From the NCBI GenBank assembly GCA_013695385.1, contig JACDAN010000175.1, positions 1 to 35,583 of the forward strand: a stretch of DNA of 35,583 nucleotides, in the 5' to 3' direction. This document shows, one piece after another, positions 1 to 35,583 of this stretch. The stretch is from Actinomycetota bacterium. GTDB lineage: Bacteria > Actinomycetota > Thermoleophilia > Gaiellales > Gaiellaceae. Numbering within the stretch: the stretch's first letter is position 1; every line of letters begins with the position of its first letter. The position numbers and the translations under genes are program-made. The notes under the pieces were generated by a model that was given only the letters and a program-made list of their open reading frames with translations, did not search any database and was not told the DNA's origin.

Positions 1-381
1 GATCCGGGGCGTTACGTGGTCGCCGAGCGGGTCGACGAGGAGGTTGCGCTCGGAGTCAGGGGCGATCTCCAGCGTGCGCGCCGAGCGCTCGACCTCGTCG
101 ATCTCGACGGGTTCGAGTCACGTCATCCGCGCGATCTCTCGAGCGGGGAGCGCGAGCGGGTGGCACTCGCGTCCGTGCTGGTCACCGCTCCCGACCTGCT
201 GATCCTCGACGAGCCGACGCGCGGCATGGATCCAGATCGGAAGAGTGCGCTGGCGGCGCTCCTTCGAGGCGGAGCCGGCCGGCGGGCGACGCTGGTCGTC
301 ACCCACGACGTCGCCTTCGCTGCCGAGGTTGCGGATCGCGTCGTCAGCCTGGCGCGGAGGCGCGAGGCGGTCCATGCCTAG
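1..381 (+). CDS. ABC transporter ATPase, ECF type (5' end outside window)
   Basis: This is the C-terminal part of an ABC-transporter ATP-binding subunit; the reading frame is open to base 1, so the start lies upstream. It retains the ABC signature (LSSGERERVALA), a Walker B box (LLILDEPTRGMD) and the H-loop histidine (VVTHD). The Walker A half is missing because of the window edge. Such subunits hydrolyse ATP to drive transport. The next gene is an S-component-like membrane protein and overlaps it by 8 bp, so it most likely serves an energy-coupling-factor (ECF) importer at the inner face of the membrane. The S-component context points to ECF rather than an ordinary importer; the substrate cannot be read from the ATPase. 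Confidence 0.9.
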   Translation, partial: DPGRYVVAERVDEEVALGVRGDLQRARRALDLVDLDGFESRHPRDLSSGERERVALASVLVTAPDLLILDEPTRGMDPDRKSALAALLRGGAGRRATLVVTHDVAFAAEVADRVVSLARRREAVHA

Positions 382-1048
382 AGAGATCCTCCTCGGCGGC
401 GCAGCGGTCGCCTTCGCCGGCGCCTCCTGGGCCGCGCTCTCGCCCCGGGACGCGGGGCTCTCGTTGCTGCTAGTCGCCCTCGCTCTCGTGATCGCGGGTT
501 TCGCCTGGCTCGAGGCAGGTCCTGGATCGGCGAAGGAGGTCGCGCTGGTCGCGGTGCTCGGAGGAACCGCTGCCGCAGGGCGGATCCTGTTCGCCGCGGT
601 GCCTGGTGTCCAGCCGGTCACCGTCATCGCCGTCGCGGCCGGCGCCGCCCTGGGCGCCAGGATCGGTTTCGCCGTCGGCGCCGTCGCAGCGCTCGTCTCG
701 AACTTCTACCTGGGCCAGGGGATCTGGACGCCCTGGCAGATGCTGGCCTGGGGAGGCTGCGGGGTCGCCGGGGCGCTCGCCGCCGGCCTGATCCGGAATC
801 GCTGGGCGTTCGCGGCTCTGTGCTTCGCGCTCGGCTTCGCGTTCAGCAGCGCGATGGACCTGTGGCACTGGTACAGCTTCTGGCCGCACACCTGGGAGGC
901 GCTGACCCTCGTCTACGGACGGGGAGTCTGGTTCAGCGCTGCCCACGCGGTCGGCAACGTCGTCTTTGCTCTGGCGATCGGCCCGGAGCTCCGCCGCCTG
1001 CTGTCGAGGTACGGCCGGCGCCTCCGCGTGGAGATCGCGTGGGCCTGA
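374..1048 (+). CDS. ECF transporter S component-like membrane protein
   Basis: A 224-residue, strongly hydrophobic protein with about six or seven predicted membrane helices and no long soluble domain. The central stretch (roughly residues 75-135) has the small-residue-rich pattern of ECF substrate-binding subunits, including GRILFAAVPGVQPVT and, further on, SNFYLGQGIWTPWQM; the aromatic cluster MDLWHWYSFWPHTW lies about residues 160-175. I chose the ATG at 374 because it overlaps the ATPase stop by 8 bp; an upstream in-frame extension would run through the ATPase gene. It should bind the substrate and dock on the ECF module. The barrel protein encoded immediately downstream suggests cobalamin or a related cofactor, but that is inference. 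Confidence 0.8.
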   Translation: MPREILLGGAAVAFAGASWAALSPRDAGLSLLLVALALVIAGFAWLEAGPGSAKEVALVAVLGGTAAAGRILFAAVPGVQPVTVIAVAAGAALGARIGFAVGAVAALVSNFYLGQGIWTPWQMLAWGGCGVAGALAAGLIRNRWAFAALCFALGFAFSSAMDLWHWYSFWPHTWEALTLVYGRGVWFSAAHAVGNVVFALAIGPELRRLLSRYGRRLRVEIAWA

Positions 1049-1836
1049 AGCTCGCTGCGGTGACGCTTGCCGCGGCCGTTTCGATCGCTCCGGCCGACTA
1101 CCTCGCGAATCGCCAGCAGCCGGACGGAGGGTTTGCGGAGCCCGGAAGCCGCTCGGATCCCGCGCTGACCGCGTGGGCCGTCCTCGGCCTCCATGCGGCA
1201 GGCAAGCGCCCCGCTCGCCCAGCCGGGGCCTACCTCCGCGAGGCCCCGATCGCCGATACGACCGATCTTGCTCTTCGTGTGCTGGCGCTCCGGGCCCTGG
1301 GCGAGAGCGCCGACATATTCGTCGCCCGGCTCGAGCGACAGCGCCGGGCGGACGGCCGCATCGGCTCTCTGGTGAACTCGACCATCTGGAGCGTGATCGC
1401 ACTCGACCGGCCGGGAAGAGCGGCGATTCGCTACCTGCTTCGGCAGCAGCGCCGCTCGGGCGGCTGGTCGTGGGCGCCGAACGGGGCTCCCGACTCGAAC
1501 GACACTGCCGCGGCGATCCAGGCTCTTCGCAAGGCGGGTGTCCGTGGGCGGCCGATCCAACGCGGTCTGGTGTACATCAAGACCTTGACCGCGAAGGACG
1601 GCGGTGTTCGCCTCGTAGCGGGCCGCGCGCCCGACGCACAGTCGACCGCGTGGGCGATCCAGGCGTACGTCGCAGCGGGAGCCAGGCCGCCCGCTGCCGC
1701 CTTCCGCTTCCTGGCTTCGCTCAGGCGGCCGGACGGGAGCTACCGCTACAGCCGCCGCTACGCGGTCACGCCGGCCATCGTCACCGCCCAGGTGCTGCCG
1801 GCGCTCGCGCGCAGGCAGCACCCGTTGGGTGAATGA
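1039..1836 (+). CDS. Secreted alpha/alpha-barrel (terpenoid cyclase / prenyltransferase-like) repeat protein
   Basis: A 265-residue protein starting at GTG 1039, inside the last codons of the S-component gene (10 bp overlap). The first about 22 residues look like a signal peptide (KLAAVTLAAAVSIAPA). The rest consists of repeats of the squalene-cyclase/prenyltransferase type: segments such as LANRQQPDGGF, LLRQQRRSGGWSW and FLASLRRPDGSY alternate with helices such as TAWAVLGLHAAG and STAWAIQAYVAAG. Catalytic DXDD or zinc-ligand motifs of true cyclases or prenyltransferases are not evident, so a binding role is likelier than catalysis. The alpha domain of animal transcobalamin and intrinsic factor has this fold, and this gene is coupled to an ECF importer, so an extracellular ligand-capture role is plausible. 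That function is inferred. Confidence 0.75.
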   Translation: MGLKLAAVTLAAAVSIAPADYLANRQQPDGGFAEPGSRSDPALTAWAVLGLHAAGKRPARPAGAYLREAPIADTTDLALRVLALRALGESADIFVARLERQRRADGRIGSLVNSTIWSVIALDRPGRAAIRYLLRQQRRSGGWSWAPNGAPDSNDTAAAIQALRKAGVRGRPIQRGLVYIKTLTAKDGGVRLVAGRAPDAQSTAWAIQAYVAAGARPPAAAFRFLASLRRPDGSYRYSRRYAVTPAIVTAQVLPALARRQHPLGE

Positions 1837-1837
1837 A

Positions 1838-3280
1838 CTAGGGGGCGTCCAGCACCGGAAGCGCCGGGACCGGCTCGTCCAGCACCAGGTCGCGGTTCCG
1901 GACGAGAACGAGGGAGGCGACGATGCCGACGGCTGCGATCACCGCAGCCCCGATGAATGCCGCCTCGAATCCGTCGGTCAGGGCGAGCGGAGTCGGGGTT
2001 CCACTCGCCAGAGCATCCTTGGTCGTCGAAGTCGCGACTGCAGAGAGTGCGGCGATGCCGAGGGCGCCGCCGATCTGTTGGGACGTGTTGATCAGGCCCG
2101 ACGCCAGGCCCGCCTCGGAGTCCTTGACGCCCGCGAGCGCCGCGATCGAGATCGGCACGAAGGAGAAGCCCATGCCGATCGAGACCAGGAGGAAGCCGGG
2201 CAGGAGGTCACCCAGGTAGGAGCCGCCGACGTCCACCTGCGTGAAGTAGAGGAGGCCCACGCTCAGAAACGTCATCCCGGCGACCAGGACAGGCTTGACG
2301 CCGATCCGCGTCACGAGCTGCGCCGCGAGCGCGGACCAGACGATCGCGGTGCCGGCTACGGCGAGGTACCCGAGGCCGGTCCGCAGCGGCGAGTAGCCGA
2401 GCACCTGCTGCATGTACAGCGTCAGCATCAGGAACATGGCGAAGAGCGCGGTTCCCAGGATCAACCCGGCCACGTTTGCTCCCACGAGCGTCTGGAGCCG
2501 GAAGATCGAGAAAGGCATCAGCGGCTGGCTCGCGCGCGCCTCCCAGGCCACGAAGGCGGCAAGCAGCGCGCCTGCGGCGGCAAAGAGGCCGATGGTCTCG
2601 AGCGAGCTCCAGCCGTAGTCGTTCGCCTGAGTGATCGCATACACCAGCACCGTCAATCCGCCGGTGACGAGGACGGCGCCGGGAACGTCAAAGCTCCGAG
2701 CCTCCTCGTCGCGGCTTTCGCCGAGGAGGAACGGGGCGAGGGCGAAGCCGGCCGCGCCGATCGGGACGTTGACGAAGAAGATCCACTCCCAACTGAGGAC
2801 GTCCGTGAGGATCCCGCCCATGAGCACGCCGGCGACGGCGCCGAATGCTCCGACGGCGCCCCAGACACCGAGGGCGGTGTTGCGTTCCTTTCCTTCGGAG
2901 AACGTCGTCGTCAGGATCGACAGCGCGGCCGGTGAGATGATCGCCGCGCCGAGCCCCTGCAGCGCGCGTGCCGCGATCAGCGAGGTCTCACTCCAGGCCA
3001 ACCCGGCGAGGAGCGAGGCCACCGTGAAGACGACGAGGCCGACCAGAAAGATGCGTCGCCGGCCGAGAAGATCGGCCGCGCGTCCACCCAGCAGCAGGAA
3101 GCCGCCGAAGAACAGGGCGTAGGCGCTGATCACCCACTGGAGGTTCTCCTGGGAGAACCCGAGATCGGCCTGGATCGACGGCAGTGCCACGTTGACCACC
3201 GCGATGTCGAGCACGACCATGAACTGCACCAGGGCCAGGAGGGCCAAGGCGAGCCATTTGTTTCTCTCGTTCGCAACCAT
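1838..3280 (-). CDS. MFS drug exporter, DHA2 (EmrB/QacA) family, 14 TM
   Basis: A 480-residue major facilitator of the 14-helix DHA2 type. Visible hallmarks are the first-helix motif LDIAVVNVALPSI, a motif-A-like loop (GGRAADLLGRRR) near residues 65-75, and the DHA2 motif-C helix GAVAGVLMGGILTDVLSW followed by FFVNVPIG. It should export drugs or toxic metabolites by proton antiport. The start is preceded by a GGGAG ribosome binding site. The gene is divergent from an HxlR regulator, with a perfect palindrome between them, so repression by that regulator is likely. Its 3' end meets the barrel-protein gene 1 bp away in convergent orientation. The family is clear; the substrate is not determinable. 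Confidence 0.93.
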   Translation of the reverse strand: MVANERNKWLALALLALVQFMVVLDIAVVNVALPSIQADLGFSQENLQWVISAYALFFGGFLLLGGRAADLLGRRRIFLVGLVVFTVASLLAGLAWSETSLIAARALQGLGAAIISPAALSILTTTFSEGKERNTALGVWGAVGAFGAVAGVLMGGILTDVLSWEWIFFVNVPIGAAGFALAPFLLGESRDEEARSFDVPGAVLVTGGLTVLVYAITQANDYGWSSLETIGLFAAAGALLAAFVAWEARASQPLMPFSIFRLQTLVGANVAGLILGTALFAMFLMLTLYMQQVLGYSPLRTGLGYLAVAGTAIVWSALAAQLVTRIGVKPVLVAGMTFLSVGLLYFTQVDVGGSYLGDLLPGFLLVSIGMGFSFVPISIAALAGVKDSEAGLASGLINTSQQIGGALGIAALSAVATSTTKDALASGTPTPLALTDGFEAAFIGAAVIAAVGIVASLVLVRNRDLVLDEPVPALPVLDAP

Positions 3281-3325
3281 TTAGCGCTCCCTTACTCCGT
3301 TTGTGCTTTCGAAAGTACAGAAGAG

Positions 3326-3342
3326 ACTTGCAGTTTGCAAGT
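3326..3342. promoter_or_regulatory. Perfect 17-bp palindromic operator between MFS exporter and HxlR regulator
   Basis: Between the divergent genes lies ACTTGCA-GTT-TGCAAGT, 7-bp arms with a 3-bp spacer. A further half-site, GCAAGT, occurs at 3358-3363. HxlR proteins bind such short inverted repeats as dimers, and one site placed here could control both promoters. Binding by the neighbouring HxlR protein is inferred. Confidence 0.65.
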
Positions 3343-3371
3343 GTAAGCTATCCGAACGCAAGTTGGATCGC

Positions 3372-3377
3372 TACAAT
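3372..3377 (+). promoter_or_regulatory. Candidate -10 box (TACAAT) giving a leaderless hxlR transcript
   Basis: TACAAT ends 7 nt before the ATG at 3385, so transcription would begin at or within a base or two of the start codon. No ribosome binding site precedes the ATG. No convincing -35 box is visible. The operator and its half-site lie directly upstream, consistent with autoregulation. Confidence 0.5.
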
Positions 3378-3384
3378 TCCCGGC

Positions 3385-4053
3385 ATGGCCCGCCAGTACC
3401 AGCAGTACTGCCCGGTTGCCCACTCGCTCGAGCTCGTCGGCGAGCGCTGGGCGCTCCTGATCGTTCGTGACCTTCTCAAGGGCCCCAAGCGCTACAGCGA
3501 TCTTCACGCGGGCCTGCCCGGTCTCGGGACGAACATCCTCGCCTCGCGCCTGAAAGATCTCGAGGAGGGCGGCGTGGTGGAGAAGCGCAAGCTGCCGCCC
3601 CCGGCGAACGTGAACGTCTACGAGCTCACGGAGTACGGCGCAGGGCTCGAGGAGGTCATTCAGGCTCTCGGGCGCTGGGGCTTTCGTTCACTCGGGCCTC
3701 CGCCCGCCGGTTGTGCGATGCCGGAAGGATGGCTCGTCCAGGGCGCGCTCACGCTGTTCGATCCGAGCCGTGCCGGCGGCATCACGGAGAGCTACAGGGT
3801 TCTGTGTGGGGAGGAGACGGCGACGATCCGCCTCGCCGACGCCGAGATCGAGGCGGAGTCCGGCGAGGCCGGCGAGGTCGACGCGGTGCTCGAGCTCGAT
3901 CCCGGGACTCTCTTCGCGCTCGCCTCGGGCGACATGGATCCCGCCGATGCCGTCTCCCACGGCCTAGTGAAGATCGAGGGCGACCCGGCGGCACTTGGGC
4001 GCTTCGTCTCGGTCTTCGACGCGGAGCGCTCGGCGCGCGCCGCGGCTGCCTGA
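3385..4053 (+). CDS. HxlR-family transcriptional regulator with C-terminal SCP2-like domain
   Basis: A 222-residue regulator. Residues about 5-100 form the HxlR winged helix-turn-helix: an N-terminal Cys (QYCPVAHSLELVGERW), the recognition-helix region RYSDLHAGLPGLGTNILASRL and the wing followed by YELTEYG. Residues about 120-220 form an SCP2-like domain (acidic, ending PAALGRFVSVFD), a common fusion in actinobacterial HxlR proteins. I chose the ATG at 3385, not upstream in-frame TTG or GTG codons, because the HxlR domain begins there and a -10 box sits 7 nt upstream. It faces the MFS exporter across a palindromic operator and probably represses it. The inducer is unknown; the SCP2 domain might bind a hydrophobic ligand. 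Confidence 0.9.
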   Translation: MARQYQQYCPVAHSLELVGERWALLIVRDLLKGPKRYSDLHAGLPGLGTNILASRLKDLEEGGVVEKRKLPPPANVNVYELTEYGAGLEEVIQALGRWGFRSLGPPPAGCAMPEGWLVQGALTLFDPSRAGGITESYRVLCGEETATIRLADAEIEAESGEAGEVDAVLELDPGTLFALASGDMDPADAVSHGLVKIEGDPAALGRFVSVFDAERSARAAAA

Positions 4054-4057
4054 AATC

Positions 4058-4474
4058 TCAGTCGCTGTCCGGGTCGCGGAGGAACGACTTCGGGCTCGCG
4101 AGCGCGCCGTCGCGCCCGACGTAGCCGTCCTTGGCGCCCACGACCAGGATCACGAGCTGATCGGGGCCGGGGTTCGACACCCGGCGCGGCGTCGTGGATT
4201 CGACATGGAGCAAGCCGCCCGGCCCGAGCTCCACGCGGCCGTCCGGCAACTCGAAGATCGCGCGCCCCTCGTGGACGAAGTACAGCTCATCCTGCTCCTC
4301 GTGATAGTGCGGCCGGCCCGTGATGCCGGCCTCGATCACGATCACGTTGGCGCCGAACGCGGTGATCCCGAGTGCCTGGCGCACCTTGCGGAAGGTCTCG
4401 CCTCCGAGGTCGTCGATCGTGGTGTGCGCGTAGGCCACTGGGGGCCTGACGCTACCACCGTGCGCCCGGCTCAC
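4058..4474 (-). CDS. Small single-domain cupin protein
   Basis: A cupin of up to 138 residues. The metal-binding motif is visible as GRPHYHEEQDELYFVHEG (two His and a Glu of cupin motif 1), followed by the second strand block GPGGLLHVES and TTPRRV, where the usual motif-2 His is not obvious. Cupins of this size bind a metal and a small ligand or are sensors. The start is uncertain: GTG at 4474 is the longest frame, but GTG at 4438 (starting VAYAHTTIDDL) matches the usual N terminus better and has a TAGCGT box 10 nt upstream. Neither has a good ribosome binding site. It converges on the HxlR gene with a 4-bp gap. The specific function is unknown. Confidence 0.8.
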   Translation of the reverse strand: MSRAHGGSVRPPVAYAHTTIDDLGGETFRKVRQALGITAFGANVIVIEAGITGRPHYHEEQDELYFVHEGRAIFELPDGRVELGPGGLLHVESTTPRRVSNPGPDQLVILVVGAKDGYVGRDGALASPKSFLRDPDSD

Positions 4475-4592
4475 ATTCTGCGCAGTCGCGTTTCACACGC
4501 GCGCGCCACGAGGGAATAGGCTCGCAGCGGAGGGAGGCCCGCGGCCGGCCCCGGGCAACCCCCGCCCTTTCGAGACACCCTAGGCAGGCCGC

Positions 4593-4598
4593 TAGCAT
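4593..4598 (+). promoter_or_regulatory. Candidate -10 box (TAGCAT) for leaderless pcrA
   Basis: TAGCAT ends 8 nt before the pcrA ATG and no Shine-Dalgarno sequence lies between them. The 13-mer CGCTAGCATCGCC at 4590-4602 recurs exactly at 25076-25088, upstream of another gene, supporting a promoter role. Confidence 0.5.
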
Positions 4599-4606
4599 CG
4601 CCACGC

Positions 4607-6763
4607 ATGGCGGTCGCCTCCCCGGAGAGCTATCTCGCGAACCTGAACCCGGCTCAGCGGGAGGCTGTCCTGCACACCGAGGGGCCGCTCCTCGTCATCG
4701 CCGGGGCGGGATCCGGGAAGACGAGGGTTCTCACCTACCGCGTGGCGCACCTGATCCTCGCGGCCGGCGTCCAGCCCAACGAGATCCTCGCGATCACGTT
4801 CACGAACAAGGCGGCGGGGGAGATGCGCTCGCGCCTCGAGGATCTCCTGCCTGACGTTGCCCGCCGCATCTGGATCCTCACGTTCCACGCCGCCTGCGGC
4901 CGCATCCTTCGCCGCGAGGCTCCACGTCTCGGCTATCGGACGAACTTCACGATCTACGACCAGGCCGATCAGGTGCGACTCGTCAAGCAGTGCCTCGAGG
5001 AGCTCGAGCGCGATCCGAAGCGGTTCGTCCCGCGCGGTATCCACGACCAGATTTCCTCGTCGAAGAACCAGCTCGTCGGCCCTGACGAGTATCGCCGCCG
5101 TGTCGAGTCCTTCTACGACCAGACGGTCGCCGATGCTTACGAGCTCTACCAGCGGCGCATGTTCGCCGCGAATGCCGTCGACTTCGACGACCTGCTGATG
5201 CTCACCGTCAAGGTGCTCGAGCAGTTCCCCGAGGCGCGGGAGCGTTGGCAGAAGTCGTTCCGCTACGTCCTCGTCGACGAGTACCAGGACACGAACCACG
5301 CGCAGTACCGCCTGCTTCAGCTTCTCGCGGAGAAGCACCGGAACGTCTGCGTCGTCGGCGACCCGGATCAGAGCGTGTACGCGTTCCGCGGCGCCGACAT
5401 CCGCAACATCCTCGAGTTCGAGCGCGATTTCGGTGAGACGAAGACCGTCCCGCTGGAGCAGAACTACCGCTCGACGAACACGATCCTCCGTGCAGCGAAC
5501 TCGGTCATCGCCGAGAACCGGGAGCGGAAGCCGAAGACCCTCTGGTCGGACCTCGGGGACGGTGATCCCGTGCGCGTGCTCGAGGTCGAGGACGAGCACG
5601 CTGAGGCGCGTTGGATCGCCTCCGAGATCTCCAGCCTCGTCGACGAGGGCTGCAACGGCAGCGACATCTCGGTCTTCTACCGGACGAACGCGCAGTCGCG
5701 CGTGCTGGAAGACGTTCTCGTCCGTAGCGACATTCCCTACCAGGTGATCGGCGGCCCGCGCTTCTACGAGCGCGCGGAGGTCAAGGACGCGATCGCCTAC
5801 CTCCAGGTGATCGACAACGCCTACGACGCCGTCAGCCTGCAGCGGATCGCCAACCGGCCCCGGCGCGGCATCGGCGACGCGTCGCTTGCGCGGCTGCAGA
5901 CCTACGCCGACGGCCATGGCTTCTCGCTCTGGGAGGTGCTCGAGTTTCCGGAGGAAGCGGGTCTAGGCCCCGCTCAGGCCCGCGCGGTCACGAGCCTCCG
6001 CAACCTCCTCCTGTCGCTTCAGGCCGGCGCGCTCGACATGCGGGTGGACGAGCTCGTCGAGCGCACGCTCGAGCGGAGCGGCTACCTCGAGTCGCTCGCG
6101 GCCGAGCGCACGATCGAGGCGCAGGGCCGGACCGAGAACCTGCAGGAGCTGGTCGGCGTCGCCCAGGAGTACCAGGCGACCGCAGAGGAGCCATCGCTTT
6201 CGACGTTTCTGCAGGAGATCTCGCTCGTCTCCGACCAGGACTCGCTGCGCGACCAGCAGAGCCTCGTGACGTTGATGACCCTGCACAACGCCAAGGGCCT
6301 CGAGTTTCGAGCCGTCTTCATGATCGGGATGGAGGAGGGAATTTTCCCACACTCGCGATCACTCGAGGAGAACTCGCTCGAGGAGGAGCGCCGGCTTGCC
6401 TATGTCGGAATGACGAGAGCCCGCGAGAAGCTGACCCTCACACATGCCTCGGCCCGCTCGCTCTACGGCTCGCGCAGCTACAACCTGCCCTCGCGGTTCC
6501 TCGACGAGTTGCCGCAGGAGGAGATCCACCGTGAGCGCCTCCGTCCGAGCTCCTGGTCGGGCTACGGAAGCCCGGTCGCGCAGATCAAGCCGCGCGGCGA
6601 CGCGCCGCAGCTGGGGACGGGCGACACGGTTCGCCACCAGACCCTCGGCGAGGGCATCGTCACCGCGGTCGAGCCCGGCGGAGTCGTGAGCGTGCGCTTC
6701 GCCGGCGAGGGGGTCGACCGCCGGCTCGTGCTGGACTACGCGCCGCTCGAGCGGGTGGGATGA
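4607..6763 (+). CDS. pcrA: ATP-dependent DNA helicase PcrA/UvrD (superfamily 1A)
   Basis: A 718-residue 3'-5' DNA helicase, close to the normal PcrA length. Motifs in order: Q-motif LNPAQREAV (about 14-22), Walker A GAGSGKT (33-39), motif Ia ITFTNKAAGEM, motif II DEYQDT (about 223-228), motif III GDPDQSVYAFRGA, motif IV QNYRST, motif V TLMTLHNAKGLEF (about 550) and motif VI YVGMTRARE (about 600). The C terminus (about 675-715) has a Tudor-like fold pattern (GEGIVTAVEPGGVVSVRF), which in PcrA contacts RNA polymerase. It should unwind DNA in nucleotide excision repair, plasmid replication and clearing of recombination intermediates. The stop overlaps the next gene's start by 4 bp, so they are probably co-translated. 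Confidence 0.95.
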   Translation: MAVASPESYLANLNPAQREAVLHTEGPLLVIAGAGSGKTRVLTYRVAHLILAAGVQPNEILAITFTNKAAGEMRSRLEDLLPDVARRIWILTFHAACGRILRREAPRLGYRTNFTIYDQADQVRLVKQCLEELERDPKRFVPRGIHDQISSSKNQLVGPDEYRRRVESFYDQTVADAYELYQRRMFAANAVDFDDLLMLTVKVLEQFPEARERWQKSFRYVLVDEYQDTNHAQYRLLQLLAEKHRNVCVVGDPDQSVYAFRGADIRNILEFERDFGETKTVPLEQNYRSTNTILRAANSVIAENRERKPKTLWSDLGDGDPVRVLEVEDEHAEARWIASEISSLVDEGCNGSDISVFYRTNAQSRVLEDVLVRSDIPYQVIGGPRFYERAEVKDAIAYLQVIDNAYDAVSLQRIANRPRRGIGDASLARLQTYADGHGFSLWEVLEFPEEAGLGPAQARAVTSLRNLLLSLQAGALDMRVDELVERTLERSGYLESLAAERTIEAQGRTENLQELVGVAQEYQATAEEPSLSTFLQEISLVSDQDSLRDQQSLVTLMTLHNAKGLEFRAVFMIGMEEGIFPHSRSLEENSLEEERRLAYVGMTRAREKLTLTHASARSLYGSRSYNLPSRFLDELPQEEIHRERLRPSSWSGYGSPVAQIKPRGDAPQLGTGDTVRHQTLGEGIVTAVEPGGVVSVRFAGEGVDRRLVLDYAPLERVG

Positions 6764-7971
6764 GCATCGAGATCCGGACCTGCGGGCCGGACGATCTTCC
6801 AGCCGCCCTGACGCCCATCTTCCACTACTTCGGCCGCACGCCGAACGAGGAGACGATGGAGCGGTTCGGGCCGATCCTGCCGCCTGACCGGGTGCACGCA
6901 GCCTCCGAGAACGGATCCATCGTCGGCAGCGGCGGCGTGTTCCCGTTCGAGACGAGTGTCCCCGGCGGGTTCGTCCGCGCGGCGGGCGTCACGCTCGTCG
7001 GGGTGCTCCCGACTCACCGGCGCAGGGGCATCCTGCGGCAGCTGATGCGAGCCCAGCTCGACGACGTGCACGAGCGAGGGGAGCCCATCGCGTACCTCTG
7101 GGCCTCGGACGACACGATCTATGGCCGCTTCGGATACGGGATCGCGTCCTTCACCGGCGGCATCGAGGTGCGCCTCGACCGCTCTCGCTTCCAGCGCGAG
7201 TTCGAGTCTGAAGGCCGTTTCCGGCCGGTAGACGTGGACGCTGCCGTGGAGGTCTTCTCGGGCATCCAGCGGCGAGCTGCGGAACAGCACCCCGGGATGT
7301 TCGTGCGGACGCCGGACTGGTGGCGGGCGAAGCGGCTGCCGGATCCGGAGTGGGCGCGTGAAGGCGGCGGCGAGATGCAGCGGATCCTGCTCGAGCTCGA
7401 CGGGCGCCCCGCGGGGTACGCGCTCTACCGCCTCCACTGGTCGTCGGACGTCGGGGTGCCGACGGGCTTCGTCAGCGTGATCGAGGCGGTCGGCGACTCG
7501 CCCGAGGCGACTCGCGAGCTGTGGCGGTTCCTGCTCGACACCGACTGGATGGACAGCGCGAAGGCACAGCTCCTTCCTCTCGACCACGAGCTTCTCTTGC
7601 TCGTCGCGGAGCCGAGGAGGCTCAACTTCGGAGTGCACGACGGCCTCTGGGTTCGAATCGTCGACGTCGAAGCAGCACTCGGCGCGCGAACACTCCGGGA
7701 CGGCGAGCCGGTCGTGCTGGAAATCACCGACGAGTTCTGCGCGTGGAACGCCGGGCGCTGGCGGGTTGGACGCGAGGGAGCCGAGCGGACCGACGCCGAT
7801 GCAGAGATCGACCTCGACGTGAGCGGTCTCGGTTCCGTGTACCTCGGAGGCTTCACGTTCGCTCAGCTGGCCAGGACATCGAGGGCGGAGGAGCTCGTCG
7901 CGGGGGCCGTCGGGAGGGCCGACGATCTCTTCCGCACCGACCGCTACCCGTGGTGCCCGGAGATCTTCTAG
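6760..7971 (+). CDS. Eis-family GNAT N-acetyltransferase
   Basis: A 403-residue protein of the length and layout of Eis. The N-terminal GNAT domain (about residues 1-150) holds the acetyl-CoA loop GVLPTHRRRGILRQLM. A second GNAT-like domain follows, and residues about 290-400 resemble the SCP2-like C-terminal domain. It ends PWCPEIF. Mycobacterial Eis acetylates amines, including aminoglycosides and polyamines; here only the enzyme class can be claimed. The ATG overlaps the pcrA stop (ATGA), indicating translational coupling to the helicase, although no functional link between the two is known to me. Confidence 0.9.
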   Translation: MSIEIRTCGPDDLPAALTPIFHYFGRTPNEETMERFGPILPPDRVHAASENGSIVGSGGVFPFETSVPGGFVRAAGVTLVGVLPTHRRRGILRQLMRAQLDDVHERGEPIAYLWASDDTIYGRFGYGIASFTGGIEVRLDRSRFQREFESEGRFRPVDVDAAVEVFSGIQRRAAEQHPGMFVRTPDWWRAKRLPDPEWAREGGGEMQRILLELDGRPAGYALYRLHWSSDVGVPTGFVSVIEAVGDSPEATRELWRFLLDTDWMDSAKAQLLPLDHELLLLVAEPRRLNFGVHDGLWVRIVDVEAALGARTLRDGEPVVLEITDEFCAWNAGRWRVGREGAERTDADAEIDLDVSGLGSVYLGGFTFAQLARTSRAEELVAGAVGRADDLFRTDRYPWCPEIF

Positions 7972-8014
7972 GCCGAGCTCACAGAATCACCCGCCCGGTC
8001 GTTTCCCCAAAGTA

Positions 8015-8857
8015 GTGGCTCTCGCGGCAGCGCTCGTCACCGTCGTCCTCTGGGCGTCGGCCTTCGTCGGGATCCGCGCGGCCGGGGAAGATCTCTCTCC
8101 GGGCGCGCTGAGCCTCGGCCGCCTGGCGGTCGGGAGCGCGGTTCTCGGAGCGGTCGTGCTCGCCCGCCGCGAGCGGCTGCCCGGGCGGGCCGAGTGGCCG
8201 CTGATCGTGGTCTGTGGTGTCCTGTGGTTCGGCCTCTACAACATCTCGCTGAACGAGGCCGAGCGGCGCGTCGATGCCGGGACTGCGGCAATGCTCGTCA
8301 ACATCGGGCCGATCCTGATCGCGATCCTCGCCGGATTCCTCTTGAAGGAGGGCTTTCCGAGGAACGTGGTCATCGGGTGCGGCGTCGCGTTTGCCGGAGT
8401 CGTCGTGATCGGGGTGGCGACCTCGGAGCGCGGGGTGGCAGCAAGCTGGGGTGCGGCGCTCTGCGTCGCCGCCGCCGTGCTCTACGCTGCCGGCGTCGTT
8501 GCGCAGAAGCCGCTCTTGTCTCGAGCCTCGGCGCTGCACGTCACCTGGCTTGCGTGCACGGTGGGGCTCGCCGTCTGCCTGCCGTTCGCTCCCTCGCTCG
8601 TCGGCGAGCTCGGCCGCGCCGACGGAAGCTCGATCGCCTGGATGGTCTACCTGGGTGTCTTCCCGACCGCCGTCGGCTTCGTGACCTGGGCCTACGCGCT
8701 TTCCAGGACCACCGCAGGCCGCATGGGGGCGACGACCTATCTCGTTCCTCCGCTCGCGATCCTGATGGGCTGGGCGCTCCTGGGCGAAACGCCCGAGGCG
8801 CTCGCGCTCGCCGGAGGGGCGCTCTGCCTCGGCGGCGTCGTGTTCGCCCGTCGCTAG
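8015..8857 (+). CDS. EamA/DMT-superfamily transporter, 10 TM
   Basis: A 280-residue integral membrane protein made of two EamA repeats of about 135 residues, each with five helices. The first begins VVLWASAFVGIRAAGEDLSP and ends near VVVIGV. The second starts near WGAALCVAAAVLYAAGVV and contains the typical FPTAVGFVTWAYALSRT and the terminal VPPLAILMGWALLGETPE. Such proteins export amino acids or other metabolites. The start is GTG at 8015; no ATG lies nearby in frame. It lies 43 bp after the acetyltransferase gene. Its stop overlaps the convergent AAA gene: the tetramer CTAG at 8854-8857 supplies TAG to both strands. Confidence 0.9.
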   Translation: MALAAALVTVVLWASAFVGIRAAGEDLSPGALSLGRLAVGSAVLGAVVLARRERLPGRAEWPLIVVCGVLWFGLYNISLNEAERRVDAGTAAMLVNIGPILIAILAGFLLKEGFPRNVVIGCGVAFAGVVVIGVATSERGVAASWGAALCVAAAVLYAAGVVAQKPLLSRASALHVTWLACTVGLAVCLPFAPSLVGELGRADGSSIAWMVYLGVFPTAVGFVTWAYALSRTTAGRMGATTYLVPPLAILMGWALLGETPEALALAGGALCLGGVVFARR

Positions 8858-10815
8858 ACGCCGGCAGGGGCGGCCACGGAGCCGCGGAGACGCGCGAGCG
8901 CCTCCTCGAAATCCTCGTGCGTGACAGACGGGGTCTGCGCGTCCTCGTCCCGGGCCATCGCCGCCAGGGCGGCTTCCTGGGCAAGCGCCTTCAGATCAGC
9001 CGGCGACATGCCGTCCGTGGTTCGCGCCAACTCGTCGAAGCGGACACCCGCTGTCGGCATCCGGGCGGTATGGAGACGGAGGATCTGCAGGCGGCCGGCT
9101 TCGTCGGGAAGCCCGAGGAGAATCGTCCGTGACAACCGTCCTCCGCGCAGGATTGCCGGATCGAGCTGGTCGGGCCGATTCGTCGCTCCGATCAGGAAGA
9201 CGCCTCGCTGCCCTGCCATTCCGTCGATCTCGGCGAGCAGTTGGTTGATCTGGCTGTCGTGCACCTCGATCGATCCGCGGCGGCCGGCGATCGCGTCGAT
9301 CTCGTCCATGAAGATGATCGAGGGCCGGTTCTCCCGCGCCCGCTCGAAGAGCCGGTGGATGTTCTGCTCGGACTCGCCGACCCATTTGCTCATCACGTCC
9401 GCGCCCGAGACCGGGTAGAACGACGCCCGCGCCTGAGCCGCGAGCACCTTCGCAATCGTCGTCTTGCCGGTTCCCGGCGGGCCCGCGAGCAGCAGGCCGG
9501 TAGGGGGCTCGACCCCGAAGCGCCGTGCCGACTCGGGATCCTCGATCACCGCCTGCAGCTGCTGCAGCTGTGCCTTGATCGCCGGGTCGAGGACGAGCGA
9601 GTCCCACGTCCAGTGCTCGACTGTCGGCCGGTCCTGTCCGCCAACTCTCTCGAGCGCGCTGAGAAGGTGGGGCGTGCCGAGCTCGACGTTCTCGTTCATC
9701 TCGGCCGCCTTCCGGAAGACCTCCAGCGCGGCCATGTCGATGACCTTCTCGATCGAGGCCGGGGTCATGCCCTCGGTGCGCTGAACCAGCTCGTCGAGAT
9801 CCACCGGCCCGGTGGGCCGGTCCTCGAGCTCGGTCTCGAAGATCGCGCGGCGCGCCTCGGCATCGGGCAGGTCGATGCGGATGTGCCGGTCGAACCGACC
9901 CGGGCGGATCACCGCTGGATCGAGGTGCTGGATCGAATTCGTCGCCGCCATGACGAGCAGCTGTCGCTCGTCCCGGCTCGCCTCCAGAGCGGTGAGGAGT
10001 TGGTTCACGGTGCGGCGGGATTCCTGATCGGGCGTGTTGTCCCGTCGCTGCGCGACGGAGTCGAACTCGTCGAAGAAGAGGAGGCACGGGAGGTTCTGAA
10101 GCGCCGTATCGAACGCCTTGTCGATGTTCCTGGCCGATCCGCCCACGAGCGAGGAGATGAGATCGCCGGTCGAGACGTGAATCAGGTTCAGGTCGTACTG
10201 GCCAGCGATCGCCCGGGCGAAGAATGTCTTGCCGACGCCGGGCGGGCCGTGCAGGAGGATCCCGTTCCACTCGATGCCGTACCGCTCCGCCTCGTCGGGG
10301 TGCTCGAGCATCAGGCCCACGGTGTCGCGCACCTCCTGCTTGAGCGCGTCCATCCCGCCGACGTCCTCGAAGTCGATCAGGTCGTGGGGGCTCTCGACGT
10401 CGAAGTCGCCGCTGCCGTCGCCGCCCATCATTCCGCCGAGGGAACCGAACATCGAGCTCTGCGGCTGCTTGCGGTTCCGCTTCGTGGCGCGCTTACGCTG
10501 CTGGCCGTTCGCGGCGGGCTCGGCCTCCGCCTCAGGCTCCTGCTCCGGCTGGACCTCGCTGATATCCACCCACTGGCCGGTCTCCGGGTCGAGGGTGTAC
10601 GAACGTGACATCCCCGCTCCGGAAAACAGCGATTCAAAGAGGCCCCCAAAGGGCGAACCGGCGAAGGGATCCTGAGGTGCGTCCGGATCCTGCGCGCGGC
10701 GTTGCAGCTCCTCCTCGTAGCGCGCCTGCTCCTCGCGCATGCGCCGTGCCCGCCGGATCGAGCCGATCACGCCGGAGACGATCATGACCAGGAAGAAGAC
10801 GAGCAGGATCTCCAC
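8854..10815 (-). CDS. Membrane-anchored tandem AAA ATPase (CDC48/FtsH-like, no protease domain)
   Basis: A 653-residue protein from GTG 10815; an in-frame ATG at 10848 would only add 11 residues before the membrane helix. Residues 1-20 form one hydrophobic helix (VEILLVFFLVMIVSGVIG) followed by a basic stop-transfer stretch and a charged linker rich in Glu, Pro and Lys. Two AAA modules follow. D1 has Walker A GPPGVGKT (about 190-197), Walker B LLFFDEFD and the arginine-finger region RPGRFDR. D2 has Walker A GPPGTGKT (about 445-452), Walker B IIFMDEID and the variant finger region RGGRLSR. No HExxH zinc protease follows, so this is an unfoldase or remodeller rather than FtsH. It is monocistronic and converges on the EamA gene. 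Confidence 0.9.
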   Translation of the reverse strand: MEILLVFFLVMIVSGVIGSIRRARRMREEQARYEEELQRRAQDPDAPQDPFAGSPFGGLFESLFSGAGMSRSYTLDPETGQWVDISEVQPEQEPEAEAEPAANGQQRKRATKRNRKQPQSSMFGSLGGMMGGDGSGDFDVESPHDLIDFEDVGGMDALKQEVRDTVGLMLEHPDEAERYGIEWNGILLHGPPGVGKTFFARAIAGQYDLNLIHVSTGDLISSLVGGSARNIDKAFDTALQNLPCLLFFDEFDSVAQRRDNTPDQESRRTVNQLLTALEASRDERQLLVMAATNSIQHLDPAVIRPGRFDRHIRIDLPDAEARRAIFETELEDRPTGPVDLDELVQRTEGMTPASIEKVIDMAALEVFRKAAEMNENVELGTPHLLSALERVGGQDRPTVEHWTWDSLVLDPAIKAQLQQLQAVIEDPESARRFGVEPPTGLLLAGPPGTGKTTIAKVLAAQARASFYPVSGADVMSKWVGESEQNIHRLFERARENRPSIIFMDEIDAIAGRRGSIEVHDSQINQLLAEIDGMAGQRGVFLIGATNRPDQLDPAILRGGRLSRTILLGLPDEAGRLQILRLHTARMPTAGVRFDELARTTDGMSPADLKALAQEAALAAMARDEDAQTPSVTHEDFEEALARLRGSVAAPAGV

Positions 10816-10923
10816 GCCGCGCTCATACCCACTCGGCCGCCCGGGCAATCGGGCGTCGCGTGCCTCGGACGGAGCATGGAGCCATGCTCTAGGTTGGCGT
10901 ACTCACAACGGAGGGAGTTACCG

Positions 10924-11250
10924 GTGTATGCACGAATGGCGACGTTCACGGTGAACGATTCGAGCACAGCTGAGGAGATCGGCCCGAAGATTCGAGAAAT
11001 CGTTGTTCCGATCGTGGAATCGATGGCCGGTTGGCAAGGTGGGATCCAGATGCTCGACCGAGAGAGCGGCAAGCTCGCGGTCATCAATTACTTCGACACC
11101 AAGGAGAGCATGGACGCCGCCGAGTCGACGTTCGAGAGCATGCCGCAGCAGTTTCCGGAGGAGCTCAGAAACCAGATGCAGCAGGCCATGGGAGGCCGAC
11201 CGTCTGTCGAGAGATTCGAGGTGCTCTCCGAGATGAGCGCGTCCGGCTAG
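10924..11250 (+). CDS. Small ABM-like (dimeric alpha-beta barrel) protein
   Basis: A 108-residue protein. The start is set at GTG 10924 because GGAGGGAG at 10910-10917 is a strong ribosome binding site about 7 nt upstream; the ATG at 10936 is the alternative. The pattern of an N-terminal strand (MATFTV), a helix ending in SMAGWQGGIQMLD and a strand KLAVINYFDTKESMDAAE is that of antibiotic-biosynthesis-monooxygenase-like stress proteins. The canonical ABM active-site residues are not clear, so catalysis is not claimed. It sits alone, divergent from the AAA ATPase and just upstream of the tRNA-Val gene. Confidence 0.75.
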   Translation: MYARMATFTVNDSSTAEEIGPKIREIVVPIVESMAGWQGGIQMLDRESGKLAVINYFDTKESMDAAESTFESMPQQFPEELRNQMQQAMGGRPSVERFEVLSEMSASG

Positions 11251-11272
11251 TTCGGTGTTTCGGCAGCGCCGA

Positions 11273-11278
11273 TAGAAT
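11273..11278 (+). promoter_or_regulatory. Candidate -10 box (TAGAAT) of the tRNA-Val gene
   Basis: TAGAAT lies 10 nt before the first tRNA base, the expected place for a tRNA promoter. A weak -35 candidate (TTCGGT, 11251-11256) is 16 bp upstream. Confidence 0.45.
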
Positions 11279-11288
11279 GGGCTGCTAA

Positions 11289-11361
11289 GGGCGGTTAGCT
11301 CAGTTGGGAGAGCACCAGCTCGACAAGCTGGGGGTCACTGGTTCGAGCCCAGTACCGCCCA
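11289..11361 (+). tRNA. tRNA-Val (anticodon GAC)
   Basis: A complete 73-nt cloverleaf: acceptor GGGCGGT with ACCGCCC, D arm GCTC/GAGC, anticodon stem CCAGC/GCTGG, T arm ACTGG-TTCGAGC-CCAGT and discriminator A. The anticodon loop TCGACAA gives GAC (valine). Position 33 is C rather than the near-universal U. CCA is not encoded. Two further copies of its 3' end (13393-13435 and 23324-23343) show that it is the attachment site of integrative elements. Confidence 0.93.
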
Positions 11362-11366
11362 CTTCG

Positions 11367-11390
11367 AAAGGCCCCGGAACCGGGGCCTTT
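11367..11390 (+). terminator. Perfect 11-bp hairpin terminator after tRNA-Val
   Basis: AAAGGCCCCGG and CCGGGGCCTTT form a perfect stem with a 2-nt loop, 5 nt after the tRNA. There is no long T tract after it (TTTCACG). If the elements inserted at the tRNA 3' end, this terminator came in with the first element rather than being the original one. Confidence 0.75.
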
Positions 11391-11443
11391 CACGTCTGGT
11401 GCTGGCCTCGAGGGCGTTCGTTACGCGGCGATACTCGCGGCCC

Positions 11444-12109
11444 TCACGGAACTTGCGGAACTTGCGGAGCTGAAAGCGCATCACTCGTCGTTGCATGTGG
11501 GCGAACCAGCATGACGATGCTGGTGGCAACGATCCAGAGGGTAAACACGAGCCAAGCGATTGGGAAGAACGGCCATCCTGCCACTCCGGCGAGCCCGAGG
11601 ATAGCGGCCAGAAATCCCAACTTCGCGAGCCACCCGGGCCAGCGCGCGTTGCCGAGCATGAGCATCCCTGCCGCGAGCGTGATCGCTGCAATCGCTACAA
11701 CAGCGGTGCTCACAAATGATCCTGTCAGGTCGAACAATGTCTGCTGAATCTCCGCGCTTCGATCATCGCGGTCGACCACAGTGAGAGCGAAGCTCGGTGC
11801 GATCAGCAGCATCGATGCAAGCCCGGTGCCACCGGCGAACAGCAACGACGCCCACCGCCGGTCAGCAGCCCGCGCCGGAAACAACGCGCCGTGAAGTCCC
11901 GCCACAAACACAAACGCAAAAAAACCGGAGAGCAGCATCAATGCTGCAGCCACCCGCGTTTGCCCACGATCGTCGCTTGCGAAGCTGGCAACTTCCTTGA
12001 GGGAATCCTCGTACCCCGGACCAATCCCCACGACCGCGCTCGCGACGAACGATGTCAGGAACAGCAAACCGCTGGTGGAGAACAGCAGATCCGAACGGCG
12101 ATTCAGCAT
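11444..12109 (-). CDS. Hypothetical membrane protein, about 6 TM (element 1, second gene of pair)
   Basis: A 221-residue protein read from ATG 12109, which has AAGGGA 5 nt upstream; the longer frame to 12241 would overlap the upstream gene and adds a basic, low-complexity stretch. It has about six hydrophobic segments, the first TSGLLFLTSFVASAVVGIG, then MLLSGFFAFVFVAGLHGALF, paired helices in the middle and LGFLAAILGLAGVAGWPF near the end. The layout recalls DUF4386-type membrane proteins, but I see no diagnostic motif. It follows the other membrane gene after 38 bp and probably shares its transcript. The function is unknown; codon use looks less GC-biased than in the flanking chromosome. 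Confidence 0.7.
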   Translation of the reverse strand: MLNRRSDLLFSTSGLLFLTSFVASAVVGIGPGYEDSLKEVASFASDDRGQTRVAAALMLLSGFFAFVFVAGLHGALFPARAADRRWASLLFAGGTGLASMLLIAPSFALTVVDRDDRSAEIQQTLFDLTGSFVSTAVVAIAAITLAAGMLMLGNARWPGWLAKLGFLAAILGLAGVAGWPFFPIAWLVFTLWIVATSIVMLVRPHATTSDALSAPQVPQVP

Positions 12110-12147
12110 CAAAATCCCTTCAATCGTGTCAGCGTACCCGCTCCAAT

Positions 12148-12819
12148 CTATCCGGCCAGCAGATCTGGCGGCGTGTCTCGCCCTTCGACGGTGACGCTCA
12201 CGCTGCTCATTCCCCCCACCGCATGTGCCAGTAACAGCCATAGCGCCGCGAATGCGAGCAGGCCTAACTCAAGGAAGCGTTCACCCGCGAGTTCAGCGGC
12301 CATCGCACCCAGAATCATGAGCGGGATGAACATGATCGAAATGAGCAGTGCCCGGCGAGCGACCTTGGATGCGACCCCGCCGACGGCTCGCAAACGCAGG
12401 CCAATCAGCAAAGCCGCAACCATTGGCCCAAAACCGCCGAAGACCGCCTGCAAAGATTCGAGCGGTTCGGCAAGTTTCAGGAGAGCCTTACTCGCCGAAG
12501 CCAAAGCGGCAAGTGACGAGAGAATTGCCGCCACGACAATCAATCGTGATCGGCCGTACTGCGTAGTGCTCCAATGGCCGAGCATCAACAAACCGAGACC
12601 CAACGGTAACCCGGCGATCTCGAATAGCAGCGGCGGCTGCACCCCTGTCAGAAGAATTGCGAGTGCCTTCACGGCCAGACACATCCCCCCAAGCGCGATC
12701 AGAATAGCCGCGCTTCTTGGTATGGCGGTAGAACGGCGGTGGAAAATCTCGGCGGGCACAGGACCAGCATACGCTTCCGATTTGGGGCTCAACCGGTACG
12801 AGTGTGGACGAAATCTCAT
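12148..12819 (-). CDS. Hypothetical membrane protein, about 6 TM (element 1, first gene of pair)
   Basis: A protein of up to 223 residues with hydrophobic segments near residues 36-60 (AAILIALGGMCLAVKALAIL), 65-80, 93-110, 128-145, 157-172 and 180-200. The C-terminal tail (SVTVEGRDTPPDL) is soluble. The N-terminal about 20 residues are doubtful; GTG at 12759 (starting VPAEIFHRR) is an alternative start. The ATG at 12819 overlaps the opposing ORF's ATG at 12818, so only one of the two starts may be used. Not recognised as a named family; a role together with the next membrane protein is likely from position alone. Confidence 0.65.
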   Translation of the reverse strand: MRFRPHSYRLSPKSEAYAGPVPAEIFHRRSTAIPRSAAILIALGGMCLAVKALAILLTGVQPPLLFEIAGLPLGLGLLMLGHWSTTQYGRSRLIVVAAILSSLAALASASKALLKLAEPLESLQAVFGGFGPMVAALLIGLRLRAVGGVASKVARRALLISIMFIPLMILGAMAAELAGERFLELGLLAFAALWLLLAHAVGGMSSVSVTVEGRDTPPDLLAG

Positions 12820-13234
12820 GGGCGCGACGTTCTGCGGAGACGATCTCGTACGAGCCCATGCGCGCGCCGCATCAATCCTCGACGCGGGTGCGGACTTCGT
12901 GTCGGAGGGGCCCGCTCACGAGGTAGTGCAGGACGGTGACGCGACGGACTATTGGGAGGGCGACTCCGATGCGAGGGCCAACAGTTCGGAGGCGCAGGCA
13001 AACGTCCTGGCTTCGATTTCAGCCGTCGAAACGTTCGCTGCCGAGCAGCCGGGTAGGGGATACGAGGGGATGACGCTCGAGGAGCTTCGTAATCTCGACC
13101 CCAGCGTGAATGTAGAGATCGGCTGGGCGACCATCGACTCATACTGTGTCGAAAGCTCCGTGGGAGGACAAAGCGCGAGCTACTCGATTGCTGAGTCGCC
13201 ACTCTCGGCCAGCGTGGTCTCGCAGTCCTGCTGA
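12818..13234 (+). pseudogene. Type IV pilin C-terminal fragment lacking the prepilin helix
   Basis: The last about 85 codons read like the globular part of a type IV pilin of the kind seen in Thermoleophilia: an alanine-rich helix (SSEAQANVLASISAVETF), then YEGMTLEELRNLDPSV, then a C-terminal pair of cysteines around ATIDSYCVESSVGG and SVVSQSC, as in pilin D-loops. The hallmark N-terminal prepilin signal and hydrophobic helix (FTLIEL-type) is absent; the first about 50 residues of the open frame (from ATG 12818) are acidic and unrelated. I take it as a truncated copy or gene fragment captured by element 1. It could instead be a soluble pilin-like protein with a new N terminus. Confidence 0.6.
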
Positions 13235-13392
13235 GCTTCGGCACGAGGTGGCACGCGGGGTACCACCTGGAAAGATCGTGGAAAGCAGAGGCAGCGAACT
13301 GTGGCGAACCGCCACTTGCGCCTCAACCGAAATTCGCGCTGTCTGAGTCTGCCGGGGCAGTAAAGGGGACGGACGACGAAGCGTTCGACAGT

Positions 13393-13435
13393 CTCGACAA
13401 GCTGGGGGTCACTGGTTCGAGCCCAGTACCGCCCA
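13393..13435. repeat. 43-bp direct repeat of tRNA-Val 3' end (internal att site)
   Basis: Identical over 43 bp to 11319-11361, starting in the anticodon loop and ending at the discriminator base. Flanks differ on both sides. It separates element 1 from element 2 and behaves like the junction site of two tandem insertions. Confidence 0.9.
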
Positions 13436-13512
13436 TTTAGATCTATCTGGCGATGCGGATTCCGCATGGTTCCGTGGGTCAGCCATGCCAGGAACGCCGG
13501 GAATGCTCGTGC

Positions 13513-13538
13513 GGTGCCTACCCCGGTGCTACCCCCGG
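13513..13538. repeat. Left copy of 26-bp terminal repeat (arm-type site candidate)
   Basis: GGTGCCTACCCCGGTGCTAC followed by CCCCGG; the copy at 23270-23295 differs at one base. Each copy is itself a degenerate tandem of a 12-mer (GTGCCTACCCCG then GTGCTACCCCCG). Position near both element ends suggests integrase arm-binding sites. Confidence 0.7.
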
Positions 13539-13545
13539 ATCTCGC

Positions 13546-14056
13546 CTAGCGTGGCAACGCAAGGCGCTCGAGCTCAGCCCGCAGCTCGGCGAGGCGGGTC
13601 GAGACCCAGGAGCCCGTAGTCGAGAGCTCGCGTGCGATCTCTATCGGCTTCCAGCCCTCGGAGATCGGGATCGCGATCACCCGCAGGATCGCCCTCCCGC
13701 GCGGTGAGAGTTCGGTCCACTCGATCCCGTTCGTCGGTGGCCATGGAGTCGAGTGAGACGACCCCCGGCCGCTCGCGCTCGTAGGAGTGCTCCGAGAACT
13801 TCCAGATCGTTCGGCCGAACTCAGCCCTAAGCCAGTCCGTGACCCGGAGCCGGGCGGTCGAGTGGGCGAAGCCGGCGAAGCTGCCGCGTCCCGGCTCGAA
13901 GCGGAGGGAGAGCCGCCAGATCTCGGCGATGAGGTAGCCAGCGAGCTCTTCGCGCTGGTGGTGCCTGAGGTCGAGGCGCCGGTCAGCGGCGATCACCCTC
14001 CACGCGAGCGCCTCGACGTCGACGCCGTGAAGCAGAAAAGGGCTGCTCAGAAGCAT
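13546..14056 (-). pseudogene. Sigma-70-like / HTH regulator, frameshifted
   Basis: From the minus-strand start at 14056, the first about 100 residues look like a small sigma-70-family protein (REELAGYLIAEIWRLSLRF, then GSFAGFAHSTARLRVTDWLR). Near 13720 the frame must change by one base: the continuation reads EWTELSPRGRAILRVIAIPI, then GWKPIEIARELSTTGSWVST, then AELRAELERL, and stops at 13546-13548. That continuation is a region-4-like helix-turn-helix. Without the shift the frame runs into a basic nonsense tail to 13574. Length over both frames is about 170 codons. It may regulate element genes; the shift may be a real mutation or a sequence error. It is divergent from the ribbon-helix-helix gene. 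Confidence 0.65.
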
Positions 14057-14118
14057 TCAACCGCCTCCCATTGTGCACGCCGATGCGGTCGAGCCGCTCG
14101 TAGCCGAAACCCATAGGT

Positions 14119-14406
14119 GTGAACAATGTCGACACCGTAAACCGGGAGCGCCGAGTGACGATCGCAGCGCGGGTTCCGCCCGAACTCGCCGAGGCCGTGG
14201 CCGCGCTCGCCGACGCCGGCGATCGCACCGTGAGCCGCGAGGTCTTCCGGGCAATCCGAACCCATGTTGAGACGTCGGCAGTGGGTGGCAGCTCCGCAAA
14301 TGCGGTGGGCCGCAGCTCCGTCGAGGCCCCGCAGAGCGCGACGACGGGACCTCCGGTAGTCGCGAGGCAGTCGAGCCCGCCGCTGCTCGCGGGGGAAGAA
14401 CGATGA
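14119..14406 (+). CDS. Ribbon-helix-helix (CopG/Arc-like) DNA-binding protein
   Basis: A 95-residue protein from GTG 14119. Residues about 11-50 show the ribbon-helix-helix pattern: a strand with alternating residues (RRVTIAARVPPEL), helix A (LAEAVAALADAG), then a turn and helix B (TVSREVFRAIRTHVE). The rest is a low-complexity Ser/Pro-rich tail. Such proteins autoregulate small operons or act in plasmid copy or partition control. It is the first gene of a rightward run of three with overlapping ends (ATGA at 14403-14406). An imperfect GGTGT...ACACC inverted repeat overlaps the start (14116-14136) and could be its operator. Confidence 0.65.
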   Translation: MNNVDTVNRERRVTIAARVPPELAEAVAALADAGDRTVSREVFRAIRTHVETSAVGGSSANAVGRSSVEAPQSATTGPPVVARQSSPPLLAGEER

Positions 14407-14648
14407 GCCTCCCGCAGGCGTTCTTCGATGCCCTCGATGAAACCCCGAGGGACCCGAAGGGCGTTCTAACTCGGACCGCTGAAGGCGAGGTGCGGGTGGT
14501 GCCGATCTCGGCCTTCGCTGCGCTCGGGCGCACCGAGTTTCGTTCCCGCCCCCGGCTCGAGCGGGCCCAGAACCGGACCGCGCTGCTCGGCCACCTACTT
14601 GAACTCGAACGCGAACGAGAGGAGAGGGATGAGCGTCGCCCCGACTGA
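14403..14648 (+). CDS. Hypothetical 81-residue element protein
   Basis: Starts at ATG 14403, overlapping the previous stop by 4 bp, with GGGGGAAG 4 nt upstream. It has an acidic N-terminal helix (LPQAFFDALDET), a short beta-like stretch (GEVRVVPISAFAALG) and a charged C-terminal helix ending LELEREREERDERRPD. I do not recognise the family. Position between a DNA-binding protein and a coiled-coil protein in one operon suggests an element maintenance role, but nothing in the sequence shows it. Confidence 0.55.
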   Translation: MSLPQAFFDALDETPRDPKGVLTRTAEGEVRVVPISAFAALGRTEFRSRPRLERAQNRTALLGHLLELEREREERDERRPD

Positions 14649-15497
14649 CCTTGCCCGCAAACGCTGGAGGCCGGTACGCAAAGCCTTCGAGAAACAGGAA
14701 AAGCTCTCGCTCGAACTCACCCAGGCGGGAGAACGTCTCTCTGCGCTCCAGGTTGAGCTTCAGCAGGCGGCGAAGGAAGACCGAGAAGCCTATGCCGAGG
14801 CGATTGCGGCCGGCAGGGACGAGCCGCCCCGCAAGGCTGAACAGCTTGCGGTCCGGATCGACGCCGAGCAGCGGCGGGTAGACGCCTGCGTTCGGGCCGT
14901 CGAGAACGCAAGCGACGAGGTTGACAAGCTACGAGCCGAGAACGCTATGCCCTGGCGCAGAGACGTACTCGGCAAGATCACGGAGGCTCACGGCGCCTAC
15001 GAGGCGTCGATCCGCGAGGTTGAGCGATGCCGGGAAGCACTCGCCGACGAGGTCGCGCTTCACGGCTGGATCACTGACGGGATCGGCGTGTCGCCGGTTC
15101 GGGATGCGCTCTCTGGCCGCACCGCCGAAGGACGCGAGCCGCTGTCGTTCGGCCGCGTCCTGCGGGAACTGACCGAGGACGCCGGCCAGATCGCCACCTA
15201 CCTCCGCGACTTGCCGGGGCCGGTGTCGGCCAGGTCGATCATGCGCGGGGCGGAGGCCCTGGTTGGCCCGGACGTCACGCGAGAGGAAGCGCTCAATCAG
15301 GCGGGTCGACCGAGGAGCCGTTCATCCACGTGCAGAGCGAGCCGCTCAAGGTCGGCGACACGTTCTTTCATCCACCAGCGGGGGCACCCCCGGGGAAGGC
15401 GGGCCACGGCTTCTGGAAGGTTTCCTCGCTCGAGTCGGCAGCCGACGACGTCGATGCGATCGTCAAGGCCATTCGGCTCGAAACGTATGGCCCCTAA
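14629..15497 (+). pseudogene. Coiled-coil protein with C-terminal domain in a shifted frame
   Basis: Starts at ATG 14629 with GGAGAGGG directly upstream, overlapping the previous gene by 20 bp. Residues about 15-155 are one long charged coiled coil (KLSLELTQAGERLSALQVEL and repeats of the kind). It continues to about TREEALNQ near 15300. Beyond that the initial frame turns into a basic Arg/Ser-rich tail to 15519, while the -1 frame reads a normal protein: GGSTEEPFIHVQSEPLKVGD, TFFHPPAG and HGFWKVSSLESAADDVDAIV, stopping at 15497. So the gene probably encodes about 290 residues and has a one-base lesion near 15300. No slippery heptamer is visible there. The function is unknown. Confidence 0.6.
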
Positions 15498-15524
15498 CGA
15501 CCTCGGGCCAGGGCCGTGACCACG

Positions 15525-15589
15525 ACGTCCTTCTAGGTCCACGACCCGGCCGTTTTTTAAGGAACGCCGGGCCACACGTCCCCCTAGGT
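15525..15589. repeat. Short direct repeats flanking a hairpin between two broken genes
   Basis: ACGTCCTTCTAGGT (15525-15538) and ACGTCCCCCTAGGT (15576-15589) match at 12 of 14 positions. Between them CCCGGC/GCCGGG arms (15545-15550 and 15566-15571) surround a T6 run. This may be a deletion or insertion scar at the boundary of two damaged genes; the hairpin could terminate transcription. Confidence 0.35.
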
Positions 15590-16073
15590 TTTCGCGAAAA
15601 AAAGCGAGCCGTTCGAACCCGCGTTCCGGCTGACGATCGACGAGCAGGGGTGGCTCGTGCTGTTCGCGGCGGACGACGATGAGATCGCATTCGAGCACGA
15701 GGACGGTCGATTCCTAGCCTTCACGCGCGTCTCGCGCGTCGTCGACCCGAAGACAAACAAGGACGTCCCGGTGCCGAAGGACCTCGCGCAGTGGCTGCGC
15801 AAGCATCCGGCGCTCCAGCCGACGCGGGCCGCATCCGTCACCGTCGGCGGCGCGAGGGGGAAGCGTATCGACGCCGCGCCGACGCGGAGCGAGACGGACA
15901 TCTTTTGGTACCCGACGGGAGCGATGCACGCCAACCCTGATGTCCGCTGGCGAATCATCGTCCTCGACGCCGGCGGAACGCCGCTGACAATCGTTATCGG
16001 GGCGCCTAAGGTGTCGTTCGACCGGGCCCTCGGGAAGACCCGACCGCTGCTCGCGAGCATCAAGTTCGACTAA
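15588..16073 (+). pseudogene. 5'-truncated hypothetical (exported-type) protein
   Basis: The frame is open from a TAG at 15585-15587 to the stop at 16071-16073, and clearly coding throughout: EPFEPAFRLTIDEQGWLVLF, then GRFLAFTRVSRVVDP, VPVPKDLAQWLRKHPAL and ASVTVGGARGKRIDA. No ATG, GTG or TTG exists before GTG 15657, which would cut off the conserved first strand, so the true 5' end seems lost. Related actinobacterial proteins, as I remember them, carry a signal peptide or lipobox before this region. It begins right after a short repeat scar. The function is unknown; a lipoprotein-like binding domain is a guess. Confidence 0.5.
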
Positions 16074-16459
16074 CCCGAGCGCACACTGGCTCACGTGGAA
16101 CTCGACGCGACGAGAAAACGCTGACTTGCGGGTTTTGCAGAGCCCTCTGACGGACTCGAACCGTCGACACCCAAGCGCGGGTCACCGCGGCCACGAAAAT
16201 CCCGCAAGTGGGACGATTCGTCCGAGAACGAAGACCGCGTGTGCGCGCGTGGCCGCGCTTGCGTTCCCTCAGTGTTCCCTCGGACGTGCGCGCGGCTGGA
16301 TGCGGCGCTTCGAACGAGAGCACGCTCGCACAGGCGACCTTCCTATCGTTGGACGCTGATCTGGGCCGAGTTAAAACACTTGAGGCTTGAGCCGCAAAAC
16401 CATCCCGGCCGCGGGGCCGACCGAGTCTCTCGCCGCCGAAAGTTGTGGGCTGACGTCTT
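16074..16459. other. Gene-free stretch holding a tRNA-like inverted repeat
   Basis: No convincing coding sequence in 386 bp. The only structure I see is the 86-bp inverted repeat at 16124-16209. The short plus-strand frame across it (containing LTDSNRRHP) is the familiar spurious translation of a tRNA T arm. Confidence 0.6.
16124..16209 (-). repeat. Cloverleaf-like inverted repeat with a canonical T arm
   Basis: Outer arms 16124-16136 and 16196-16209 pair over 13 bp with a single bulge (ACTTGCGGG-TTTT against AAAA-T-CCCGCAAGT). Inside are two perfect hairpins: on the minus strand GACGG-TTCGAGT-CCGTC (16165-16149), a textbook tRNA T arm, and CGCGG-TGAC-CCGCG (16189-16176). No D or anticodon arm completes a tRNA. 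It may be a tRNA-derived attachment-site remnant, a structured RNA or a miniature mobile repeat. Confidence 0.6.
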
Positions 16460-16735
16460 CTAGTAGGTGGCCTGGTCTGCGGTTTCGATGATGGTGGGCG
16501 GGGTCTTGACGGTGGAGTTGTTGAGGGCGCCTGAATCGAGTAGTTGCTGGCGGACTTTCTTCGCGTCTTCGACGGACCTGTATTCGGTGCGGATGAAGAC
16601 GTCGTTGGGGTTCTCGACGTTGCGGGAGACGGTGTGTCCCGTGGCGATGCCTTTACGGCCGCCTGGGTCGGAGTCGAACAGTTTCTTCCATTCGTCGTAG
16701 TCGGCTACTTCGAGGTTTAGAACCATTGCGACCAT
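16460..16735 (-). CDS. Small ABM-like/cyclase-like hypothetical protein
   Basis: A 91-residue protein starting at ATG 16735 with GAGAGG 6 nt upstream. The N-terminal pattern MVAMVLNLEVADYDEWKKLF and the later strand VFIRTEYRSVEDAKKVRQQL are those of a ferredoxin-like alpha-beta fold, as in small monooxygenase-like or cyclase-like proteins. No catalytic motif is recognisable. The gene stands alone, with a 162-bp spacer to the PIN gene. Codon use is somewhat less GC3-rich than its neighbours, in keeping with a mobile location. Confidence 0.65.
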   Translation of the reverse strand: MVAMVLNLEVADYDEWKKLFDSDPGGRKGIATGHTVSRNVENPNDVFIRTEYRSVEDAKKVRQQLLDSGALNNSTVKTPPTIIETADQATY

Positions 16736-16897
16736 GCCGCTCCTCTCGTGAGCCCGTGACGATACGCACGGGGGGTCTTGGAGAACTTGTCCGCGATCAT
16801 CGTCGACCCACGTCCTGCGCGCAAGACGACTTGCAGCGATCGGGCGTCACTCACGAACACTGGCCCAGGCGAGGCGGTTCGTGCCCACCCCCGCCGA

Positions 16898-17299
16898 TCA
16901 GGTCGTGCGCAGCGCGTCGATCGTCGCCGTCTTGACGAGGCCGGAGACCGCCCGTGCCAGATCGCTATTGGACGTGACGAAGACGTCGGCCCGTAGCTGC
17001 GTCAGCGCAACGAACTCAGCGTCGAACGTTGTCTCCCACCCCAGCTGATCCGCGACCTTCCACGCCTTGCGCTGGAGCACCTTGTCGCCGAGGAAGCGAA
17101 CCTTGAGCGAGTTGATCCGCGTTACCCGCTCGAGCCCCTTTGCGGCCGAGATCTCACCCCGGCGGGCCGCTCCGTAGAGCGCCGCCAGCGCCTGCGAGCG
17201 GACCAGTGTCGGCGCGACGAGCTTGTGCTCGGCGGCGACCTCGATCTCGCCGGCGGCAATCCGGAGCAGCGTCTCGCAGTCGATGACGAACCGGGTCAA
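16898..17299 (-). CDS. PIN-domain protein (VapC-like ribonuclease)
   Basis: A 133-residue single PIN domain. Visible acidic positions: Asp in FVIDCETLL (residue 7), Asp in TTFDAEFVALTQL and Asp in FVTSNSDLARAV. Where many VapC proteins have the second acidic residue, this one reads LVRSQALAALY with Gln, a variant I associate with one actinobacterial subfamily. PIN proteins of this size cut RNA as toxins. No AbrB-, Phd- or RHH-type antitoxin is adjacent; instead a 69-residue zinc-ribbon gene lies 11 bp upstream and is co-directional, making it the obvious candidate partner. Confidence 0.8.
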   Translation of the reverse strand: MTRFVIDCETLLRIAAGEIEVAAEHKLVAPTLVRSQALAALYGAARRGEISAAKGLERVTRINSLKVRFLGDKVLQRKAWKVADQLGWETTFDAEFVALTQLRADVFVTSNSDLARAVSGLVKTATIDALRTT

Positions 17300-17310
17300 C
17301 TCCGAGGACG

Positions 17311-17520
17311 CTACACGCGCGTTTGGCCGGATCGCCGCGTTTCCTCAGGTGACATTCCCGGGTTGAACTCCCGGTCGTCGCACTCTGGGCAGTAGACCGC
17401 CACCTCGCCGAGATCGGCGAACCGAAGCGACCAGCATTCACCCGGAAGCGGGCCTCGGCCGCACTCGGTACAAGCGACTTCGACAAGCGATTCGGACACA
17501 GGTACGGGTCTCCCGGTCAC
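17311..17520 (-). CDS. Small zinc-ribbon protein upstream of a PIN gene
   Basis: A 69-residue protein with two CxxC knuckles, ACTECGRG (about 17-24) and YCPECDDREF (about 43-52), 24 residues apart: a four-Cys zinc ribbon. Between them is GECWSLRFADLGEVAV. The start is GTG 17520. The gene precedes the PIN gene by 11 bp on the same strand, so they are likely one operon. A truncated copy of this ribbon lies at 19300-19398, again next to a PIN gene (VapC). It may be an antitoxin or regulator; that idea rests on position only. Confidence 0.6.
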   Translation of the reverse strand: MTGRPVPVSESLVEVACTECGRGPLPGECWSLRFADLGEVAVYCPECDDREFNPGMSPEETRRSGQTRV

Positions 17521-17606
17521 GAGCGCTCTAGCGGCGTTTTTTCTGCCCGCTTGTGCGATTCGTACACAACTTTACTTCTGCACCCGCCGCTGACCCGACG
17601 AATGCC

Positions 17607-18563
17607 CTAATCCTTCTCCGGAACCTGTAGCTCCTGCTCCGCCGGCTCGCCCTTGCGGAGCTCCCGGCTTCGCTCGGTTTCGGCGTTCACCTCGGCGCCG
17701 AAAAGGAGCGCGAGACCGCTGATCCAGAGCCACGTCAGCATGATGATCACGGCCGCGAGCGACCCCCACGCCTTGTTGTAGGAGGAGAACTGACCCACGT
17801 AGAGCGCGAACAGGCCGGACGCGACGAGCCAGACGACGACGCTGATCGTCGTCCCGACCGTGAGAAAGCCCCAGCGCGGATGATCGACATTCGGCCCGAG
17901 GTAGAGGACCGTCGCGAAGGCGAGCAGGAGCCCGACGATCAGGATGGGCCACTGCGCCGTCCACCAGAGCCAGTCGATCATGTCCTCGAGGCCGACGGCC
18001 GACCCGATCCACCCTGAAACGTGGGGGCCGAGGACGAGGAGCCCGAACGCGAGGACGAAGGCGACGAGCAGCAGCGTCACCATCGCGAGCGCGGTCAGGC
18101 GTCGCTTCACGAACCCCCGTGTCTCCTCGCGGTCGTAGGCGGCGTTGAGCGCCCACATGAGTGTGTCCATGGCGCCGGTGATCGTCCAGAGGGCTAGCAA
18201 CGACCCGACCACGACCATCGCGATCCCGGAGTTCGCCTGCGACTCGACGACGCGCTGCAACGTCTGCCGGATCAGCGTCAGCGCCTCCTCCGGCGCGACG
18301 CCCTCGAGCCGCTGCACGATCCGCGTGATCAGATCGTCGTCGGCGACCAGGTTGAAGACGCCGACGGCGGCGAGGAAGACGGCCGGGATCGCCAGGAACG
18401 CGTAGTACGCGAGGGCGGCGGCCAGGTTGGTGATGTGGTCTTCGAGGGAGGACTTGCCGGCGCGGGTCAAGATGGCGCGGTAGTCGCGGGCGGAGAGGTC
18501 TGTAGGCGCCGGTTCGGCCAGCTTCGGCTCCGCACGCTCCGGCTGCGACTCGGTCATCGACAT
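17607..18563 (-). CDS. YihY/BrkB-family inner membrane protein
   Basis: A 318-residue protein with six to seven membrane helices and family motifs: AAALAYYAFLAIPAVFLA in the first helix region, the central WTITGAMDTLMWALNAAYD, RRLTALAMVTLLLVAFVLAF, LYLGPNVDHPRWGFLTVG and the terminal YNKAWGSLAAVIIMLTWLWI with GLALLFGAEVNAE. The family was once annotated as ribonuclease BN; its role is not settled, possibly envelope transport. Both termini are charged and cytoplasmic. GCGGA precedes the ATG. It is unusual cargo for a small element: it looks like an ordinary chromosomal gene and may be an accessory gene picked up by the element. Confidence 0.9.
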   Translation of the reverse strand: MSMTESQPERAEPKLAEPAPTDLSARDYRAILTRAGKSSLEDHITNLAAALAYYAFLAIPAVFLAAVGVFNLVADDDLITRIVQRLEGVAPEEALTLIRQTLQRVVESQANSGIAMVVVGSLLALWTITGAMDTLMWALNAAYDREETRGFVKRRLTALAMVTLLLVAFVLAFGLLVLGPHVSGWIGSAVGLEDMIDWLWWTAQWPILIVGLLLAFATVLYLGPNVDHPRWGFLTVGTTISVVVWLVASGLFALYVGQFSSYNKAWGSLAAVIIMLTWLWISGLALLFGAEVNAETERSRELRKGEPAEQELQVPEKD

Positions 18564-18863
18564 TCCGCTTCTTGTCTTGCCCAGAACGTGCGTTAGCTAA
18601 CGGCACGAGAAGGGGGCGCCCAGCGGACGCACCTTCTCTCGTCGTCAGAGGACGGTCAAGCGCACGCGGAGCGTGTTGCTCTGGGCGGCCAGGTAGCCTC
18701 CCTTCCGTCTCCAGCTGGGACCGAACGCAGGATGAGGCGTGTACCGCTGCCGCAGCGAGGCACCGCTGGGAGGCGCGCAAGCGCCTATCTCCTTCAGCGA
18801 CAAGCTGGACTTATCAGTGGGTTCGCCATATCGTCGTCGGCACCGACAGAAGGAGGAGTAGCG
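18564..18863. other. 300-bp intergenic stretch without a supported gene
   Basis: Only frames that shadow each other are present. A long imperfect hairpin, ACGAGAAGG pairing with CCTTCTCTCGT at 18603-18644, lies close to the yihY start side. The right end holds the strong AGGAGG ribosome binding site (about 18851-18856) of the next gene. Confidence 0.5.
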
Positions 18864-19289
18864 ATGCCGTTCATGCAACTCGCCAATGCCCAGGAGGTCG
18901 AGGTCGTCGTCGACGGCCCCGGAGACGTGAACCGTCTTTACCTCTGTAAAGGTCTCGCGCAGGGCAGCACCTCGGTCAACGTCCAGCCGGGCCAGGGTGA
19001 CACTGTGACCGACACCTGGCAGTTTCACATCGGGCCCCAGCTCGACGCCAACAAGTTTCGCCGTGCGATCGCCATAATGTCGTTCGCGGGCCTGCAGGAG
19101 CAGGATCCGGGCGCCGCGTGGATTTCTTACTACCTCCAGATGTTCGGGGCAGATTTCGACGATGACAACGGCAAGGTCAAGGTCAGCGTCACGAACTCGC
19201 TAAGTATGTCCAACTCGACCCCGACCGCTTGGGCGTCCAGCGCCATCACGCAGCTCGCGTACGACATCACGATTCTCGCCGCGGTGTAA
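18864..19289 (+). CDS. Hypothetical 141-residue protein
   Basis: ATG 18864 is preceded by AGGAGG at 8 nt, so this start is firm. No signal peptide or membrane helix is evident. The protein looks all-beta: LANAQEVEVVVDGPGDVNRL, then VTDTWQFHIGPQLDANKFRR, a helix and a terminal strand-rich stretch NGKVKVSVTNSLSMSNS ending ITQLAYDITILAAV. It has one cysteine (LYLCKG). I do not recognise the family. It lies between the BrkB gene and the VapBC pair, transcribed in the opposite direction to both. Confidence 0.75.
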   Translation: MPFMQLANAQEVEVVVDGPGDVNRLYLCKGLAQGSTSVNVQPGQGDTVTDTWQFHIGPQLDANKFRRAIAIMSFAGLQEQDPGAAWISYYLQMFGADFDDDNGKVKVSVTNSLSMSNSTPTAWASSAITQLAYDITILAAV

Positions 19290-19299
19290 GCGCTCCGCC

Positions 19300-19398
19300 G
19301 AACTCCCGCTCGTCGCACTCGGGGCAGTAGACAGCCACCTCGCCGAGATCGGCGAACCGGAGCGTCCAGCGCTCACCGGGAAGCGGACGCCGACCGCA
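19300..19398 (-). pseudogene. Truncated second copy of the zinc ribbon
   Basis: On the minus strand this reads CGRRPLPGERWTLRFADLGE then VAVYCPECDEREF, nearly identical to the second half of the 17311-17520 protein. The first CxxC knuckle is reduced to a single Cys (preceded by PSAH), the middle Cys has become Arg, and no start codon precedes it. It sits between the hypothetical gene and vapC. A duplicated and decayed cassette is the simplest reading. Confidence 0.65.
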
Positions 19399-19440
19399 GT
19401 GCGCGGAGGGTCCAATCGGACTGCCGTCCCAGGCCGGTGC

Positions 19441-19854
19441 TCAGGAGCGAATCGAGTAGATCTGGACGCCATCGATGACGCTCTCGAGCTCAGACCATGC
19501 ACGGTCCGCAGTCATCACGGGAAGCCCAAGCCGCATCCCGAGGGCTAGACAGGCGCGATCACCAAGACTGAGACCGCGGTCCTTCGTTGGGGGGCGCAGC
19601 TCGGCAATCGCGATCGCATCGTCGGTCGTCAGCGGCTCGACCTCGAGAAGGCCCCCGAGGATGCCTCGCGCTTCTAGCTCCCCGATGACCTGACGGGGAT
19701 CCGCTCCGTGGAGGGCGACCGTCGAAAGAGCCTCCGCAAGGTTTACGGTGCCGATCGTCCCGGTCTGCGCGAGCGCCTCTTCAACTTCAGAGCCTCCGTC
19801 CTCGTCTTGCAGGTATGCGAGAAGGCCGGACGCGTCGAGAACGAAGGTGCTCAA
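19441..19854 (-). CDS. vapC: VapC-type PIN toxin
   Basis: A 137-residue PIN ribonuclease. The acidic set is complete: Asp in FVLDASGLLAYL (about residue 7), Glu in TVNLAEALS, Asp in SLGDRACLALGM and Asp in PVMTADRAW. It should cleave RNA, often tRNA, when released from its antitoxin. The ATG overlaps the antitoxin stop (ATGA at 19851-19854), the standard coupled arrangement. The pair probably stabilises the integrated element. A zinc-ribbon remnant lies directly downstream. Confidence 0.9.
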   Translation of the reverse strand: MSTFVLDASGLLAYLQDEDGGSEVEEALAQTGTIGTVNLAEALSTVALHGADPRQVIGELEARGILGGLLEVEPLTTDDAIAIAELRPPTKDRGLSLGDRACLALGMRLGLPVMTADRAWSELESVIDGVQIYSIRS

Positions 19855-20132
19855 CTGCGTGCGAGCTGGACTGCGTCCTCGCGTTCGGCTTCTGCGCGGC
19901 GATCCTGTATGAGCTCACCTGCGAGATCAACCTCAGACGCGAGATCACGGAGTAGGCCGCGCCCGGACCGTGCAACGTCGACCGCTTTCCGAAGCTGAAC
20001 GGTGTCGTTGTCTCCTTCAACATCGAGGACAAGGACACCGCCTTGATCAACATCGAGGCAGCGGCGCACCCCCGCTGGCAAGACGAAACGACCTCGCTCG
20101 TCCACCTGAACCTTGTAGCGCTTATTGGGCAT
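19851..20132 (-). CDS. vapB: VapB-type (AbrB/MazE fold) antitoxin
   Basis: A 93-residue protein. Residues about 1-50 form the SpoVT/AbrB swapped-hairpin DNA-binding domain: YKVQVDERGRFVLPAGVRR, then DVDQGGVLVLDVEGDNDTVQ. The acidic C-terminal helix (EVDLAGELIQDRRAEAERED) is the expected toxin-binding part. It should neutralise the downstream PIN toxin and repress the operon. The upstream region is distinctly AT-rich with repeated CCACA units, which may be its operator. Confidence 0.88.
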   Translation of the reverse strand: MPNKRYKVQVDERGRFVLPAGVRRCLDVDQGGVLVLDVEGDNDTVQLRKAVDVARSGRGLLRDLASEVDLAGELIQDRRAEAEREDAVQLARS

Positions 20133-20140
20133 ATCTCAAC

Positions 20141-20228
20141 TATGCCACATTTCCACATATCCCACAAGTCACGCTTTTGGGTGATATCTGTCTTCCCTTG
20201 TTTGTGAGTATCCCACGCGTCCCACAAC
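20141..20228. promoter_or_regulatory. AT-rich vapBC upstream region with repeated CCACA units
   Basis: Spaced units TATGCCACAT (20141-20150), TTCCACATAT (20151-20160), ATATCCCACAAG (20157-20168), AGTATCCCACGCG (20208-20220) and GTCCCACAAC (20219-20228). The stretch is much less GC-rich than anything around it. It is the natural place for the vapBC promoter and the AbrB-fold antitoxin's binding sites; binding is inferred. Confidence 0.45.
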
Positions 20229-20259
20229 CAATGTCGTCCCCACCGGCCTTCCACAGGTG

Positions 20260-20484
20260 CTACCGAACTCGCGTGCGCCCGTCGTGAGTGGAGTCTTCGA
20301 GCAGCGCCAAGTAGTCGCGAACACGGATCACTGGCCGGCTGTAGCCAGGGAGAGCGACCACCGGGCAGGCGCGGAGGACGGCGTCGATAGCGCGCCGCTC
20401 GAGGCCGAGCTCGCGCAGGCGGCTTCGGTTGAGCAACGCGTCGGGGTTGGCGAGCAGCTCGGCGGCTGACGGGCGGACGCTCAT
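20260..20484 (-). CDS. Excisionase-like small DNA-binding protein
   Basis: A 74-residue protein with a helix-turn-helix-like start (LLNRSRLRELGLERRAIDAV) followed by CPVVALPGYSRPVIRVRDYL, the helix-turn-helix plus wing pattern of Xis/AlpA-type proteins. The ATG overlaps the end of the RepA-like frame (20481-20484), suggesting coupled translation. In comparable elements such a gene accompanies a RepA-like ATPase and a tyrosine integrase. It probably controls excision or transcription; this is inferred from size, fold pattern and neighbours. Confidence 0.6.
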   Translation of the reverse strand: MSVRPSAAELLANPDALLNRSRLRELGLERRAIDAVLRACPVVALPGYSRPVIRVRDYLALLEDSTHDGRTRVR

Positions 20485-21680
20485 GTCGTCGGTGGGGTGT
20501 CGTGGGGGTTGACGACACCCGGAGCAGCCACAGTCGCGGTGTCGGGGGTGGGTGTCGTCATGGTGTCTCCCCTATAAGGGGACGACACCACGACACCCAC
20601 CTCCTCCGTTTCACCGGAAGCGCAGAAAAGTGGGGCGGTGTCGTCGGTGTCGTATGAGGCTGACGACACCCGCCAGCACTTCGCCGAGGGCTGCCTTCCG
20701 GACGGTCCAATGCGATGCTCGAGCAGGCCCTCGACCGTGAGCGCGTCGAGCATCGGCCGAATCGTCTTCGGGTCGGCGCCGATGCCGCCGTCCCCTTCCT
20801 TGCGCCGCAGTTCCGTCAGCGTTCGCCACTCGCCGTCGGCGAGCACGGCAAGGAGCTCGGCGCGAATGTCCCGCGTCTTGCCGTCGTTCGAGCCTTGTAG
20901 TAGGGGTCGAAGACGACGACCGAGAAGCCGCCGTCGACGGATCACTTGCTCGACTGCGGCAAGCTGCGCGTCGTCGGAGTCGAGCGAGAGGCCGTCGGGC
21001 ACGAGCGAGTAGCCGATCGCCTCCGACTGCTCGAGCCCTGCCTCGCGGAGCATCCGCTTCGCGTCGGCCTGCGACTGCTCGAGGTCGACGACGAGCGCCC
21101 TGATCTCGCCGGCGCCGTGCCAGTCGAGAAACTCGTTTCCCTGGACGCTCGCGGCGAGCAGGCGGGAGATCAGCGTCGACTTGCCTGCCCCGGTGTGGCC
21201 GAGCACGATCGTGCGAGCCGAGCGGACGATCAGCGGGCCAAGCAGCTCGTCGCCGTGCTCGGGATCGGGAAGCGCGCAAAGCTGACGGGCCGTCAGAACC
21301 TGGAAGATGGGCTCGGCGCCGCGCGCTTCGCGTACGAGCTTCGCGGGTCGCGGCGGTAGCCGCTCTCTCGGTCGAAGAGCAGTCCCCACGCTTCGCCGAC
21401 GGGCAGGCGGCCGGCCCGATCTTTGAGGAACCGCAGCCGGGAGTAGCCGTCGGAGACGCGCTCGACCGCGACGATGATCTCGGCGCCGCGTACGGCTGCG
21501 CCTGAGCCAGCCAGGTCGTGGACCGTCAGCGCCGGTTGCACGCCGACGGGAGGCTTGCGCGGGTGGGCGCCGAGCACGAGCGCGAACTCGTGGCGGGCCC
21601 GGAGGCCGTCGAGCCGGCGCATCAGGTCGTCGATCTGGCGCTCGGCGTTCGCATCCTCGGCGCGGTGAAGGAAAGGGCTG
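20481..21680 (-). pseudogene. RepA-like AAA ATPase gene with two blocks swapped and frames broken
   Basis: Reading leftwards on the minus strand, three pieces of one ATPase occur in the wrong order. First (about 21680-21350) comes a middle block: HRAEDANAERQIDDLMRRLD, FALVLGAHPRKPP, LTVHDLAGSGAAVRGAEIIV. Then (about 21348-20895) the N-terminal block with Walker A GHTGAGKST, DLEQS and, after a one-base shift, Walker B SVVVFDPYYKA. Then (about 20890-20481) a C-terminal winged-helix block, ADGEWRTLTELRRK to MLDALTVEGLLEHRI. In the family the order is N, middle, C; here it is middle, N, C. It would not yield an active enzyme as it stands. RepA/AAA_25 proteins help initiate replication of plasmids and integrative elements. 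Confidence 0.65.
20484..20670. repeat. Eleven GGTGTCGT-type repeats in both orientations (iteron or operator cluster)
   Basis: Units of GGTGTCGT or close variants occur at 20484, 20496, 20538, 20551, 20562, 20637 and 20646 on plus, and as ACGACACC-type on minus at 20511, 20581, 20590 and 20662. At the centre, 20561-20590 is an imperfect palindrome: TGGTGTC and GACACCA flank CCCCTATAAGGGG. The cluster covers the 3' end of the RepA-like frame and the upstream region of the excisionase-like gene. Candidate replication origin iterons or a regulator-binding array. Confidence 0.6.
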
Positions 21681-21707
21681 CGCTGGCCGTTGCCGGCGGA
21701 GAAGGCC

Positions 21708-22211
21708 GTGCGTGTCTGGGGTCTAGATCATTGGCCGTACACCGTCGACGTCGAGTTTGTGCAGGGTGACGGTGGCCCAGTTGCCACCGGGGTTCTGATC
21801 CGGCGGAACTTCGCTTACGACGAGCAGCAGGGCTTCGCCGACGGCTTGGAGCTCGTACCCGTTTCGGGCCGCGATGTACGGCGGATGCCGCTAGACAGGG
21901 TGATCGCGGCTGCGCTTGCCGCCGTCAGCGAGCCGTCTTCGGCCGAGGGCTGGGCCGGCCGTGTGGGGAAGGCAATCACCCCTCGCGGCTTGCCGGAGCG
22001 CGGCCGCTCGAGCAAGTTCTACGCCCAGATCGCCAACCTCTACCGGGAGCTGGCGCAGCGCGATGTCGCTTCCCCCGTCCAGGAAATCGCGCGGCGCAAG
22101 GGTGTTCCGCCGAACCGCGTACACCAGTGGGTGCATCGCGCCCGGGAGATGGGATTCCTCGAGCCGTCCGCGCGGAGTCGCCAGAGGAAGGGGCGGAACG
22201 GTGGCGAGTAG
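21708..22211 (+). CDS. Hypothetical element protein with C-terminal HTH, upstream of integrase
   Basis: A 167-residue protein; I set the start at GTG 21708, preceded by GGAGAAG, rather than TTG 21690. The N-terminal half is beta-rich (VWGLDHWPYTVDVEFVQGD). The C-terminal about 55 residues look like a helix-turn-helix: FYAQIANLYRELAQRD, then VQEIARRKGVPPNRVHQWVH with RAREMGFLEPS. A factor of this type often sits directly before the integrase in actinobacterial elements and may act in excision or regulation. It overlaps the integrase start by 11 bp, so the two are probably co-translated. It is divergent from the RepA-like gene. Confidence 0.65.
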   Translation: MRVWGLDHWPYTVDVEFVQGDGGPVATGVLIRRNFAYDEQQGFADGLELVPVSGRDVRRMPLDRVIAAALAAVSEPSSAEGWAGRVGKAITPRGLPERGRSSKFYAQIANLYRELAQRDVASPVQEIARRKGVPPNRVHQWVHRAREMGFLEPSARSRQRKGRNGGE

Positions 22212-23239
22212 CTGGATCGCGATTCGTGTCACGCGAGCGGGCGAGAAGCGCTACCGCGTCGAGTACCGCCTTGGTGGCCGCGAGGCTCCGACCCGCTACG
22301 CCGGTTCGTTCAAGACGAAGCGCGAGGCGCTCGCCCGCAAGGCGTACGTCGCCGGTGAGCTTGCCGCGCTGCGCATCCCCGAGCTCGCGACGCTCGAGCT
22401 GAAGCCGTCGTCGACGGTGGCCGCTGCCTGCGAGCGCTGGCAGGCGTCCCGTGTCGACGTTGCCGAGGCGACCGCGATCCAGCATCGAACGGCGGTCAAC
22501 CGGGCGCTGCCGATCCTCGGCGCCCGCCGCGTTGACGAGGTCAGCGCCCAGGACGTCGCCGATCTCGTCGCCGCCCTGCACGCTGCGGGCAAGGCTCGCG
22601 AGTCGATCCGCAAGACAAAGACCGCGCTCGGAATGGTCTTCGACCACGCCGGCGTGAGCCCCAATCCGGCCCGTCATCCGAGCGTGAAGCTTCCGCGGGA
22701 AGAGGCCGAGGAGCCGAGCCCGCCCCCCGGCCGCTCACCTGGAGGCCGTCTACCGGCTGCTGCCGACGAAGCACCGCCTGCCGTTCCTGTTTCTCGACTG
22801 GTCTGGTGCTCGCGTGAGCGCGATCGACCTGACGCTCGTCGGCGACTACGACGAGCAGCGTCGGCGCATCCGGCTCCGGAAGGCGACGACGAAGACGCGG
22901 GCGGCGCTCTGGATCGAGCTGCATCCCGTGCTCGCCGATGCGCTCGAGCAGGAGCTGGGGCCGCGTGAAGACCGCGACCCCGGTCGGCGGCTGTTCGCGG
23001 GGAGCGGCGCCGATGCGCTGCGCACGTCGATCGCGAAGGCGTGTCGGGCGGCTGCGATTCCGCTGTTCAGCCCGCATGACCTGCGGCACCGCCGCGTCAG
23101 CCTGCTCCACCTTCGCGGGGTTCCGTGGGCGCGGATCGGCGAGCAGGTAGGCCAGCGCAACCTCGCGGTGACCGCGAACACCTACAGCCACGTGCTCGCC
23201 GACGAGCGTGAGCTCGACTACGCGGAGCTGCTCGCGTGA
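22201..23239 (+). pseudogene. Tyrosine recombinase (integrase), one-base frameshift in a C run
   Basis: Starts at GTG 22201. Residues about 1-60 resemble the arm-binding domain (YRVEYRLGGREAPTRYAGSF), about 65-165 the core-binding SAM-like domain (VAAACERWQASRVDVAEATA, then DEVSAQDVADLVAAL). Near 22727, in GCCCGCCCCCC, the frame must shift by one base: PSPPP is then followed by AAHLEAVYRLLPTKHRLPFL in the other frame. The catalytic domain is otherwise complete, with Arg in WSGARVSAI, HxxR in SPHDLRHR and the nucleophile Tyr in ANTYSHV. Removing one C restores about 345 residues. It lies 84 bp from the right att copy. Real mutation or a homopolymer error are both possible. Confidence 0.8.
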
Positions 23240-23269
23240 GTTCGAGAATCGAGTCGGCGAGGCTCGCCT

Positions 23270-23295
23270 GGTGCCTACCCCGGTGCCACCCCCGG
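23270..23295. repeat. Right copy of 26-bp terminal repeat
   Basis: Matches 13513-13538 at 25 of 26 bases and lies between the integrase stop and the 20-bp att copy, the place expected for an integrase arm site. Confidence 0.7.
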
Positions 23296-23323
23296 CGTCA
23301 AAAACTGCCGATTAGCAGGCTGC

Positions 23324-23343
23324 TTCGAGCCCAGTACCGCCCA
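23324..23343. repeat. 20-bp copy of tRNA-Val 3' end (right attachment site)
   Basis: TTCGAGCCCAGTACCGCCCA is identical to 11342-11361 and to the end of the 13393-13435 repeat. It marks the right limit of element 2. Confidence 0.85.
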
Positions 23344-23351
23344 TCACGGAA

Positions 23352-23369
23352 GGCGCTGGAAACAGCGCT
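23352..23369 (+). terminator. Hairpin with GAAA loop just outside the right att site
   Basis: GCGCTG-GAAA-CAGCGC, plus a flanking G-T pair. If the tRNA site was originally intact, this hairpin would have followed the tRNA gene and served as its terminator before insertion. There is no T tract. Confidence 0.4.
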
Positions 23370-23528
23370 CCCTAGCAGACGCGGAACTTCGAGATCGGCC
23401 TCTTCTGGCAGCGACCGACTACTTCGGGAGGAGCGGCGTGCGAGCGCGGTCGCAGAACCTCCTCGGGAGGCGTTCGGCGCACCGGCCTCAGGAATCGATC
23501 CTGCGTTCCCTGTGGAAGGAGGAACATC

Positions 23529-23762
23529 ATGCGGACACGTTTTGTCGCTTTGATAGCCACGACAGGTCTGCTCGCACTACCGGCTGCTCCCGCCGTCGCG
23601 GGAAACCCGTCGTGCGTCGGCCAGTATGCGTCGACGAACGCGCAGCAGGCCGGCGCAGCTTTTGGAGCCGACATCAGCTTCGGAGCGCAGTTTGCGAACC
23701 AGCCGAACTTCGGCGCGGGCGTCGTCGCTCCCTATGCACATCTGCAGCGTGACGCCTGTTAG
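23529..23762 (+). CDS. Small secreted protein with two cysteines
   Basis: A 77-residue precursor. The start is supported by GGAAGGAGG about 6 nt upstream. A clear signal peptide (RTRFVALIATTGLLALPAAP, cleavage after AVA) leaves about 52 residues. The mature part, GNPSCVGQYASTNAQQAGAA onwards, has one Cys near each end (SCVGQ and the C-terminal RDAC), which could form a disulfide, and a Gly/Ala/Phe-rich middle. It lies just outside the element's right end. The family is not recognised. Confidence 0.75.
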   Translation: MRTRFVALIATTGLLALPAAPAVAGNPSCVGQYASTNAQQAGAAFGADISFGAQFANQPNFGAGVVAPYAHLQRDAC

Positions 23763-23844
23763 TGAACGCGCTAGCTGGCCAAGCGAGAGCGAACACATCG
23801 ATGCGAATCGGAGGCGGACCAGCCAACACGGAGGGAGGGCTCGA

Positions 23845-24326
23845 ATGAGGAAGCTGATTCTGGTCGCGGCGGCGATCGCCGCGGTCGCGGGCGGCGGGAT
23901 GGCGCTCGCAAGTCATGTGCAGGAGGTCGATCCGGCGACCGTGCCGCCGGGATTCCTGGCGGCGCACAACCGCGTGTCCGACGTGCCCGTCTCCGCATTC
24001 GCGCGGGCAGCTGCGGCCGACGGGGCGGAGGTGACGGTTCAGCACATCCGACTCGTGGCGAACCAGCGGATCCCATGGCACACGCATCCGGGGCCGGTGT
24101 TCGTGCTCGTCGAGCGGGGAGCGTTCACATACGAGTACGCGCAGGGAACCAGGTGCATCCGGACGACCTACGAGGCCGGCTCAGGGTTCGTCGACCCCGG
24201 CTTCGGCGAGGTGCACCAGGCGGCCGCCGGCCCCGCGGGAGCGGAGATCTACGCCGTCACGTGCTCCCGCCCGGCAGCGCGAATCAACTCATCCCGACGG
24301 CTCCGGACCCGGACTGCACCTCCTGA
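23845..24326 (+). pseudogene. Secreted cupin, frameshifted near the C terminus
   Basis: Starts at ATG 23845 with GAGGGAGGG upstream. A signal peptide (KLILVAAAIAAVAGGGMALA) is followed by a cupin with VNQ-type strand IRLVANQRIPWHTHPGPVFV, carrying the HTH metal motif, and a second strand block with VDPGFGEVHQAAAG. After EIYAVT near 24258 the frame goes wrong; one missing base restores LPPGSANQLIPTAPDPDC and a stop at 24324-24326. In the present frame it runs on as a basic tail. The last about 20 residues are therefore affected, and the metal site is intact. The cupin is extracellular; its ligand is unknown. Confidence 0.7.
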
Positions 24327-24410
24327 GGTGACGCAGGCGCGGAGCCGACGCAATTCACGAGTAGCCGGCTCGGTGGGTTCGAGCCGAGGTCGTCGAACGG
24401 GCTCAGACAC

Positions 24411-24875
24411 CTACTCGGAAATGGCCACGATCGCGTCGATGATGACCGGGACGTCGAGCGGCGAAGGCCCTTGCCCTGGCGCGGAGCGGGCGTGCCGCCC
24501 GGCCTCACCCCAGATCTCGATGATCAGGTCGCTGAAGCCGTTCACAACCTTCGCGTTGTCGTGGAATTCCGGGGCACTCTGGACGTAGCCGACGGCCCGC
24601 AGCCAGCTCGTGACCCGGTCGAGATCCCCGAGCTCGTGTTTGAGCGAGGCAATGATCGAAAGCGCAGCCAGCCGCGCTGCCTCATACCCTTCTTCGACGG
24701 TCAAATCGCGGCCAACGACACCCTGGACGAGAACCGTCGAGCCGTCGATTGCAGGGTGCCCCGAGATGTAGGCGAGGCCGCCGTAGACGTTGACCAGCTT
24801 GAAGTTGCCCGGAGGAAGCATCGGTGCGGGCAGCGCCAGTCCCAGATCTTCGATGCGCGCCTCGATCCGGCTCAT
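24411..24875 (-). CDS. RidA (YjgF/YER057c) family protein
   Basis: A 154-residue member of the longer RidA subfamily: GNFKLVNVYGGLAYISGHPA, then VVGRDLTVEEGYEAARLAAL, and TSWLRAVGYVQSAPEFHDNA with VVNGFSDLIIEIWGEAGRHA. Canonical RidA hydrolyses 2-aminoacrylate and related enamines or imines. In place of the catalytic Arg before the C-terminal Glu of RidA, this protein reads GEAGRHARSA, so the Arg may be present but enzyme activity is not assured. Cytosolic. A TATCCT box lies 6 nt before the ATG, with no ribosome binding site. Confidence 0.88.
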   Translation of the reverse strand: MSRIEARIEDLGLALPAPMLPPGNFKLVNVYGGLAYISGHPAIDGSTVLVQGVVGRDLTVEEGYEAARLAALSIIASLKHELGDLDRVTSWLRAVGYVQSAPEFHDNAKVVNGFSDLIIEIWGEAGRHARSAPGQGPSPLDVPVIIDAIVAISE

Positions 24876-24881
24876 ACGGCG

Positions 24882-24887
24882 AGGATA
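24882..24887 (-). promoter_or_regulatory. Candidate -10 box (TATCCT) for leaderless ridA-family gene
   Basis: On the minus strand TATCCT ends 6 nt before the ATG at 24875, matching the spacing seen at five other genes in the window. Confidence 0.45.
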
Positions 24888-25075
24888 ACTCTCCCGTCCC
24901 GGGCTACCAAGTCGACTCTTCGGGGATCTGACGGACGCGGGCCTGGTCGGAGACGAGCGTTCTTTGGGTAGGTGATGAACGTCCTAGACGGTGAGTTTCA
25001 GTTCTCGCGCTCGGAGTTCGACTGCACCTGAGGGTGGGTTGGGGGGTACCGTCTTCGGCGCCACTGACACCTCCT

Positions 25076-25124
25076 CGCTAGCATCGCCGGGGTGCGCGTC
25101 GCCAACTCTCCGAGGACGCGTTAG
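25076..25124 (+). promoter_or_regulatory. Promoter-like 13-mer followed by a 10-codon leaderless uORF
   Basis: CGCTAGCATCGCC (25076-25088) is identical to the sequence before pcrA and contains TAGCAT. A GTG 7 nt later (25092) opens a 10-codon frame ending at TAG 25122-25124, 10 nt before the ATG of the next gene. It could be a leader peptide or chance. Confidence 0.3.
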
Positions 25125-25134
25125 CCGTCTCGTC

Positions 25135-26094
25135 ATGCTCGACCGCCGCCTACTCCTCCTCTCCTACTTCGAGCCGGACGACGTTCCGAAGCTGATTCGT
25201 GCCGTCCGCGCGACGGCGACGCCGGCCGGCACCCGGATCTACGTCGGCAGCTACGGGGTCAACGCGCCCGTGGCCCGGCAGGTACAGGAGTTGAAGCGCG
25301 GCCTGTACGCGCCCATGTTTCCCATCAAGCCGACCTCGTTCTGGAACCGGCGCAGGGTCGACGGAGCCCACGACCCACGGTACGAGGGCAAGCTGCCGTC
25401 GCTCCCATCGCTCCTGGGACTGCCCTCGAGGGATCGGCTTGCCTGGGGGAGGGAACTGGGGCGACGGTTCCGCGACGAGATGCGGATCGCAGAGGAGGAG
25501 GGGGTCCGAGTCGACGCTTGGCAGTTCGACGAGCTCGTCTCGGAGCTCAGTGGGAAGGATGGGCGACGATGGCGCGACTTCACCCGGGGCGCCCTCCACG
25601 GCCTCAATCTTGGACGCCCGGAGTTCAGCGACGGGCCGCGGGTCGGCTTCGTCTGGGCGTCGCTTCCGGCCCTCCAAATTGCGCGCCTCCCGGTCGACTC
25701 GGAGCTCGGAGCGTTCTGGCGAGCCCTGGCGAGCGCCACGTTCCGGCTGGTCGGCGAGGAGTACCCGGTGTTCGCCGGGAACCCCGCGGACGCGGCGCGG
25801 GCGAATGCGGCCGAGTACCGGCTCTTGGCCGGCTCCCGCGGCACGATCCGCCGTGAGCTCGCCGCCCGCTACATGGTCGGGATGACACCGGGGTGGCACC
25901 TGGCCCGTGGGCTCCGGGGCAACACGTCTCACTGGCCGCGCGCCCAGGTCAACCGCTGGCGCGCGAAGTTCGTGGACGAGCGCGAGCAAATCGGATCGGC
26001 GGGGTTCGGCGCGTACCACTTCAGGTTCGAGAACAGCTCGGAGCAGGTGATGAAAGACACTCTCGCCGGCCTCGCCCGGGGCCTAGATGGGTGA
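25135..26094 (+). CDS. Unrecognised 319-residue cytosolic protein
   Basis: The ATG at 25135 opens on MLDRRLLLLSYFEPDDVPKL; the longer frame from 24991 adds a low-complexity stretch that does not look coding. The pattern of short strands and helices (TRIYVGSYGVNAPVARQVQE, VRVDAWQFDELVSELSG, RVGFVWASLPALQIARL) hints at an alpha/beta, perhaps TIM-barrel-like fold with acidic residues at strand ends, as in glycosidase-like proteins. A conserved-looking tail is WRAKFVDEREQIGSAGFGAY. No signal peptide or membrane helix. Its last codons and stop lie inside the left arm of the inverted repeat at 26081-26310. I cannot assign a function. Confidence 0.75.
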   Translation: MLDRRLLLLSYFEPDDVPKLIRAVRATATPAGTRIYVGSYGVNAPVARQVQELKRGLYAPMFPIKPTSFWNRRRVDGAHDPRYEGKLPSLPSLLGLPSRDRLAWGRELGRRFRDEMRIAEEEGVRVDAWQFDELVSELSGKDGRRWRDFTRGALHGLNLGRPEFSDGPRVGFVWASLPALQIARLPVDSELGAFWRALASATFRLVGEEYPVFAGNPADAARANAAEYRLLAGSRGTIRRELAARYMVGMTPGWHLARGLRGNTSHWPRAQVNRWRAKFVDEREQIGSAGFGAYHFRFENSSEQVMKDTLAGLARGLDG

Positions 26095-26310
26095 TGCCAT
26101 GAGATCGTTCGTTCCGGGGCGCGAGCTGGCCGCTCTGGGGCGCGGCGTCAGGCCGGTGGCGATGCTGGCAGCATCGGTGGCGGACTGGCGACGTCGAAGC
26201 GGACGGTCGTGGGCGGGCGCCGCCAAGGCGCCCGGCTGGGGCCGGGAGCGGCCCAGACGCGTCAGATCGTCCATCCGGACGCGCGAGATCGTGGCATCAC
26301 CCATTTAGCC
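26081..26310. repeat. 230-bp unit with 19-bp terminal inverted repeats and internal hairpins
   Basis: Left arm 26081-26099 (GCCTAGATGGGTGATGCCA) and right arm 26292-26310 (its inverted copy) match at 17 of 19 positions; the inner 13 bp, ATGGGTGATGCCA, are perfect. Inside lie CGATGCT-GGC-AGCATCG (26160-26176) and GGGCGCC-GCCAA-GGCGCCC (26215-26233). The convergent genes on both sides terminate inside the arms: TGA 26092-26094 on plus, and TAA at 26305-26307 on minus. It could be a miniature inverted-repeat element or an extended bidirectional terminator. Confidence 0.65.
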
Positions 26311-27453
26311 TGAGAAGGCTCGGCGGAGCCGCTCGAGCCCGGTGTCCAGCTGGTCGTCGGTCACTGCGAGGGAGAGCCGGGCCCTGCCTGCACCCGACGG
26401 GCCGAACCCCTCCCCGGGCGCGAGCGCGATCCGAGACTCCGTGAGCAGACGCTCGACGGTGACGCCCTCCGGAAGCTCGAGCCAGACGTAGAAGCTCCCC
26501 TCACAGACGGGTCGTTCGATTGCGCACCCGTCGAGCACTTCGAAGACCCGGTCGCGACGCGCCTGATAGCGGTCGCGTCGCTCGAAGACCGAGTCCTGCG
26601 GGCCGGTGAGCGCGGCGATGCCCGCCTCCTGCACGGCGGTGAAGATTCCGGCTCGGGTGTGATCCTGGAGGAGGTCCAACCGCTCGACGATCTCGGAGTT
26701 GCCCACGACGAAGCCGAGGCGCCACCCGGCCATCCCGTAGGTCTTCGACATCGAGAACATCTCCACGCCCACGTCCTTTGCGCCCGGCGTGGCGAGGAAG
26801 CTCTCGGGGCTGCGCTCGTCGAACACGAGATCACCGTAGGCAAGGTCGTGCACGACGGCGGCCCCGGTCTGCTCCGCGAACGAGACCGCGTCGGCGAACG
26901 TCCCCGGCGGAGCCACGACCGCGCACGGATTGGAGGGATAGTTCAGGTAGACGGCGGCGATGTCGTCCCGAGGCGCCTCGTCGAAAGCCGGCGCCCATCC
27001 GGACGCAGGATCGAGCCGGAGGCCCACGAGCCTGGCCGCGGCGAGTGCGACGCCGGACGGGTAGTCGGGGTAGCCCGGGTCGGGGAGCAGAATCGTGTTG
27101 CCGCGCTCCGCGAGCACCAGCGCGAGCTCGACGAGCGCGGTCTTCGTCCCGGGGACGACGGCGACTTCCGTCTCCGGGTCGAGCTCCACGCCGTAGAGCG
27201 ACCGGTAGCGCTCGGCGATTGCCACACGGAGCTCGGGGAGGCCTCGAAACGGCGGATACCCGTGGGCCTGCGGCTCACTGGCAGCAGTCGCCAGACGCTC
27301 GACCACATGCCGGGGTGGGCCTACTTCCGGGTTTCCACGGCCGAGGTCGATGAGTGGCTCGCCGCTGCCTCGAGCCGCCTCCGACACTCGGGCGAGCAGG
27401 GCGGTGAAGTATTGAGGTGGAAGCCGGTCGAGTCTCGCCGGCCGTGGACGCAC
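26305..27453 (-). CDS. Class I/II PLP-dependent aminotransferase
   Basis: A 382-residue fold-type I aminotransferase. The start is taken as GTG 27453 (VRPRPARLDRLPPQYF), leaving a 10-bp gap to the upstream gene; the ATG at 27522 would overlap it. Motifs: IDLGRGNPEVGPP near the N terminus, VVPGTKTALVELAL for phosphate binding, YLNYPSNPCAVVA, VVHDLAYGDLVFDE with the PLP-contacting Asp and Tyr, the lysine loop FSMSKTYGMAGWRLGFVVG, and the substrate carboxylate Arg in GRARLSLA. The sequence resembles aspartate or LL-diaminopimelate aminotransferases; the substrate is not assigned. Downstream it ends in the inverted-repeat unit. Confidence 0.92.
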   Translation of the reverse strand: MRPRPARLDRLPPQYFTALLARVSEAARGSGEPLIDLGRGNPEVGPPRHVVERLATAASEPQAHGYPPFRGLPELRVAIAERYRSLYGVELDPETEVAVVPGTKTALVELALVLAERGNTILLPDPGYPDYPSGVALAAARLVGLRLDPASGWAPAFDEAPRDDIAAVYLNYPSNPCAVVAPPGTFADAVSFAEQTGAAVVHDLAYGDLVFDERSPESFLATPGAKDVGVEMFSMSKTYGMAGWRLGFVVGNSEIVERLDLLQDHTRAGIFTAVQEAGIAALTGPQDSVFERRDRYQARRDRVFEVLDGCAIERPVCEGSFYVWLELPEGVTVERLLTESRIALAPGEGFGPSGAGRARLSLAVTDDQLDTGLERLRRAFSG

Positions 27454-27463
27454 CTCGCGGATC

Positions 27464-28081
27464 CTAGTGCGGGAGGAGCGCCTGCACGATCCGGCCGGTG
27501 ACATCGTCGCGGTCTTCGACACGGACTACGAGTCTCGGTCCGCGGTTCGACTCCCGGCTGTCAAAGGTGAGCTCACGTGCGCCGCGTGTGGTGATCGCCA
27601 GGCTGATGTCCTCGTCCCCGCTCACCAGTGAGGTGACCTCGACGGCGCTCCAGATGCCCTGGCGCACGGGCTTCGACGACGCATAGCGCAGCGAGAAGCG
27701 CGGCGCGTTCGAGTAGGTGAGGCCGGCTTCCCGCCAGCGGTGCTCGTCGACTCGTCGCACTTCGTAGCTCGTGCGCCTCGCCCGGCTTGTATGGAGGAGG
27801 AGGATCACGCTCGCCACGTTGCTCGTGAGCTTGCCGGGGTGAAAGCGCAGGTAGGTGGTCGCGACCGGCGAGCTGTTCACTCGGAGCACTTTCGCGCGGC
27901 CGTAGTTTGCGCGGGGCAGCGAAGCGGTGACATACGTGTCGGCCACTGGCTTGAACGCACGGATCTTGGCCGGAGGGTCGGTTGCGGCCGGCGCCTGGCC
28001 GGTCAGGGCCACGGTCGTGACCGTTCCGGCCGCGAGCAGCCTCCAGCCGTACCTAGTCCGTGCGGGCTCTTGGGAACGCAT
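27464..28081 (-). CDS. Secreted DNRLRE/CBM96-like domain protein
   Basis: A 205-residue exported protein. Signal peptide: RYGWRLLAAGTVTTVALTGQ with cleavage around APAAT. The mature part is a single beta-sandwich of the DNRLRE/CBM96 type: KPVADTYVTASLPRANYGRA, then VLRVNSSPVATTYLRFHPG, VASVILLLHTSRARRTSYEV, WREAGLTYSNAP and IWSAVEVTSLVSG, ending GPRLVVRVED. Such modules bind polysaccharide or act as spacers in surface proteins; here the module stands alone. It is 10 bp upstream of the aminotransferase and co-directional, but no functional link is apparent. Confidence 0.8.
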   Translation of the reverse strand: MRSQEPARTRYGWRLLAAGTVTTVALTGQAPAATDPPAKIRAFKPVADTYVTASLPRANYGRAKVLRVNSSPVATTYLRFHPGKLTSNVASVILLLHTSRARRTSYEVRRVDEHRWREAGLTYSNAPRFSLRYASSKPVRQGIWSAVEVTSLVSGDEDISLAITTRGARELTFDSRESNRGPRLVVRVEDRDDVTGRIVQALLPH

Positions 28082-28150
28082 GCCTGTTCGACCTCATGAG
28101 AGGTCTACTCCAAGTAGCCCCCAGGGGAGCTGAACCCTTACGAGCCCGAG

Positions 28151-29461
28151 CTAGCTTGCGGCCGGGATGCGTCCGGCTGGGACCTGCACGGCCATCGCCT
28201 TCTTCAGCACGGCGAGTGCCTCGTCGGCCCGGCCCTCGGCTTCGTGAAGCGCGGCCAGCTTGCCGTACAGCTCGAGGAGATAACGGTCGGAGTCAGCCTC
28301 GAGCTTCTCGGCGGCCTCCTCGTAGAAAGTCCGCGCCTGCCCTGTGTCGCCAAGGAGCTCGTAGATCTCACCGAGCAGCGCGAGGCCGCGGCCGGCGTCG
28401 TTGGAAGCAGCGTCAGCCAGGGCGCGGGTGCTTTCAGAGGCCAGCTGCCTGGCCTCGTCACGGCGGTTCACCTGAACGAGCGCCCGCGCCCTCTCGAGCT
28501 GGAAGAGGGCGATCTCGAGCTTGCTTCCACCCGCTTCGATCAGGGGCAAACCGCGGTCGATGAGATCCAGCGCCTCCGCGGGGTTTCCGCGGTCGAGCTC
28601 GACGTGGGCCAGGAGCTGGTGCGCGCGAGCCGCATACTGGGTGTGCTCGGTCAGCTCCAGGAGCGCGAGTGCCTTCCGGGCGCAGCCCGCCGCGGTCGAA
28701 GCGTTGCCGCGCAATGCATGGAGCCGCGACTGGGACCAGTAGATGCGGGCGCGAAAAAGAGGGTCGGCAGCGTGGGGGGCATGCTCGACGGTCTTCTGCA
28801 GCAGCTCCTCTGCCTCCGAGAACTCCCCCGCGTCGATGTATGCGTTCGCGAGCAGCACGCCGAAACGGACGGTCTCGATCGAGTCTCCCCGCTCCTCCGC
28901 CTCTCGCAGCGCCTGCCGGAAGATCCTGATCGCCGGCGAGTAGTCACCGACCATCGCATGGGAGCGACCGAGGGTGTCCGCGAGCGCCGGCTGTGAGGCC
29001 GCCTCGAGATTCGCGATCCGAAGGGCTTCCTCGAGCAGCTCGATCGCCTTCCGCGGCTCGCCGCGGTCATGGGCGATCTGGCCGAGGCCCGCGAGCGCCC
29101 GTGATCGAATCGCGGTCGTCTGAGCTCCGTCGCTGACCTCGTTGTACAGACGGTCGGCCGCCTCGATGTCGCCCAGCCGGAGCGACACCTCCGCGTCGAG
29201 GAGCTTGCGATCCTCGCCTCCGGCTTCCCTCTCGAGCCCGGTCGCAAGAAAGTCCTCGCTGACCCCCAGCCTCCGGCCCATCTCGCGCAAGAGCTGCAGC
29301 GAGGGGATTCGTTCTCCGGCCTCGATCCGCGAGATGTAGGCCGGAGAGCAGCCGTCGAACGACAGTTGCCTCTGGCTGATGCCGACTCGCTCCCGAGCTC
29401 GGCGAAGGCGCCTGCCTACCGCAGCCGGGTCGTCGACATGAGTTGACTTTCGTCGTGGCAC
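28151..29461 (-). CDS. XRE-family regulator with tetratricopeptide repeats
   Basis: A 436-residue protein from GTG 29461. Residues about 12-75 are the XRE helix-turn-helix (VGRRLRRARERVGISQRQLS, SPAYISRIEAGERIPSLQLL). Residues about 85-430 are TPR helices, for example GDIEAADRLYNEVSDG, PRKAIELLEEALRIANLEAA, GDYSPAIRIFRQALREAEER and GRADEALAVLKKAMAV. The plan is that of actinobacterial peptide- or stress-sensing TPR regulators, in which the repeats bind a ligand or partner. It is cytosolic. TAGGCT lies 6 nt before the GTG with no ribosome binding site, so the mRNA is probably leaderless. No target gene is evident from the neighbourhood. Confidence 0.9.
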   Translation of the reverse strand: MPRRKSTHVDDPAAVGRRLRRARERVGISQRQLSFDGCSPAYISRIEAGERIPSLQLLREMGRRLGVSEDFLATGLEREAGGEDRKLLDAEVSLRLGDIEAADRLYNEVSDGAQTTAIRSRALAGLGQIAHDRGEPRKAIELLEEALRIANLEAASQPALADTLGRSHAMVGDYSPAIRIFRQALREAEERGDSIETVRFGVLLANAYIDAGEFSEAEELLQKTVEHAPHAADPLFRARIYWSQSRLHALRGNASTAAGCARKALALLELTEHTQYAARAHQLLAHVELDRGNPAEALDLIDRGLPLIEAGGSKLEIALFQLERARALVQVNRRDEARQLASESTRALADAASNDAGRGLALLGEIYELLGDTGQARTFYEEAAEKLEADSDRYLLELYGKLAALHEAEGRADEALAVLKKAMAVQVPAGRIPAAS

Positions 29462-29467
29462 GGCAGC

Positions 29468-29473
29468 AGCCTA
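29468..29473 (-). promoter_or_regulatory. Candidate -10 box (TAGGCT) for leaderless XRE-TPR gene
   Basis: On the minus strand TAGGCT ends 6 nt before GTG 29461, the same geometry as at the RidA and MOSC genes. Confidence 0.45.
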
Positions 29474-29553
29474 CCCCCCGATCTGAGGGGTTCGTCGTTT
29501 TCCATTGGCGAGGCCCTCCACGAACGACCCGGAGCGGGCGTGGCGGTCAAGTT

Positions 29554-29970
29554 CTACTGGGAGATCGCCTCGACGACCTGACCGGTCTGGCTGTCGTCCC
29601 CGTGACGCGCGACGTCGGCCTGCGCCACGATTCCGACCAGGCGGCCGTCCTCCTCCACCACCGGGAGCCGTCTGACCTGGTGCTGCGCCATCAGCCTCAG
29701 CGCCTCACCGAGCTCCTGTTGGGGGTCGACTGTGACCAGGTCGGTCGACGCCACCTCGCGTACGGTCGTCGAACGAGGATCCTGGCCTTCGGCGACCACG
29801 CGAATCGCGATGTCCCGGTCGGTCAGCGTGCCGACGAGCCGGTCTCCTTCGACCACGGGAACCAGGCCGACGTCGTCGTCGCGCATCGCCTGCGCAGCCT
29901 CGATCACCGTCTGGTTCGCGCCCACCGTGCGTGGGTTCTCCGTCATCAGGTCGCGAATGCTCTTTCCCAT
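29554..29970 (-). CDS. CBS-domain pair protein
   Basis: A 138-residue protein made of two CBS motifs. The first covers SIRDLMTENPRTVGANQTVI to LVGTLTDRDIAIRV, the second VREVASTDLVTVDPQQELGE to LPVVEEDGRLVGIVAQADV. Length and plan match Hrp1-type CBS proteins of actinobacteria. CBS pairs bind adenosyl nucleotides and sense energy or redox state; no effector domain is attached here. ATG 29970 is preceded by GGAAGGAGAG. It lies 92 bp upstream of the XRE-TPR gene on the same side but reads away from that promoter region. Confidence 0.9.
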   Translation of the reverse strand: MGKSIRDLMTENPRTVGANQTVIEAAQAMRDDDVGLVPVVEGDRLVGTLTDRDIAIRVVAEGQDPRSTTVREVASTDLVTVDPQQELGEALRLMAQHQVRRLPVVEEDGRLVGIVAQADVARHGDDSQTGQVVEAISQ

Positions 29971-30048
29971 TGCTCTCTCCTTCCGTCGTTTCCCCCGGCG
30001 GCTTTCCCGTAGCCAGGGGGCGCGAAACGGAGTGGTGCAAGCGGCGAC

Positions 30049-30174
30049 CTAGTCCGCGCCGGGGTCGTCCTCGGCGTCTGTGTCTTCTTCTGCCTCGGGG
30101 TCCGGGATCGGCGACCCGTCGACCTCCTCGTTTCGATCGTCCTCTCGGGGATGCTGAGATACCGTCTCGTCCAT
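30049..30174 (-). CDS. Candidate 41-residue acidic protein divergent from thrS
   Basis: On the minus strand the ATG at 30174 overlaps the thrS ATG by two bases and opens MDETVSQHPREDDRNEEVDG, continuing SPIPDPEAEEDTDAEDDPGA and stopping at 30049-30051. The protein is extremely acidic, with no Cys, Trp or aromatic residue, and would be disordered. No ribosome binding site is visible and it has no homologue that I know. It fills the gap between thrS and the CBS gene and has Glu/Asp codons with GC-rich third bases, so it is a possible real small gene or an accident of a GC-rich leader. Confidence 0.35.
   Translation of the reverse strand: MDETVSQHPREDDRNEEVDGSPIPDPEAEEDTDAEDDPGAD
30160..30165 (+). 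promoter_or_regulatory. Candidate -10 box (TACCGT) for leaderless thrS
   Basis: TACCGT ends 7 nt before the thrS ATG (30173), and there is no ribosome binding site, so a leaderless message is likely. This also leaves no room for a T-box leader directly upstream. Confidence 0.45.
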
Positions 30175-32062
30175 GCGCGTCATCCTGCCCGATTCTTCCG
30201 AGCTGGAACTCCCCGACGGCGCGTCGGGGCTCGACGCCGCCGCTGCGATCGGCCCGAAACTCGCGCGCGAAGCGGTGCTCGTACGGGTGAACGGTGTCGT
30301 GCAAGACCTCCGGTTGCCGCTCGAGGACGGAGAGCCGATCCAGATCCTGACGACGCGCGATCGAGACGATCCGGACGCCCTCGCCGTCCTTCGCCATTCG
30401 ACGGCGCACCTCCTCGCCGAGGCCGTCCGCCGCCTGTATCCCGGCGTGAAGATCGCGATCGGGCCGCCGATCGCGAACGGGTTCTACTACGACTTCGAGT
30501 TCTCCGAGCCGATCGGCGAGGACGCCTTGCAGCGGATCGAGGCCGAAATCGGCCGCGAGCTCGAGGAAGGGCGGAGCTGGAAGCGGGAAGAGGTCTCCGG
30601 CGAGGCGGCCCGAGAGCGGTTCGAAGCAGAGGGCGAGCCGTACAAGGTCGAGCTCGTCGAAACCGCAGAAGGCGACATCTCCCTCTACACCCAGGGCGAG
30701 TTCACCGACCTGTGCCGCGGGCCGCACCTGCAGGACTCGGGGCCGATCAAGGCCGTCAAGCTCACCGGCCTCGCCGGAGCCTACTGGCGTGGCGACGAGC
30801 GCAACACGCAGCTGACGCGCATCTATGGAACGGCCTTCTACTCGGAGGCCGACCTGAAGGAGCACCTCGAGAGGCTCGACGAGGCGCGTCGGCGAGATCA
30901 TCGAAGACTCGGCCCGCAGCTCGACCTCGTCCATCTCTCCGATCACGCGCCGGGGATGCCGTTCTGGCATCCGAAGGGGATGGTGATCTGGAACACCCTG
31001 GAGGATCTCCGCCGCAGCGAGAATGCGAAGCGCGGCTACCTCGAAGTGAAGACGCCGCTGCTCTACGACGTCCAGACCTGGCAGACGTCCGGGCACTGGG
31101 AGAAGTTCCGGGACGACATGTTCGTCGTCCCCTATGGCGAGGAGCGGGCGCTCGGGCTGAAACCGATGAACTGCCCCGGCCACATGCTCATGTTCGGGAG
31201 CGCTCTCCGAAGCTATCGCGACCTGCCGCTCCGCTACGCAGAGTCGTCGACTCTCCACCGCAACGAGCGCGCCGGCACGCTTCACGGCCTGCTCCGCGTC
31301 CAGCACGTGACGCAGGACGACGCGCACATCTTCTGCACCCGCGAGCAGATCGAGGAGGAGATCTTCGGTTGCCTCGACTTCGCGAAATCGGTCTACGACC
31401 TCTTCGAGATGGAAGCGAGGTTCGAGCTCTCCACACGGCCGGAGAACAAGCTCGGCACCGACGAGGAGTGGGACTTCACGGAGGAGGCCCTGAAAGCGGC
31501 GCTCGAGCGCCGCGGAGTCGCCTACGAGCTCAACGAGGGAGACGGAGCGTTCTACGGGCCGAAGATCGATCTGCACATGAACGACGTCCTCGGCCGCTCC
31601 TGGCAGATGGGGACGATCCAGCTCGACGCCCAGATGCCGGCACGCTTCGGGTTGAGCTACATGGGCGCCGACAACGAGGAGCACACCCCATACGTCGTCC
31701 ATCGGGCGCTCCTGGGCTCGCTCGAGCGGTTCATCGGAATCCTGATCGAGCACTACGCGTGCGCCTTCCCGCTGTGGCTCGCGCCGATCCAGGTGCGCAT
31801 CGTCCCCGTCGGTGAGGGGCACCGGAAAGCCGCTGCGGCCGTGGCGGAGCGGCTCGCAGCAGCGGACATTCGCGTGGACTTGGACGAGCGCGACGAGACT
31901 GTCGGACGCAAGATCCGCGACGCGGAGGTCGAGAAGGTTCCCTATGTCGTCGTCTTCGGCGATCGTGAGTCCGAGGACTCGCTCTCCGTGCGCGAACGAG
32001 GTGGGGCGCAATCGTCACCGAGTCTCCACGAATTCCTACGCGAGCTCGTTGCTAAGGTATGA
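30173..32062 (+). CDS. thrS: Threonine-tRNA ligase
   Basis: A 629-residue ThrRS with the full bacterial plan: TGS domain (about 1-60, MRVILPDSSELELPDGASGL), editing domain beginning with the zinc/HxxxH motif in LRHSTAHLLAEAV (about 70-80), then the class II catalytic core with motif 2 (HRNERAGTLHGLLRVQHVTQ) and the zinc-binding cysteine in KPMNCPGHMLMF, motif 3 RFGLSYMGADNEEHTP, and the anticodon-binding domain (IQVRIVPVGEGHRKAA to the end). It charges tRNA-Thr and edits Ser-tRNA-Thr. It precedes infC-rpmI-rplT, a common gene order. Confidence 0.97.
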   Translation: MRVILPDSSELELPDGASGLDAAAAIGPKLAREAVLVRVNGVVQDLRLPLEDGEPIQILTTRDRDDPDALAVLRHSTAHLLAEAVRRLYPGVKIAIGPPIANGFYYDFEFSEPIGEDALQRIEAEIGRELEEGRSWKREEVSGEAARERFEAEGEPYKVELVETAEGDISLYTQGEFTDLCRGPHLQDSGPIKAVKLTGLAGAYWRGDERNTQLTRIYGTAFYSEADLKEHLERLDEARRRDHRRLGPQLDLVHLSDHAPGMPFWHPKGMVIWNTLEDLRRSENAKRGYLEVKTPLLYDVQTWQTSGHWEKFRDDMFVVPYGEERALGLKPMNCPGHMLMFGSALRSYRDLPLRYAESSTLHRNERAGTLHGLLRVQHVTQDDAHIFCTREQIEEEIFGCLDFAKSVYDLFEMEARFELSTRPENKLGTDEEWDFTEEALKAALERRGVAYELNEGDGAFYGPKIDLHMNDVLGRSWQMGTIQLDAQMPARFGLSYMGADNEEHTPYVVHRALLGSLERFIGILIEHYACAFPLWLAPIQVRIVPVGEGHRKAAAAVAERLAAADIRVDLDERDETVGRKIRDAEVEKVPYVVVFGDRESEDSLSVRERGGAQSSPSLHEFLRELVAKV

Positions 32063-32152
32063 GCCTGCAAGTAGGGGCGCAGCCGTTCCTCACCTTCCGC
32101 AGCGCGGAGACGCGCGGCGCGGAGGTTCAGGCAAGACGAGGAAACGTGTGAG

Positions 32153-32172
32153 CCGCTGCCTGCAGCGGTTTT
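32153..32172 (+). terminator. Hairpin with T4 tail in the infC leader (possible attenuator)
   Basis: CCGCTG-CCTG-CAGCGG followed by TTTT lies between thrS and infC (the gap is 152 bp). It may end thrS transcription or attenuate the infC-rpmI-rplT operon; L20- or IF3-dependent control of such leaders is known in other bacteria. An AAGGAGG sequence follows at 32182-32188. Confidence 0.45.
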
Positions 32173-32214
32173 GTCGTTGAGAAGGAGGAGAGAGCAGAGC
32201 TTGGTGAAGAGCCT

Positions 32215-32904
32215 TTGAGGCCACGGCGGTTCGTTCGCCCTGAGCCTGCCCCGGAGCCGCAGACCAGGATCAACGAGCGGATCCGTTCCGCGCAGGTGAG
32301 GCTGATCGACGAGGACGGGTCGCAGGTCGGCGTGAAGCAGACGAGCGACGCGCTCGAGTATGCGTACGGAAAGAACCTCGATCTCGTCGAGGTCGCCCCG
32401 CAGGCCGCACCGCCCGTCGCCCGGGTCATGGACTACGGGAAATTTCGGTACCAGGAAGAGCAGAAGGCGAAGCTCGCGAGAAAGCACCAGTCCCAGGTCC
32501 ACGTCAAGGAGATCAAGCTCAGACCGAAGATCGCAACGCAGGATTACGAGACCAAGAAGGGCCATGTCGTCCGGTTCCTCAACCAGCGGGCGAAGGTGAA
32601 GGTCACGATCATGTTCCGGGGCAGGGAGACCAGCCATCCGGAGCGGGGCCGGGATCTCCTGATGCGGCTCGCTGAGGACGTCAAGGAGCTCGGCATCGTC
32701 GAGTCGCCGCCGCTCCTCGACGGGCGGAACATGGTCATGGTGCTCGGACCTACGAAGAACGCGGGAGTTTCCAGAGATGCCAAAGCAGAAGACATCCAGA
32801 GCAGCCAAGAAGAGATTCAAGGTGACCGGAGCGGGGAAGCTGCTGCGCCGACGGGCGATGCAGAGCCACCTGCTCGAGAAGAAGTCCGCGAAGCGCAAGC
32901 GTAG
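32215..32904 (+). CDS. infC: Translation initiation factor IF-3, with C-terminal extension overlapping rpmI
   Basis: IF-3 core residues about 15-180: [76 protein letters not shown] and [20 protein letters not shown]. It blocks premature 50S joining and checks start codons. The start is uncertain: TTG at 32215 opens [11 protein letters not shown], but the only good ribosome binding site (AAGGAGG) is 27 nt upstream; IF-3 genes often use rare starts. After LGPTKN (about residue 184) it continues about 45 residues in an acidic tail, so its stop lies 128 nt inside rpmI in another frame. The tail could be real or the result of an upstream frame lesion. Confidence 0.9.
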
Positions 32905-32989
32905 TTTCCGCCGGCTCGTCGATCTCTCCGGTCACGACGCGCGCGAGGTCACGCGCATGCTCGGCGGCCGCAAGAGAGGCGGCGGATAA
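32777..32989 (+). CDS. rpmI: 50S ribosomal protein L35
   Basis: A 70-residue, very basic protein, normal length for L35, beginning [20 protein letters not shown] with the [14 protein letters not shown] core. It binds 23S rRNA early in 50S assembly. Its first 128 nt overlap the end of infC in a different frame, so translation is probably coupled. It is followed by a 61-bp gap and rplT. Confidence 0.95.
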
Positions 32990-33050
32990 TGGCTTGCGAT
33001 CCTTGGTTCTCGCGGCCGGTGACCACGATCTGGTCTGGATGTGATCGCTG

Positions 33051-33410
33051 ATGCCCCGCGTCAAACGTTCTGTTCACGGCCGCAAGAAGCGGCGGAAGGT
33101 GCTGGAGGCGGCGAAGGGCTACCGCGGTCTCAAGCACTCGACCTATCGCGCGGCGAAGGAGCAGGTCGAGCATTCCCTCGTCTACGCATACCGTGACCGA
33201 AAAGCCAGGAAGCGCGAGTTTCGCCGTCTCTGGATCATCCGGATCAACGCGGCCGTACGGGCGCACGGCCTCTCGTACAACCAGTTCGTCTCAGGGTGTC
33301 GCAAAGCCGGCATCGAGCTCGACCGGAAGGTGCTTGCCGAGATCGCCGTGACCGATCCGGACGGCTTCGGCAAGATCGCCGAACAGGCGCGCTCAGCGCT
33401 CGACAGCTGA
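33051..33410 (+). CDS. rplT: 50S ribosomal protein L20
   Basis: A 119-residue L20: MPRVKRSVHGRKKRRKVLEA, AKGYRGLKHSTYRAAKEQVE, RKREFRRLWIIRINAAVRAH and FVSGCRKAGIELDRKVLAEI. It is required for 50S assembly and in other bacteria regulates infC or rpmI. The stop (TGA 33408-33410) overlaps a CTG that is the best start of the next gene. Confidence 0.97.
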   Translation: MPRVKRSVHGRKKRRKVLEAAKGYRGLKHSTYRAAKEQVEHSLVYAYRDRKARKREFRRLWIIRINAAVRAHGLSYNQFVSGCRKAGIELDRKVLAEIAVTDPDGFGKIAEQARSALDS

Positions 33411-34384
33411 CCGCCGAGCTCGAGCAGGTCTTTCTCCAGCAGGCCGACCAGTGCGAGCGCACGGGCTCGCAGCTGTACGCCGACGTCTGCCGCCGCCTGG
33501 CGCGCGAGCCGGTCGTCGCCGACGTGGTGCGGGACGACCGATGGGATCGTGCCCTTCAGCTCCTCGGCGGGCTTCACTATCTGGCCCTCCGAGACGGGAT
33601 CGACCCCTGGGGCGACCCGGCGGCTGCCGTCACCGAGCACGCGGACTGGCTCCGTGGATTCGTTGCTGAACACGGCATCCAGACGAACGAGGTTCAGCGG
33701 AGCTGGATGCTGCTGCCCTGCTTCCTCGAGATCGTCAGGCGCACGGGCACCGAGATTCTCGACCTGATCGAGATCGGTCCGAGCGCGGGCCTCAACCTGG
33801 TCTGGGATCGCTACCGCTACCGGTACGAGAACGGCGGGTGGGGCAAGGCGGACGCCGCGCTCGAGCTCTCCGGCGAGGAGCGGCGACCGGTGCCGGGAAG
33901 CCTCTGGGGCTTCGTCCCGTGGGTTCGACGGCGGCGAGGCATCGATCTTTCACCGCTCGACCTGACGCGCGACGAAGACACTTTGCTCCTGAAGGCGTTC
34001 GTCTGGGCAGACCAGCAGCATCGCCTCGAGCGGTTGAACAGGGCCGTGGAGACTCTGCGAACCAATCCGCCGGTGCTCGAGCGCGGAGACGCCGCCGAAC
34101 GACTTCCCGAACTGCTTGCCGAACGACAGCCCGGCGCCCTGACGATCGTCGTCCAGACGGCGGTCACCGGGTACCTCGGCGAGCGTGCCGAGCGCATCGT
34201 CGGCGCTCTCGAGGACGCAGCTCGACAGTTTCCGCTGGCCTTCGTCTGGACCGCAAGGCCGGCTCCCGACGTCCACGACTACTGGGGGCTCTGGGTCCGG
34301 ATCTGGCCGGAGGGGGAGCCGTTCCTGATCGAACACGCCGGCTTCCACGGCCAGTGGCTCGAGTGGCTCGGAGAGGACGAGTGA
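33407..34384 (+). CDS. DUF2332 family protein, probably CTG-initiated
   Basis: A 325-residue protein. The homologous part begins LTAELEQVFLQQADQCERTG and continues YADVCRRLAREPVVADVV, GLHYLALRDGIDPWGDPAAA, then EIGPSAGLNLVWDRYRYRY, as expected for DUF2332. No ATG, GTG or TTG lies near this N terminus; the nearest upstream is GTG 33296, deep inside rplT. A CTG at 33407 overlaps the rplT stop as CTGA, which would couple the genes as ATGA does. The EIGPSAGLNL motif recalls a methyltransferase-like SAM loop, but the function of DUF2332 is not known to me. The stop overlaps the next start (GTGA). Confidence 0.8.
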   Translation: MTAELEQVFLQQADQCERTGSQLYADVCRRLAREPVVADVVRDDRWDRALQLLGGLHYLALRDGIDPWGDPAAAVTEHADWLRGFVAEHGIQTNEVQRSWMLLPCFLEIVRRTGTEILDLIEIGPSAGLNLVWDRYRYRYENGGWGKADAALELSGEERRPVPGSLWGFVPWVRRRRGIDLSPLDLTRDEDTLLLKAFVWADQQHRLERLNRAVETLRTNPPVLERGDAAERLPELLAERQPGALTIVVQTAVTGYLGERAERIVGALEDAARQFPLAFVWTARPAPDVHDYWGLWVRIWPEGEPFLIEHAGFHGQWLEWLGEDE

Positions 34385-35103
34385 TCACTTCCGCCTCCAA
34401 CCCACGGTTGCGGCTCGTACGCCGACTGGCCTCAAGCGGTCAGCGTGAGCGGCTGGGCCTCTTCAGTTGTGAGGGCGAAGATCTGATCCGGGCGGCGCTC
34501 GAGGCCGGGCTCGAGCCGGTCGACCTCCTGGTCGACGGCGAGCGTCCGCCGGATGGACTCCCTCCGGGCGGAGAGGTCGAACCGGGCCTCCTTGCGGAGC
34601 TGTCGGTGCTGGGCCATCCACCCAGGGCGATCGGAGTGTTCCGCCGCGAAGACCTTCCTCGCCTTGAATCACCAGACGCACCTCCTGTCGGTCTCGCTCT
34701 CTGGAAAGTTGCCGATCCAGGCAACATCGGAACATTACTTCGTGCGGCGGACGGACTGGGGCCTGCGTCCGTGGCCCTCTCGCCCGGATGCGCCGATCCG
34801 ACCAGTCCAAAGGCCCTCCGTGCCTCGGCGGGAGCGATCTTTCGAGTGCCCCTCGGGCGCTTCGACGATGCGGGTGCGAGGCGGATCGCGCTCGTGGCTC
34901 AGGGAGAGACGCCGCTCGAGTCGGTGGAGCTACCGGCCCGGACGACGTTCGTCCTCGGTGCGGAGCGTCAAGGCCTGCCGGACGACGTCCTCGCCGGTTG
35001 CGATGAGCGTGCGACGATTCCGCTGTCGCCGGCGTCAGAGTCTCTGAACGTCGCCATCGCGGGCTCGATCGCGCTCTACGAGTGGAGCCGACGCCACAGG
35101 TAA
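34381..35103 (+). CDS. TrmH/SpoU-type RNA 2'-O-methyltransferase
   Basis: A 240-residue protein from GTG 34381 (overlap GTGA with the DUF2332 stop). The N-terminal domain (about 1-85) is the substrate-binding type (SNPRLRLVRRLASSGQRERL, FSCEGEDLIRAALEAG). The C-terminal SPOUT domain has motif 1 VADPGNIGTLLRAADGLG, motif 2 FVLGAERQGLP and motif 3 IPLSPASESLNVAIAGSIAL, which form the SAM-binding trefoil knot. It should methylate a ribose in rRNA or tRNA; the position cannot be told. Its location after L35/L20 suits a ribosome-linked role. Confidence 0.92.
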   Translation: MITSASNPRLRLVRRLASSGQRERLGLFSCEGEDLIRAALEAGLEPVDLLVDGERPPDGLPPGGEVEPGLLAELSVLGHPPRAIGVFRREDLPRLESPDAPPVGLALWKVADPGNIGTLLRAADGLGPASVALSPGCADPTSPKALRASAGAIFRVPLGRFDDAGARRIALVAQGETPLESVELPARTTFVLGAERQGLPDDVLAGCDERATIPLSPASESLNVAIAGSIALYEWSRRHR

Positions 35104-35106
35104 AAT
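35101..35106 (+). promoter_or_regulatory. Candidate -10 box (TAAAAT) for leaderless MOSC gene
   Basis: TAAAAT, the best -10 match in the window, ends 6 nt before GTG 35113, and overlaps the end of the preceding coding region. No ribosome binding site is present. Confidence 0.55.
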
Positions 35107-35112
35107 CGTGCC

Positions 35113-35532
35113 GTGGTGCGGGTCTCGAATGTCTGGGTGTCGCCTGCGAAGAACAGCGGGCGAATGGATCCGCGGGACCGGGTGCAGGCGATCGAGAACC
35201 ACGGGCTCGATGGATGCGCGCACGCTCGGCCCGGCACGAAGCGCCAGGTGCTCTTCGCCTCTGTCGAGCATCTCCGGGCGGTCGGAGTCGAGCCTGGCCT
35301 GACCCGCGAGAACTTCACGGTCGAGGGCGCCGACGTCGAGCAGTGGCCGGTGGGTCAGCAGGTGAAGGTCGGGGAGGCGCTCTTCGAGATCACGATGGTC
35401 TGCGACCCCTGCAGCAGGATGGACGAGATCCGTCCGGGGCTCCAGGAGGAGCTGATGAATCGCCGCGGGATGCTCGCCCGCGTGATCGAGACCGGCGAGG
35501 TCGCCGCCGGCGACGAGATCCAGCTGCTCTAG
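35113..35532 (+). CDS. MOSC-domain protein (sulfur/molybdenum cofactor related)
   Basis: A 139-residue protein with the MOSC pattern: RVSNVWVSPAKNSGRMDP at the N terminus, GLDGCAHARPGTKRQVLFAS, LTRENFTVEGADVEQWPVGQ and the conserved Cys region VCDPCSRMDEIRPGLQEEL. MOSC domains carry sulfur, or bind molybdenum cofactor derivatives. The start is GTG 35113 (a second GTG follows at once), 6 nt from the TAAAAT box. It is probably a separate leaderless unit. Length matches small stand-alone MOSC proteins; the substrate is unknown. Confidence 0.85.
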   Translation: MVRVSNVWVSPAKNSGRMDPRDRVQAIENHGLDGCAHARPGTKRQVLFASVEHLRAVGVEPGLTRENFTVEGADVEQWPVGQQVKVGEALFEITMVCDPCSRMDEIRPGLQEELMNRRGMLARVIETGEVAAGDEIQLL

Positions 35533-35583
35533 GAGGGTTTGGCGCAATACCGGCCTGTGCCGCCAGGCCGCGCTGCTCGCCCC

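What the first reader, a model, noticed from the sequence alone, without database searches (positions are those of the whole stretch)
26081..26310. 230-bp structured inverted-repeat unit holding both neighbours' stop codons
19-bp terminal arms with 17 matches enclose two strong internal hairpins. Both convergent genes end inside the arms, so the unit may have supplied their stop codons on insertion. Both strands also show a start-to-stop open frame bounded by the arms, as expected from the symmetry.
Basis: partly seen in the sequence, partly recalled or inferred. Interest (0 to 1): 0.6.

Follow-up and report, generated by a model that had tools for sequence, protein, structure and literature searches.

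The report
Hairpin-RNA MITE sitting on stop codons
The 220-base unit is a small mobile DNA element (a MITE) with the same ends as full-size IS982-type jumping genes of related soil bacteria; it landed on a TAG stop codon without harming either neighbouring gene, and its single-stranded fold has been conserved in only one strand, which hints at an RNA role in how it spreads.

Summary
The unit (element 26086-26305 between TA dinucleotides) is one of about ten copies or fragments in this genome and recurs in other genera of the same family. It is a non-autonomous MITE. Its ends match ~980-bp insertion sequences in relatives that encode an IS982-family transposase. The target is CTAG, with TA (possibly CTAG) duplicated.

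Related proteins and the reconstructed empty site show that neither gene was truncated: the aminotransferase ended at the same place on TAG before insertion, and the other C-terminus changed from GLA* to GLDG*. Elements often sit exactly on stop codons (22 of 48) and regenerate them, because TA|G restores TAG; this is largely what a CTAG target plus selection against insertions in genes would give. The 73-aa frames are not coding.

Unexpected: 21 copies share a two-hairpin fold with strong covariation. Shared stem changes are G-U rather than A-C in 33 versus 5 pair columns, private changes 14 versus 16. So one strand, RNA or ssDNA, is conserved in spreading lineages but drifts in resident copies. 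Its function is inferred, not shown.

The parts
26084..26085 (.). left TA of the target (part of CTAG 26083-26086)
   Evidence: CTAG flanks both ends of all 12 complete IS copies; empty sites
26086..26305 (+). MITE body, 220 bp; the strand whose RNA fold is conserved is the window + strand
   Evidence: alignment A1 of 21 copies; covariance model hits 26084-26307 at 198.8 bits on + and 41.6 on -
26085..26101 (+). left terminal inverted repeat (pairs with 26290-26306), AGATGGGTGATGCCATG
26290..26306 (-). right terminal inverted repeat
26105..26141 (+). 5' side of the lower stem (pairs with 26250-26286)
   Evidence: helices 2-4, 98-99% of cells paired
26142..26195 (+). internal hairpin 1
   Evidence: 14 of 18 pairs in helices 6 and 7 with compensatory changes
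26199..26249 (+). internal hairpin 2
   Evidence: 13 of 14 pairs in helix 10 with compensatory changes
26250..26286 (+). 3' side of the lower stem
26306..26307 (.). right TA of the target
26092..26094 (+). TGA stop of the plus gene, supplied by the arm (before insertion a TGA one codon earlier)
26305..26307 (-). TAA stop of the aminotransferase: target TA plus one element base (TAG before insertion)
24991..26094 (+). convergent neighbour, 367 aa, no Pfam match
26305..27522 (-). convergent neighbour, class I/II aminotransferase (PF00155)

Best explanation
The unit is a copy of a non-autonomous MITE family of Gaiellaceae-like actinobacteria, mobilised in trans by IS982-type transposases whose elements carry the same ~18-bp ends. 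Transposase cuts at GATGG...CCATC and joins the element into CTAG, duplicating at least the TA. CTAG often carries a TAG stop codon, sometimes of two tail-to-tail genes at once. Because the element begins with G, TA|G recreates TAG, and TGA in the arm catches one other frame, so such insertions are nearly harmless and persist. Shown: the repeat family, matching IS ends, the transposase family, CTAG targets, empty sites, conserved stop positions and a one-strand fold with covariation. Inferred: mobilisation in trans, and the reason for the fold. My preferred reading is that the element is transcribed and its folded RNA (or one-strand ssDNA) helps copies that go on to spread, while resident copies decay neutrally.
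For: Copies in the own genome at 82-97% identity, some with internal deletions, and in other genera (TIR pattern in 31 of 103 family genomes, reversed-pattern control almost zero). Pairs of the same ends ~980 bp apart bracket a DDE transposase scoring 141-142 bits against NF033520 IS982, cut-off 130. All 12 complete IS copies lie between C|TA and TA|G. Clean empty site of an IS in G082/G085, where CTAG is the shared stop of two convergent genes. Empty sites of MITE copies with the TAG at the same place (L012 versus G008, L002 versus G119, L083 versus G075). Stop at the target in 22 of 48 two-ended elements, against 66 of 295 control CTAGs (p = 0.001) and 66 of 219 outside genes (p = 0.04). Fold: 95% of cells paired, 41 pairs with double changes against 23 in shuffles, score 0.361 against 0.163. 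Strand: RNA -148 versus -113 kcal/mol; strand-neutral GU:AC columns 33:5 shared, 14:16 private.
Against: No IS982 transposase was found in the own genome, a 91.5% complete assembly. No transposition was observed. The MITE interior does not derive from the IS interior; only the ends match. RNA orientation relative to the gene that ends there is 8 sense to 13 antisense, so no host role as a 3' UTR is visible. TA versus CTAG duplication is not fully separable. The stop-codon excess over non-genic CTAG is weak. In single sequences the GU bias is often not significant.
Confidence: 0.82

Rival explanations
1. An ordinary MITE whose stable hairpin serves host genes as a bidirectional terminator or mRNA 3' end, so host selection keeps the fold.
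For: Many copies lie directly behind stop codons, and this one lies between convergent genes. Published MITEs such as SPRITE and BOX influence transcripts (PMC3049150, PMC10969869).
Against: Orientation relative to the gene is random (8:13), yet only one strand's pairing is conserved. Private changes in resident copies do not respect the fold (GU 14, AC 16). No U-tract follows the arms.
Confidence: 0.15
2. The covariation is only a mutational product of a DNA palindrome: template switching makes the arms match, with no function of a single strand.
For: Long palindromes are corrected by template switching (general knowledge). Private changes look neutral.
Against: Correction would give Watson-Crick pairs on both strands alike, not a 33:5 excess of GU over AC in shared columns or a consensus energy of -127.6 versus -68.5 on the opposite strand.
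Confidence: 0.12
3. The unit carries a small protein gene (73 aa, either strand) that happens to lie between inverted repeats.
For: Frame 0 is open in 15 of 21 copies on + and 18 of 21 on -; 17 of 21 lengths keep the frame.
Against: Substitution rates by codon position are flat (0.290, 0.285, 0.286) and third-position GC is 0.77, against roughly 0.85-0.95 in neighbouring genes. Other subfamilies do not keep the frame.
Confidence: 0.02
4. An IS630/Tc1-type MITE (RUP-like, TA target) rather than an IS982 partner.
For: TA duplication and CTAG preference resemble IS630-type elements (general knowledge).
Against: No DDE_3 protein in the own genome. The elements bearing these ends encode an IS982-family transposase.
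Confidence: 0.04

Closest known systems
IS982-derived MITE of the Cardinium endosymbiont (PMC9769881)
   Same: About 240 bp, no transposase gene, ends like an IS982-family element, many copies
   Different: Different phylum. No stop-codon target or conserved one-strand fold turned up in the passages I looked up there. There it is thought to derive from the IS; here only the ends match.
IS982 family (PMC7335449)
   Same: About 1 kb, single transposase of ~288 aa, terminal inverted repeats, short direct repeats (2-10 bp in the family)
   Different: The ends here start TAGATG (or GATG) instead of the AC found in 57 of 69 registered members; strict CTAG target
RUP, BOX and SPRITE repeats of pneumococcus (PMC3049150, PMC2229807)
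   Same: Short non-autonomous repeats with TA termini, stable predicted RNA folds and open frames on both strands in some
   Different: Unrelated sequence; RUP is linked to an IS630-type element (general knowledge).
CIR repeats of Caulobacter and Brucella (PMC2229807)
   Same: Two-armed RNA structure conserved between genera
   Different: No TIR and no known transposase; GANTC motif. Here there is a closing TIR stem and a CTAG target.

Membership tests
bacterial MITE | short, multi-copy, no transposase gene | tested here: met
bacterial MITE | terminal inverted repeats shared with an autonomous element | tested here: met
   18-bp TAGATGRTTGATGCCACG ends on IS and MITEs
bacterial MITE | target site duplication and empty sites | tested here: met
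   CTAG on both sides; single CTAG or TAG in empty sites; exact length (TA or CTAG) inconclusive
bacterial MITE | mobilised in trans by the partner transposase | not testable with these tools
   needs a transposition assay
IS982 family (partner element) | IS982-type transposase | tested here: met
   NF033520 at 141.9 and 140.9 bits, cut-off 130; over cut-off in 11 of 103 genomes
IS982 family (partner element) | length about 1 kb, one ORF | tested here: met
   964-1004 bp, ORF about 288 aa in most copies
IS982 family (partner element) | inverted repeats beginning 5'-AC (57 of 69 registered members) | tested here: not met
   ends begin (TA)GATG or (TA)GAGG; not universal in the family (PMC7335449)
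IS630 / RUP | IS630-type (DDE_3) transposase with these ends | tested here: not met
   none in the own genome; elements with these ends encode IS982-type proteins
Rfam RNA family | match to a curated covariance model | tested here: not met
   none

The most novel reading that the evidence does not exclude
The MITE family carries a non-coding RNA, or a one-strand ssDNA fold, that is needed for propagation by an IS982-type transposase: selection keeps the fold in source copies and is lost once a copy is resident.
Probability: 0.3. Interest if true: 0.75.

Novelty: new variant of a known kind. Interest (0 to 1): 0.52.

Why it matters
MITE hairpins are usually taken as a passive result of palindromic DNA. 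Comparing shared with private G-U and A-C changes separates selection on a single strand from palindrome symmetry, and here it points to selection acting only on lineages that spread. The element also shows how a mobile sequence can live in gene-dense bacteria: a CTAG target and G-starting ends let it sit on stop codons without changing the proteins.

Tried and rejected
IS630 partner, suggested by the TA flanks: no DDE_3 in the own genome, and the partner proved to be IS982-type. Known RNA family: no Rfam match. Coding ORFs: rejected by flat codon positions. Truncation of neighbours: rejected by relatives and joined flanks. RNA sense orientation relative to the gene: no bias. The covariance-model search of the whole family failed on the machine, so only the own genome was searched with it. 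A first alignment of empty sites in mixed orientation was meaningless and was redone by BLAST. A codon-position GC gene call was ambiguous between strands and was replaced by a trained codon model.

Full report
Observation. The window is contig C206 of a 2.34-Mb, 91.5% complete assembly. The fold is far beyond shuffled sequence (z = -7.2). Exact edges are TA 26084-26085, element 26086-26305, TA 26306-26307.

It is a repeat family. The own genome holds three full-length copies (this one, C132 at 94%, C211 at 82%), internally deleted copies (C91, C278, and a 69-bp hairpin at C40) and pieces at contig ends (C236, C55, C277). BLAST finds copies in G001, G021, G025 and G032, with weaker pieces in G043 of the same order. 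The end pattern TAGATGGNTGATGCCA occurs in 31 of 103 genomes of the family with almost no hits of the reversed control. A stricter 18-bp end is found in 4 of the other ~295 sampled genomes of the class, among them a 170-bp element in G272. Several MITE subfamilies share the ends but not the interior.

Partner element. Four pairs of these ends stand ~980 bp apart and enclose a 288-aa transposase with DDE_Tnp_1 that passes the IS982 cut-off of NCBIfam. Eight more complete IS copies, found through the transposase, have related ends. All 12 are flanked by C before the left TA and G after the right TA. IS982 members registered so far mostly begin with AC and have direct repeats of 2-10 bp (PMC7335449); these do not begin with AC. 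The own assembly has no IS982 transposase, so the copies here may be stranded; multi-copy IS are often lost from assemblies.

Target and stop codons. In G080 an IS lies at a CTAG that in G082 and G085 is unoccupied and is the overlapping TAG of two convergent genes; both stops survive on the two sides of the IS. For MITE copies, empty orthologous sites show the TAG at the same place (L012 versus G008, L002 versus G119, L083 versus G075), while L003 and L007 align to unoccupied orthologous regions that are less clear at the junction. In the window, joining the flanks gives GGGGC CTAG CCTGA: the aminotransferase then ends at TAG with an unchanged C terminus, and the plus gene ends GLA* instead of GLDG*. 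Aminotransferase relatives end within one or two residues of the same position. With a trained codon model, 22 of 48 two-ended elements have a called gene stop exactly at the target, 25 counting stops inside the arm. Control CTAGs are at stops in 66 of 295 cases, inside genes in 76 and elsewhere in 153. The excess is clear against all CTAGs (p = 0.001) but weak against those outside genes (p = 0.04). So a CTAG target plus loss of harmful insertions explains most of it. The flanking base outside TA is C on both sides in 23 of 48 elements and on one side only in 16, which favours a TA duplication with CTAG preference over a strict CTAG duplication but does not prove it.

No protein. In 17 frame-keeping copies the rates of difference by codon position are 0.290, 0.285 and 0.286, and GC is flat. 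The frames are open because of composition and symmetry.

The fold. Alignment A1 holds 21 full copies. The consensus has a closing TIR stem, a lower stem and two hairpins. 95.1% of cells pair (shuffled 83.8%), 41 pairs have changes on both sides (shuffled 23), and the covariation score is 0.361 (shuffled 0.163, slid versions at most 0.078). The copies are related, so the shuffle is not a probability, but the slid control keeps relatedness. Every copy folds better as RNA on this strand (window -148 versus -113 kcal/mol; consensus -127.6 versus -68.5). G-U and A-C are the same event seen from opposite strands, so their ratio tests single-strand selection. With pairs chosen without regard to strand, columns with a shared change are 33 GU to 5 AC (p = 4e-6), and columns with a private change are 14 to 16 (Fisher p = 5e-4) (RNAalifold pairs plus symmetric loops: 32:2 and 15:15). 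Columns are not fully independent events. In single sequences of other subfamilies the bias usually has a definite direction but is mostly not significant.

Reading. A dsDNA cruciform or template switching cannot favour one strand. A host role in 3' UTRs would predict a preferred orientation, which is absent (8 sense, 13 antisense). What remains is a single-strand form, RNA or ssDNA, that matters for copies that leave descendants. This is inference; neither transcript nor transposition was observed.

Known kinds. It works like a MITE and meets the tested MITE criteria. The closest relative in kind is the IS982-derived MITE of Cardinium (PMC9769881). Predicted RNA folds in MITEs, and two-armed folds conserved between genera, are known for other repeats (PMC3049150, PMC2229807). 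I found no paper in the held library on a CTAG or stop-codon target for IS982, which is a limited search. Hence: new variant of a known kind.

Noticed in passing
L019 (G000:C18:9123) and L023 (G000:C136:18110): Solo arms of ~20 bp between two CTAGs (CTAGATGGTTGATGCCACGATCTAG and CTAGAGATCGTGGCATCAACCATCTAG), like remnants of a nearly complete internal deletion or excision.
   Followed up: no
L171-L178 and L111-L114: A group of IS982-type elements with ends TAGATG.. or TAGAGG.. instead of AC.., all at CTAG; probably an unregistered IS982 subgroup of Thermoleophilia.
   Followed up: partly
window 21690-23239: C-terminal part of a phage-type integrase (PF00589, 22814-23239) behind a frame with a helix-turn-helix match; looks like a broken integrase region.
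   Followed up: no
L116, L117, L118, L129, L242, L101, L107, L235: Other MITE subfamilies (166-170 bp) with the same ends fold into one long hairpin, several with regularly placed internal loops and similar CAAG / GCGCnG motifs; possibly a second RNA architecture.
   Followed up: partly
L062, L147, L126: In three copies a TAG stands directly outside the element end (TAG|TAGATGG or ATAG|AAGATGG), so two stop codons lie in tandem or nearly so.
   Followed up: no
G000:C236, C55 and C277 contig ends; G092 C7, C14, C20, C67, C96: Contigs end inside copies of these elements, so copy numbers are underestimated and the missing IS in the own genome may be an assembly effect.
   Followed up: no
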